A DNA stretch of 49,489 nucleotides from Balneolia bacterium. Lineage in GTDB: Bacteria > Bacteroidota > Rhodothermia > Balneolales > Cyclonatronaceae. How positions within the stretch are numbered: position 1 is the stretch's first letter; each line of letters opens with the position of its first letter. The notes beneath the pieces were generated by a model. It was given only the letters and a program-made list of their open reading frames with translations, ran no database searches and was not told the DNA's origin. The translations under genes and the position numbers were made by a program. This document shows positions 1 through 49,489 of the stretch, in pieces. Location of the stretch: the NCBI GenBank assembly GCA_022565795.1, contig JAIUMA010000019.1, positions 1 through 49,489 on the forward strand. The letters are read 5' to 3'.

Positions 1-466
1 CATTTTAGAAGCGATTATTCGGTTTGATTTAGTTTTCCCCGGACAACAGTGATTAGCAATAAATAATTAGCAATGATTTGTCCCATTCATCCATCTATTC
101 TGAACTGTGATTCGTGTGATTAGTTGATGGGCTGTGATTTTTGATGGGCTACGGGGCAATGAAATCCTTCTTGTCCTTAAATCTCATTCATCTTAATTCA
201 GATGAAGATGATGGTTGAAACCGTACATAGTCCCAAATGGTCGCCAAATTGTCAATAATTTGTATTACCACCCCGCTGGCTGAGCCTGCCTGCCGGAAGG
301 CTCGTTCCGGGGTGGGTAGCGGCTTATGCCTCAAAAAGTTTAGCAGGATATTAGCCTTGGAAAGCCTTATTTTTAGGGCTTTCTGTTAAACAAAACGCTA
401 TGATGCAATCAATCTTTGGACTGTGAACGATGGAGAGCAGCCGTTGTTTTGGTTATATATTTTTAG
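1..466. other. Intergenic region upstream of DAHP synthase
   Basis: I see no convincing gene here. The stretch holds a degenerate, inverted relative of the 43-bp repeat found near 10400 and 10650 (about 101-142, words such as TGTGATT and GTGATTAG) and a GC-rich compound palindrome at 268-315. It also holds a small hairpin around 358-392 (AAAGCC/GGCTTT) that lacks an immediate T-run. No clear ribosome-binding site precedes the ATG at 467, which is common in this group of bacteria. Confidence 0.6.
268..315. repeat. GC-rich compound palindrome
   Basis: Outer arms CCACCCCG (268-275) and CGGGGTGG (308-315) are perfect inverse complements. Inside them GAGCC (282-286) pairs with GGCTC (299-303) around a CCTGCCTGCCGG core. 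A related core (GCCTGCC/GGCA.CAGGC) occurs at 10536-10558, and similar words are near 24895. This looks like a small dispersed intergenic palindrome. Function is unknown. Confidence 0.6.
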
Positions 467-1861
467 ATGAACGACTTTTCAACACGAATGAATAAACACG
501 TTAAACAAGCCGAATGGAGCCCGGAGAGCTGGAGAAGCCTTCCGATTAGTCAGCTACCCGATTACCCTGATACCGACCAACTTGAAAAAGCGTACCGAGA
601 GCTGCGCACCTACCCGCCGCTGGTAACCTCCTGGGAGATCGATTCGCTAAAGAAAAAGCTGGCCAGCGCTGCCAGAGGGGAGATGTTCCTGCTTCAGGGC
701 GGTGACTGCGCCGAGACATTCGAGCATTGTAACGACGGCCATATTGTGAAGCTTCTAAAGGTTTTACTTCAGATGAGCTTTATCATGATCCACGAAATGA
801 ACATTGGTGTTGTTCGTGTAGGTCGTATTGCGGGACAGTATGCGAAGCCGCGCTCAAATTCGCACGAGCGCATCGGTGATCTTGAATATCCGATCTATCG
901 CGGTGACCTTGTAAATGCTTTCGATGTGGATGCCGAGCTTAGGGTGCCGTCACCCCAAAGACTTGTTGAAGCTTATCACAAATCGGGGCTAACGCTCAAT
1001 TTTATTCGTGCGCTTACTGAAAACGGCGGATTTGCCGATCTCCATCATCCTGAGTACTGGGAGCTGGATTTTATGCGCAAAAATAAGTACTACGAAGAAT
1101 ATGCTCAGCTTGTGAAGTCTATCACCAACGCCGTGCGCTTTATGGAAGGCATCATGCCGACCGAGCAGCTGAATGTGCGTCAGGTTGAAATGTTTACAAG
1201 CCACGAGGCGCTCAATCTGTATTATGACTCAGCCCAAACGCGACAGTCGCCGCACAAGAAGGGATGGTACAATATGAGCACGCATATGCCGTGGATTGGA
1301 AACCGTACCCGCGATCCGGGTGAGGCGCATGTTGAGTACTTCCGTGGTATCAACAATCCGGTTGGTCTGAAAGTGGGCCCTCCGTATGATGTGGATGAAA
1401 TTGTTGACCTTGTGAAAATCCTGAATCCGGATAACGAAGAGGGTAAAATCACCATTATTTCTCGCTTTGGAAGCAAGAAGGTGGCAAATGGCCTGCCCGA
1501 GTTGATCGACAAAATCCAAAGCCGTGGACACAAGGTATTATGGAGCGCTGATCCTATGCACGGAAATACCTTCGCGACCGATGAGGGCATCAAAACGCGC
1601 GCTTTTGACGATATTCTGTCCGAGATTAAGCAGAGCTTTGCTATCCATAAGGAAGCCGGCACTATACTCGGAGGCGTTCACCTCGAAATGACGGGCGAAG
1701 ACGTAACCGAATGCGTGGGCGGAGCCAATGGTCTCAACGCAAACGGTCTGAGCACAAACTACCAGAGCTACTGCGATCCACGCCTCAACTACGAGCAGAG
1801 CCTGGAGCTGGCGTTTCTGATCTCAAGAGAATGGAAGGAGCACGCGTCGCTGCGCTCCTAA
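467..1861 (+). CDS. aroF: 3-deoxy-D-arabino-heptulosonate-7-phosphate synthase, class II
   Basis: This enzyme condenses phosphoenolpyruvate and erythrose 4-phosphate to DAHP, the first step of the shikimate pathway, in the cytoplasm. The 464-residue protein shows the class II (plant/AroA-II) signatures end to end: WSPESWR and DYPD near the N-terminus, LLQGGDCAE, RVGRIAGQYAKPRS, TSHEALNLYYDSAQTR, KVGPPYDV, WSADPMHGNT, HLEMTGEDVTECVGG and CDPRLNYEQ. Length matches the family (about 450-470). The start ATG at 467 places the conserved WSPESWR motif at the usual distance from the N-terminus. It stands alone here, without other aro genes, but a chorismate-consuming pair (pabC-pabB) lies 3 kb downstream. 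The symbol is by function; class II members are also called aroG or aroH. Confidence 0.96.
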   Translation: MNDFSTRMNKHVKQAEWSPESWRSLPISQLPDYPDTDQLEKAYRELRTYPPLVTSWEIDSLKKKLASAARGEMFLLQGGDCAETFEHCNDGHIVKLLKVLLQMSFIMIHEMNIGVVRVGRIAGQYAKPRSNSHERIGDLEYPIYRGDLVNAFDVDAELRVPSPQRLVEAYHKSGLTLNFIRALTENGGFADLHHPEYWELDFMRKNKYYEEYAQLVKSITNAVRFMEGIMPTEQLNVRQVEMFTSHEALNLYYDSAQTRQSPHKKGWYNMSTHMPWIGNRTRDPGEAHVEYFRGINNPVGLKVGPPYDVDEIVDLVKILNPDNEEGKITIISRFGSKKVANGLPELIDKIQSRGHKVLWSADPMHGNTFATDEGIKTRAFDDILSEIKQSFAIHKEAGTILGGVHLEMTGEDVTECVGGANGLNANGLSTNYQSYCDPRLNYEQSLELAFLISREWKEHASLRS

Positions 1862-1863
1862 TG

Positions 1864-1891
1864 GTGAATGGTGAATTGTGAATTGTGAATT
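1864..1891. repeat. Tandem 7-bp repeat (GTGAATT x4)
   Basis: Four head-to-tail heptamers (GTGAATG then GTGAATT three times) start three bases after the DAHP synthase stop codon. It belongs to a set of 7-bp tandem tracts found in several gaps of this window. Confidence 0.85.
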
Positions 1892-2013
1892 GGGGACGAG
1901 ATCGAGCTAAACGTAACGGTTTCTCCCCATCACCCACTCACCCTATCTCCCGCTCATACCTTTGCAAACTCTGCGCTAAGCTTCGCGATCTTTGCGTGCA
2001 AAACAGGAAGTCG

Positions 2014-3273
2014 TCAGTTTCCCAAGTGTAGAATTTCGTTTGGGATGGGCAGGTGGTAGAGCATTGCATCGGAGTCGCTAACCAGGAACAGCAGGTTGTT
2101 TTCCCTGTCGCCGGCTATGCCTTCGGTATCGTTCAGCCCGTGGTGAAAGGCTGCCAGGGTTTCGCCTTCCGTGCTCAGGATAAAGATCGCTCTGGATTCG
2201 TCGCTTACCAGCCAGATCACATCATCCTGCGCATCATACCACAAACCCGCCATGCTGATGCCGGCTCCTCCCGTCAGGGCTCCGAAGTTCATTTCCTGCA
2301 GTCGGAGCACATCACCCTGCGGACTGATTTCCAGAAATAGTCTCGGGTTTCTCTTGTTCACCGCATAAAAGTTGAACGTCTCCGGATGGATGGTCAATCC
2401 TTCGATACCGTTGTTGGGGTCACTGCCCGGAATGTCAAGCTCAATTCTCCCTAGCGTGTAGCCAAGCGTATCGATGTTCACCAGCGCGCGCTGCCGCTCT
2501 TCGGCGATCCAGAGGGAGAAATTGCCGGGATGCTGGGCTATGCCCTCGGTGTCTTCACCCTGATACCGGTCGAGCGTCTTTATGACTTCACCCGTTCGGC
2601 TCACTTTATAGACTGAGTCTCCGGGATTGTCGCCAACGATCCAAAGGTCCGGCCCGCCCGTTGCATCGGCAGAAATTCCGGACGGATCTCCGATATTGAG
2701 CTGGTATGATGCTTCGGCTTCCAGCGTGTCGAGGCTATTGGCCATGCCCGGACTAGGTGTAGTAAACGGCAGGATGAACTGCGTATTAAATCCGTTGAAA
2801 CGGTACAGTCCGGTAGAAATAACAGGGTGATTATAGTTTTCCGGTATATCAAAAAAGTCGATTTCTGTACCGTTGGGGTCGAGCATGGTTAGCCTTCCGC
2901 CATCCCCGGTGAGTTCAATTCCGGTATTGAAACTGTCTGAAAATTCAGGGCTGTCGGGTCTCATCCAAAGCAGGAGATAGCGGCCAGGCGACAGTGTAAG
3001 ACCCGCCGGAAAACGAAAGGTGGTTCCAGTTCCGCTGTAGGACAGCTCCCAGTCGCGAAGGGCGATGGTTTCGTCAGTCGGGTTGTAGAGCTCGATCCAC
3101 CCGTGCCTGGTTTCGGCGCCTTCAGGCCCGAAAAGCTGCTGGGCCGGCCCCATGATTTCATTAATAATAATCGATCCGGGATCAAACGACTCCGGCGGTT
3201 CGATGATGTTATCGGTGCAGGAAAGGCCTGTGGGTAGTAAAAAAAGCGAAAGAAGAATAAGGGTGATGCGCAT
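2014..3273 (-). CDS. Lamin-tail domain / SdiA-regulated-like beta-propeller lipoprotein
   Basis: A 419-residue exported protein. The N-terminus is a signal peptide ending in GLSC, a probable lipoprotein cysteine at about residue 19. Residues about 35-180 read as a lamin-tail (LTD) domain: IIINEIMG, GWIELYNPTDETIALRDWELS and GRYLLLW are its usual landmarks. The rest (about 190-410) resembles the SdiA-regulated beta-propeller family: a repeated pattern of GISA..LWIV.., DTEGIAQHP, NNGIEGLTIHPE and DTEGIAGD blades. Such proteins sit on the cell surface or in the periplasm; no catalytic residue is recognisable. The gene is monocistronic, convergent with the gene before it and divergent from hsp20. 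Domain calls are by motif only, and the pairing of the two domains in one lipoprotein is the notable point. Confidence 0.75.
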   Translation of the reverse strand: MRITLILLSLFLLPTGLSCTDNIIEPPESFDPGSIIINEIMGPAQQLFGPEGAETRHGWIELYNPTDETIALRDWELSYSGTGTTFRFPAGLTLSPGRYLLLWMRPDSPEFSDSFNTGIELTGDGGRLTMLDPNGTEIDFFDIPENYNHPVISTGLYRFNGFNTQFILPFTTPSPGMANSLDTLEAEASYQLNIGDPSGISADATGGPDLWIVGDNPGDSVYKVSRTGEVIKTLDRYQGEDTEGIAQHPGNFSLWIAEERQRALVNIDTLGYTLGRIELDIPGSDPNNGIEGLTIHPETFNFYAVNKRNPRLFLEISPQGDVLRLQEMNFGALTGGAGISMAGLWYDAQDDVIWLVSDESRAIFILSTEGETLAAFHHGLNDTEGIAGDRENNLLFLVSDSDAMLYHLPIPNEILHLGN

Positions 3274-3600
3274 CGAAGCTGAGTCGGAATTTTTTTGTTA
3301 GCTTGGCGCCTCAGAAGAAGCGCTGGAACAAGATACCAAATCGGATTAAATCCCACAGCCGGAATCGGGCCGGGATTTTGGCTGTGGCTGACGCCCTGTC
3401 ACATCATAGTGAAAGTTTTGCAGAACGGGGCTGACTCCTTTTCATACCGTCTGAAATTATGAATGTTCCGCGCTGTCACTCTGCCCATACCTCATACCAA
3501 ACTGGCACAAAAACAGACTTTTATGCCAATGGCACGTGGTTTGCCTTTATCTCTGTGAACGCAATCATACACTGTTAAACACCAAAAAAAGGAGTCAGTC
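3274..3600. other. Divergent intergenic region between lipoprotein and hsp20
   Basis: It holds no gene that I can support. It carries the sigma54-type promoter of hsp20 (3530-3544), an isolated half-match TGGCAC at 3503-3508 without a downstream TTGC, and a good Shine-Dalgarno GGAG at 3591-3594 ahead of the hsp20 ATG. Confidence 0.6.
3530..3544 (+). promoter_or_regulatory. Sigma54 (-24/-12) promoter of hsp20
   Basis: TGGCAC at 3530-3535, five bases (GTGGT), then TTGC at 3541-3544. This matches the sigma54 consensus TGGCACG-N4-TTGC at every fixed position, with the required 10-base gap between the GG and GC cores. The expected transcription start is near 3555, giving a leader of about 45 bases before the hsp20 ATG at 3601. 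I looked for the same motif on both strands in the rest of the window and found no other full match. A sigma54 activator gene lies in the same window (31402-32754), but there is no evidence that it acts here. Confidence 0.7.
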
Positions 3601-4041
3601 ATGACACTCGTAAGATTTAGAAACGACCGCAATCTCGACAACCCGGTACCAAAAACCTTTTCAGATATGCTCGACAGTTTTTTTGACAACGCCATCACAC
3701 ATAACCTTGAAATGCGCGATTTTCAGCCGCATGTCGATATTCTTGAGCACGATACCAGTTTTGAGCTGAAGGTTACCTTGCCAGGCCTCAAAAAAGAGGA
3801 AATTAACATCGAGCTTGAGGACAACATTTTGACCATCAGCGGTGAGCGGAAGCATGAGACCGAGGAGAAGAACAAGAAATATCATTTGGTAGAAAGCCGT
3901 TACGGCAAATTCACCCGCTCATTCACCCTTCCGCGTAATGTCAATCGTGAGGGCATCAAGGCCACCATGGAAGACGGAATCCTCAGCATCAGCGTGGAGA
4001 AGAGCGAGGAAGCGGTAAGCCGCAAAATCAATATTGGATAG
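3601..4041 (+). CDS. Small heat shock protein Hsp20 (alpha-crystallin domain)
   Basis: An ATP-independent holdase of 146 residues that binds unfolding proteins in the cytoplasm. The alpha-crystallin domain runs from about residue 42 (PHVDILEHDTSFELKVTLPG) to the end, with the family hallmark PGLKKEEINIELEDNILTISGE and the C-terminal ATMEDGILSISV block. The usual IxI anchor is represented by the final KINIG. The start is set by a GGAG seven bases upstream. The gene is a single unit between a sigma54-type promoter and a strong terminator hairpin, so it should be induced by whichever stress its activator senses. Confidence 0.95.
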   Translation: MTLVRFRNDRNLDNPVPKTFSDMLDSFFDNAITHNLEMRDFQPHVDILEHDTSFELKVTLPGLKKEEINIELEDNILTISGERKHETEEKNKKYHLVESRYGKFTRSFTLPRNVNREGIKATMEDGILSISVEKSEEAVSRKINIG

Positions 4042-4106
4042 AATACAAATCTCCTGAGACGAGATAATTAGTTGATAGAATAAGCACAAAACAAAGCAAT
4101 AAGCCA

Positions 4107-4140
4107 GAGAGGCCGTCCTGATTGGGCGGCCTCTTTTTTT
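4107..4140 (+). terminator. Rho-independent terminator of hsp20
   Basis: An 11-bp stem (4108-4118 with 4124-4134, one G-T pair) with a five-base loop TGATT, running into a T-run that ends at 4140. Confidence 0.9.
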
Positions 4141-4193
4141 GTATAGCTGCGCTTCAGCGTGGTAAGCCGGAGCAAAACTGCTTATATTCGGCC

Positions 4194-4751
4194 ATGCGTT
4201 TAGACCAGAAATACTTTATTCCGTTTATGCTGATTGTGGGCGCTATTTGCGTGATCATGATCATCTATTTTAACATCAGTTTTATGGGGTCCCAGCAGGA
4301 GCGTTTCCTGCAGCGGGTTGGAGACGGCACGGAGCACCTCGGGCAGGAATACCCGCTTTTCTTCGATGATGGAAGCCTCACGCCCGCTGATTTAACCGGT
4401 GAAGGACCTGTGCTCATTCTATTCTGGGCATCGTGGTCGGCCCGGTCCGTGGAGGCTCAGGAGTACCTTGTTGGACTAATAAATCAATCTGAACTCGATA
4501 TCACCGTAATTTCTGCTGCAGTAAAGGATGATGCGGACTACATCATTGAGACAATCGGCACCTCACCAGAAGACTTCCCCTTTGTTATCGTAGACGGAAC
4601 GGAGCATTATAACGATGTGCGCCTTCCCGGGCTGCCCAGCCTCATTGCCTGGAATACCGACGGCTCGCTCTATGGCGCGCAGCTTGGCTTTCGGCAGACC
4701 TCAGACTACGATTTCCTGAAAACACTTTTTGAAATTCCGCGGCATGAGTGA
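4194..4751 (+). CDS. Membrane-anchored thioredoxin-fold (TlpA-like) protein with SxxS in place of CxxC
   Basis: A 185-residue protein with one N-terminal membrane helix (about residues 8-28, FIPFMLIVGAICVIMIIYF) and a thioredoxin-like domain facing the periplasm. The segment LILFWASWSARS (about 74-85) aligns with the TlpA/ResA active site FWATWCGPC, but both cysteines are serine (residues 82 and 85). The cis-proline loop LPGLPSLIAW (about 145-154) is kept. It therefore looks like a fold member without disulfide chemistry. I chose the ATG at 4194 because an upstream in-frame TTG at 4122 lies inside the hsp20 terminator. Its last eight bases overlap the start of pabC, so the two are probably co-translated. 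The biological role is unknown. Confidence 0.75.
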   Translation: MRLDQKYFIPFMLIVGAICVIMIIYFNISFMGSQQERFLQRVGDGTEHLGQEYPLFFDDGSLTPADLTGEGPVLILFWASWSARSVEAQEYLVGLINQSELDITVISAAVKDDADYIIETIGTSPEDFPFVIVDGTEHYNDVRLPGLPSLIAWNTDGSLYGAQLGFRQTSDYDFLKTLFEIPRHE

Positions 4752-5625
4752 GCTCGTGATATTTAACAACCAGCTTGTACCTGCGACCGAAGCGATGTTG
4801 CCGGCCGACTGCCGCGCCGTTTCTCTTGGTGAAAGCTGCTTCGAAACTTTTCGGGTCCGCGCCGGAGCCAGCGTGCTCGGTTTTGAGCTGCATCTTCAGC
4901 GTATGATGCGTGGTGCCGTAATGCTCGGCTACGATGTGAGAAAACACGCATCATTTTTTCTCGCGGCTGACTGCGCTGTTCAGATCATCACCCTTCTTGA
5001 AAAGCAGAAGCTGACGCACACCGATGCCCGGGTACGTATCCAAATCGGAAGGTTGGACCGCAGCGGAATTAGCGGGCAGGGTGAACCGGAGTTTTTTTAT
5101 CTCATTAAAGCAGCTGAAGCGACAAAGGCGGGTCAGCCTGTAAAGATTGACTTCAACGCCCGGGAGCGCATTCCTGCCGGGGCGTCTGACTCATCGGTGA
5201 AGTGGAGCTACTACGCGCCGAACGTGATGGAGCTGAACAAAGCAAAATCACAGGGGTTTGATGATGCGCTGCTGAATGATGCAGAAGGAAACGTGAGCTG
5301 TACCACAACCGCTAACGTCTTTTTTGTGAAGGACAACGAAATCATTACTCCCTGGCTGCAGTCGGGTGCGCTGCATGGCATAACCCGAAAGCTGCTAATT
5401 GGCGTACTGCTGGAAAAGGGAATTCATGTGAATGAAAAGCCGGTTACCAGAGCTGAGGCAGAAGAGTGCGACGCGGCATTCATCACCAGTTCGGTGAGAG
5501 AGATTTCTGCTGTGACCAGGCTGGGAGAATTCGAAAAAGATGCGCATCACCCTTTACTTCAAGACGTAATGCAGACATTTGCGGAGTACAGGCGCAATCA
5601 CCGGAAAAATCTGGCGGATTTATGA
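4744..5625 (+). CDS. pabC: Aminotransferase class IV, probable aminodeoxychorismate lyase
   Basis: A PLP enzyme expected to split 4-amino-4-deoxychorismate into p-aminobenzoate and pyruvate for folate synthesis. From the ATG at 4744 it has 293 residues. Class IV landmarks are SLGESCFETFRV (about 27-38), the candidate PLP lysine in SSVKWSYY (about K153), the LLNDAEGNVSCTTTANVFFV strand-turn-strand (about 179-198), LHGITRKLL and the C-terminal SSVREISAV. Branched-chain aminotransferase is the main alternative, but the next gene is pabB with an ATGA overlap, which favours PabC. The ATG at 4744 is preferred over the TTG at 4729; it overlaps the preceding gene by eight bases. Confidence 0.85.
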   Translation: MSELVIFNNQLVPATEAMLPADCRAVSLGESCFETFRVRAGASVLGFELHLQRMMRGAVMLGYDVRKHASFFLAADCAVQIITLLEKQKLTHTDARVRIQIGRLDRSGISGQGEPEFFYLIKAAEATKAGQPVKIDFNARERIPAGASDSSVKWSYYAPNVMELNKAKSQGFDDALLNDAEGNVSCTTTANVFFVKDNEIITPWLQSGALHGITRKLLIGVLLEKGIHVNEKPVTRAEAEECDAAFITSSVREISAVTRLGEFEKDAHHPLLQDVMQTFAEYRRNHRKNLADL

Positions 5626-6920
5626 ATAGTGTTCATCTGCCGTGTGAGGCGTTCAAAAATCTGATTCCGACGCTCGAAAAAGAGGGACCTGTTGTGCTGC
5701 TGGAAACCCAGGATGAAGGAAAATCATTGCTGGCATTTGGCGAGCTGGCGTCCCTCAAATGCTACGGTGAGCGCTGTATCATCCGTGGAAAGGAACTGAG
5801 TGGAGCGATTGAAAAAAAGATGAACCCATGGGATGCGCTGCGGGAATTTCGAGGGGATCAGCGCGGGAAGTGGCTGTTCGGATATTTGGGATATGACCTC
5901 AAAAACCACCTCGAAAAGCTTGCGTCAGAAAATCCTGATGCCGTTAATGCGCCCGACCTGTGGATGATTTCTCCGGAAATGGTGATGCGCTACGATGCCA
6001 AAAGCGAACTGTTAGAGCTGATAACAGATGAAGGCGGGCGTGGGCTGGATAAGCTGGTGAGTATGCCTGCAGCTTCGAACGTGGACTGTAGCTTTGTGAT
6101 GGATGATGCCTCAGATTCCGATGATGAGCGCCTGAGGTACACCGAAATCGTCCGGCAGGCGCAAAAAGAGATTTATGAAGGCGACTATTATGAAATCAAC
6201 CTGAGTCGTCAGCTGATGGGCAGGATTAAGGGTGATTCGTTTGCGCTTTATGAGCAAATGCGGGGCAGGGGTGCCGTGCCGTTTGCGGCTTATTTAGCTC
6301 TTGATGATTTGCAAATTTGCTGCTCGTCGCCTGAGCGTTTTCTCAAAAAAGAGGGCATAAAGCTGATGTCTCAGCCCATCAAGGGTACGGCGGGCGTATC
6401 GGATGATGAGGAGCAAAACCGTCAGATACGGAAAGAGCTGGAGCGTTCGGAAAAGAACAAGGCCGAAAACCTGATGATAGTGGATTTGGTTCGTCATGAC
6501 CTCAACAGCGTGTGTCGGCCCGGTTCGGTGAAGGTGCCCGAGCTGTTTAAGGTGCATCGTTTTCCGACGGTGTTTCAGATGATTTCAACCGTGGAGGGGG
6601 AGATTCGCGACGGGGTTGATCCCGTTTCTGCTATAGCGGCCTGTTTCCCGATGGGCTCGATGACCGGTGCTCCGAAAATCAGCGCCATGAAGGCCATCGA
6701 GAGGCTCGAAAACTACCGAAGAGGAATCTACAGCGGTGCCATCGGCTACATAAACCCGGACGATGACTTCGACTTCAACGTGGTGATTCGCACGGCCATC
6801 TGCCGCAACGGCAAACTACTCTACAGCTCAGGTGGCGCCATCACGGCCGACTCCGACCCTGAAGAGGAGTGGGAAGAAACCAGAGTTAAAACCAGAGCGC
6901 TGAGGAAATCTGATATCTAA
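5622..6920 (+). CDS. pabB: Aminodeoxychorismate synthase component I
   Basis: It converts chorismate plus ammonia to 4-amino-4-deoxychorismate, which PabC then cleaves. The protein has 432 residues with the full chorismate-binding domain: YYEINLSRQL, CSSPERFL, KAENLMIVDLVRHDL, FPTVFQMISTVEG, FPMGSMTGAPK and YSGAIGYI. The motif is PIKGTAG (K254). A lysine at this place is typical of PabB, whereas anthranilate synthase TrpE usually has PIAGT, so this is PabB rather than TrpE. The start ATG overlaps the pabC stop as ATGA. No glutamine amidotransferase (PabA) gene is next to it; a shared TrpG elsewhere is possible. Confidence 0.93.
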   Translation: MNSVHLPCEAFKNLIPTLEKEGPVVLLETQDEGKSLLAFGELASLKCYGERCIIRGKELSGAIEKKMNPWDALREFRGDQRGKWLFGYLGYDLKNHLEKLASENPDAVNAPDLWMISPEMVMRYDAKSELLELITDEGGRGLDKLVSMPAASNVDCSFVMDDASDSDDERLRYTEIVRQAQKEIYEGDYYEINLSRQLMGRIKGDSFALYEQMRGRGAVPFAAYLALDDLQICCSSPERFLKKEGIKLMSQPIKGTAGVSDDEEQNRQIRKELERSEKNKAENLMIVDLVRHDLNSVCRPGSVKVPELFKVHRFPTVFQMISTVEGEIRDGVDPVSAIAACFPMGSMTGAPKISAMKAIERLENYRRGIYSGAIGYINPDDDFDFNVVIRTAICRNGKLLYSSGGAITADSDPEEEWEETRVKTRALRKSDI

Positions 6921-6925
6921 TTGTT

Positions 6926-6946
6926 GATATCTGATATGCGATATGC
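6926..6946. repeat. Tandem 7-bp repeat (GATATNN x3)
   Basis: GATATCT, GATATGC and GATATGC head to tail, six bases after the pabB stop. The same word family recurs at 9540-9567. Confidence 0.75.
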
Positions 6947-7189
6947 GAAGGGATAGTAATGAATATATCTATGCTTTAAATATCGTTTTAGTGGTTTTTC
7001 CTTTTTTCTTTTTAGTGTTTATGTAAAAAGCCCGCTTTGCCTCGCCGCATAATCATGCCGATTGATTTTTAAAATGCATGCCCGAAAATCTGAATTAATT
7101 AATCTGGCTCAGGGTTTAGAATCAGACACGCACTAAATAAATATTAGTGTTCAAAGACTGCTAACATCACAAAATCTATTGGTACAACT

Positions 7190-8683
7190 ATGGTTACCAG
7201 CGCAAAAACGCTTGGCGCATTACGAGACTCCGGATGGACTTCAAAATCGGTAAAGGAAGAGCTCAGGATCAATCTCATCCGGTATATGAAAGAAGGCACG
7301 GAGGTTTTCGAGGGTATCAAAGGATATGAAAAGACGGTTCTCCCGCAAATACAGCACGCGCTTTTATCAAAACACGATTTTATTCTTCTGGGACTGCGGG
7401 GACAGGCTAAAACTAAGATGATCCGCCTCTTGCCGCGTCTGCTCGACGAATATATTCCGGTTATAAAAGGTTCTGAGCTGATGGATGATCCGTTTGAACC
7501 CATCTCCAGCTTTGGAAAGAGTCTCGTTAAGGAATTAGGCGATGACACACCGATTGAGTGGATTCACCGCACGCAGCGTTTCGCCGAGAAGCTGGCGACA
7601 CCGGATACCAGCGTTGCCGATCTTATCGGGGATATTGATCCGATTAAAGCTGCCACCGAAAAACGTTCTTTGGCCGATGAGCTTGTGATAAATTACGGTC
7701 TCATTCCCCGCATGAACCGCGGCATTTTTGCCATCAACGAGCTGCCTGATCTTCAGCCGCGCATACAGGTTGCGCTGCTGAACATCATGCAGGAAAGAGA
7801 TATTCAGATTCGCGGTTTCAATATTCGCATCCCGCTTGATGTGCTGATGGTGTTTTCGGCCAACCCGGAGGATTATACCAACCGTGGCAACATCATCACG
7901 CCTCTGAAAGACCGAATCGACTCGCAGATCATCACCCACTATCCGAAAACGATAGATATTGGCGTAGAGATTACGGGTCAGGAAGCATGGGCGAACCGAA
8001 ACGGGTCGGATACCGTTATTCCGAACTTCATTCGTGAGATTGTAGAGCAGGTTGCGTTTGAAGCGCGTAAGTCGGAATATGTCGATCAGAAAAGCGGCGT
8101 GTCTGCCCGAATGACCATCACCGCTATGGAGCAATTGGTATCCTCAGCCGAAAGACGCAGCATTGCAACCGGTGAGCCGCTATCCATCCGGATTTGTGAC
8201 GTGTACCACATGGTTCCGGCGCTGACCGGAAAACTCGAGCTGGTTTATGAAGGCGAGCAGGAGGGAGCGGTCAGCGTAGCCAAGGTGCTGATTGGTAAAG
8301 CCATCAATACCATCTTCAAGAAATATTTTCCTGATCCGCAGAAGAAGAAAGAAGCCAATAAGGAGTACCAGCGGATTGTGCAGTGGTTCTCGAAAGGCGG
8401 GAGCGTTGAGCTGCCTGACAGCCTGAAGCAAGCGGATTATCAAAAGCGTCTGGCTTCGGTAGACGGACTTGAGGACCTGGTGAAGAAGTACGCAAAGCCA
8501 GCCAAAGCGTCTGAGGCGTTTATATTCATGGATTTTGTACTCGACGCCATGCACCAGAACTCCATGCTTGGCCGTGATGATCTCGACGACAGCACTACCT
8601 ACTCCGACATGGTTGGCAGCATGCTGGGATCTATCGGATTCGATGAAAGCGATACCGACGACTTCGACGAATCCCGGTTTTAG
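7190..8683 (+). CDS. MoxR / Mg-chelatase subunit I-like AAA+ ATPase
   Basis: A 497-residue cytoplasmic AAA+ protein. The Walker A loop is GLRGQAKT (68-75), preceded by a helix that starts with the typical GYEKTVLPQIQHALLSKHDFILL. The Walker B region GIFAINELPDL is followed by QVALLNIMQERD, a sensor-1 strand FSANPEDYTNRG and an arginine-finger segment TPLKDRIDS, all in the order of the ChlI/MoxR branch. The C-terminal 130 residues are a helical, lysine-rich extension ending in an acidic tail rich in Asp/Glu/Ser. Members normally work with a VWA-domain partner, often encoded next door; none is here. Substrate and partner are unknown. The ATG at 7190 is preceded by an AT-rich leader without a clear Shine-Dalgarno. 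Confidence 0.82.
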   Translation: MVTSAKTLGALRDSGWTSKSVKEELRINLIRYMKEGTEVFEGIKGYEKTVLPQIQHALLSKHDFILLGLRGQAKTKMIRLLPRLLDEYIPVIKGSELMDDPFEPISSFGKSLVKELGDDTPIEWIHRTQRFAEKLATPDTSVADLIGDIDPIKAATEKRSLADELVINYGLIPRMNRGIFAINELPDLQPRIQVALLNIMQERDIQIRGFNIRIPLDVLMVFSANPEDYTNRGNIITPLKDRIDSQIITHYPKTIDIGVEITGQEAWANRNGSDTVIPNFIREIVEQVAFEARKSEYVDQKSGVSARMTITAMEQLVSSAERRSIATGEPLSIRICDVYHMVPALTGKLELVYEGEQEGAVSVAKVLIGKAINTIFKKYFPDPQKKKEANKEYQRIVQWFSKGGSVELPDSLKQADYQKRLASVDGLEDLVKKYAKPAKASEAFIFMDFVLDAMHQNSMLGRDDLDDSTTYSDMVGSMLGSIGFDESDTDDFDESRF

Positions 8684-8689
8684 AGAAGG

Positions 8690-8788
8690 AGGACGCAGAT
8701 TAGCGCAGATTAGGTCGCAGATTAACGCAAAGAAATAATTTAATACTTTGCGCTCCTTTGTGGTATAATCTGTGTTCCTTTGCGTCCT
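8690..8788. repeat. About 100-bp inverted repeat of GCAGATTA words (copy 1)
   Basis: Base arms AGGACGCA (8690-8697) and TGCGTCCT (8781-8788) and apex arms CGCAAAG (8726-8732) and CTTTGCG (8746-8752) are perfect complements. The arms between are built from repeated (C)GCAGATTA words. The element fills the gap between two convergent genes, where the hairpin could end transcription from both sides, although neither end has a clear T-run. Copy 2 is at 13254-13351 and a half copy is at 15219-15264. Confidence 0.8.
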
Positions 8789-8789
8789 A

Positions 8790-9446
8790 TCACCCTTCGA
8801 AGTTTACTTCTTTGTGGGTGCCGTCGCAGAATGGTTTGGTTGATGATGCCCCGCAGCGGCAGAGCGCCACGCCTTTATCGGATTTCCGGGGCTCCATATC
8901 ATTCGATTCCATTATGTAGCTCCCTTCCAGAATCGCGGGTCCGTTTTTCATCAGCTTTATTTTGAGTCTGCCGTTGCTATTGCCGTTTTGTGGTGACGGC
9001 AGTTTTTCGGGATTTGCCTTTGCATCGGCTTCCCATTTGATCTTTTCATGCGAATTATCACAAGCGGGCTTATTCGACGAAGCTCCGCATCTGCAGAGCG
9101 CAAAACGGGTGTCTTCCAAAACGGTATTTCCCTCATGATCCTGAACCTCAAGGTCACCGAAAAAGTAGACCGGTCCGTTGGCCGTGAGCTGAATGCGGTT
9201 TGGTGATTCCGGAGATTCGGTACGATCCGCATTCTTCAGCTCATAATGCAGCGCACCGGTAGGGCAGCGCTCGATAACGTCGGCAATTTCTCCCGCATCG
9301 GCCTTGTCGGGATCAATCCACGGTTTGCGCTTAGGATCAAAGACCCCGGGCAATCCCTTCACACATTCCGCCGCGTGAATGCAGCGCTTTATATCGTAGC
9401 TGACTTTAATATCATCATTCTGGTAGGTAAGCGTCTTGGAATCCAT
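8790..9446 (-). CDS. CDGSH iron-sulfur protein with N-terminal mono-cluster ferredoxin-like domain
   Basis: A 218-residue soluble protein with three predicted iron-sulfur centres. The N-terminus is a divergent 4Fe-4S mono-cluster domain (C22, C28 and C61 in CIHAAEC and ERCPTGAL). Two CDGSH modules follow with the 3Cys-1His ligand set: C118, C120, C129 and H133 (CRCGASSNKPACDNSH), then C196, C198, C207 and H211 (CRCGASSTKPFCDGTH). CDGSH modules bind redox-active 2Fe-2S clusters, so a role in electron transfer or cluster delivery is inferred. A Shine-Dalgarno-like AAAGGATA precedes the ATG. It is convergent with the AAA ATPase and divergent from a lipoprotein gene. Confidence 0.9.
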   Translation of the reverse strand: MDSKTLTYQNDDIKVSYDIKRCIHAAECVKGLPGVFDPKRKPWIDPDKADAGEIADVIERCPTGALHYELKNADRTESPESPNRIQLTANGPVYFFGDLEVQDHEGNTVLEDTRFALCRCGASSNKPACDNSHEKIKWEADAKANPEKLPSPQNGNSNGRLKIKLMKNGPAILEGSYIMESNDMEPRKSDKGVALCRCGASSTKPFCDGTHKEVNFEG

Positions 9447-9539
9447 GAGAGGGTATCCTTTTTATTTAATAAGCTGATTAATCGTTTGTAGTAGTGCTCC
9501 ATATTAATAGCCCGGGGCGAGGAATGCAAAAAGAACTCT

Positions 9540-9567
9540 GATATACGATATTTGATATTCGATTTAT
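9540..9567. repeat. Tandem 7-bp repeat (GATATNN x4)
   Basis: GATATAC, GATATTT, GATATTC and GATTTAT lie head to tail in the divergent gap between the CDGSH gene and the small lipoprotein gene. They are related to the tract at 6926-6946. Confidence 0.7.
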
Positions 9568-9730
9568 GATTTTTTGGGGTTCTCAGAGCTTTCCTTTGAC
9601 CAATTTGGTGATGTGACATTTTCAACTTCCCTTATATGCATAAAAGTCATTAATTTGCGGTTATGTAATTGGTCTGACAAAAATGTGCCGGTCAGCTCTT
9701 TTTTTGCACTTTATTGAGGAGGAATTCGAT

Positions 9731-10312
9731 ATGGAAATATCTCAGTTTAACCATACTTTCAAGGTATTGAGCAATATGTGCGATTCCAAAAGCCTGATGC
9801 GATTTCGGCTTTTGATGATCTGCTTCTGTACCGTAGCGCTGATTGCAGGATGCGGAGGTAACTCGGACGATAACCTGGCAACCGGTTCTTTCAGTGCTGA
9901 AATATCTGGAGCTATTGATCACAGCTTTGGCGGGATATCCGCCTATGGTGTGCAGCAGATTGGTCCACCGGTTGGTAACATCTTCGTACTGACCAACAAC
10001 TCTACCGGCAGCGGACCGGTATTTGCGGTGAATCTGAGCATGCAGACCGAATCCCTGCCGGGAACGGGTACGCATCAGATAGGAGCGGACGGCAGCACAT
10101 CCGGTGCGCAGTTCATTCGCTACAGCGGAAACAACGAGGACATGCTCCATTTTGGCTCCGTATCGGGACAAATGACCATTAACCGGACGTCCTCTGAGCG
10201 GATAGAAGGTGAGTTTAACTTCACCGGCAAAAACAGCGAGCAGCAAGAAGTGAACGTAAGCGTACGATTCAACGCCCGCTGTATTCAGGCACCCTCGGTG
10301 AGCTGTAATTGA
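9731..10312 (+). CDS. Small lipoprotein of unknown function
   Basis: A 193-residue protein whose start is fixed by a perfect AGGAGG (9717-9722) eight bases before the ATG at 9731, rather than by the longer frame beginning at 9683. An unusually long N-region is followed by a membrane-type stretch and a lipobox LIAGC at about residue 41; a second ATG at 9797 would give a normal-length signal peptide. The mature part is Gly/Ser/Thr-rich and looks beta-stranded, with ISGAIDHSFGG, GSVSGQMTINRTSSERIEGEFNFTG and a Cys pair near the end (C..PSVSC). This pattern resembles generic beta-sandwich surface lipoproteins. I do not recognise a family. Confidence 0.7.
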   Translation: MEISQFNHTFKVLSNMCDSKSLMRFRLLMICFCTVALIAGCGGNSDDNLATGSFSAEISGAIDHSFGGISAYGVQQIGPPVGNIFVLTNNSTGSGPVFAVNLSMQTESLPGTGTHQIGADGSTSGAQFIRYSGNNEDMLHFGSVSGQMTINRTSSERIEGEFNFTGKNSEQQEVNVSVRFNARCIQAPSVSCN

Positions 10313-10372
10313 TGGGATTCGGGCGTTAAACGAAACCGTGTGGTTTCTCGCGAAGACGTCAAGTCGCAAAGG

Positions 10373-10415
10373 TTTTTAAGGGTTGAGGTGTTAATCACAT
10401 CAATCATAAAAATCA
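10373..10415. repeat. 43-bp direct repeat, copy 1
   Basis: It begins TTTTTAAGGGTTGAGG and ends CATAAAAATCA, identical base for base to 10627-10669 and preceded by CGCAAAG with one extra base. The two copies lie 254 bp apart in the same orientation. A more diverged inverted relative is seen at about 101-142. Confidence 0.9.
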
Positions 10416-10535
10416 TAATTAATCAAAGTTCAGCAAAGGGGATCAAGGTGTGAAATTCAGCATGTAGTAATCCTGCACATCTTTTAATCATGAGAATCTT
10501 GTCCGCGATAGCAGGCTCGGTGGGCCTTCGGCTCC

Positions 10536-10558
10536 GCCTGCCATCCCGGCAGACAGGC
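10536..10558. repeat. GC-rich palindrome
   Basis: TGCC (10539-10542) pairs with GGCA (10548-10551) around a five-base loop, flanked by GCCTG and CAGGC. It is related in wording to the palindrome at 268-315 and lies between the two 43-bp repeats. Confidence 0.5.
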
Positions 10559-10626
10559 TCAGGCCCCGGGTGGAGTCGAAAATCGATTGCAACAGCAAAC
10601 CTGAAGGCTCAAAGGAACGCAAAGCT

Positions 10627-10669
10627 TTTTTAAGGGTTGAGGTGTTAATCACATCAATCATAAAAATCA
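10627..10669. repeat. 43-bp direct repeat, copy 2
   Basis: Identical to 10373-10415. It is followed by CAGTTCA, a word also present (inverted) in the degenerate relative at the start of the window. Confidence 0.9.
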
Positions 10670-10759
10670 CAGTTCAACGCTTCCGGAATCCTTAACCCGA
10701 TGCGGTGGTTAAGGTTGTAATAAATGTGTTCACATTTTTTATTCATTAGCCTGATCGTT

Positions 10760-12118
10760 ATGAAAACTCTGCTCTACCTTCTTTTTTTGCTCTTACTGAT
10801 CAACACCCAGAGCACCGCCGAGGCTCAGTCCAATTCGGCCCTTGTGCTCGATGGCGTTCATGTGCTTACCATGGAATCTGAAGAAATCCTGCGTAACCAA
10901 ACTATCCTTATCGAAGACGGTATTATTTCTGCGATGGGCGAACAGGGTACAGTTTCGTTTCCGGATGGCGCAGAAGTTATAGAGGGGCCGTTTTATGTGA
11001 TGCCGGGCATGGCCGAAATGCATGCGCATATTCCACCGGAGCGTCAGGGTGAGGCCTATATGCTGCAGACGCTGGCGCTGTATCTGTCGCAGGGTATCAC
11101 CACGATCCGGGGGATGCTGGGCGAGCCGGCTCATCTGGATCTGCGCGACCGGGCTGCGAATGGCGAAATTGTGAGCCCGCGGATTTTTACCTCCGGACCA
11201 TCATTCAGCGGGACCTCAGTCACCAGTCTGGAGCGCGCCAGGAATATGGTGATGGAACAGGCCGATGCCGGATATGATCTGCTCAAATTTCATCCCGGTC
11301 TGACGGTCGAAAAATTCGAGGTGATTGTTGAGGCCGCTGCGGAGGCGGAAATCGAGTTCTCCGGACACATTTCGCACGCGGTCGGGCTGGAACGAAGCCT
11401 TGCAGCCGGAAAAGGTACAATCGATCACCTTGACCGCTATATGGAGTTTTTGTCCGGTAACCCCGAAGACCGGGAGGATCCGTCAATTATTTATTTCGGG
11501 TACGATCTGGCCTATGATGCCGATGAAAGCCTTATATCCGAGGCCGTGCGCCTGACCCGCGAAGCCGGCGTCTGGAACGTGCCGACCAACACGCTGATGC
11601 ACAACGTATTCAATCCGGACCTCACGACAGACATCATGCGCGAGTGGCCCGGCATGGAGTACATGCCTGAGCAGCTGGTTAATAACTGGGCCCGTTTCGT
11701 AAATGAGCTGCGGCAGGGTGATGATTATGATGAAGAAAAAGCCCGGCGTTTTCTCGAGCTCCGGGATACGCTCACTCTTGCGCTTCATGATGGCGGAGCA
11801 GGATTATTACTCGGAGCCGACGCGCCCCAAATTTTTAACCCGCCGGGATATTCGGCCCACCGCGAGCTGAGGCTGCTGGTTGATGCCGGCCTCACGCCGT
11901 TCGAAGCCCTTCAAACCGGAACCACCAACGTGGGCGTCTATCTCAATGAAGAGGAGCTGACCGGCAAAGTTTCATCAGGCTTCCTGGCCGATCTGGTCCT
12001 CACCGAATCCAACCCGCTGGAGTCGATTCCGTTTCATGATAAGATCCTGGGCGTAGTTGCATCGGGTGTGTATTTCAGCACCGATGAACTTAAAGAGATA
12101 ATCCAGCCGGGTGAGTGA
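10760..12118 (+). CDS. Secreted amidohydrolase (imidazolonepropionase/prolidase-like)
   Basis: A metal-dependent hydrolase of 452 residues, exported by a clear signal peptide (MKTLLYLLFLLLLINTQS, cleavage near AEAQ). The amidohydrolase barrel shows VMPGMAEMHAHI with the metal-binding HxH, a lysine in DLLKFHPG that could be the carbamylated metal bridge, histidines in FSGHISHA and IDHLDRY, and the final aspartate in LLLGADAPQ. The C-terminal strand LADLVLTESNPLE is typical of the family. Substrate cannot be read from sequence; dipeptides or cyclic amides are plausible. The ATG at 10760 is chosen over 10724 because it begins the signal peptide. A second secreted amidohydrolase is at 21886-23478. 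Confidence 0.85.
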   Translation: MKTLLYLLFLLLLINTQSTAEAQSNSALVLDGVHVLTMESEEILRNQTILIEDGIISAMGEQGTVSFPDGAEVIEGPFYVMPGMAEMHAHIPPERQGEAYMLQTLALYLSQGITTIRGMLGEPAHLDLRDRAANGEIVSPRIFTSGPSFSGTSVTSLERARNMVMEQADAGYDLLKFHPGLTVEKFEVIVEAAAEAEIEFSGHISHAVGLERSLAAGKGTIDHLDRYMEFLSGNPEDREDPSIIYFGYDLAYDADESLISEAVRLTREAGVWNVPTNTLMHNVFNPDLTTDIMREWPGMEYMPEQLVNNWARFVNELRQGDDYDEEKARRFLELRDTLTLALHDGGAGLLLGADAPQIFNPPGYSAHRELRLLVDAGLTPFEALQTGTTNVGVYLNEEELTGKVSSGFLADLVLTESNPLESIPFHDKILGVVASGVYFSTDELKEIIQPGE

Positions 12119-12120
12119 GG

Positions 12121-13236
12121 TTACTCAACAAGGTCAAACGCCCCCGCATTAAAAACAACCCCATTCACCAAAAGCTCAATTTTATGCTCGCCCGGATAGT
12201 GCGTTCGGGTCGTCATTTTTTTGAGGGACACTTTTGCACTGAGCTCCGCGGTTTCTCCGGCAGATATCCGGAGCTCTTTTAGTTTGAAGACTTTGGAGTT
12301 GGCCTGACCGTTTGCCTTCACATAATGGACGCAGAAATCGACCAGCAGCTCTTCGGCTTTTGCACCGGTGTTTTTCAGGGTGAAGGTCAGCCGGACGGCA
12401 TCACCCTTTCGGGCTTCTTTTGGTTCGATCTGCGATTTCAGCAGCTCAATATTTTTCGGAGCTCCGTAGCCCAGAACGGCCAGCGCCCGCGGGTGTCCCT
12501 GCTTGATGAGCGAGCGCAGGGCGTGCCGCACAATCCACTGCCGGTCAGGGATTGCATTCTCCGACCAGCGCTCTGCCGTATCCAGCAGCACCTCCGGATT
12601 ATCCTTGCCGATGTCGTTCAGGTTATTGGCCACCGATCGTCGGACGTAAAGCGATTCATCATCTTTTAACTCTTCCAAAAGTGCAATCACCGGAGCCGGA
12701 TCCTCCTGAAAGCGCTTCAGCCTTGAACCCCATGGCAGACGGGGACGGGTGCCTTCCGAAACCAGCCGGCGCACGTGCTCGTCGGGATCACGGGTCCACT
12801 GCATCAGCCGGTCGAGCGTCTGCTTTTCGTAGCGCTCCAGAAACGGACGAATGCTGAACTCGGCGGTAAAGAGCCTGGTCAGCTCGTACTGCGCGGTCAT
12901 CGACTCCTCAAAATGATCCAGTCCGTATTTGCTCACATATTTGGTGAAGGGAAGATGCAGGAAACGATAGATCGGGCTCTCCTCATACACTTCGGAGGGC
13001 TCAACAGACGCGGCTTTCACTAAAAGGGTGATAGCATCCGGGTAGGAATCGGGCATGTATTTGTGCAGCAGCTCTGCCAGAAAATCACCCCGCTCCATCA
13101 GGCTGAGGGATTCGGGCACAGGCGTGGCATCACTCAGGAACGCATCACCCTTAAACTCCGGCCAGACGGACTTCACCATATGGCACATACTGCGCGGAAT
13201 TTTGTCACCGTAGTATGAAATGAGTGGTTCAGCCAT
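12121..13236 (-). CDS. alkC: AlkC-type DNA glycosylase with C-terminal Ig-like domain
   Basis: A 371-residue HEAT-like-repeat protein of the DNA alkylation repair superfamily, expected to excise alkylated bases; known AlkC enzymes act on N1-methyladenine and N3-methylcytosine. The core shows FLERY.KQTLDRLMQWTRDPDEHVRRLVSEG, then RPRLPWGSRLKRF and DDESLYVRRSVANNLNDIGKDNPE, the characteristic AlkC block. Residues about 270-371 form a separate beta-sandwich (RKGDAVRLTFTLKNTGAKAEELLVD, ISAGETAELSAKVSLKK) matching the Ig-like tail reported for some AlkC proteins. I start at the ATG at 13236; the longer frame to 13377 runs through an intergenic repeat. AlkC rather than AlkD is inferred from this motif set. 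Confidence 0.82.
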   Translation of the reverse strand: MAEPLISYYGDKIPRSMCHMVKSVWPEFKGDAFLSDATPVPESLSLMERGDFLAELLHKYMPDSYPDAITLLVKAASVEPSEVYEESPIYRFLHLPFTKYVSKYGLDHFEESMTAQYELTRLFTAEFSIRPFLERYEKQTLDRLMQWTRDPDEHVRRLVSEGTRPRLPWGSRLKRFQEDPAPVIALLEELKDDESLYVRRSVANNLNDIGKDNPEVLLDTAERWSENAIPDRQWIVRHALRSLIKQGHPRALAVLGYGAPKNIELLKSQIEPKEARKGDAVRLTFTLKNTGAKAEELLVDFCVHYVKANGQANSKVFKLKELRISAGETAELSAKVSLKKMTTRTHYPGEHKIELLVNGVVFNAGAFDLVE

Positions 13237-13253
13237 ATTATCTAAATCGTTAG

Positions 13254-13351
13254 AGGACGCAGATTCACGCAGATTATACCGCGGATTAACGCAAAGTGTA
13301 CTATTCTTTTTTGCGTTAATCTGCGTCGTAATCTGTGTTCCTCTGCGTCCT
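13254..13351. repeat. About 100-bp inverted repeat of GCAGATTA words (copy 2)
   Basis: Base arms AGGACGCAGA (13254-13263) and TCTGCGTCCT (13342-13351) and a 12-bp apex GATTAACGCAAA (13284-13295) with TTTGCGTTAATC (13310-13321) are perfect complements, so nearly the whole element folds into one long hairpin. It fills the gap between the gamma-glutamyltransferase stop and the AlkC start on the same strand. Confidence 0.88.
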
Positions 13352-13354
13352 AAA

Positions 13355-15094
13355 TCAAAAGCCGGCAGCCTGGCCATCGGTTCTGGACTCGGAGGCTCCG
13401 TAAAGAACGCCCGTTTCCGGATCTCTCATGATGCCCTGATAGCGGCCAAAGAATCCGCCGCCAATCTGTACCGTGTGACCTCGTGCGCGTAGTCCCCGTA
13501 CAACCTGGAAGTCGATGGATGATTCGATGAATGCTCGTCCACCGTCGGTGAGCAGATCAGACGTTGAGTCGGTGGGCTCGGTTGATCCGGCGTGATCCCA
13601 GCGAAGGGCATCACCGGCCTCCTGAATGTTCATGCCGAAGTCAATCACGTTCGTGATGATGCTCACATGGCCAATCGGCTGATAGCCACCGCCCATGTTC
13701 CCGAATGCAAACCACGGGCGACCGTCCTTCATGGCAAATCCCGGAATGATAGTGTGGAACGGACGCTTGCCAGGCTCGTACACGTTCGGATGATCCGGAT
13801 CGAGGGAAAACAGCTCGCCTCGGTTCTGAAAGCTGAATCCAGTGCCAGGAACCACAAAACCCGAACCCATGCCGCGGAAGTTGCTCTGTATGAGCGAAAC
13901 CATGTTGCCCTGCTCATCGGCAGTGGCGAGGTAGATAGTGTCTCCATCACGCAGACCGCTGATGCCCGTGGTTAGCCTGCGTGCAGCCCGGTCGCCAATC
14001 AGCTCACGGCGTTCGTCTGCATACTCTTTTGAAATCAGCCGGTCGATCGGCTGATCATAAAAATCGCTATCGGCATAGTGACGCGCACGATCTTCGAAAG
14101 CAAGCTTTTTGGCCTCAATCATAAGGTGAAGCGTCTCCTCGCTGGCGAATCCTTTTGAAGCGAGATCGTAGCCTTCAAGAATATTCAGCATCTGGAGCAC
14201 GGCTGTACCCTGATTGTTGCCGCCAATCTGGAATATGTCGTATCCGCGATAGTTGGTGCTTATCGGGTCTACCCATTCGGATCGATGCTGATCGAAATCT
14301 TCAAAACGCAGGTAGCCATCATTCTCGCGCATCCACTCGTCGATTTTCTCGGCAATTTCACCACGGTAAAACGCATCGCGTCCCTGCTCGGCAAGCAGTC
14401 GGAAGGTGTTGCCAAGATCGGGGTTACGGAATACTTCACCCTTTTCCGGTCCGTGGCCGTCGATGGCAAAGGTATCCATAAATGCCCCCGGCTGACTCCC
14501 GAGAATGCGCACGCTGCGAATCCAGGCGGCGGAAATGTCTTCAGTTACGGGAAAGCCGTTTTCAGCGTAGAATATTGGTTCTTCAAGAATGTCGTGCATG
14601 CTCATGGAGCCGAAACGCTCATGCATTTCGAACCATCCGTCCACGGCTCCCGGAACTGAAAGGGCGAGCAGGTCACGGGGAGGAATGGAGTTGGTACCAA
14701 GCTCGTCGAGTCGGGCCATGAGGTCATCGTAAGAAAGCCCGAGAGGTGAGCGCCCGCTGGCGTTCAGGCCGTAAAGCGTTTGCGACTCCTCGTGCCAGAT
14801 AAGTGCGAACAGGTCACCACCGATTCCGTTTCCGGTGGGTTCCATGAGCCCAACCGCGGCATTCGCTGCAATTGCAGCATCTATGGCATTACCGCCTTCC
14901 CGAAGCACCTGCAGTCCGACCTGCGTGGCCAGAGACTGACTCGTAGCCACCATGCCGCGTGTGGCAATGACCTCGGAGCGTGTGGCAAAGGGCTCGCCGG
15001 TTGGCCGGTCGATTTGAGCAATTGCATTATTGAAATCGAATGAGAAAAAAAGCAGCGAAGCAGCTGCAGTAAAAATCAGCTTTTTGATATCCAT
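13355..15094 (-). CDS. ggt: Gamma-glutamyltransferase
   Basis: A periplasmic or secreted Ntn hydrolase that cleaves or transfers the gamma-glutamyl group of glutathione and related peptides. It has 579 residues with a signal peptide ending near NAIAQ (about residue 27). Family landmarks are MVATSQSLATQVG, GGNAIDAAIAANA, GNGIGGD, NASGRSP, GQ-type GGNNQG and KLAFEDRARHYADSDF. The autocleavage threonine is expected at T386 in GDTIYLATADEQGN, which aligns with TTHYSVVDKDGN of E. coli; it would become the first residue of the small subunit. GNMGGGYQPIGH near the end is also typical. I chose the ATG at 15094 because it directly begins the signal peptide. Confidence 0.92.
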   Translation of the reverse strand: MDIKKLIFTAAASLLFFSFDFNNAIAQIDRPTGEPFATRSEVIATRGMVATSQSLATQVGLQVLREGGNAIDAAIAANAAVGLMEPTGNGIGGDLFALIWHEESQTLYGLNASGRSPLGLSYDDLMARLDELGTNSIPPRDLLALSVPGAVDGWFEMHERFGSMSMHDILEEPIFYAENGFPVTEDISAAWIRSVRILGSQPGAFMDTFAIDGHGPEKGEVFRNPDLGNTFRLLAEQGRDAFYRGEIAEKIDEWMRENDGYLRFEDFDQHRSEWVDPISTNYRGYDIFQIGGNNQGTAVLQMLNILEGYDLASKGFASEETLHLMIEAKKLAFEDRARHYADSDFYDQPIDRLISKEYADERRELIGDRAARRLTTGISGLRDGDTIYLATADEQGNMVSLIQSNFRGMGSGFVVPGTGFSFQNRGELFSLDPDHPNVYEPGKRPFHTIIPGFAMKDGRPWFAFGNMGGGYQPIGHVSIITNVIDFGMNIQEAGDALRWDHAGSTEPTDSTSDLLTDGGRAFIESSIDFQVVRGLRARGHTVQIGGGFFGRYQGIMRDPETGVLYGASESRTDGQAAGF

Positions 15095-15193
15095 AAGTAT
15101 GATGTTCTGTTTGGGTCTTAAAATCTTCAGATACAGAATCGTAAAACGGGATGGAAAGGACAAACGTTTTCTCGCATGCGCTCGTGATTTTAA

Positions 15194-15214
15194 ATTTTGA
15201 GTTTTGAATGTTAG
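15194..15214. repeat. Tandem 7-bp repeat (RTTTTGA-type x3)
   Basis: ATTTTGA, GTTTTGA and ATGTTAG head to tail upstream of ggt. It sits directly next to a half copy of the GCAGATTA repeat (15219-15264). Confidence 0.55.
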
Positions 15215-15218
15215 ATGG

Positions 15219-15264
15219 TTTAATCTGCGAAAATTTGGGAATTAATCTGCGGGAATCAGCGTCC
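15219..15264. repeat. Half copy of the GCAGATTA-type repeat
   Basis: TTTAATCTGCG, TTAATCTGCGGGAATC and AGCGTCC read as one arm of the inverted repeats at 8690-8788 and 13254-13351. The opposite arm is missing. Confidence 0.6.
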
Positions 15265-15279
15265 AAACCATTCAAAAAC

Positions 15280-16170
15280 TTAAAATTGATCCCGATCCCA
15301 TCTGTATATGGCTCTTCGGTGGTCGCTGCTGCTGTTTGCGCATGTGTATAGCCTTCCGGATTCGGTCCATTGGTATTCGTAGGTATGTGTTCCTATAAGA
15401 ACTGGCTTATCTTCCGGGTTGCCATCAATGCGAATAACATAGGAGGAGCTTGGGGCAGAGAAACCGAGTAGTCCGGTTTCGCTTATCCGGTATGCTGTAA
15501 ATTTGCCATCCTTAGACGGTGTGAAACTGTGCTTCCAGCTTGGATCGTCCGGAGCAAAAAGGCCAATTCTGCGGCTGAATCTGCTGCGTGGGTAATGAAC
15601 AGCTGCGGGGCTTCCATCCATTCTGAAAATTCGGACTTCCTTGTCCGAGGTTTGTTCAACTACGAGCGCCGGAGGTTCTGGAACGGGTGCATCAGCGCAT
15701 TCGATTTCACTGGTTAATCTGTAGGTTAGCGGCGTTACGCTTAAATCCACCGTGAAAAAAGTACGCTCCACCTGACGGGGACCCGTCATTTCTGTCCTGC
15801 TGAAATAAAGCTTTTGGCTTTCAGGGTTAAAGCAGCCTAATCCTTCGGGCCGCTGGCCGTTGTCTCTGAGCTCTGCCGTTTGAGCATCAAACATAATCTC
15901 TCTTCTTTGTCCCGATTCTATGTCAAAAAGCAGCGTTTTTCTAAATCGCACAGGCCTGTCCGGGTCAGGTCCTGGTTCTTCCGCAAGTTCTGTAAGTACA
16001 ATCCAGCGTTCATCGGGTGATACCGAAAAGTCGCAGCTGAGATTTTGAGATGAGGTTACTACCGGTGCTCCGAGTGTATCAGGGTAATGTATTTCTGTAC
16101 AGGCAAAAAGGGCAGCAGTGCTTATGATCGCAATGAAAGATAAATCCGAAAGTTTCGGGAATGGATTCAT
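15280..16170 (-). CDS. Lipoprotein of unknown function, propeller-like
   Basis: A 296-residue protein with a lipoprotein signal (lipobox ALFAC, cysteine at about residue 24). Repeats of the type SPDERWIVLTE, ESQKLYFSR, DGKFTAYRIS and SGRLYTC suggest blades of a beta-propeller such as TolB/WD40-like folds, but no family is clear. It contains several arginine-rich stretches (HYPRSRFSRRIG). It lies tail-on behind ggt with a repeat-bearing gap between, and is divergent from the small membrane protein that follows. Confidence 0.65.
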   Translation of the reverse strand: MNPFPKLSDLSFIAIISTAALFACTEIHYPDTLGAPVVTSSQNLSCDFSVSPDERWIVLTELAEEPGPDPDRPVRFRKTLLFDIESGQRREIMFDAQTAELRDNGQRPEGLGCFNPESQKLYFSRTEMTGPRQVERTFFTVDLSVTPLTYRLTSEIECADAPVPEPPALVVEQTSDKEVRIFRMDGSPAAVHYPRSRFSRRIGLFAPDDPSWKHSFTPSKDGKFTAYRISETGLLGFSAPSSSYVIRIDGNPEDKPVLIGTHTYEYQWTESGRLYTCANSSSDHRRAIYRWDRDQF

Positions 16171-16274
16171 AATTGGGTGTCTCTGGTTTGCGGGGTGGAA
16201 TTGAAGTATAATAAAACTTTGAAATAGAATAATTATAATAATCTGTTACAGACATATCATTTCTGCTATTCCCT

Positions 16275-16559
16275 ATGAACAAAAAATATATCATCCCTGT
16301 ACTGGCTGGCTTTACCTTTTTACTTGGTCTTGCTGCACTGACGCTACCCTTCCTACCCATAGGATGGCCGCTTATGGCAATCACGGCACTTTTAGTGATG
16401 CCTTACTTCAAAAAAGCACAAAAAGGCTTTAGCTGGATTGCTGATAAAGACTCCAGCGGACTACTTCTAAAAGGAGCTGATGCTGTCATCGAGCTCTACC
16501 ACTGGGCCGATGAAGACAAAAAAGCCGATGAAATTGATGATGCAGTAAACGGGGATTAG
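16275..16559 (+). CDS. Small PGPGW-like membrane protein
   Basis: A 94-residue protein with two membrane helices separated by a short turn: IIPVLAGFTFLLGLAALTLPFL, then PIGWPLMAITALLVMPYF, followed by a basic and acidic cytoplasmic tail. The PFLPIGWP turn resembles the LPGPGW turn of the PGPGW/YbaN-like small membrane proteins, which are of unknown function. The ATG is the first in frame after the divergent gap of 104 bases. Confidence 0.65.
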   Translation: MNKKYIIPVLAGFTFLLGLAALTLPFLPIGWPLMAITALLVMPYFKKAQKGFSWIADKDSSGLLLKGADAVIELYHWADEDKKADEIDDAVNGD

Positions 16560-16576
16560 GGTGGGCGCTTCGCTTA

Positions 16577-16590
16577 ATGTTGAGTGTTGA
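16577..16590. repeat. Tandem 7-bp repeat (RTGTTGA x2)
   Basis: ATGTTGA and GTGTTGA head to tail, followed by ATGGGCG, shortly after the stop of the small membrane protein. Two units alone could be chance; the placement matches the other heptamer tracts. Confidence 0.4.
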
Positions 16591-16870
16591 ATGGGCGGGG
16601 TGAGTTCGTGAATTGATTTAATATTGCACTAACGATTTGAACGCGACCATCCCAAAATCATGGGCCATCAACCAAATTCCATAAATCATGTTCCTTCTTA
16701 CTTAGTTATAATCCCACCTCAAAAGCCCCAAAAACAGGCAATCTAACATGTATGTCTTCTTGATAATTAATCACGCGTAAAAGCAGGGCTGACCCATCCG
16801 GAAAATCAGTGAAAAATTATTTCATAAAATTGTCAGCGTATAGTGGGTTGTGATTGAGGGAGATGCCTTC

Positions 16871-16951
16871 TGAAAGCGGTTTGCAAAGACGTGTATAGCG
16901 TTTCCGGGAGCGGTTTGTCGTTTGAAATGCCTGCAAAAAGTGATAACTTAG
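16871..16951 (+). promoter_or_regulatory. Possible LacI-type operator and -33/-7 promoter
   Basis: TGAAAGCGGTTTGCA (16871-16885) has the AAnCGnTT core of LacI-family operators, and a second AGCGGTTTG lies at 16909-16917. Just downstream, TTTG (16921-16924), a 19-base spacer and TAACTTAG (16944-16951) match the Bacteroidota promoter TTTG/TAnnTTTG with one mismatch. A LacI-type repressor sensing a sugar would fit the sugar porter and beta-glucosidase that follow, but no regulator gene is nearby. The evidence is short motifs only. Confidence 0.35.
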
Positions 16952-17003
16952 CCATGTTGTCTCAGTATCCTTATGTCTCGTGCGAAGAGTATGAAAAAAA
17001 TAT

Positions 17004-18575
17004 ATGACTGATAAGCAATTTTATGTCATCAGGGTTGCACTAATTGTTGCGCTTGGTGGCTTTTTGATGGGGTTTGATGCCTCGGTTATCTCAGGAGTTG
17101 TACGCTACATTGGCCCGGAATTCGGTCTCTCGAGCCTGCAAATTGGCTGGGCCGTTGGTTCACTCACGCTTACTTCTACGCTGGCCATGCTCTTTGCAGG
17201 TCCGCTATCAGACCGCTTCGGTCGCCGGGGGATTCTTAAGGCAGCGGCAGTACTTTTCGCCATCTCAGCTATTGGCTCGGCTTTGGCTACTGACTTCACC
17301 ACTTTTGTAATTGCCCGCATGATTGGCGGATTCGGCGTGGGCGCTGCCCTGATTATTGCGCCCATGTATATAGCCGAAATTGCTCCACCGAAAAGCAGGG
17401 GCAGGCTTGTCAGCTTTAATCAGTTGAACATTGTTGTTGGTATCTCAGCCGCGTTTTTTAGCAACTATCTCATCCTGCAGTGGTCCCAAAGCGATGCCGT
17501 GTGGGTGCAGTCAGTATTGATGGATGAGCACGCCTGGCGCTGGATGCTGGGAGTGGAGACTATTCCTGCCGTTCTTTACTTCGTTGGTTTGATGTACGTG
17601 CCGCAGAGTCCGAGATGGCAAATGATGAAAGGTATGCGCAATGAGGCCCGCAATACTCTGAACCTGGTATTTGAAGAGGCCGATACCGAACGACAGCTCG
17701 ATGATGTAGAGCGCAGCCTCGAAGCCGATAAAACCCGTGAGAAAGTTTCGCTTAAGGAAATTTTTCATCCTGCGTTAAGGTACGTTCTGCTTATTGGCGT
17801 AACCCTGGCTATTCTGCAGCAGATTACGGGTATTAACGCCGTCTTCTTTTATGCGCCGATGATATTCGAACAGTCAGGCATTGGCGCTGACGCCTCATTT
17901 ATGCAGGCGGTGCTGGTTGGCCTTACGAATCTCGCCTTCACCATTGTGGCCATTTTGCTAATTGATAAACTTGGCCGGCGTCCATTGCTGATTGGTGGCA
18001 TGGCGGGCATCACTCTGATGATGATGCTTCTGGCCTATGGATTTGGTTCGGCCACCTACGAAGTATCAGACGAGAGCCTGCAGACTACTGAGCTTCCGGT
18101 GGAAGCCCGTGAACTGCTGGCAGGCATGCACGGTATTAGCTATTCAAACGACGTTGCTTTTAAGAATGCCTTGATCGAAACGCTCGGAGATGAAACGGCC
18201 GCACAGTTTCAGTCAGAACTAATCATCGCCGCAATTGATATTAATCCGCGCCTTATTCTGTTTGCGATTCTCGGTTTCGTAGCATCATTTGCGGTTTCCA
18301 TCGGCCCCGTTATGTGGGTGATGTTTTCCGAGCTTTTCCCGCTGCGCGTGCGCGGATTAGCAATATCATTTGCGGGTTTCATTAATTCAGGCGTCAGTTT
18401 TCTTGTACAGCTTGTTTTCCCGTGGGAGCTTGCCACGCTCGGAAACAGCCTCACCTTTTTGATATACGGCCTTTTTGCCGCGGCCGGACTTTTCTTCATT
18501 TGGAAAGTCGTACCGGAAACAAAGAATAAATCACTCGAAGAATTAGAAGATCAACTTGTAACGAAAGATTCATGA
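17004..18575 (+). CDS. Sugar porter family MFS transporter
   Basis: An inner-membrane sugar:cation symporter of 523 residues with 12 predicted helices. Sugar-porter signatures are all present: GGFLMGFDASVISG in helix 1, DRFGRRG (70-76) after helix 2, PPKSRGRLVSFNQ, PQSPRW (200-205) after helix 6, QQITGINAVFFYAP (272-285) in helix 7, DKLGRRPLL, GPVMWVMFSELFP and the C-terminal PETKNKSLEELE. An extra loop of about 65 mostly polar residues (351-415) separates helices 9 and 10 on the predicted periplasmic side; XylE-type transporters have almost no loop there. The stop overlaps the start of the GH3 gene by four bases, so the pair should import the sugar released by that enzyme. Confidence 0.92.
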   Translation: MTDKQFYVIRVALIVALGGFLMGFDASVISGVVRYIGPEFGLSSLQIGWAVGSLTLTSTLAMLFAGPLSDRFGRRGILKAAAVLFAISAIGSALATDFTTFVIARMIGGFGVGAALIIAPMYIAEIAPPKSRGRLVSFNQLNIVVGISAAFFSNYLILQWSQSDAVWVQSVLMDEHAWRWMLGVETIPAVLYFVGLMYVPQSPRWQMMKGMRNEARNTLNLVFEEADTERQLDDVERSLEADKTREKVSLKEIFHPALRYVLLIGVTLAILQQITGINAVFFYAPMIFEQSGIGADASFMQAVLVGLTNLAFTIVAILLIDKLGRRPLLIGGMAGITLMMMLLAYGFGSATYEVSDESLQTTELPVEARELLAGMHGISYSNDVAFKNALIETLGDETAAQFQSELIIAAIDINPRLILFAILGFVASFAVSIGPVMWVMFSELFPLRVRGLAISFAGFINSGVSFLVQLVFPWELATLGNSLTFLIYGLFAAAGLFFIWKVVPETKNKSLEELEDQLVTKDS

Positions 18576-20866
18576 CCATCAGCCTTAGCCATTTTATTCC
18601 GGTTTTTATACTTGTAACTGCGCTGCTCTTTGCGGCCTGCTCTCAGCCTCAGGACGACGATTCCCCGCTTTATCTCGACCCGAACGCCTCCATAGACGAC
18701 CGCGTAGAGGATCTCCTAAGCCGAATGACGATTGAGGAAAAGGTTGGGCAGATGAATCAGCTTGATATCTCCGTCATCAGTCAGGATGATGCAGAGACCA
18801 TGGTTGAAATCGACCTGGACAAAGCCCGTGAGTTCATTCTTGAGCATAACACCGGCTCGTTCATTAATGGTGAGGCTGTTCCGCCTCAGCAGTGGTATGA
18901 ATTTCTGTCGCAGCTTACGCGCATAGCCGTTGAAGAAAGCCGCCTCGGCATCCCTATCATTTTTGGTATCGATCATGTGCACGGGCCGAGCTACATGTCG
19001 GAAACCACTATTTTTCCGCACAACACAAATTTGGGCGCTTCATTCAACAGAGAAAACGCCTATAACTCGGGCTGGGTGACTGCGCTTGAGATGGCTGATG
19101 TAGGCCATCACTGGAATTTTGCGCCAACCCTTGACGTAGGCGTGAATCAGCTTTGGTCAAGATATTACGAAACGCTCGGAGAAGATCCGCATTTGGTTGC
19201 CGAGATGGGGCGTGCGTATCTCGACGGCTACAAAAACAATGAGGAGATCTATCCGTACCGCCTTGCTTCCAATGCCAAGCATTTTATCGGCTACTCCGCA
19301 ACAGAAACCGGATGGAATAAAACGCCGGTTCAGATTGGAATCCAGGAGCTGTATGAAAAGCACCTTCCTCCGTTTCAGGCCGCTTTTGAGTCCGGTCTGA
19401 TGTCCATAATGATCAGCAGCTCTGATCTGAACGGCACGCCAACGCATGCCTCTTACGAGATCATCACTGAGTTGCTACGTGAGGATTTGGGTTTTGAAGG
19501 CGTCGTCCTAACCGATTGGGATGAGGTTGGAAAACTGGTAGGCTTTCACCGCTCGGCTCCGGATTTCAAGGAGGCTACTTATATGGCCGTTATGGCGGGA
19601 ATTGATATTAGCATGACCCCGCTTCATCTTGGTTTTTACGGCAATCTGCTGGAGCTTGTTGAGGAGGGTCGCATCAGCGAGCAGCGCATTGATGAGTCCG
19701 TTCGCCGCATCCTTCGCATGAAGTTTGAAATTGGCCTTTTCGAGAATCCCTTTCCGCGCAACGACCGGTTCGATCGCATCGGTACGGAAGAAAGTCGCCT
19801 TAAGTCGCTGCAGGCCGCTCAGGAATCTATCGTCCTCATGAAGAATGAAGACAACCTGCTTCCGCTTCAAAGTCCGTCGCGAATTGTGCTTACCGGGCCT
19901 TCGGCTGACAGCAAGCGAAATCTGGCCGGCGGCTGGACCATTGCATGGCAGGGCGGGGAAGAAGAGCAGTACCCGGAAAGCATGCACACTATTTACACTG
20001 CACTGCAGGAAGAGTTTCCAAACGCAACGATTGAATTCATTCCGGAGCTTCCGTCGCGTTCGGCCCAGCTCATGAATCGTCTGAATCGCGCTGATGTGAT
20101 CATTTATGCAGGAGGCGAAGAGCCTTACTCCGAGTTTTTGGGTAACATCACCGATTACAATCTGCCGGGTGATCAGCTGGAGGAGCTTAGCATGCTGGCT
20201 TCGTCAAATACGCCGGTTGCCTTGGTATTGGTTCAGGGGCGTCCAAGACTAATCACCGATGTCTACGATGATCTGTCAGCTGTACTGCACGCCGGACTAC
20301 CCGGCTTTGAAGGCGCCGAGGCCATCGCGAATGTTCTCAGCGGCTCGGCTAACCCGAGCGGACGCCTGCCGTTTTCTTATCCGCGCTATCACGGCCACTA
20401 CGTGAACTATAACTACAAGCCGAGCGAGATGTTTTTCTTCCATCCGGATAATCAGAATCCGTTTGAGGAACCTAATCCCGGAACCATGCTGCATATGTTT
20501 GGTCATGGCCTCAGCTATACAGATTATGCCTATAGCGACCTGGTGTTAAGCGCCGATGAAGTCCGCAAGGGTGAAAGCATCACGGCCAGTGTAACTATCA
20601 CGAATGAAGGCGAAATTGCCGGGCGCCATTCTGCATTATGGTACCTCACTCAGAAAGTAGGTACGGTTCCGAGACCGGTTCGGGAGCTGAAGCATTTCGA
20701 GAGCATCCATCTGGAGCCGGGTGAGAGCAAAACGCTCACGTTTGAGATTCAGCCTGAGCAGTCGCTTTGGTACCCGAACTCACGACGTGAAAGAGTGTAC
20801 GAGGGGGGAGAGTTTCTGGTGAGGGCCGGAGATCTGGTGCTTCCTTTTAATTTCGTCACAGACTAA
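18572..20866 (+). CDS. bglX: Glycoside hydrolase family 3 beta-glucosidase (lipoprotein)
   Basis: A 764-residue lipoprotein (lipobox LFAAC, cysteine at about residue 23) expected to hydrolyse beta-glucosides in the periplasm or at the cell surface. GH3 order is complete: MTIEEKVGQMNQ, the barrel with FGIDHVHG, NFAPTLDVG, a KHF triad (about 236-238), the nucleophile D315 in GVVLTDW, then the second alpha/beta domain (IVLTGPSADS, VALVLVQGRPRL, LPGFEGAEAIANVL, GRLPFSYP) and a C-terminal fibronectin-III-like domain (ITASVTITNEGEIAGRHSALWYL). Length and architecture match BglX-type enzymes. It overlaps the sugar porter by ATGA. The exact sugar linkage cannot be read from sequence. Confidence 0.92.
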   Translation: MTISLSHFIPVFILVTALLFAACSQPQDDDSPLYLDPNASIDDRVEDLLSRMTIEEKVGQMNQLDISVISQDDAETMVEIDLDKAREFILEHNTGSFINGEAVPPQQWYEFLSQLTRIAVEESRLGIPIIFGIDHVHGPSYMSETTIFPHNTNLGASFNRENAYNSGWVTALEMADVGHHWNFAPTLDVGVNQLWSRYYETLGEDPHLVAEMGRAYLDGYKNNEEIYPYRLASNAKHFIGYSATETGWNKTPVQIGIQELYEKHLPPFQAAFESGLMSIMISSSDLNGTPTHASYEIITELLREDLGFEGVVLTDWDEVGKLVGFHRSAPDFKEATYMAVMAGIDISMTPLHLGFYGNLLELVEEGRISEQRIDESVRRILRMKFEIGLFENPFPRNDRFDRIGTEESRLKSLQAAQESIVLMKNEDNLLPLQSPSRIVLTGPSADSKRNLAGGWTIAWQGGEEEQYPESMHTIYTALQEEFPNATIEFIPELPSRSAQLMNRLNRADVIIYAGGEEPYSEFLGNITDYNLPGDQLEELSMLASSNTPVALVLVQGRPRLITDVYDDLSAVLHAGLPGFEGAEAIANVLSGSANPSGRLPFSYPRYHGHYVNYNYKPSEMFFFHPDNQNPFEEPNPGTMLHMFGHGLSYTDYAYSDLVLSADEVRKGESITASVTITNEGEIAGRHSALWYLTQKVGTVPRPVRELKHFESIHLEPGESKTLTFEIQPEQSLWYPNSRRERVYEGGEFLVRAGDLVLPFNFVTD

Positions 20867-20872
20867 AAAAGC

Positions 20873-20904
20873 AAAATGCGCATCGCAAGGGGTGGTGCGC
20901 TTTT
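20873..20904 (+). terminator. Probable terminator of the porter-GH3 operon
   Basis: GCGCA (20878-20882) pairs with TGCGC (20896-20900), flanked by AAAA and TTTT that extend the stem. The T-run is short, so termination may be partial. Confidence 0.5.
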
Positions 20905-20977
20905 AATCAAAAAGTGTTAACTGGAAAATACGTTGATATCGACTAAACCGTCAGTAAGAACGGGACAAAATGAATCG

Positions 20978-21781
20978 ATGGGCACGATGGTGCTCAACTT
21001 TTGGAATGGAAACCGTTCTGAGGAAAGGCAGGACTACGAGCGTAAAGTACTCATCACGCTTCTTGAAGCCACCGAACCCGAATGGGGAGGCTGGGAGATT
21101 CAGGAGCATTTGGATACGTATCCGGGCGATGAAGAGTCACGCGCTTTCACTCACAAAGGCCATGATGTGCTGGTGACCGTAGCCGGAAACCTGAAGTTTG
21201 AAGGGCAGAAGTTGCACATCATCCCGGATCCTCTCACGCGTAACCTGCTTGGCTATCGCATCCCAGTTATCCGAAAAAGTGATGCGCATCTTTTTCGCAA
21301 TATTGAACAAATTGAGGAATTGAGAAAGCTGACCCACGGCATTCCTGAAACCTGGAGCGACGCAGAAATTTTCCGCCAAAATGGTTTTAAAGTTGCTGAA
21401 GAAGGGACTATTGACTCTATCTTCGACCTGCTTGAATCCGGCCGCTTCGACTACACCGCGCTTGGGGCGAATGAAATTCTGAGCATGTGCAGCAATCTCC
21501 ACGAAACGCATCCTGACCTCATGATTGAGCCATCGCTGATGCTCTGCTATCCAATTCCGCTTGTCTTTTATGTGCATCCCGATCAGCACGAAATAGCCAA
21601 TAGGATTGAAGTCGGCATGAAACGGATTTCAATCTCAGGCGATTTGGATGATCTTTTCAAAGCCCACTATGGCGACATCCCTGAAAAACTCAGCCTCAGA
21701 AACCGTAAGACGTTCACGCTGGAAAACCCTATCGTCCCCGAAGCCTGCCGCTCTGCCATGCCAGAAACAGGAGAGATTTGA
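20978..21781 (+). CDS. Solute-binding-protein-fold protein without a signal peptide
   Basis: From the ATG at 20978 it has 267 residues; a TTG at 20933 would add 15. The layout resembles the SBP_bac_3-like proteins seen outside ABC operons: RKVLITLLEATEPEWGGWEIQ, then HDVLVTVAG, IPDPLTRNLLGYRIPVI, an interdomain region, DIFDLLESGRFDYTALGANEI-type lobe 2 and LPL-like YPIPLVFYVHP. In this group the protein normally carries an export signal; here none is visible, so it is either cytoplasmic or the true start is missed. Ligand unknown. It follows the GH3 terminator and is convergent with an amidohydrolase. Confidence 0.6.
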   Translation: MGTMVLNFWNGNRSEERQDYERKVLITLLEATEPEWGGWEIQEHLDTYPGDEESRAFTHKGHDVLVTVAGNLKFEGQKLHIIPDPLTRNLLGYRIPVIRKSDAHLFRNIEQIEELRKLTHGIPETWSDAEIFRQNGFKVAEEGTIDSIFDLLESGRFDYTALGANEILSMCSNLHETHPDLMIEPSLMLCYPIPLVFYVHPDQHEIANRIEVGMKRISISGDLDDLFKAHYGDIPEKLSLRNRKTFTLENPIVPEACRSAMPETGEI

Positions 21782-21885
21782 TTTAAGGGCCGGAAGCGTA
21801 AAACTTCATCGGATTGATCGAGAACCTGTCCCCATTCAAAACGCAACACTTTTAAAATTAAAAATCGGGAGCGATAGCGACCACC

Positions 21886-23478
21886 TTACATTCCCGGCTG
21901 ACGGATCTCGTAATTCAGTCTCTCCTTTTCGGCCTGCACCATTTGGCGCACGTCTTCAAGCAGCTGTTTAGCGTCGAAAATGATGCCGTCTTTTATCGTG
22001 TACTTCACCCCGCCGGAGCGAACGGCTTCGTTGTTTTCGTTCAGGGTGATGGCGCCCGTGCCATATAGCAGCTGCAGGTTTTCGAGCGGGTTTGCGTCGA
22101 TTATGACCAAATCCGCCAGCTTGCCCGGCTCTATAGTTCCAATCTGATCGTCCATGCCGATTGCCTCAGCACCTTTAATAGTTGCCGCCTGAATAACCTC
22201 CAGCGGATGAAAACCGGCTTCACGAAGCATTTCCAGCTCGCGGATGTATCCAAAGCCGTAGGTCTGAAAGATATAGCCCGAATCTGAACCCGCAGCAACA
22301 CGCCCACCCCGGTTTTTGTACTCGTTGATGAACTGCATCCAGATGCGATAGTTCTCTTTCCACTGTATTTCCTGTTCTGTCCCCCAGTTGAACCAGTAAG
22401 AGCCGTGCGCAATCCTGCTCGGCTGGAAAAACTCCCATAGCGAGGGCAGGGTGTACTCTTCGTGCCACTCGGCCCGGCGGGCGCGCATCAGATCGCGGTT
22501 AGCATCGTAAATGTTGAAGGTCGGCACCATGGTGAAGTCGCGCCCGATGAGGGTATCCATCACGTAATTCCACCGCTCTGATCCCGGCTCGGCAGCCTGC
22601 TGCCAGAGCTTGCCGGCTTCCTCAAAACGGTGCTGCTCGTTCATGTAGTTGTAGTCGAGACGGTAGTCCTGAATAACGCGGTCGGTGAACAGCGCCTCGG
22701 GCAGACCGTACCAGTGCTCCATAGTTGTAAGACCCAGGGCAGAGGAGTCCAGTACGTTCATGCGGGTCACGTTCAGCTGGTTATGGTGTGAGGCCGAGCC
22801 CAGCCCGCGACGGTTGGCCTCATCAAGTGCGGCCTCCATAATATCGGGCCTCAACCCGAAAAATTTGATGCCATCGCCGCCCGCATCAGCTAAATTCCGA
22901 ACCCAGCTGCGCGCCTGATCCGGCGTGGTGATTGGGCCGGCGTGACCTCTTCCGAAGCTCAGGTATACGTGCAGCCTCGGAGCCGTGATCTCATTCCGCT
23001 CGCTGCGGTGCTTTTGCTCCAGCGACCACTCCAGGCCGTTATAGCTTCCCGGATCCCGAACGGTGGTAATACCATGCGCCATCCAAAGCTTGAATACGTA
23101 TTCGGCGGGAGTTCCCTGAGCCGATCCGCCCATATGGCCGTGAAGGTCCACAAACCCAGGCAGAATGTACATGCCTTCGACGTCAAGCTCGCGGGTGTTT
23201 TCGTCTGCCTGTGGTCTTCGCTGCTCATTGATGGGAACGCCCGGGTAGCCCACATTCACAATGTTCACAATCCTGTTGTTTTCTATGATGATATCCACCG
23301 GGCCGGTAGGCGGAGCTCCTGTGCCGCTGATGAGTATTCCGCCCCGGATGATGAGCCGGTCAAAAGGGCCTTCGCCCTCCGCGCGATCGGGTGCAGATGC
23401 CACTTGTGCGATTAGAGCTGATGAGCAAAAAAACGTGAGTGCAAGAAGAACGATGAGAGAAGAAATTCTGGAAACCAT
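21886..23478 (-). CDS. Secreted amidohydrolase
   Basis: A 530-residue exported metal-dependent hydrolase with a signal peptide (VLLALTFFCSSALIAQ). Amidohydrolase landmarks are IIENNRIVNI, the metal-binding motif GFVDLHGHMGG (HxH), GITTVRDPGSYNG, a lysine in GIKFFGLRPD, HHNQL, MEHWYG, the aspartate in AAGSDSG, and the C-terminal GTIEPGKLADLVIIDANPLE. It is about 80 residues longer than the other secreted amidohydrolase (10760-12118), with insertions around residues 240-380. The substrate is unknown; family members act on cyclic amides, dipeptides or related compounds. Confidence 0.87.
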   Translation of the reverse strand: MVSRISSLIVLLALTFFCSSALIAQVASAPDRAEGEGPFDRLIIRGGILISGTGAPPTGPVDIIIENNRIVNIVNVGYPGVPINEQRRPQADENTRELDVEGMYILPGFVDLHGHMGGSAQGTPAEYVFKLWMAHGITTVRDPGSYNGLEWSLEQKHRSERNEITAPRLHVYLSFGRGHAGPITTPDQARSWVRNLADAGGDGIKFFGLRPDIMEAALDEANRRGLGSASHHNQLNVTRMNVLDSSALGLTTMEHWYGLPEALFTDRVIQDYRLDYNYMNEQHRFEEAGKLWQQAAEPGSERWNYVMDTLIGRDFTMVPTFNIYDANRDLMRARRAEWHEEYTLPSLWEFFQPSRIAHGSYWFNWGTEQEIQWKENYRIWMQFINEYKNRGGRVAAGSDSGYIFQTYGFGYIRELEMLREAGFHPLEVIQAATIKGAEAIGMDDQIGTIEPGKLADLVIIDANPLENLQLLYGTGAITLNENNEAVRSGGVKYTIKDGIIFDAKQLLEDVRQMVQAEKERLNYEIRQPGM

Positions 23479-23660
23479 GATATGCTGGTAAAATCTTAAA
23501 AATCAGTTAATCGTGAGTTTGGTGCAGGAATCTAAGTAAAAATGTCGGAATTTCTGCACTGCTATCATCATGAATCAATTTTATTCGCACATAAAGCCTG
23601 TCTTTAGTAGTTTGGCTGTGTCCGATTCCGAATGCAATCACCTAACTTTACTTTTGTACA

Positions 23661-24854
23661 ATGAATGATATTACGATCACGGGGCGTATCACCCTTGGGC
23701 TCACAGCTCTCTTCTTTCTATTCCTAACCGCCTGTTCAAGCGAACCTGAACCCATCAGAATTGGTGCCACTATGTCGCTGACCGGATCACTGGCGACTCA
23801 GGGCGTCGCGGCGCATAACGGCTACAGACTGTGTGAAGAGCATCTCAATGAAAGAGGCGGGCTGCTTGACCGGCCGGTTGATTTTATCATTTATGATGAT
23901 GAATCGAGCTCGGATCGGGCGGTAGAGCTGTATCGGCAGCTGATTACCGAAGACGGCGTGGATGCGGTGATGGGACCTTATGGATCCACGCTAACCGAAG
24001 CCGTGGCGCCGGTGACGGAGCAATATCGGATGGTGCATGTATCACCGTTGGCAGCAACGACCTCAATCTGGGAGCAGGGGCGCGAATATCTTTTTATGGT
24101 GCTTCCTCCCGCCGAGCTGTTTCTGGCAGGTGTGATTGATATGGCCGACGAAAACGGACTCAGCAGGGTGGCCGTCATTCAGCAGGACGCTCTCTTCCCG
24201 AGAGCAGCCGGTGCTGGCGCGGCCGAAATGGCTGAAGACCGGGGCATGAACGTCGTCATAAATGAAACGTATGAAACTGGAACCGAAGACTTCAGCGAGC
24301 TTATCGAGCGCATTCGTGATGAAGAGATTGAAGTAGTTGCCATGGCGGCCTCAGCGCTGGATGATTTCATTAAAGTGATGCGCCAGATGTACGAGCATGA
24401 CGTGAATGTGAAGATGTTTGGTACGTCCGGTGCGGTAAATCAGTTCCGTGATGATTTGGGCGAGCTGGCAGAATATGCCTACGGGCTTTCCGCCTGGGAG
24501 CCGGTGCTGGATAATCCGGGCATTGATGAGTTTACGGATTCCTACCGCGAGTCATTTGGCATCGAGCCAAGCTTCCACGCGGCCGGTGCCTATGGCAGCT
24601 GCGAGCTGTTTGCGGAAGCGGTGCGACAGGCCGGCAGTATGAATCAGGAGCTGATTAGAAACAAGCTTCTGAACCTTGAGATGCAGACGGTTTTCAGTAG
24701 CTATGCTGTAGACGAGCGCGGATATCAGACGGCGAATACGGGATTAATCATTCAATGGCAGGATGGCGAAAAAGTAGTAGTCTGGCCGGAGGAGGTAGCC
24801 ACCGCAGATGCCAGATTCCCGACTCCGGCATGGAGCGAAAGAGGAAATCGGTGA
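23661..24854 (+). CDS. Branched-chain amino-acid-type ABC substrate-binding lipoprotein
   Basis: A 397-residue periplasmic binding protein of the Leu/Ile/Val (Peripla_BP_6) type, anchored as a lipoprotein (lipobox LTACS, cysteine at about residue 25). Diagnostic parts are IRIGATMSLTGSLATQGVAAHNGYRL, ERGGLLDRPVDFIIYDDESSSDRAVELYRQLI, VDAVMGPYGSTLTEAVAPV, AVIQQDALFPRAAGAG and FHAAGAYGSCEL. Normal partners (two permeases, two ATPases) are absent on both sides, so it is an orphan in this window. It may serve a transporter encoded elsewhere or act as a sensor. The start sits 5 bases after a TACTTTTG word, so a short or missing leader is possible. Confidence 0.85.
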   Translation: MNDITITGRITLGLTALFFLFLTACSSEPEPIRIGATMSLTGSLATQGVAAHNGYRLCEEHLNERGGLLDRPVDFIIYDDESSSDRAVELYRQLITEDGVDAVMGPYGSTLTEAVAPVTEQYRMVHVSPLAATTSIWEQGREYLFMVLPPAELFLAGVIDMADENGLSRVAVIQQDALFPRAAGAGAAEMAEDRGMNVVINETYETGTEDFSELIERIRDEEIEVVAMAASALDDFIKVMRQMYEHDVNVKMFGTSGAVNQFRDDLGELAEYAYGLSAWEPVLDNPGIDEFTDSYRESFGIEPSFHAAGAYGSCELFAEAVRQAGSMNQELIRNKLLNLEMQTVFSSYAVDERGYQTANTGLIIQWQDGEKVVVWPEEVATADARFPTPAWSERGNR

Positions 24855-24996
24855 GCAGTGTGTGAATTAACAATAAGCAATTACCAAGGTGGTGCCCGGC
24901 AGGCAGTCCCGGTGGGTAATCCCGGGATATGATATAATTGTTTTTAAAACCTGAATGGGTTCAACTCGCCAGGATTTATATACATCCACAATCCGG

Positions 24997-25036
24997 AAAA
25001 AAAGAAGGCTGCTCTCCGGTTGGGAAGCAGCCTTTC
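24997..25036 (-). terminator. Terminator of ppc
   Basis: AAGGCTGCT (25005-25013) pairs with AGCAGCCTT (25026-25034) around a 12-base loop. Read on the minus strand, a pyrimidine and T-rich run follows, so it should end ppc transcription. It may also work for the plus-strand gene upstream. Confidence 0.8.
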
Positions 25037-25067
25037 TTGAATCATTTAAAACCGATCTGGTTAAAAA

Positions 25068-27854
25068 TCAGCCGGTGGTACCGAGTCCGCTTGCGATGGC
25101 GTTCAGTACCAGCAGCATTTCCGGAAGCATGGCTTTGGCTTCTTCATCCTTGCCCTGCTTTTTGAGCTCTCTCCATGTTTTGAGCTGCTCAATCTGTACC
25201 TTATGAAGCGGTTTCAGCCTCTCAGAGCGAAACTCAATCATCTGGTACATGCGTGGACGGCGCTGATCGAGCTTGTGCCCGTACAGATGTTCCAGCATAT
25301 CGCGCGTGAGCTCATATTCTTTGTTGATCTTGCTGAAATACTCGTCTGCCATCGCCTGATCAGCGACCAGGTTGCAATATTCACGCATGATCTTGGTATC
25401 GGTTAATGCGATAGCTGACGATGCGTTTGTAATGATGTAGCGAAACGGCATGTAATCGACTGCGTGCTTGCTTAGAAACTCAAACGACTCTTTATCTTCG
25501 TTTCTCAGCTGCTCAAGTGCAGAACCCACTCCGTACCATCCTGTGAGGAAAAAGCGTGACTGACTCCAGCTGAACACCCATGGAATAGCCCTCAGGTCTC
25601 CGAAGGTGCGTTTGCCGGTTCTTCTGGCTGGTCTGGAACCAATGCTACTCGATTCAATGATGTCGATAGGCGTTGCTTCAGCGAAAAACTTCACAAAATT
25701 ATCTGATTTCACCAGGCCCTGATAGCTTTTGAGGCTGTAGTTGTACAGTTTGTTAACGATCTCTCTGAGTCTGTTGTTAATTTCCTGCTGTTCGGCATCG
25801 AAGGTAGCCTGGCGCTTTTTATCATACACACCCAGCGTTAGTCCCGCTGTACCCGCCTGAAGCAGCTCCAGGTTGTATAGTGCCGTAACCGGGTTGGCGT
25901 ATTTTTGGGAAATTACTTCACCCTGTTCGGTAAGACGCATATCGCCCCGAATGGTGCCTGCCGGCAGACCAGCAATGAAACGATGAGTAGGCCCCGCGCC
26001 ACGGCTGATTGTTCCGCCGCGTCCGTGGAAGAAGCGAATTCTGATGCCGTGTTTTCTTCCGGTATCGCTCAGTGCTTTCTGGGCAATGGTAAGGCTCCAC
26101 AAGCTGGCAAGAATACCGCCGTCTTTGTTGCTATCGCTGTAGCCAACCATTATTTGCTGGGACGGATCTGAGCCAGGGCGCTGTTCCTTTCTGAATTCGA
26201 AGCTGCGTTTAGAAACCGGATGCGATAGGAAGCTGTCCAGTATTTCCGGCCCTTTTTCAAGATCTTCGATGGTTTCGAGTAGCGGCACAACGGGCAGCCA
26301 GCTGGCCATACCCTCGTCGGTGATCTCCATAAGTCCGGCTTCCCTGCAGAGCACGTACACAACCAGAAGGTCAGACAGGCTGCGGGTCATACTTACAATG
26401 AGGGACCCGATTCCCTGGCTACCGTAGTTGCGAATGTACTTGCGTAGTACGCGGTAGCAGCCTAAAACGGCGTCTGCTTCGGTACCAAGTCCATGGCGAT
26501 GTCGTACAAACGGTCGTGAACTTTTTAACTCTTCGCTCAGAAATGCTACACGTTTTTCCTCCGGCCACTCAGAGAAGTTTTCTCCGTCTTCAATTCCGGC
26601 TTTAACCAGCAGCTGCGAAAGAGCTTTATCATGGAATGTACTGTTCTGTCGGATATCAAGGGCTGCAAGATGGAAGCCAAAAGTCTCAACCTTACGGGTT
26701 AACGGCTGAATATCTGTTTTGCAAACACGATTTGCTCCAATTTCAATGAGTGATTCAGACAGAAGCTCAAGGTCTCTGATCACCTGATCTGCAGATGAGT
26801 AGAACAGATTGTCATCGGGCTTTTCAATAGGTTCGTCTTCTTCATCCAGCGGTATAAAATGCTGCATGAGATTCAGAAATTGCCTCCATGGCTCGTCTGG
26901 ATTTCTTAGCAGAGCTGTTTTAGCTCCCTCACCACCTTTAGAAACGAGTTCAGTAAGGCGTGCCTTAAGTTTTTGGGGTATAGCGGTTTCAAATCCGGAA
27001 ATACTGATTTTACGGGCAAGATTATGGAGATCATCACGCAGCATAACCAAAGCGTTCTTTCTGAGCTCCATAAGGGTTTTACGGGTAACCTCATCAGTTA
27101 CGAATGGATGCCCGTCGCGGTCGCCGCCAACCCAGTTTCCAAAGCTGATCTTAGGGAGCTTGTCACGACCTTCAATAAGCTGAGGATTAAAGCCGGTTTC
27201 CTGCCAGGCGTCGCGCAGTCGCTGATCAAGATGAGGAATTACGCGTGGAAATATGTTCTTCAGATAATGAAGAACGTTTCGGAATTCGTCATCTATAGAG
27301 GGTTTATGAAGGAAAACCTGACCGGTGAACCAAAGCCGCTGCATGGCTGCAATTACTTCGTTTTCAATCTGTTGCTCTTCATATTTTGTCCAGACTTTAT
27401 TTTCCCGTTTTACCATGAGCAGGTAAATTGAGCGAAGCTGGTCGATCATGGTTGAGCGCTTAGACTCGGTAGGGTGAGCCGTAAGTACGGGTTCAATAGA
27501 GGTAAAAGGAAGCTGATTTGCTATTGTGCTCTCGTCAATACCGTTTTCTTTTAAGTCGTGCAGCGTCTTACCCCAAAGGCCTGAAATGCGGGATAAGCCA
27601 TGTTCGTCCTCAAGCTTACGGCGAAGCTGAACTGCTGCATTTTCTTCAACTATGGTGATGAGCTGAAAATAGAGTGACGCTGCTTTAGTTAGCTTTTCCT
27701 TTGATGCGTTGCCTATTTTACCGTTTTCAAAGAAGTTAGCGACATCGTTTTCGCTCGCTTCGCGAAGCATTTGCACAAAACAGGAGTGAAGGTAACCAAG
27801 ATCTGATTTAATTTTATCGAGCTGAATACTGTCGTCGGTGGTGCTGAAATACAT
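25068..27854 (-). CDS. ppc: Phosphoenolpyruvate carboxylase
   Basis: It carboxylates PEP with bicarbonate to oxaloacetate to refill the citric acid cycle. The 928-residue protein carries the bacterial-type hallmarks: EPVLTAHPTESKRST with the catalytic histidine at about residue 127, GNWVGGDRDGHP, QIMVGYSDSNKDGG, FHGRGGTISRGAGPTHR, the SRPARRTG block, GDLRAIPWVFSWSQSR and a C-terminus ending in TTG, close to the conserved xNTG end. The length is usual for PEPC (about 880-960). It is a single gene with its own terminator. Confidence 0.97.
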   Translation of the reverse strand: MYFSTTDDSIQLDKIKSDLGYLHSCFVQMLREASENDVANFFENGKIGNASKEKLTKAASLYFQLITIVEENAAVQLRRKLEDEHGLSRISGLWGKTLHDLKENGIDESTIANQLPFTSIEPVLTAHPTESKRSTMIDQLRSIYLLMVKRENKVWTKYEEQQIENEVIAAMQRLWFTGQVFLHKPSIDDEFRNVLHYLKNIFPRVIPHLDQRLRDAWQETGFNPQLIEGRDKLPKISFGNWVGGDRDGHPFVTDEVTRKTLMELRKNALVMLRDDLHNLARKISISGFETAIPQKLKARLTELVSKGGEGAKTALLRNPDEPWRQFLNLMQHFIPLDEEDEPIEKPDDNLFYSSADQVIRDLELLSESLIEIGANRVCKTDIQPLTRKVETFGFHLAALDIRQNSTFHDKALSQLLVKAGIEDGENFSEWPEEKRVAFLSEELKSSRPFVRHRHGLGTEADAVLGCYRVLRKYIRNYGSQGIGSLIVSMTRSLSDLLVVYVLCREAGLMEITDEGMASWLPVVPLLETIEDLEKGPEILDSFLSHPVSKRSFEFRKEQRPGSDPSQQIMVGYSDSNKDGGILASLWSLTIAQKALSDTGRKHGIRIRFFHGRGGTISRGAGPTHRFIAGLPAGTIRGDMRLTEQGEVISQKYANPVTALYNLELLQAGTAGLTLGVYDKKRQATFDAEQQEINNRLREIVNKLYNYSLKSYQGLVKSDNFVKFFAEATPIDIIESSSIGSRPARRTGKRTFGDLRAIPWVFSWSQSRFFLTGWYGVGSALEQLRNEDKESFEFLSKHAVDYMPFRYIITNASSAIALTDTKIMREYCNLVADQAMADEYFSKINKEYELTRDMLEHLYGHKLDQRRPRMYQMIEFRSERLKPLHKVQIEQLKTWRELKKQGKDEEAKAMLPEMLLVLNAIASGLGTTG

Positions 27855-28108
27855 AGCTTTTTAAGTAAAGTAAGAGATTCTCATTTTTTGTAGCATACAT
27901 CGGATAAATATAATACCAATATACGATTTTGCTGTCTATTAAGTAAATGGGGATGACTTAAATCTTTATAAAAATTGCGATAATCCCTACTTTTGAATCC
28001 TCCTGAAGGTTTGTAAATACAGTAGTGACAATATTTAAGGATGACTGCGAACCCTTCAGGAGTGTCCGGCCGGGAACATTTCGCAGTTTTAACAGACGGA
28101 GTTTAGCT

Positions 28109-28864
28109 ATGAATGGAATTGATGAAGTCATTAAGCAGATGGATAGAATTGTGAACCAGTGCAGCCGGGAAAATAATCCGGCAGGCTTTTTTGCGGTACT
28201 ATACCGTCTGGTTACGATTGAAATAAAAGAGCAAATGGAAGCAGGGGCATTCGACAGCAACGAGCGTGTGGAGCTGCTTGATAAGATTTTTGCCCAGCGC
28301 TTTTTTGATGCCTTTGATGCATGGTATTCCGGCAATTCAGATGGTGTAACCGATAGCTGGCGCGTAGCTTTTGAAGCAGCTGAGCAAAACAGCTATATGG
28401 TTCTTCAGCACATGCTGTTGGGTATTAATGCGCACATCAATCTGGATTTAGGCATTGCGGCTGCAGAGACTATGGAAGGGAAAGAGATGAAGCCGCTTCG
28501 GGATGATTACAATAAGGTGAACCACATTCTCAGTTCTCTGGTACAGAGGGTGAAGGCGAATATCGGGAGCACATCTTTTCTTTTTAACCCGATGATGCGA
28601 CTGGCTTCCGGACGTGATGAAATGCTCATTAATTTCAGCATAGCAGCGGCAAGAGAAGGGGCATGGCATTTTGCCTTGCGATATAAAAACAGCAGCAACA
28701 AAAGGGAAATCCTAATAAACCGAGACCGAGCTATTGCCGGAATTGGACGGCAGCTAATTCATCCACGCAGATTCACAAGGCTGATTGTAAGGGTGATTCG
28801 CCTCGGAGAGCGCAATAGTGTGCCTGAGACGATGATCCGGCTGGCGGCGGCTGCGAAACCATGA
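28109..28864 (+). CDS. DUF5995-like protein
   Basis: A 251-residue, mostly helical cytoplasmic protein. The block VLQHMLLGINAHINLDLGIA followed by LRDDYNKVNHIL and the later EGAWHFAL stretch match what I know of the DUF5995 family, whose function is not established; the conserved histidines and aspartates in HM..N.HIN.D suggest a metal site. I start at the ATG at 28109, which has GGAG upstream and begins the conserved helix (IDEVIKQMDRIV), rather than the 28-residue extension from 28025. Confidence 0.75.
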   Translation: MNGIDEVIKQMDRIVNQCSRENNPAGFFAVLYRLVTIEIKEQMEAGAFDSNERVELLDKIFAQRFFDAFDAWYSGNSDGVTDSWRVAFEAAEQNSYMVLQHMLLGINAHINLDLGIAAAETMEGKEMKPLRDDYNKVNHILSSLVQRVKANIGSTSFLFNPMMRLASGRDEMLINFSIAAAREGAWHFALRYKNSSNKREILINRDRAIAGIGRQLIHPRRFTRLIVRVIRLGERNSVPETMIRLAAAAKP

Positions 28865-28954
28865 GGGGTGTTTAAAATAGAAATGAAACCCAGCGATTGC
28901 CGAAACCACTGAGGGGTTTCAGATGCGGGATAGATTATTAACAGCTTATGCCTA

Positions 28955-28985
28955 TTGAATAGCATTTGTAAAAGCTGTATATTTG
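28955..28985 (+). promoter_or_regulatory. Bacteroidota-type promoter of rpmE
   Basis: TTG at 28955-28957, a 20-base spacer and TATATTTG at 28978-28985, an exact TAnnTTTG -7 box. The expected start near 28992 gives a leader of about 38 bases before the L31 start codon. Confidence 0.5.
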
Positions 28986-29029
28986 AAATCTGTACAGAAA
29001 TTGACATTGCAAAAGCAAGTAACGTTACT

Positions 29030-29248
29030 ATGGCTAAAAAAGACATACATCCGGAATACAACGAGATTACCGTTTTGATGAGTGATGGTTCTGAGATTAC
29101 AACCAGAAGCACCATGAGCACAAAAGACGGCGTTTATCGTGCTGAAGTTGATTCCAAAAATCACCCGTTCTACAATGAAGATCTTAAGATGATCACCACT
29201 GCCGGACGTGTTGATAAATTCAACAAGCGCTACGGCAAAAAATCCTGA
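29030..29248 (+). CDS. rpmE: 50S ribosomal protein L31, zinc-free form
   Basis: A 72-residue protein of the large ribosomal subunit. KDIHPEYNEITVLMSDGSEITTRSTM and HPFYNEDLKMITTAGRVDKFNKRYGKK give a clear L31. The CxxC/CG pair that binds zinc in the usual form (VTCSCGN type) is replaced by VLMSDGSE, so this is the C-minus, zinc-independent form. I start at the ATG at 29030, which gives the normal MxKKxIHPxY N-terminus; the frame upstream is leader sequence. It is flanked by its own promoter and terminator. Confidence 0.93.
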   Translation: MAKKDIHPEYNEITVLMSDGSEITTRSTMSTKDGVYRAEVDSKNHPFYNEDLKMITTAGRVDKFNKRYGKKS

Positions 29249-29275
29249 TCAGATTTTAACGCTGTAAACAACTTG

Positions 29276-29310
29276 AGGCGGTTTTCACCATGTGGAAGCC
29301 GCCTTTTTTG
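29276..29310 (+). terminator. Terminator of rpmE
   Basis: AGGCGG (29276-29281) pairs with CCGCCT (29299-29304), with further pairing inside the loop, followed by six Ts. Confidence 0.85.
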
Positions 29311-29385
29311 TGTAATATACCCGGATCCCTAAAGCATTAGATCTGTAAAACCTTTAAACTGAGTAATCAAGCCAATTTGTAAACT

Positions 29386-30036
29386 ATGCATATCGAAACG
29401 CTTACCGTTAATCCGTTCAGCCAGAATACCTATCTGCTTATTCAGAACAACAACGCGCTGCTTGTAGACGCAGGATTTGCCTCGGCATCGGAGCTTAACC
29501 GGATGATTGACGTGCTCCGTGAGCATAAAGCCGAGCTAAAAGCCATCATTATAACTCACGCCCATATCGATCACATTATGGGACTGCAGCGAACTATCGA
29601 CCGTTTTGACGTGCCGGTTTATATTTCACATGAAGATCTGTATTTATGGGAAAACTCATATGCGCAGGGTAAGTTTTTTGATGTAGATCTAAAGCGGTTC
29701 GACTTTATTCCCGAGCCATTGCCTTCTGACGCCCCTTTTGAAGTTGCGGGTTTTAAAATGATCGTATTGTTTACTCCCGGCCATTCCCCCGATCACGTTT
29801 CGCTCTATTTCGAAAACGAAGGTGTTCTCATCGCCGGTGACGTTCTTTTCCACGGCAGCATCGGTCGTACTGATTTGTATAAAGGTAACTTCGATATACT
29901 TGCAAAAAGTATCCGTGAAAAGCTCTATCTGCTGCCTGATTCAACCGAGGTCTATTCCGGGCATGGACCTAAGACGCTTATCGGTCACGAGAAAAAGTTT
30001 AATGAGTTTGTGAAAGCAGCTGATTCAGAAGAGTAG
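29386..30036 (+). CDS. Metallo-beta-lactamase-fold hydrolase, glyoxalase II-like
   Basis: A 216-residue cytoplasmic hydrolase with a two-metal site. The ligand motifs are complete: THAHIDHIMG (HxHxDH, about 59-64), TPGHSPDHVSLY (third histidine), AGDVLFHGSIGRTD (bridging aspartate) and the final YSGHGPKT (last histidine). The order and length fit glyoxalase-II-like and hydroxyacylglutathione-hydrolase-like proteins; thioester or persulfide substrates are possible. It sits alone after rpmE and is convergent with a TPR gene. Confidence 0.92.
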   Translation: MHIETLTVNPFSQNTYLLIQNNNALLVDAGFASASELNRMIDVLREHKAELKAIIITHAHIDHIMGLQRTIDRFDVPVYISHEDLYLWENSYAQGKFFDVDLKRFDFIPEPLPSDAPFEVAGFKMIVLFTPGHSPDHVSLYFENEGVLIAGDVLFHGSIGRTDLYKGNFDILAKSIREKLYLLPDSTEVYSGHGPKTLIGHEKKFNEFVKAADSEE

Positions 30037-30090
30037 GGAATGTTTCTTCTTAAAGGGTGATGGCATTCGGACCAAAATAAAATCCGATTG

Positions 30091-30753
30091 CTAATTCCTT
30101 TTTTTGTTTTTGCCCTTGGAGGGCTTTTTGTCCTGCTGCTGAGCCGTGAGATATTCGGAAAGCTGCTCAATTTTTGCTTCACAGTCTTCGGCACGATGCG
30201 GCTCGCGCCGTTTGATTTGCTCATACGCCTTTATGGCCTGTTCGTACTGCTGCTGATCTTCGTAGATACGTGCCAGGGTCGGGGTTGCAATGCCATCACC
30301 CACTTTTAGTGGCAAATGCCTGACCTCATGCTCCGAAGCTTTTTTCAGCTTGATACGCTGCGCCTCAGGGCTTGAAAGCTTGGTGATGAGACTGTCGATG
30401 TTAATGAAGAAGCGGCTGTCGGAGCTACTGCCGTCGCGGCCGGTTGGCTTCATCTGGCGGGAATCATCCGGAAGCCAGGCCTCAAAGCGGGAAGGATGTT
30501 TAAAGTAATACGGTAAATAGTTAAAAAATGGTGAGCCCGGGGCGAAGGCTTTAGCCTTGGCAGCACAATATCGGGCTTCCTCATCCTTACCTTGCTGAAG
30601 GAAAAACCAACCCAGCAGAAAATAACCTACTGCATCATTGCCGCGCCTTTTTAAATGGCGCATGAGCATGCCTGTAGCTTTTTCCGGATCTTTTTCGAAG
30701 AGTTCCAGATGGCTTTTGAGCGAGTCGGGTAGTTGAAATGGAAAGGTATTCAT
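30091..30753 (-). CDS. TPR-repeat protein
   Basis: A 220-residue cytoplasmic protein of helical pairs. DAVGYFLLGWFFLQQGKDEEARYCAAKAKAFAPGS (about 38-73) and TLARIYEDQQQYEQAIKAYEQIKRREPH (about 160-187) are TPR units; the middle is a low-complexity linker, and the C-terminus is a lysine-rich tail (KKPSKGKNKKRN). It is the last gene of the miaB - activator - lptE block and sits 124 bases after lptE, an arrangement I recall from related genomes. Function is likely protein binding; the partner is unknown. Confidence 0.8.
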   Translation of the reverse strand: MNTFPFQLPDSLKSHLELFEKDPEKATGMLMRHLKRRGNDAVGYFLLGWFFLQQGKDEEARYCAAKAKAFAPGSPFFNYLPYYFKHPSRFEAWLPDDSRQMKPTGRDGSSSDSRFFINIDSLITKLSSPEAQRIKLKKASEHEVRHLPLKVGDGIATPTLARIYEDQQQYEQAIKAYEQIKRREPHRAEDCEAKIEQLSEYLTAQQQDKKPSKGKNKKRN

Positions 30754-30877
30754 CGGGCGCTAAAAATCGGTAAAATTGCACTGCCGTTCAACAGAATATA
30801 GCAGATAATTAGCACCTGCTTTTGTAAAACCCTCAGTAATTTGAACTTCCGTCCGAAATCTGTTTTTTTAGCGGCTT

Positions 30878-31396
30878 TTACCAGTCACCCAAAGCATCGT
30901 TGAACATGTTTCTGGCGATACTGAGCATGGCTTCAAGAGCTGCTTCCCGTTCACCGTCGATCGGGTCTTCATTGGGGTCAAACTCAAATACGCCGTTAAA
31001 ATTTCTGTCCCATTCCGGCTCATCTTCCGTACGGTATTTAAAGCTTGCCCGTACGGTAACTTCAACACGGTTGAGGTCGGTGCGAGTCTCGCCGGCCACG
31101 CTGAACGGTCTGTTGCGGTAGTTTACGATGCTTCCGTCGAGCACAATGTCGGCTTCGTCCGGGTCGGAGGATAGCCTCAAGCGGCTTTGATTTACAAATC
31201 GATCAACCAGCGCCTCATTCAGATCTTCGGAGAGAAAGCTTAAGCCGGAGTTCGAGTTGTCGGGAAAGAAGGGGATGTGAACCGTTCGAACATCAGACGG
31301 AATTGAGACGCCCGTAAAGCTGTAGGAAAAACAGGAGGTGAGCATCAGCGATGCAACCATTACGGTAAGAAGTCGGCCCATTGAAAAGGTATTCAT
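30878..31396 (-). CDS. lptE: LptE-family lipopolysaccharide assembly lipoprotein
   Basis: A 172-residue outer-membrane lipoprotein that should plug the LptD barrel in LPS export. The lipobox is MLTSC (cysteine at about residue 22), followed by the family start CFSYSFTGVSIPSDVRTVHIPFFPDNS, the helix LSEDLNEALVDRFVNQSRL and the strand VEVTVRASFKYR. This N-terminal pattern is the Bacteroidota LptE type. It starts five bases after the stop of the sigma54 activator, so the two are almost certainly co-transcribed. Confidence 0.87.
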   Translation of the reverse strand: MNTFSMGRLLTVMVASLMLTSCFSYSFTGVSIPSDVRTVHIPFFPDNSNSGLSFLSEDLNEALVDRFVNQSRLRLSSDPDEADIVLDGSIVNYRNRPFSVAGETRTDLNRVEVTVRASFKYRTEDEPEWDRNFNGVFEFDPNEDPIDGEREAALEAMLSIARNMFNDALGDW

Positions 31397-31401
31397 ACTT
31401 G

Positions 31402-32754
31402 TTAACTGATGAGTCCGTACTGATCCAGCTTGCGGTAGAGCGTCCTTTCGCTCATGCCGAGCGTTTCAGCAGCTTTGCGTCTGTTGCCTTCAAAACGCTC
31501 AAGCGCCAGTTTTATGAGGAACTTCTCGGCGTCTTCAACGGATGGGATGCTTTCCATCTTCCGGAAATACTCCATTAAATCCTGCGGCTCGTCTATGTCC
31601 TCGTGGTGAGCATCGTAGCTGTCACCAAAATTCTTTTTGTTGTATCCAAGCGGGATTTCGTCACCACCTGTGTGCACGTAATCATTAACCGGATCGGACT
31701 GCTCACGGGGCTGTCGCGATGCATGGCCGGATGCTGATGTCAGTAGTGGCAGCGCACGAGACGGCTTTCCGTCTTTGTCCATATTGTTGTATATGAATGA
31801 ACCGAGCATTTTCTTCATGTCCGATATCTCGCTGCGAAGGTCAATCAAAGCGCGGTACAACAGCTCACGCTCCTGCTCACCAAAACCATTGCTGTATCGT
31901 TCGGACTCATCTTTATAAGCCGATGATTTAATTGGCATGGGCAGGTTGTCGGCCGAGCCGGTATGCTGCCTGCCTTTGAGATATTTCTGAAGCTTCTCTG
32001 CGGTTACAAACTGAGAGCGCTCGAGCACCACAAGCTGCTCGGCCACGCTTCTGAGCTCACGGATATTCCCCGGCCAGCGGTAGGAAATCAAAAGCTCGCG
32101 GGCATCATCCGAAAACCCCTGAAACACGGAGTCGTATTTTCGGGCAAACTCTTCAACGAAGCTTCGGAAAATGAGCGGAGTGTCTTCTTTGCGCTCGCGA
32201 AGGGGCGGCAGATGTACCGTAACGGTATCGAGGCGGTAATAGAGATCTTCCCGGAAGTGGCCTTTTTCAACATCATCCCACAAATCCCGGTTGGTGGCAG
32301 TGATGATGCGTACGTCGGTTTTGCGAACCTGTGAGGAGCCTACGCGGTAGTATTCGCCGTTTTCCAAAATCCGGAGCAGCTTAACCTGCACGTTTTTGGG
32401 TGTGTCGCCAATTTCATCGAGGAAGATGGTTCCTCCGTTGGCCATTTCAAAGTAGCCCTGGCGCGTTTGATCTGCTCCGGTGAAGGAACCTTTTTCATGG
32501 CCAAAAAGCTCACTTTCGATGATGCCCTCCGGAATCGCCCCGCAGTTCACAATCACCAGTTTTTCATCTTTGCGTTCGCTCAGACCGTGAATGACGCGTG
32601 CCATAACGTCTTTTCCAACGCCACTCTCGCCGCGCAGCAGAATATTGATTTTAGTGGGAGCAACCAGCGCCGCTTTTTCCAGCACGCGGGTAAGGGCATC
32701 TGAACTACCTATAAGCCCGAACTTTTCCTGCACCTTTTGTATGTCTGCTGTCAT
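31402..32754 (-). CDS. Sigma54-dependent transcriptional activator without a sensor domain
   Basis: A 450-residue enhancer-binding protein. It begins almost directly with the AAA+ domain: Walker A GESGVGKD (about 39-46), ESELFGHEKGSFTGA, where the sigma54-contact loop is GSFTGA instead of GAFTGA, Walker B TIFLDEIGD, VRIITATNRDL, FREDLYYRLDTVTVHLPPLRER and YRWPGNIRELR. A long middle segment rich in Ser, Asp and His follows, then a Fis-type HTH (FEGNRRKAAETLGMSERTLYRKL) at the C-terminus. There is no receiver, PAS or GAF domain in front, so its activity must be set another way. It sits between miaB and lptE. Confidence 0.92.
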   Translation of the reverse strand: MTADIQKVQEKFGLIGSSDALTRVLEKAALVAPTKINILLRGESGVGKDVMARVIHGLSERKDEKLVIVNCGAIPEGIIESELFGHEKGSFTGADQTRQGYFEMANGGTIFLDEIGDTPKNVQVKLLRILENGEYYRVGSSQVRKTDVRIITATNRDLWDDVEKGHFREDLYYRLDTVTVHLPPLRERKEDTPLIFRSFVEEFARKYDSVFQGFSDDARELLISYRWPGNIRELRSVAEQLVVLERSQFVTAEKLQKYLKGRQHTGSADNLPMPIKSSAYKDESERYSNGFGEQERELLYRALIDLRSEISDMKKMLGSFIYNNMDKDGKPSRALPLLTSASGHASRQPREQSDPVNDYVHTGGDEIPLGYNKKNFGDSYDAHHEDIDEPQDLMEYFRKMESIPSVEDAEKFLIKLALERFEGNRRKAAETLGMSERTLYRKLDQYGLIS

Positions 32755-32814
32755 TATCGGATGAAGTTTATTGGTAATCGAATAGAGAAACCAGTACTGA
32801 TGCCGGAGCCGGTA

Positions 32815-34227
32815 TCAGGCGCTATGCATCACCGGAACTGTGCTGCCGTACCGCTGATTGAATTCAGTAATCGAAGTCTTATGCAGGCCACGGCCCATTA
32901 AAGTGGCAGATGTGGAGCCCGTGATTTCAACGGCAACATAATCTCCAATTTCGAAATCGGCGCGGTCAAATACCACCATTTTGTTAGTGTCTGTGCGGCC
33001 GTTAATCTGGTCCTCGTTTCTCTTGCTTGTTCTCTCAACAAGAACAAGATGGGTTCTTCCGGTTTCGAGCTGATTCGATTTTTCCTGATTACCCATCTGC
33101 AGGTCGATGATTTCACTGAGACGGCGCTTTTTTACCTCCTCAGGTACATCATCTTCATACTTTCTGTGAGCGAGAGTTCGCTCGCGCTCGGAATAGGCAA
33201 ACATATAGGCAAGATCATAATTTACCGTGCGAATAAGCGAGAGCGTATCTTCATGCTGCTCTTCGGTCTCGCCACAGAAACCTGTAATTAGGTCGGTTGA
33301 TAACGTCACTTCCGGAATGATTTCGCGCATTCTTTCGGTGAGTGCAAGATACTCCTCGCGGGTGTACGGGCGTCTCATGCGCTTGAGAACCTCTGTGCTG
33401 CCAGACTGAGCCGGGATATGAATATAGTTGCACAAGTTCGGACGCTCGGCAATCATGTGAAGCAACGGCTCCGGAAAATCTTTCGGGTGAGGTGAAGAAA
33501 AACGGAAGCGAATTTCGGGGTGACGGCTGCTGGCTTCATCCATTAAGCGGGTGAAGTCGGCGTCTTCGTACAGGTAGGAGTTTACATTCTGGCCCAGAAG
33601 GGTTACTTCCTTGTAGCCATTCTCGCTAAGCTGCTCAATCTCCTGTAAGATGCTTGTCATCGGGCGGCTGCGCTCACGACCTCTTGTAAACGGCACCACG
33701 CAAAACGAGCACATATTGTCGCAACCTCTCATGATGGATACAAACGCGGTGACACCATTACCTGTAGTTCGTACAGGGGCAATATCGGCGTAGGTTTCTT
33801 CCAGAGAAAGGATAACGTTCACGGCTTTTCTGCCATCATCGACCTGCGAGAGAAGATTCGGGATATCGCGGTAGGCGTCCGGGCCCACAACGAGATCAAC
33901 CAGCTTATGTTCGTCCAAAAACTTTTCGCGAATTCGCTCGGCCATACAGCCAAGAACGCCTACGATTTTATCCTGCTTCTTTTTCGTACGAAGCGAGCGG
34001 AAATATTTCAACCGATCCCAAACCTTGCGCTCTGCATTGTCGCGAATCGAACAGGTGTTCACAAAAATAACGTCGGCCTGTTCGGGGCTTGGCGCTGCCG
34101 TATGACCCTGCTCCAGCATAATCGAATTCACGATTTCGGAGTCAGCAAAGTTCATCTGGCAGCCGTAGGTTTCAATAAAGTAGGTTTTCGAATCCAAGGT
34201 ATTCTGTTTTGATGTGTTTTTGTTCAA
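32815..34227 (-). CDS. miaB: tRNA-2-methylthio-N6-dimethylallyladenosine synthase
   Basis: A radical-SAM methylthiotransferase that adds a methylthio group to i6A37 of tRNAs reading UNN codons. The 470-residue protein has the N-terminal cluster cysteines (C23 in ETYGCQMN, C59 in NTCSIRD, C94 in GCMAER), the radical-SAM CxxxCxxC at C169, C173 and C176 (GCDNMCSFC) and a C-terminal TRAM domain ([37 protein letters not shown]). The only suitable start is a TTG at 34227; no ATG lies before the conserved ETYGCQMN. It heads the minus-strand block with the activator 60 bases behind. Confidence 0.94.
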
Positions 34228-34312
34228 AAAATTCTAAGCGATTAAAATACGAAATATTCCTGCGATATGACATAATGCCATACTATGTCATAATCGATTT
34301 CGGGCGGGGTCT

Positions 34313-34816
34313 TTAAGCTGAAAGGTTGGCGAGCTGATCGCAAATGTACTGCATCTCTTTTATACACGAATCGGCTTCAGGAGTATCGGGCAGACCCGAT
34401 GAATCAGTTCTGCCGGCGGATTCATCAGGCGACCACAACTTTAGCTGATTATCGATCGCAGGTATGATACTAACTATATCTTCTGCAGGAAGCTCAAGCA
34501 GGTCGTGATGAAGGGTGTACAGTTCATTGCTGATTCGCTGCGCCATCAGAACGATGGCCGCCGTGTAGATTTCATCAAAATCTGCGTCTTCGTAACGCTT
34601 CAGAATATTACGGTACGCCTGCATGTTCAGGGTGATGGCATCTGCGCGTGCAGCAAACTCCGGGATGGATATCAGCGTACCGGTAGCACCATCCTCATCC
34701 ACCTGCGAATCTTCGTACCTCCGGTTGTTGTAGCTCAGGCGCTGAATGGTGCCTAATGCCAGAATATGGGACGCGCCCCAAAGCCTGAAGTCGTTTTTGT
34801 TGGCGGAGTTACTCAT
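34313..34816 (-). CDS. Conserved-looking protein of unknown function
   Basis: A 167-residue acidic, helical, soluble protein. MSNSANKNDFRLWGASHILALGTIQRLSYNNRRYED is followed by helices rich in Ile/Leu/Ala (YTAAIVLMAQRISNELYTLHHDLLEL). I do not recognise a family and see no signal peptide, metal site or catalytic motif. It lies between miaB and pyrE on the same strand, and its coding periodicity fits its neighbours. Confidence 0.6.
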   Translation of the reverse strand: MSNSANKNDFRLWGASHILALGTIQRLSYNNRRYEDSQVDEDGATGTLISIPEFAARADAITLNMQAYRNILKRYEDADFDEIYTAAIVLMAQRISNELYTLHHDLLELPAEDIVSIIPAIDNQLKLWSPDESAGRTDSSGLPDTPEADSCIKEMQYICDQLANLSA

Positions 34817-34894
34817 AGGTATAGCGGTTGCTGCAGTGCAGGAGCTCTCCGCAAAAGAATCGACGGGGAGTTTCCTAAAACGATTTGAACTGTA

Positions 34895-35545
34895 TCAGAT
34901 TTTCTGACGCGGCCAGGTGTCCGGATCTTCGCGCCACTGGTTTAGCAGCTCAAGATCTTTTTGAGCGACATAGCCATACTTTACACCTGCTTCAATAAGC
35001 GTGGCGTAGTCGGTATGGTAGTGCAGAGGCAGTCCGCGCTCCTCAAAGCGCCCGCGCGCCTGATCGAAGCCGTAGCTGAAGATTGATACCACGCCCAGAA
35101 CCTCAACGCCAACAAATTCGAGGGCTTTGGCTACAGAAATGGCCGATTCACCTGTTGAAATCAAGTCTTCGATAATAACCGCTTTTTCGCCCTGCTGGAT
35201 ACCGCCTTCAATCTGGTTGGTGGTTCCGTGCTGCTTAGGCTTGCTTCGCACGTAGCACATAGGCTTATTCATGCGGTCAGCAATCCACGATGCATGGGGA
35301 ATTCCTGCTGTAGAAGTTCCGGCAATTACATCAACCTGCGGATACTCTTTTTTAATAAACTCGGTGAAACTATCGGCCAGTTTGCTGCGAAGCTCCGGGT
35401 AGCGAAGGGTGAGCCTGTTATCGCAATAGATAGGCGAGCTCCATCCGGAAGTCCATTTGAACGGTGTATGAGGACGCAGTACAACGGCATTGATTTCGAG
35501 CAGCTTCAGGGCTAACTCTTTTGCAAAGTCTTTGTTAATAATCAT
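34895..35545 (-). CDS. pyrE: Orotate phosphoribosyltransferase
   Basis: It joins orotate to PRPP to form OMP in pyrimidine synthesis. From the ATG at 35545 it has 216 residues. PRT landmarks are FKWTSGWSSPIYCDNR (orotate side), DVIAGTSTAGIPHASWIADRM, MCYVRSKPKQHG and the PRPP loop VIIEDLISTGES. I start at the ATG at 35545, since the 32-residue extension from 35641 is not family-like. No other pyr genes are nearby. Confidence 0.95.
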   Translation of the reverse strand: MIINKDFAKELALKLLEINAVVLRPHTPFKWTSGWSSPIYCDNRLTLRYPELRSKLADSFTEFIKKEYPQVDVIAGTSTAGIPHASWIADRMNKPMCYVRSKPKQHGTTNQIEGGIQQGEKAVIIEDLISTGESAISVAKALEFVGVEVLGVVSIFSYGFDQARGRFEERGLPLHYHTDYATLIEAGVKYGYVAQKDLELLNQWREDPDTWPRQKI

Positions 35546-35720
35546 GTAGCTAAATAGATAAAAAAGTCTGGTAAAAATTGGCTCTCGTCCGGCCTTGCAG
35601 TAAAAAACTCCGGTTGACTTGATAACGGGCTTAGCGTGCACACATTATTTAGTCAGATGCATCCTTTTGTGCCGGGAACACAGAATTACGAATCATTTCG
35701 GCCGGAAAGCCTGAAATTAA

Positions 35721-36209
35721 TTAAGCTAACAATATAACAATTTTCAGAATGATAAGCGCATAGAGCCCGGCAAGCAGATCGTCGGCAAGAATACCGGTGC
35801 CGGCACCCAGTTTTTCAGCCTTTTTTATTCCCAGCGGCTTGAAGATGTCAAACAGGCGAAAGAGGATAAATCCAAGCGCCAAAATCCACCCGTCTGCAGC
35901 TATATCTCCGGTGAAGGCGATGCCCACAAATGGAACCGCCTGACCAGCCCATTCGTCAGCTACGAAGCGGGAAGGGTCATCACCGTAGAAAAGCTCAAAA
36001 GCAGGGGCGGTGAGCAGGCTGATTAAAATCCAGACAAACAGAAAAATCGCAATGCCTAATGTACCCCAATACAAGCCCGACGCATATATGAAGGGAAGAG
36101 CAAGAAGGCTGCCGGCCGTACCGGGTGCAAACGGAGAGAGACCTGAGTACAGACCGGTTCCCAGAAAAAGACTAAGCGTTCCGGGCTTTTGCGGGTTTGA
36201 AGATTTCAC
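35721..36209 (-). CDS. pgpA: Phosphatidylglycerophosphatase A
   Basis: It removes the phosphate from phosphatidylglycerol phosphate to give phosphatidylglycerol in the inner membrane. The 162-residue protein shows GLSPFAPGTAGSLLALPF (about 20-37), the acidic motif DDPSRFVADEWAGQ (about 76-89) with its likely metal ligands, and membrane helices through to KIVILLA. The start is a GTG at 36209 that overlaps the end of pgsA by 38 bases, so translation is coupled and the two consecutive enzymes are made together. Confidence 0.92.
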   Translation of the reverse strand: MKSSNPQKPGTLSLFLGTGLYSGLSPFAPGTAGSLLALPFIYASGLYWGTLGIAIFLFVWILISLLTAPAFELFYGDDPSRFVADEWAGQAVPFVGIAFTGDIAADGWILALGFILFRLFDIFKPLGIKKAEKLGAGTGILADDLLAGLYALIILKIVILLA

Positions 36210-36816
36210 GATTGTTGTAAATATATTGAAAGCCGGTGTAGACTGTAAAGACCATCACCCCTAAATAAAGCCATGTTAGCAGGCCGCTGTCGAACAGCCA
36301 TACGGTCATGAACTCATTTGTGATCGGAATCATAACAAGGGTGAAAGCAAGCAGTGCTATATAAAGAAAGATAAGCTGTATCGCCGTTTTTAGCTTGGCG
36401 GTGTAGCTCGTTTGCATCGCCTTGCCGCGCTTGTTGGCGAGCGTGCGCATCCATGTTACAAAAACATCTCTGCCCACAATCAGGGCAAATGCCCACCAGG
36501 GAAATAGTTCCGCGTTAAGAATACTCAGGGATGCAAAGCCCAGAAAGGTGAGTACTTTATCGGCCAGTGGATCCATGAAGTTGCCAAAGGCCGAGTGCGC
36601 CTGCAGCACTCGGGCAAGGTATCCGTCGAGATAATCGGTAATGGCCGCCACGGTAAAAACGATTACGGCAGCAAGTCTCATCATCCAGTCTTCCTGAAGA
36701 AAGAGAATGAGAAAAACGGGCGCGAGCATAATCCGGATGAGCGTAAGCAGATTCGGAATGCGCTTCAGAGCAGGATAGTCGGTTGTGTTAAAGTTGGAAT
36801 TGGGAAATAAATTCAT
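36172..36816 (-). CDS. pgsA: CDP-diacylglycerol-glycerol-3-phosphate 3-phosphatidyltransferase
   Basis: It makes phosphatidylglycerol phosphate from CDP-diacylglycerol and glycerol 3-phosphate. From the ATG at 36816 it has 214 residues and several membrane helices. The CDP-alcohol phosphotransferase motif is complete: D61xxD64G65xxA68R69 then 8 residues, G78, three residues, D82, three residues, D86 (from DYLDGYLAR to MDPLADK). A TTG at 36828 would add four residues; the ATG is preferred. It is translationally coupled to pgpA, which acts on its product. Confidence 0.95.
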   Translation of the reverse strand: MNLFPNSNFNTTDYPALKRIPNLLTLIRIMLAPVFLILFLQEDWMMRLAAVIVFTVAAITDYLDGYLARVLQAHSAFGNFMDPLADKVLTFLGFASLSILNAELFPWWAFALIVGRDVFVTWMRTLANKRGKAMQTSYTAKLKTAIQLIFLYIALLAFTLVMIPITNEFMTVWLFDSGLLTWLYLGVMVFTVYTGFQYIYNNREIFKPAKARNA

Positions 36817-37060
36817 GTGCCGAAGCAATGTTTAAAGACAGTGCGGGAAAATAGAAGTAAACCCCCTCAATTAAAAGCGTGCTTTACTAAAACCATTTTC
36901 TGGTGGTGAAGCTGAATACGTGCGAATCTCAAGCTTTATATAAGTCTCAACAGATCTAAAAATACACAATCCTAATACATAAAATCGGAACACTATTGTA
37001 GATGCTGTGGGTTTGTTCCTGTGAGACGAATCCCTATTTTTGAGCAAAAACAAATCCCGG

Positions 37061-38347
37061 ATGAGAGCTAGCATTCTTACGATTGGCAACGAACTTCTGA
37101 TTGGTGACATCATCAACACCAACGCAGCCTGGCTGGGCACCTTTCTTACTCTCCATCATATAGAAATGGTCCGAAGCGTGACCGTAGGCGACAGCGAGGC
37201 TGAGATTGTGCATATGCTTAAAGACTGCAGCAAGGTTTCGGATCTCATTATTATTACCGGCGGTCTGGGGCCGACCCACGATGACATCACCAAGCACACG
37301 CTGGCGTCCTTCACCGGCGGCAAGCTTATTGAACACACGCCAACGCGTGATTTCATTGTAAAAAACTTCGAGAAGCGCGGCATTCCGGTAAGTCCTTCCA
37401 ATTTGCTTCAGGCTCAGGTTCCGGATACATGCGAAGTGCTTTTTAATACGCACGGCACGGCTCCGGGTATGTGGTTCAAAAAAGATGATACCATCCTTGT
37501 CTCGCTTCCGGGTGTGCCTTCGGAAATGAAGCACCTCATGGAAAAAGAAGTATGGCCGAAGCTAGCCGAACAAATCGGAGCCAACGGTACGCTCTACCGG
37601 CACTACCTCCATACGGCCGGCGTAGGCGAAAGCACCCTCAGCGACCTGGAAATTGGTGATATAAGCCACCTGCTTGTCAATGGCGTTACGCTGGCCTTTC
37701 TGCCGCACACGCACGGAGTTACCATGCGCATAAACTCGACAGGTAAAAGTGATGAAGAAGCCAGAGCAAAGACAAAACCCTTATTAGAACACATCAGAAA
37801 AAAGGCTGGTCAGCACATCTTTTCCGAGCTGTATGATGACGACCTGCCGCGTGCTTTCGGGCGGTTGATGACCGAGAAAAAGCTCACGGTTGCCGCTGCA
37901 GAAAGCTGTACGGGCGGGCTCCTTGGCAGCAAAATTACCGATGTTCCCGGCTCGAGCCGCTGGTACAACGGCAGCATCACAGCCTACCAAAACGAGCTCA
38001 AAACCAAACTGCTGAACGTACCCGAATCTGTTTTGAAGGCACACGGTGCCGTTAGCAAGGAAACAGCGCTGATCATGGCTCGTGAAGTTGCGAAACAAAC
38101 GGGCAGTGACATTGGTATATCAACCACGGGCATCGCCGGGCCCGATGGTGGTACAGACGAAAAGCCTGTCGGCCTGGTCTGGTTTGGCTTTTGGAGCGCA
38201 GAACGCCATTTTGCGATGAAGGCACAGTTTTTTAAAAACAGAATCACCAACAAAGAGCGAACCGCACTGGTGGCGCTGGATCTGATGCGTCGTGCACTTA
38301 GCGATATTGAATCCATGCCTTACAACGCTCCAGTCTTTAACGTCTGA
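37061..38347 (+). CDS. cinA: CinA-family protein (MoaB-like domain plus nicotinamide mononucleotide deamidase)
   Basis: A two-domain cytoplasmic protein of 428 residues. The N-terminal domain has the molybdopterin-binding fold (ASILTIGNELLIGDIINTNAAWLG, IIITGGLGPTHDD, APGMWFKKDDTILVSLPGVPSEM). The C-terminal domain (about 270-428) is PncC-like nicotinamide-nucleotide amidohydrolase with AAESCTGGLLGSKITDVPGSS, YNGSITAYQNELK and STTGIAGPDGGT. Such proteins recycle NAD by-products. I start at the ATG at 37061, which begins MRASILTIGNELL as in the family. The last base of its stop is the first base of the next gene. Confidence 0.94.
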   Translation: MRASILTIGNELLIGDIINTNAAWLGTFLTLHHIEMVRSVTVGDSEAEIVHMLKDCSKVSDLIIITGGLGPTHDDITKHTLASFTGGKLIEHTPTRDFIVKNFEKRGIPVSPSNLLQAQVPDTCEVLFNTHGTAPGMWFKKDDTILVSLPGVPSEMKHLMEKEVWPKLAEQIGANGTLYRHYLHTAGVGESTLSDLEIGDISHLLVNGVTLAFLPHTHGVTMRINSTGKSDEEARAKTKPLLEHIRKKAGQHIFSELYDDDLPRAFGRLMTEKKLTVAAAESCTGGLLGSKITDVPGSSRWYNGSITAYQNELKTKLLNVPESVLKAHGAVSKETALIMAREVAKQTGSDIGISTTGIAGPDGGTDEKPVGLVWFGFWSAERHFAMKAQFFKNRITNKERTALVALDLMRRALSDIESMPYNAPVFNV

Positions 38348-40323
38348 TGACCCTGATTGCCTCCATTTTACTGTACTCGTGGCTGTTTTTTACAGCCTCA
38401 GCAGACACTGTTGAGGTGCCTCAGGTTCCCATCCATGAAGACACCCTGACCACCGTACCGCTTGATACACTCGAGCTGCCGGGCCTGCCGGATGAGGAGC
38501 CCGAACGGCCACAGCCACGTATTGTACCCATGGAGGTTTCGCTAAATCCCGGCTTTCAGAAAGTTTTTGGCGACAGTCTGTTGCGCTGGGAGCAGTGGTA
38601 TAACCTGGCTGAGAGAAAGCAGGCTAACCGCGGGGCCGTATCCTACCGACTGGGCGCTCACGGAAGGAACGATGCCATCATCTATCGGGCCCATGAGCCG
38701 CGCCATCAGCTTTTTTTGTATGAAGGCATCCCGCTGAACGACCCGGTGAGCGGGACGATGAATTCAAATGTGCTTCCACTGGACCGGATGCGAAACTTCT
38801 CTGAGAACACGCAGGGCATTCGTTATACCTCTGAGTACACGCTTAACCGGTTCTATGTGAACAAGCCGCTCACCTGGATTAATTTTGAGGATACCCGGAA
38901 CAACTATCGGCGCGCAGAGGTGATTCTGACCCAAAATATTAGCCGGCGCGGGAATATAGAGCTCGCCTACCGCGGTAACAACGATGATGGTGAATACCGT
39001 AGAGCGGAGCTGGACGGGCGTCAGGCTTCGGTTAGATACACGCACTATGTTTCCAACAACTGGACGGCTCAGGGTATGCTCACCTACAATAATTTTCAGC
39101 TGCAGGAGTCTGATGGCTACCAGATAGAGGACCCGTTGTTTTTTAACTTTGAACCGCTTCAGGTTAATCCGGTGCTTTCGAATGCGACTTCATCGTTCAG
39201 GAATACATTGGTTACGGCTTCATTTTACCACCGACCGGATACCCTTTCACCGCAACAGAGCCGCATTCACCTGTATCATCAGCGAAACCGAAGGGTTTTT
39301 AATGATATTGATCTTCGTGAGTTTCACCGTACGCTCAGCTATGGTATTTATGGAGATACGCGCTTAACAGCCGGCCCGTTCACCCTGCAGCCGCATATTC
39401 ATGCCAAGGCAACGGTGCTCGATGATGATTCCAACACGCTTATTAACCGCTCAGCCTGGACGGAAGCAAGCGCAGGTGCCCGTCTGGAGTTCGAACCCGC
39501 TCCTCTGGTGCGGCTCACCGGCTGGGGAACCGCCGACTACCGATCAGATTCGCAGACCGGCTACGATATCGGCTACCGGATTGACTTAAATCCGGTGCGA
39601 AGTTTCAGGATTTATCAGTCGCTCTCGATTGGAGAAGTGATGCCAACCATTCAGCAGCTCTTTTGGTTTTCAAACGATTTCAATGGAAACCCGGACTTAA
39701 GCAGCGAGCAGATAATACGCGCTGAAGGGGGGATCGAGTGGTCACGTGGATGGATCAGCGCCCTGGGCCTGAAGGGATACGGAAGCCTTATCAGCTCGCC
39801 CATTGTGATAAATACAGGGAGCGGAGAGTTCCAAAATATCGCATCTTACGGCACAATCGGAGCTGAAGCCTACGCAGAAATGGAGACCAATTTTATTGAA
39901 ACTGGAATCTCAGCGACTGTACATCAGTATGAAAGCAGCTCCACGCGTGATGAAAACCTGTTCCTTGCCGATAGTGGCATCAGAAACACCAACCGGGCTT
40001 ATTTCTATCTTAAGAACTACTTTTTCGATTTTGCGACCTTTACGAAAATAGGTGCTTCATTTACTTTTTCTCCGAATGCTTATTTTTCATCAACCTACTA
40101 CTCGAGGCTGGATTACTGGGATCCGTTGTCGGTTGACGCGCCGGTGCCATCATACTACAGGCTGGATCTGGAGGCAAGCGCCCGCGTCCGCACGGTTATG
40201 ATGCTGTTTAAATACGAAAACGTACTTGATGGTGTTGGCCAGGCCGGCTACTTTGAGACTTCGCGCTATCCGATGCCGCCCCGCCGTTTCAGAATCGGAA
40301 TTCGCTGGATCTTGAGAAACTAG
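38347..40323 (+). CDS. Outer-membrane beta-barrel protein, TonB-receptor-like
   Basis: A 658-residue exported protein with a signal peptide ending near FFTASA. A short plug-like segment (YRAHEPRHQLFLYEGIPLNDPVSGTMNSNVLPL, about 105-140) precedes about 500 residues of alternating, aromatic-rich strands that end in RRFRIGIRWILRN, an outer-membrane insertion pattern. It resembles a TonB-dependent receptor without the extended N-terminal carboxypeptidase-like domain; a simple porin is the alternative. It shares one base with the cinA stop and precedes ftsX, but no substrate is apparent. Confidence 0.7.
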   Translation: MTLIASILLYSWLFFTASADTVEVPQVPIHEDTLTTVPLDTLELPGLPDEEPERPQPRIVPMEVSLNPGFQKVFGDSLLRWEQWYNLAERKQANRGAVSYRLGAHGRNDAIIYRAHEPRHQLFLYEGIPLNDPVSGTMNSNVLPLDRMRNFSENTQGIRYTSEYTLNRFYVNKPLTWINFEDTRNNYRRAEVILTQNISRRGNIELAYRGNNDDGEYRRAELDGRQASVRYTHYVSNNWTAQGMLTYNNFQLQESDGYQIEDPLFFNFEPLQVNPVLSNATSSFRNTLVTASFYHRPDTLSPQQSRIHLYHQRNRRVFNDIDLREFHRTLSYGIYGDTRLTAGPFTLQPHIHAKATVLDDDSNTLINRSAWTEASAGARLEFEPAPLVRLTGWGTADYRSDSQTGYDIGYRIDLNPVRSFRIYQSLSIGEVMPTIQQLFWFSNDFNGNPDLSSEQIIRAEGGIEWSRGWISALGLKGYGSLISSPIVINTGSGEFQNIASYGTIGAEAYAEMETNFIETGISATVHQYESSSTRDENLFLADSGIRNTNRAYFYLKNYFFDFATFTKIGASFTFSPNAYFSSTYYSRLDYWDPLSVDAPVPSYYRLDLEASARVRTVMMLFKYENVLDGVGQAGYFETSRYPMPPRRFRIGIRWILRN

Positions 40324-40423
40324 CAGATAGCGCAAATTCAAATATGATAAATTGCCGTTCGATAGCTAATTTACGTCAGTCTGACTTCAGAACTAATCAC
40401 CTTTTCAATACCTGACATCTTTC

Positions 40424-41308
40424 ATGAGTTTCTCCTATGTGCTTCGCGAAGGCGTTGCCGGTTTCAAAAGAGCGCGGCTTTCGGCTTTTTCATCTATTGT
40501 AGCCATGATGCTCGCCGTAATTCTCATCGGCGTTCTGATACGCGTGAGTACCAATGCGTATGAACTTGCGCAGGCCATCAAGCAAGATGTACAGGTAGAA
40601 ATTTTCCTTGAAGACGTCGGTGACAGCCGTACTGCAGAGATCGAACGCATGCTCAACGAGACGGAAATTATTTATGAAGTTGAGTACATCAGCCGCGAGC
40701 AGGCGATGGAGCTTTTTCGGGAAGAGTTTGGTGCTGAAAGTGATTTGCTTGGTGATGTGCTCTTTCTTCCGGCCAGCTTCAGAGTGAGAACAACCACGGA
40801 TGCTCAGGCTTCCCAAATTGTATCATTCGTGGATGAAATGCGCGTCTATCGCGGCGTTGAGGAGGTCCGGTTTAATCAGCGCGGCCTTGAAATACTGGAA
40901 GAACGCCTTCAGCTTTTCATAATCGGAGGCGTGCTACTCGGACTATTTATTGGACTAACCGCCATGGTTCTGGTTTTCAACACCATTCGTTTGACCATCT
41001 ACGCAAAGCGGGACCTGATTAAAGCTATGAAGCTGGTCGGTGCCACAAACGGCTTCATAAAGCGGCCATTCATGGTGGAAGGTATTATTCAGGGTGTAAT
41101 TGCGGGCGGACTCGGTGCGGTTGCCGTATGGGCGATATTCCACCTGCTCATTCCGGGTTATATTCCACAGGTTGGCATAATGACCTGGCCCTTTGGACGC
41201 TGGTATTTTCTTACCGGCTTTATGGTAGCCATGGGAATAATTCTCGGCTTCTGGGGCTCCCGGTGGGCCGCCAGAAAATTCATCAAAGAGACTACAATCG
41301 GTTCCTGA
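40424..41308 (+). CDS. ftsX: Cell division protein FtsX
   Basis: A 294-residue permease-like protein with four membrane helices: helix 1 at about 20-42 (SIVAMMLAVILIGVLIRV), a large periplasmic domain (about 45-160, with QDVQVEIFLED, ISREQAMELFREEFG and VDEMRVYRGVEEVRF) and three helices after residue 165, with the conserved IRLTIYAKRDLIKAMKLVGATNGFIKRPFMVEG loop. FtsX couples cytoplasmic ATP hydrolysis by FtsE to periplasmic cell-wall hydrolases. FtsE is not next to it. It follows the barrel gene by about 100 bases. Confidence 0.95.
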   Translation: MSFSYVLREGVAGFKRARLSAFSSIVAMMLAVILIGVLIRVSTNAYELAQAIKQDVQVEIFLEDVGDSRTAEIERMLNETEIIYEVEYISREQAMELFREEFGAESDLLGDVLFLPASFRVRTTTDAQASQIVSFVDEMRVYRGVEEVRFNQRGLEILEERLQLFIIGGVLLGLFIGLTAMVLVFNTIRLTIYAKRDLIKAMKLVGATNGFIKRPFMVEGIIQGVIAGGLGAVAVWAIFHLLIPGYIPQVGIMTWPFGRWYFLTGFMVAMGIILGFWGSRWAARKFIKETTIGS

Positions 41309-41338
41309 TAACCCGGGCGTACATAGCCGCAGAAGGAG

Positions 41339-41845
41339 TTATTCCTTATCCTGGCGCTGCTCTTTTTTCTTAAGGTCCGACTTTCGGGTGCAGGTTGAAG
41401 GATCGCTGCAGTGGCCGTAAAAATGCAGGGAATGACCGGAAATTTCGAAGTCGTAGAGCTTCTTCATCATGCTCTGAATCTCGAAAATACGAGGATCGCA
41501 AAATTCGATGATGGCACCGCAGTCGTCACATATCATGTGATCATGCTGGCGATAGGCATAGGCACGCTCGTAATACGACTGGTTCTGACGAAACTGATGG
41601 CGCTGGACCAGTCCGCACTCAACGAGCAGATCAAGCGTATTGTAAACCGTGGCGCGGGAAACGCGGTAGCCGGTCTCTTTCATGCGGAAATACATATCGT
41701 CGGCATCAAAGTGACCGTCGGCTTTATAGATCTCTTCCAAAACCGTAAAGCGTTCGGGTGTCTGCCTGTGACCATTCGTCTTCAGGTAGGTTCTGAATAG
41801 TTCCTTTACTTCATCGATCGTTTCCTGGAGAGCAGGCGTTGCCAT
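41339..41845 (-). CDS. fur: Fur-family metal-responsive repressor
   Basis: A 168-residue cytoplasmic DNA-binding protein. The winged helix is in residues about 15-90 (RQTPERFTVLEEIYKADGHFDADDMYFRMKETGYRVSRATVYNTLDLLVECGLV); the dimerisation domain shows HDHMICDDCGAIIEF and HSLHFYGHCSDPSTC, giving CxxC pairs for structural zinc. It is most like Fur; PerR or Zur cannot be ruled out without structural comparison. It is convergent with ftsX, with only 30 bases between. Confidence 0.9.
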   Translation of the reverse strand: MATPALQETIDEVKELFRTYLKTNGHRQTPERFTVLEEIYKADGHFDADDMYFRMKETGYRVSRATVYNTLDLLVECGLVQRHQFRQNQSYYERAYAYRQHDHMICDDCGAIIEFCDPRIFEIQSMMKKLYDFEISGHSLHFYGHCSDPSTCTRKSDLKKKEQRQDKE

Positions 41846-41984
41846 AGTGTTCGGAGTTTTTGAAAAAAGTGGTTGAAATCCGGTTTGAAGTCCTGGAGTG
41901 GCTTCGGATGTAAAATACGACTTTCATTAAGAAAAAGTATATGAGTCTGCTCCTTCGTTCCTGAAGCAAGATCCCGAGCCACAC

Positions 41985-42875
41985 TTAGGGCATCCTCAGA
42001 TGATGGAGAAAGTCCGTAAAGTGAATGCGGTTGTGCTGCCACGTTGCTTCATAGCCGCTGTAAACGACAAGCATTCCGTAATTTTCCGAGCTTAAATCAA
42101 CGATTTCGGTGTGGATTTGGATGTCTTCATCAAAAGAGTAAACAGAGGTGGTAGACTTATAACCGGTTTCCAGCGCTTCGGTGTCATCACCCATATTTAA
42201 AAGCTCGCCCCATTGCTGCTTAAAATCCGGCGATGAGGGTGAGTCGACATAAAGCAGCGTAATGGTGCCCTGCGAATATCCAGCCTGCGTGCCATCGGGG
42301 GAAGTCCCGGTCGAAAAGACAAAGGCCTGCGTCCGTTCACCAAGCACAGACTCAAAATCATCGATCAGGGTAATCATGAAATAGTAGGGAATTGAGGCCG
42401 CCCAGCCATGATCGGATGTTACGGTGATAGCGTCATTTTCGACCTGCAGTTTAATGTTTTCCGGTATCTCGTGGTGCGTATCGAAATCGGGATGCTCATC
42501 AGATTTGATTTCATTGAAGACGTGTGCACCACCAATTACGCCAAGTGGCTCCGCCCAGAAGAACAGTGCTTCAAGCAGTGGAGCGCCTTTTTTGAGAATG
42601 GACCCGGATTCATCGTAGATATGCTTCACCTTTGCATTGATCATCATATATAAATACTCACGAAGGGGTGCCATGCTTTGGGGCGGAATCTGATGGTAGT
42701 TTTCATAGAGCTCATCCACAAAGTCTAAGGCTGCTTCTTCCAGAGCGGATGGTGGCATCACGTCGATCTGAAGTGGCTCGGTCGAGTAGGATACCCGCCC
42801 TGACTGTGCATTCGAAAGTTCAGGCAGACTGACGATCAGTATTGAGAACAGAAGTGCGAAAAATGAGCGGGTCAT
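41985..42875 (-). CDS. Secreted protein of unknown function
   Basis: A 296-residue protein with a clear signal peptide (SFFALLFSILIVSLPELSNAQ). The mature part is acidic (many Asp/Glu) and without lipobox, cysteines or recognisable catalytic motif. It contains PPQSMAPLREYLYMMINAKVKHIYDES, FFWAEPLGVIGGAHVFNEI and LQVENDAITVTSDHGWAASIPYYF, all conserved-looking but unknown to me. It is upstream of fur on the same strand with a 139-base gap. It is probably periplasmic. Confidence 0.6.
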   Translation of the reverse strand: MTRSFFALLFSILIVSLPELSNAQSGRVSYSTEPLQIDVMPPSALEEAALDFVDELYENYHQIPPQSMAPLREYLYMMINAKVKHIYDESGSILKKGAPLLEALFFWAEPLGVIGGAHVFNEIKSDEHPDFDTHHEIPENIKLQVENDAITVTSDHGWAASIPYYFMITLIDDFESVLGERTQAFVFSTGTSPDGTQAGYSQGTITLLYVDSPSSPDFKQQWGELLNMGDDTEALETGYKSTTSVYSFDEDIQIHTEIVDLSSENYGMLVVYSGYEATWQHNRIHFTDFLHHLRMP

Positions 42876-43167
42876 TAATGTGAATTTGATGCTGTTGATG
42901 TTGGATGCTGAAAAGGTACAAAAATGAGACTTATTTCCTGATGCTCGTTTCAGTAAATAGTAACAAATTAAAAGCCATGTTTCTATGCACTGAGTTTACA
43001 GGTGAATCCTCATGGGCTTAATGCTGTTATGGCTTACCAATCGACTCTGAAAATTGATGTGTATTTTATCTATATTCGAACGATTGCGACTGAATTCATC
43101 ATTTATTTACTCAATTTTGACTTGCAGGCCGGAAGGCGTGCAGTTACCTGGAACTTAATCAGATAAT

Positions 43168-45048
43168 ATGCCGACTATTGTAGATTTCAAGACCATCCCG
43201 GAGCTGTTTTACGAATTATCTTTAAAGACTAAGGGGCAGAACAAGACAGCATACGCGTACAAACCCGGGCCAGATGAAGATTATACAGAGATTTCGTGGG
43301 ACCGATTTGTTAAGGATGTTTATGCACTGGCAGCATATATGATGGATGTCGGGCTGAAGAAAGGCGATCGTTTTGCTATCCTCAGCGAGAACCGCTACGA
43401 GTGGGCGCTTGTGGATTTTGCGGGTCAGGTTATTGGTGGTATAAACGTTTCGCTCTATGCAACCCTTCCGGCTGAGCAGTGCGAGTACATTATTAATGAT
43501 TCCGGATCGAAGCTTTTCTTTGTTTCAACCGGTATTCAGCTTAAGAAGGCTGTTGAAATCAAGGACAACACCAAGTCGGTAAAGCAGATTATCGCTTTCG
43601 ATACGCCTCCAAACAAAAAGCTGTTAGAAACAAAAGATACCTTCCTCATGGAGGCGGTGCTGGAACAGGGGCGACAGCTGTATCAGAAGTATGCTGATAA
43701 GATCAATAAGGTACTTAAGGAAGTTTCCGAGGAAGACCTCAGTACGTTGATTTACACATCCGGTACAACTGGAAAGCCAAAAGGGGTGATGCTTACCAAC
43801 GCCAATCTAGTCAGCAACGTGATGGCCGCTCATCAGGTTATTGATATTGGCCCCGAAGATCGTACGCTTTCCTTCCTTCCGCTTTGCCATGCTTTCGAAA
43901 GAGTGGCAGGATACTATGCCATGCTCGCCGGCGGTGCTGAAATATTCTATGCTGAAAGCGTCGATACCGTTTCTAAAAACCTCACGGAAGCGCACCCGAC
44001 CGTTGTGGTGAGCGTGCCTCGTTTGTTCGAGAAGATGTACAACATTGTTCTCAAGAATGTACAGGCAGGCTCTGCGGTGAAAAAAGGAATTTTCAACTGG
44101 GGTATTGGCATTGGTAAGAAGTCTGTTAATTCATCCGGTCCGCTGCTTAATCTTCAGAAAAAGCTGGCTGATAAGCTAATATTTGATAAGCTAAAGGAGC
44201 GTACGGGCGGTCGCATTCGTATTTTTGTATCAGGAGGTGCAGCGCTTCCGGGCGAAATCGGAACCTTTTTCCAGGCTGCAGGTCTGAAGATAACCGAAGG
44301 GTACGGGCTCACAGAAACGTCACCAGTTATGACGGTTAACCCTTGGGGTGCTGAGCGCTACGGTACGGTTGGTCATGTGATTCCCGGCGTAACCGTTGGT
44401 ATTCAGCGAGTGGAAGACTCAAAGATAATAGCACAGCTTAGCGGCGATGACTACCCAAGTACGCTCAGCAGCGACGAAGGTGAAATCCTGTGTAAAGGCC
44501 CGAACGTGATGAAGGGTTACTACAACAAGAAAAAGGAAACCGAAGAGGTAATTGATAAAGACGGCTGGTTCCATACCGGAGATATTGGTCGTTTTGTGGA
44601 TGGCTATCTGCAGATTACGGACCGCCTGAAGCATATGATTGTGAACGCAGGTGGTAAGAATATCTATCCGGGCCCGATTGAGGATATGATCAAAACGAGC
44701 ATGTATGTAGATCAGGCGGTGGTTGTAGGTGAAGGCCAACAGTTTATGTCTGCATTGATCGTGCCTGATTTCGAAGCCGTTCGCGGATACTGCAAGCAAA
44801 ACGGAATCAATCCGGGAACCGACGAGAATATTCGTCAGAGTTCTGAGGTACGTAAGTTGTTTGATAACGAGCTTCGTACGCTCAATAAAAAGCTGGCGTC
44901 ACATGAGAAAATTCGCCAGTTCCGTCTGCTGCTCGAGCCGTTTACTGTAGAAAACGGAATCCTCACGCCAACGCTTAAGGTGAAGCGTAAAGTGCTCGAA
45001 GCTGAGTACAAAGACCTCATTGAGTCGATTTACGCCGAGCAGGCATAA
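43168..45048 (+). CDS. fadD: Long-chain fatty acid-CoA ligase
   Basis: It activates fatty acids to acyl-CoA through an acyl-adenylate. The 626-residue protein has the AMP-binding core TLIYTSGTTGKPKGVMLT (about 193-210), SFLPLCHAFERV, the adenine motif ITEGYGLTETSPVMTVNPW, GWFHTGDIGRFVDGYLQITDRLKHMIVNAGGKNIYP and the C-terminal lysine-bearing LTPTLKVKRK. This is the FAA1/FadD15-like long-chain group. It is a single gene upstream of the M42 peptidase, 56 bases apart, so co-transcription is likely. Confidence 0.93.
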   Translation: MPTIVDFKTIPELFYELSLKTKGQNKTAYAYKPGPDEDYTEISWDRFVKDVYALAAYMMDVGLKKGDRFAILSENRYEWALVDFAGQVIGGINVSLYATLPAEQCEYIINDSGSKLFFVSTGIQLKKAVEIKDNTKSVKQIIAFDTPPNKKLLETKDTFLMEAVLEQGRQLYQKYADKINKVLKEVSEEDLSTLIYTSGTTGKPKGVMLTNANLVSNVMAAHQVIDIGPEDRTLSFLPLCHAFERVAGYYAMLAGGAEIFYAESVDTVSKNLTEAHPTVVVSVPRLFEKMYNIVLKNVQAGSAVKKGIFNWGIGIGKKSVNSSGPLLNLQKKLADKLIFDKLKERTGGRIRIFVSGGAALPGEIGTFFQAAGLKITEGYGLTETSPVMTVNPWGAERYGTVGHVIPGVTVGIQRVEDSKIIAQLSGDDYPSTLSSDEGEILCKGPNVMKGYYNKKKETEEVIDKDGWFHTGDIGRFVDGYLQITDRLKHMIVNAGGKNIYPGPIEDMIKTSMYVDQAVVVGEGQQFMSALIVPDFEAVRGYCKQNGINPGTDENIRQSSEVRKLFDNELRTLNKKLASHEKIRQFRLLLEPFTVENGILTPTLKVKRKVLEAEYKDLIESIYAEQA

Positions 45049-45104
45049 GCGGCTACGGAAGCCATCACCCTGCAAACAACATTTCTTAAAACATAAACTG
45101 ATTA

Positions 45105-46181
45105 ATGCTTCAACCTGAAAAGCTCGAGTTTCTCGAGGATTTGCTCTCAACCCCAAGCCCTACCGGATACGAAACGGCCGGTCAGCAGGTTTGGCTCGAT
45201 TATATCGGCAAATTTGCTGACCGAACAGAAACCGATGCCTACGGATCAGCTGCAGCATGGCTGGAAGTCGACAAAAAGGCTATCACTGTAATGCTGGAGG
45301 CTCATTGCGATGAAATCGGGATGGTTGTTCAGTACATCGATGACAACGGTTTTGTCTACATAAACAGAATAGGAGGCTCAGATCCGGCCATCACCCGGGC
45401 TAAGAAGGTTTCGATTCACTCAGCCAAAGGCGTTGTTCGCGGCCTGATTGGTAACACGGCCATTCACCTTCAAGACCGGAATAGCAATAAGTCTCCCGAC
45501 TGGAAGGATCTGTTTGTCGATATCGGAGTCTCTACCCGAGATGAAGCGCTGGAAATGGTGCGCGTGGGCGATCCGATCACCTTTTCGGAAGACATCGAGT
45601 TCTTTTCCGATGACCTTATCGTGGCACGCGCAATAGACAACCGGATTGGCGGATTTATCATCGCTGAGGCTTTTGAGCGTCTTGCCGAAATGAAATCAGA
45701 GCTACAGGTTAATGTGGTTGCTGTAAACGCGGTCCAGGAAGAAATCGGCGGGTTCGGCGCCCGGATGATGAGCTACGGCATTCATCCTGATGTAGCGCTG
45801 GTAACCGACGTGACGCACGCTACCGACAGCCCGGGGATCAACCAGAAAGAACACGGTAGTATCAAGCTGGGTGAAGGCGCTGTAGTAACGCACGGAACGG
45901 CGAATCAACGGCGCGTGGTAGAACGGCTTGTTGATGTTGCTGAAAAGCAGAAAATCAGCATACAGCACGAGGCTTCCAGCATTCGCACCGGAACCGATAC
46001 CGATAGTATCTTCCACTCAAAAACAGGTATTCCGTCAGCACTGATTTCCACTCCGCTAAGGTATATGCACTCTCCAACCGAGATGGCAAACCTGCAGGAT
46101 ACGGAGGCTGTTGCCAGTCTGATGGTAGAATTTGTACGCTCACTTTCTCCCAAAGAGAACTTTGATCTTTTTGGCAAATAA
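45105..46181 (+). CDS. M42-family aminopeptidase
   Basis: A cytoplasmic di-metal aminopeptidase of 358 residues that usually forms large tetrahedral complexes. The ligand motifs are LEAHCDEIGMVVQYI (first histidine), ARAIDNRIGG (bridging aspartate), NAVQEEIGGFGARM (catalytic and metal glutamates), TDVTHATDSPG (aspartate) and TPLRYMHSPTEM (last histidine). It fits the glutamyl/FrvX-like branch. It lies after fadD and is followed by a strong terminator. Confidence 0.94.
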   Translation: MLQPEKLEFLEDLLSTPSPTGYETAGQQVWLDYIGKFADRTETDAYGSAAAWLEVDKKAITVMLEAHCDEIGMVVQYIDDNGFVYINRIGGSDPAITRAKKVSIHSAKGVVRGLIGNTAIHLQDRNSNKSPDWKDLFVDIGVSTRDEALEMVRVGDPITFSEDIEFFSDDLIVARAIDNRIGGFIIAEAFERLAEMKSELQVNVVAVNAVQEEIGGFGARMMSYGIHPDVALVTDVTHATDSPGINQKEHGSIKLGEGAVVTHGTANQRRVVERLVDVAEKQKISIQHEASSIRTGTDTDSIFHSKTGIPSALISTPLRYMHSPTEMANLQDTEAVASLMVEFVRSLSPKENFDLFGK

Positions 46182-46195
46182 GACCGTTTATACTC

Positions 46196-46221
46196 AAGCC
46201 CGCACCAATGCGGGCTTTTTT
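46196..46221 (+). terminator. Terminator after the M42 peptidase gene
   Basis: GCCCGCA (46198-46204) pairs with TGCGGGC (46209-46215) around a CCAA loop, extended by AA/TT and followed by Ts. Confidence 0.92.
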
Positions 46222-46245
46222 ATGTGAAAAAAACACAGCTCACCT

Positions 46246-48234
46246 ATGAAAGCAATCACCCTATCTTTTTCACTTGTTCTGTTTATGATGTCGGCAGTTT
46301 TCATGTCGACTGCAGAAGTCACGGCTCAGGATGACAGAAGCCTCCATGACCTTTTCGAACCTTTGACGCTCGAACAGTTTCCACCAAATCGAACGGCCAG
46401 CGGTAAGCCATCGCACACCTACTGGCAAAATGAAACCGATTACATGATCAGCGTGAGGCTGGATGATGAAAACCATCGGATTGAGGGTTCGGTAAGCATC
46501 ACGTATACCAATAACAGTCCGGATGAGCTGAGTTTTTTATGGGTTCTTCTCGAGCAAAACCTATTTAAGGAAGGCTCGAAAGGGGGACGGGCCACGCCGG
46601 TAGAGGGCGGTCGCTTTGCTAGTACAGGGTTCGATGGCGGGTACGAAATTGAGCGGGTCAGGATAGAATATGGAGAAGAAATCTATGAGCCGGAATATCT
46701 TATTACAGATACGAGAATGCGGGTAGATCTCGTGGAGAAGCTCGGTTCATCCGGAGACTCTGTTCAGGTGCATATCGATTATGCGTTTAACATTCCGGAA
46801 TTTGGTGCCGACCGGATGGGGCGGATAGAATTACGCGACGGATGGGTGTATACCATGGCACAGTGGTATCCGAATATGGCTGTTTATGATGAGCTCAACG
46901 GGTGGAATACGCGCCCGTATTTAGGAGCTGGTGAATTTTACCGGAACTTTGGAACCATAGAATATGAAATCACCCTGCCGTGGGACTTCATTGTAGGCGG
47001 ATCGGGAACCTTGCTCAATCCCGAAGAAGTACTAACGCAAACTCAAATCGAAAGGCTTGAGCAGGCCGTGGAATCCGACTCAACCAGCTTCATAATTAGC
47101 CCGGATGAAATCGGCGATCCCGCAAGCAGGCCGGTGCATGAAGGGGAATTAATATGGCGGTACCGAATGGAACAGACCCGCGATGTAGCGTGGGCGGCAT
47201 CAAGGGGATTTATCTGGGACGCAGCGCGTGCCGAGATGCCGAGCGGGAGAGTTGTTACCGCCATGTCGCTGTATCCGCAGGAAAGTGCAGGTGAGTCACG
47301 CTGGGGCAGGTCCACGGAGTACACCCGTGCAAGCATCGTGCACTATTCGGAAATGTGGTACGAATATCCCTGGGACACTGCGATTAATGTGGCCGGAATT
47401 GTAGGCGGCATGGAATATCCGGGCGTTTCCTTCTGCGGCTACGACAGAGGAGGAGCTTCGCTCTGGGGCGTTACCGATCATGAGTTCGGTCATAACTGGT
47501 TTCCAATGATAGTAGGCTCCAACGAGCGCAAATGGTTCTGGATGGATGAAGGTCTTAATACCTTTATTGGCCACTTGAGCACTCTTGCGTTCAACGACGG
47601 TGAATATGCGCCATGGATTCGCTCAATGGATCAGTTCGTGCCTACGCTGCTGCGCGACGACGTTCAGCCGATTATGACACACGCCGATCGTATTCAGCCT
47701 CAGGATCTTGGGTTCGTCTCCTATTTTAAGCCGGCGCTTGGGCTATTGATGCTTCGCAATCACATTCTTGGAGAAGAGATTTTCGATAAGGCTTTCCGCG
47801 CCTATATTGAGCGCTGGGCGTATAAGCATCCGTCGCCGATTGATTTTTTCAGAACGATGAATGATGTCTCAGGTGAAAACCTGGACTGGTTCTGGCGCGG
47901 CTGGTTCTACGAAAATCGTAACATCAATCTGGCTGTCGAGAAGGTTCAGGACATCACCACGCGCAGAGGAAACTATGAAGGTGCGCTCATCACCATCACC
48001 AGTCCGGGTGATCTTGTGATGCCAGTTGCGCTGCGATTGGTTTACGAAGATGGCGACACCCGGGATATTCGTCTCCCGGTTGAAATCTGGCATCGCTCGC
48101 GATCCTGGACGTTTCAGCACGACGATCCAAGAAAAATTACCCGCATTATTATCGATCCGGATCGATTGATTGCCGATGTGAACCGCTCAAACAATGAGTG
48201 GACAAGGCCAAGAGACCGTACCGGAAACAGGTAG
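46246..48234 (+). CDS. M1-family zinc aminopeptidase (secreted)
   Basis: A 662-residue gluzincin with a signal peptide ending near VTAQ (about residue 28). The zinc site is complete: HEFGH (412-416) with the third ligand E435 in WMDEGLNTF, 18 residues on. The exopeptidase motif that reads GAMEN in most members is GGMEYPG here (about 387-393). The preceding saddle domain (HRIEGSVSITYTNNSPDELSFLWVLLEQN) and Tyr-bearing C-terminal helices fit M1. It probably digests peptides in the periplasm. It begins about 25 bases after the terminator of the M42 gene, so it should have its own promoter. Confidence 0.92.
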   Translation: MKAITLSFSLVLFMMSAVFMSTAEVTAQDDRSLHDLFEPLTLEQFPPNRTASGKPSHTYWQNETDYMISVRLDDENHRIEGSVSITYTNNSPDELSFLWVLLEQNLFKEGSKGGRATPVEGGRFASTGFDGGYEIERVRIEYGEEIYEPEYLITDTRMRVDLVEKLGSSGDSVQVHIDYAFNIPEFGADRMGRIELRDGWVYTMAQWYPNMAVYDELNGWNTRPYLGAGEFYRNFGTIEYEITLPWDFIVGGSGTLLNPEEVLTQTQIERLEQAVESDSTSFIISPDEIGDPASRPVHEGELIWRYRMEQTRDVAWAASRGFIWDAARAEMPSGRVVTAMSLYPQESAGESRWGRSTEYTRASIVHYSEMWYEYPWDTAINVAGIVGGMEYPGVSFCGYDRGGASLWGVTDHEFGHNWFPMIVGSNERKWFWMDEGLNTFIGHLSTLAFNDGEYAPWIRSMDQFVPTLLRDDVQPIMTHADRIQPQDLGFVSYFKPALGLLMLRNHILGEEIFDKAFRAYIERWAYKHPSPIDFFRTMNDVSGENLDWFWRGWFYENRNINLAVEKVQDITTRRGNYEGALITITSPGDLVMPVALRLVYEDGDTRDIRLPVEIWHRSRSWTFQHDDPRKITRIIIDPDRLIADVNRSNNEWTRPRDRTGNR

Positions 48235-48365
48235 ATTTGTTTTTATCTCCATGCCTTTCATAGACTCAGCATGCAAGTGATTAACTGTTGTAAACAAAGC
48301 CGGAGGATACTACAAAACTGCGGGCAATTATGTATTTTTCGGACGTTGTACAAGCAGGGCGAATG

Positions 48366-48385
48366 AACAACAAAAGTATGTTGTT
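48366..48385 (+). other. Small hairpin ahead of gcvP
   Basis: AACAAC (48366-48371) pairs with GTTGTT (48380-48385). It could be a weak terminator for the M1 peptidase gene or part of the gcvP leader. No glycine riboswitch pattern is seen in the 244-base gap. Confidence 0.35.
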
Positions 48386-48478
48386 TTAAGCCGCACAGAG
48401 CAGGAAAACAAGACCAGATTCGACTACTATTTCTGTTTCAGATCTTAAAAGTATTTCACTCAAACTTATTAGTATACT

Positions 48479-49489
48479 ATGAATAAGCTGTTTGACCGGG
48501 AACGTTTTGAACATCGCCACAATAGCGCGACTCCGGATGACGTCACAAAAATGCTGGAAGTCATCGGTGTTTCTTCGCTGGATGAATTGATTGACAGCAC
48601 AATACCTGAATCTATTCGTCTCCAAAAGCCGCTCAATCTTCCGGAGCCTCTGAGCGAGCATCATTTTCTGGACGAATTCCGCAGTATTGCCGCGAAGAAC
48701 AAAATCTTCAAGACATATATCGGAATGGGATATTACGACACGGTAACGCCGCCGGTCATCCAGCGAAATATTCTTGAGAATCCGGGCTGGTATACGGCCT
48801 ACACGCCATACCAGGCGGAGATAGCACAGGGGAGACTTGAAGCTCTGATTAATTTCCAGACCATGGTAATCGACCTCACCGGAATGGAACTGGCTAATGC
48901 ATCCCTGCTGGATGAGGCGACCGCCGCTGCGGAAGCTATGAGCATGATGTTTGCCACCCGAAAAGGGTCACGCAAAAAGGCCACAAAATTATTTGTTTCG
49001 GACGACTGCTTCCCACAGACTATCGACGTGCTGAAAACCAGATCAGAGCCGATCGGAATCGAACTCCATATTGCTCCGCTTGAGTCATTCAACGCTGAGG
49101 ACGAGACTATTTTTGGTGCCATCTTCCAGTATCCTGACAGCAATGGTGAAGTGAAGGACATCAGCGGCCCGATAGCCGATGCTGTTAAGAATGATGTGAA
49201 GGTGACCGTAGCGGCTGATCTGCTGAGTCTCACCTTGCTGAAGTCGCCTGGAGAAATGGGCGCTGATGCAGTAGTCGGAAGCACACAGCGTTTCGGAATT
49301 CCGCTTGGTTACGGCGGACCACACGCCGCATATTTTGCCACAAAGGAAGAAAACAAGCGCCAGATTCCTGGTCGCATTATTGGCCTCTCGGTCGATAAAA
49401 ACGGAAAGAACGCCTATCGCATGGCGCTTCAGACCCGTGAGCAGCATATACGCCGTGAAAAGGCGACATCAAACATTTGTACTGCACAG
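48479..49489 (+). CDS. gcvP: Glycine dehydrogenase (decarboxylating), P protein; 3' end beyond the window
   Basis: The P protein of the glycine cleavage system, a PLP enzyme that decarboxylates glycine and passes the aminomethyl group to lipoyl-GcvH. The first 337 codons are present and open at the window edge. The family N-terminal half is clear: [111 protein letters not shown] and PGRIIG, ending in [12 protein letters not shown]. The PLP lysine lies further on. It is partial only because the window stops. Confidence 0.95.

Follow-up and report, generated by a model that had tools for sequence, protein, structure and literature searches.

A conserved sigma54-type promoter element upstream of hsp20 in Balneolales and a proposed sigma54-dependent chaperone circuit

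The hsp20 locus and its promoter element

The window is a stretch of 49,489 nucleotides from a Balneolia bacterium (contig JAIUMA010000019.1 of assembly GCA_022565795.1), whose 3.59-Mb genome is designated G000 below. The hsp20 gene in this window encodes a small protein that scored 99.5 bits against the HSP20 model PF00011 (cut-off 20.8; E = 1.3e-28), and was therefore assigned to the Hsp20/alpha-crystallin family. Upstream of its ribosome-binding site lies the element TGGCACGTGGTTTGC, preceded by putative activator sites (Table 1). Sigma54 promoters have the consensus TGGCACG-N4-TTGC, in which ten bases lie between the GG and the GC core. The element contained its GG core at 3531–3532 and its GC core at 3543–3544, with this same spacing, and 56 bases separated it from the ATG of hsp20 at 3601. 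A preliminary description of this DNA had reported a full sigma54 consensus match with correct spacing, the only one in 49 kb. The sequence bore out both points, and the exact match occurred once in the window and once in the whole genome. The pentamer GTGAA is found at 3555–3559, roughly where transcription should begin. Among the promoters of orthologous hsp20, 33 of 55 had it near the expected start (1.6 in shuffles), as did 7 of 29 hsp20-dnaK promoters (0.4 in shuffles); it may belong to a leader or to the initially transcribed sequence. On the minus strand at 2014–3273, we observed a gene for a protein with a signal-like N-terminus and a lamin-tail domain fused to an SdiA-regulated/phytase-like domain.

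Table 1. Features of the hsp20 locus, the candidate activator locus and the groES locus of the source genome.
Feature	Position	Strand	Basis or remark
Putative activator site TGACGCCCTGTCA, matching the dyad TGNC-N5-GNCA	3389..3401	+	starts 141 bp before the -24/-12 box; dyad enriched in relatives
Further putative activator site TGTCACTCTGCCC, imperfect at its last base	3474..3486	+	sequence
Isolated TGGCA, putative half-site	3503..3507	+	sequence
Sigma54 -24/-12 promoter element TGGCACGTGGTTTGC	3530..3544	+	exact consensus match; conserved in orthologs
Predicted transcription start	3555..3556	+	from general sigma54 geometry, ~12 nt past the GC core
Ribosome-binding site AGGAG	3590..3594	+	sequence
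hsp20, 146-aa small heat shock protein	3601..4041 (stop included)	+	Pfam HSP20, PF00011
Intrinsic-terminator-like hairpin 3' of hsp20	4106..4136	+	1 found vs 1.1 expected in shuffles; weak alone
lptE-like gene, downstream neighbor of the bEBP gene	30878..31396	-	
Candidate activator bEBP, 450 aa, no N-terminal sensor domain, GSFTGA, Fis-type HTH	31402..32754	-	domain search
miaB, upstream neighbor of the bEBP gene	32815..34227	-	
groES of the source genome	contig C20 (L323; groES loci L303–L327)		sigma54-type box

The motif was also counted against chance. With up to two mismatches to the consensus, the window contained 13 matches against 15.9 in shuffles, and GG-N10-GC occurred 435 times against 428. 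In the genome, the consensus with up to one mismatch was matched 36 times and its reversed pattern 76 times. Raw counts of TGGYAY-N5-TTGY were 71 against 63 for the reversed pattern in G000, and 54 against 66 in its relative G005. Since the raw string occurred at chance frequency, the string alone proves little, and it is conservation that places the box above chance.

Conservation of the box at hsp20 and other chaperone genes

The comparison set consisted of 59 genomes, including the source genome, of the Balneolales (placed under Balneolota in the NCBI taxonomy). The 260 bp preceding each gene start were scanned for the strict box TGGYAY-N5-TTG. The box was found in 57 of the 59 sequences classed as orthologous hsp20 (mean 0.50 and maximum 2 in dinucleotide shuffles; 0 on the minus strand), at a median position of -70. 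Counted by genome, orthologous hsp20 was read in 54 genomes and the box was present in 54/54. The gene was left unread in G002, where a contig end cuts the copy, and in G008, G022, G040, and G049; record L103, which is perhaps the same genome as G002, had the box. Whether close relatives keep the GG/GC cores had been proposed as a check of the sigma54 reading. The reading withstood this check: the cores were kept overall, but the GC was often GT (TTG was followed by C at 56% and by T at 39% of the 57 sites).

Because some positions of the strict pattern are invariant by construction, a nine-member family alignment was built without the motif, and TGG-A and TTG were among its few invariant columns. 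Two sequences, L210 and L213, were classed with orthologous hsp20 by score although dnaK comes next; without them, the counts were 55/57 sequences and 54 genomes. The box was missing at L214, which precedes dnaK, and at L215, a third paralog. Both L180 copies had no strict box, and their genome, G047, had the box at L056. L232 had just 9 bp of upstream sequence.

A second hsp20 class, in which hsp20 is followed by dnaK, had the strict box in 27 of 29 sequences (mean 0.21 and maximum 2 in shuffles; 0 on the minus strand). The hsp20-dnaK operon was read in 30 genomes, and the box preceded it in all but G022 (29/30). The second hsp20 of the source genome (contig C25) belongs to this type, with dnaK next and the box TGGCACTATGTTTGC starting 41 bp before the start. 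Two same-genus copies beginning with GTG (L200 and L204) carried the box and were omitted from the shuffle tally for want of an ATG start. Because raw matches across a genome are mostly noise, the analysis was restricted to boxes that lie outside coding sequence and are followed by a gene. In G000, this left nine out of 47 distinct box-like sites, and four of the nine preceded hsp20, hsp20-dnaK, grpE (PF01025), and htpG (PF00183). The remaining five preceded a flgB-like gene, three exopolysaccharide-looking genes, and one other gene, the flagellar and exopolysaccharide labels coming from sequence reading. Similarly, 53 sites in G005 yielded six such genes, including hsp20, an htpG-like gene, and an hslV-like gene (labels again from sequence reading), and G005 also had the box at hsp20-dnaK. 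The chaperone yield among the kept boxes is high, yet many sigma54-like strings are noise. On contig C1 of G000, at about 100–129 kb (L003, L004, L123, and L034), three sigma54-like boxes precede exopolysaccharide-looking genes; a short bEBP of a different type is encoded nearby, and the boxes are perhaps part of a separate sigma54 circuit.

The groES gene was found in 25 of the 30 genomes searched. Among the 25 upstream regions, 12 had a sigma54-type box, 11 had CIRCE-type repeats, G011 had both, and G022 had neither clearly. Eight of the 12 boxes were strict; the other four were non-canonical and all belonged to the source genus, source genome included, where the box reads TTGGCACGGTTTTTTC and is off-consensus at -12, ending in TTTC and not TTGC. 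HrcA was found in 0/12 box-type genomes and in 11/11 CIRCE-type genomes, in two pieces in G025 (Fisher p = 7e-7, with kinship ignored); it was present in G011 and absent in G022. The CIRCE-type groES genes belonged to genomes of related Balneolales families that also encode HrcA. A genome search of G000 did not find HrcA, nor was CIRCE found there with up to three mismatches, which gave no sign of an HrcA/CIRCE regulon. Family f4, some members of family f1, and perhaps G022 show the swap, which therefore probably happened more than once. Control of groES has thus apparently passed between the HrcA repressor and sigma54 repeatedly within one order, and this alternation suggests that the two have equivalent roles.

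Outside the order, we examined 56 of 76 non-Balneolales Bacteroidota genomes with 75 upstream regions, those shorter than 100 bp being dropped. The strict box preceded an hsp20 in 26 of the 56 genomes (1 on the minus strand), a number that is likely a lower bound because a portion of the 75 regions comes from within hsp20 clusters. It was present in 16/22 families and in 8 of 10 same-class genomes outside Balneolales, and family f17 was nearly devoid of it (1/11). The preliminary description had regarded sigma54 control as exceptional for an hsp20 gene; the control itself gained support, but it is the rule in this order and common in the phylum. Box-like sites were also seen, with no control, before hsp20 genes of Verrucomicrobiota type (L083, L094, L098, and L102, about 155 bp upstream of the ATG taken as start), Lentisphaeria (L113), Nitrospira (L096), and Krumholzibacteriota (L078); the -12 part deviated in L096 and L078.

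The shared upstream dyad and the candidate activator

Half-sites and dyads were counted in the 150 bp before the box and compared with mononucleotide shuffles. At least one TGWCA was present in all 56 first-class (orthologous hsp20) promoters (14.4 in shuffles) and in 21 of 26 second-class promoters (6.7). The dyad TGNC-N5-GNCA was found in 34/56 first-class (1.2) and 22/26 second-class promoters (0.5), and it was rare elsewhere in the same loci (0.3 and 0.7, respectively). In the source genome, the dyad of hsp20-dnaK is TGTCAATACGGCA, which starts 36 bp before the box, and the dyad at 3389–3401 would serve as the putative upstream enhancer of the hsp20 promoter. The TGTCA of TGTCACTCTGCCC fell in a half-site column conserved across the nine-member alignment. 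An EM search for palindromes drifted to low-information solutions, among which only those 13 and 15 wide showed the dyad that was later counted. TGWCA was present in 12/12 sigma54-type groES regions against 4/11 CIRCE-type regions. The non-coding boxes with a strict dyad all preceded hsp20 genes (2/9 in G000 and 1/6 in G005). The strict dyad was absent at grpE and htpG of G000 and at htpG and hslV of G005, an argument against all of these genes sharing one activator. The earlier proposal that a dedicated activator governs a stress circuit gains support from the boxes of the same type at other chaperone genes and from the dyad shared by hsp20 and hsp20-dnaK.

The source genome encodes RpoN (PF04552, E = 1e-55) and four strong bEBPs, one of them inside the window; together with the conserved box, this supports the predicted sigma54 control. 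RpoN was found in 55 of the 59 genomes (source included) and in 40/40 high-quality genomes. It was not found in G008, G025, G047, and G049, which are drafts of 60–87% completeness. The bEBP in the window had the features of a sigma54 activator: a PF00158 AAA+ domain from residue 14 (228.2 bits) with a GAFTGA-type loop (GSFTGA), an AAA+ lid, and an HTH (HTH_8, 54.5 bits at 406–446), which is preceded by a linker of about 130 residues with the conserved stretch YRAL...ISD.K.M. Against the PspF model TIGR02974, it scored 289.3 bits, below the cut-off of 443.55, and was not assigned to PspF.

A match to this bEBP with at least 58% identity over most of the protein was found in 50 of the 59 genomes, source included. 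The nine genomes without a match were drafts of 51–94% completeness (G007, G020, G023, G026, G036, G040 with a fragment, G045, G049, and G053). The neighborhood was read at 41 loci, of which six were repeats and one belonged to a different bEBP type; the rest represented 34 genomes carrying the type found in the window. Counted once per genome, the bEBP gene was followed by lptE in 33/34 and preceded by miaB, within the available stretch, in 18/34; no miaB was seen beside the bEBP gene in family f4. In the window, the minus-strand region 30091–34227 is a cluster of miaB, the sensor-less bEBP gene, the lptE-like gene, and TPR genes. The bEBPs of relatives fell into several types, although the typed loci were mostly the best-scoring ones and hence biased.

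In the drafts G028, G030, and G038 (80–93% completeness), the only bEBP found was of the miaB-linked type, which in G030 was assigned by 58% identity only, and the hsp20 boxes were present. We rather favor this miaB-linked bEBP as the activator of the hsp20 promoter, its link to the dyad being one of co-occurrence alone. The principal alternative is that promoter and regulon are real and that the activator is another bEBP, for example a response regulator with a receiver domain encoded on contig C136, which would place the genes under a two-component system. Of the four strong bEBPs of the source genome, that on C136 has a receiver domain, and C136-like proteins occurred in many genomes of the source family and f4, mostly at best-scoring loci and thus in a biased sample. 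The sole bEBP found in G023, G045, and G049 was of another type, and that of G020 was untyped; the hsp20 box was present in G020, G023, and G045 (all four are drafts, 60–88% completeness). Against this stand G028, G030, and G038, with the caveats on completeness and typing given above, and we regard a different activator as a less likely choice that nevertheless deserves weight.

Proposed circuit, alternatives, and relation to known systems

From the sequence comparisons, we consider it very likely that the element before hsp20 is a working sigma54 promoter, and its membership in a chaperone regulon likely. The full reading, that a genuine sigma54 promoter of hsp20 is one output of a Balneolales-wide sigma54 chaperone regulon with bEBP activation, is likely. 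Boxes are conserved, the dyad is shared, RpoN and bEBPs are present, and HrcA and a detectable CIRCE are missing from the source genome; from these observations, we infer that the box drives transcription, which bEBP activates it, and that stress is the signal. RNA polymerase with RpoN would wait on the -24/-12 element, and an activator ATPase (bEBP) would bind the upstream arrays of TGNCA half-sites (dyad TGNC-N5-GNCA), loop over, and open the promoter upon protein misfolding. The targets in the source genome would be hsp20 and the hsp20-dnaK operon, and probably grpE, htpG, and groESL. The activator would most likely be the sensor-less bEBP of the miaB-bEBP-lptE locus. PspF is switched by PspA, and the missing receiver and sensor domains of the window bEBP would likewise imply a partner acting in trans. 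Protein-folding stress in Balneolales is thus probably run by an activator-driven circuit and not by the textbook heat-shock regulators. To our knowledge, RpoH is absent from the group of the source organism.

The reading of the box as a chance match, with hsp20 driven by a housekeeping promoter (Bacteroidota -33/-7 type) or an ECF promoter, draws on the chance-level frequency of the string in the genome. It is set against a box that was kept in every genome read while the flanks changed and that recurs before hsp20-dnaK and some groES genes. We rejected chance on the conservation in 57/59 sequences and in the motif-free alignment, not on the string. A housekeeping promoter was also sought, and a sigma70-type scan, whose scope lies outside Bacteroidota promoters, found nothing on the plus strand upstream of hsp20. 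Altogether, this reading is highly improbable. Somewhat less remote, though still improbable, is a real sigma54 promoter that serves a non-stress program (envelope, starvation, or growth phase), with a housekeeping promoter giving heat induction. The candidate bEBP gene does adjoin lptE, and other non-coding sigma54-like boxes of G000 precede exopolysaccharide-looking and flagellar-looking genes; however, those kept boxes of G000 and G005 that have the strict dyad all precede hsp20 genes, and the exchange of HrcA/CIRCE for the box at groES suggests equivalent roles.

A wider version of the proposed chaperone regulon is tentative when its parts are taken jointly: sigma54 might be the principal heat-shock sigma factor of Balneolales, its use at hsp20 might be ancestral in Bacteroidota, the orphan miaB-bEBP-lptE locus might act as a misfolding sensor, and the same circuit might explain rpoN in endosymbionts. 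The misfolding sensed would perhaps be that of outer-membrane assembly factors, and the orphan bEBP would switch on hsp20, hsp20-dnaK, grpE, and htpG, and groESL where HrcA was lost. We know of no settled answer to how chaperones are regulated in HrcA-less bacteria of the Bacteroidota type. In contrast to sigma32 and repressor systems, a sigma54 circuit would tie the heat-shock response strictly to an activator driven by ATP. The circuit proposed here names a testable activator gene. If true, it would also give a chaperone-based reason for rpoN in the tiny genomes of Bacteroidota endosymbionts. The retention of RpoN in insect endosymbionts was called unusual and tentatively linked to nitrogen in the available part of one report (PMC3971599), and a chaperone reason may already be contained in Sabree et al. 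2009 on Blattabacterium.

Sigma54 control of chaperones in Bacteroidota as such is already predicted. In the available text of their in-silico survey, Carrera-Reyna et al. 2025 (PMC12316311) predicted it for genes of GroEL, IbpA-type Hsp20, GroES, GrpE, DnaJ, and DnaK. The predictions were enriched in Planctomycetota and Bacteroidota, most being in Flavobacteriia, then Bacteroidia and Cytophagia, with others in Planctomycetia, and with HSP90 in Bacteroidia. The same text, citing Sabree et al. 2009, lists grpE of Bacteroides thetaiotaomicron and Flavobacterium psychrophilum and groES of B. thetaiotaomicron as sigma54-dependent, and states that EBP specificity was not available for all organisms surveyed. 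A word search of its main text returned no Balneol-, Rhodotherm-, HrcA, CIRCE, PspF, activator sequence, or miaB. As far as that text goes, the survey and our analysis agree in the sigma54 chaperone prediction, and Balneolales, HrcA/CIRCE, and the activator candidate are treated only here. Nothing else on this circuit was found in the open-access literature, subscription papers being mostly outside its coverage. The order-wide conservation, shared enhancer, candidate activator, and HrcA replacement appear to be new.

Among individual systems, the small heat shock gene ibpB of E. coli resembles the present hsp20 in having been given a sigma54 promoter (Kuczynska-Wisnik 2001, as cited in PMC4316790). 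In the sections available, the latter report places ibpAB under sigma32, and ChIP at ibpB gave only a background sigma54 signal, from which the authors suggested misannotation (PMC4591121). The Balneolales box differs from this case in its order-wide conservation. The window bEBP resembles PspF, as generally understood, in combining AAA+ and HTH domains without an N-terminal sensor domain and in its proposed stress output; it differs in its sub-cut-off score, its long linker, and its miaB/lptE neighbors. The HrcA/CIRCE system is found at groES in related families of Balneolales, whereas the source genome has a sigma54-type box there instead.
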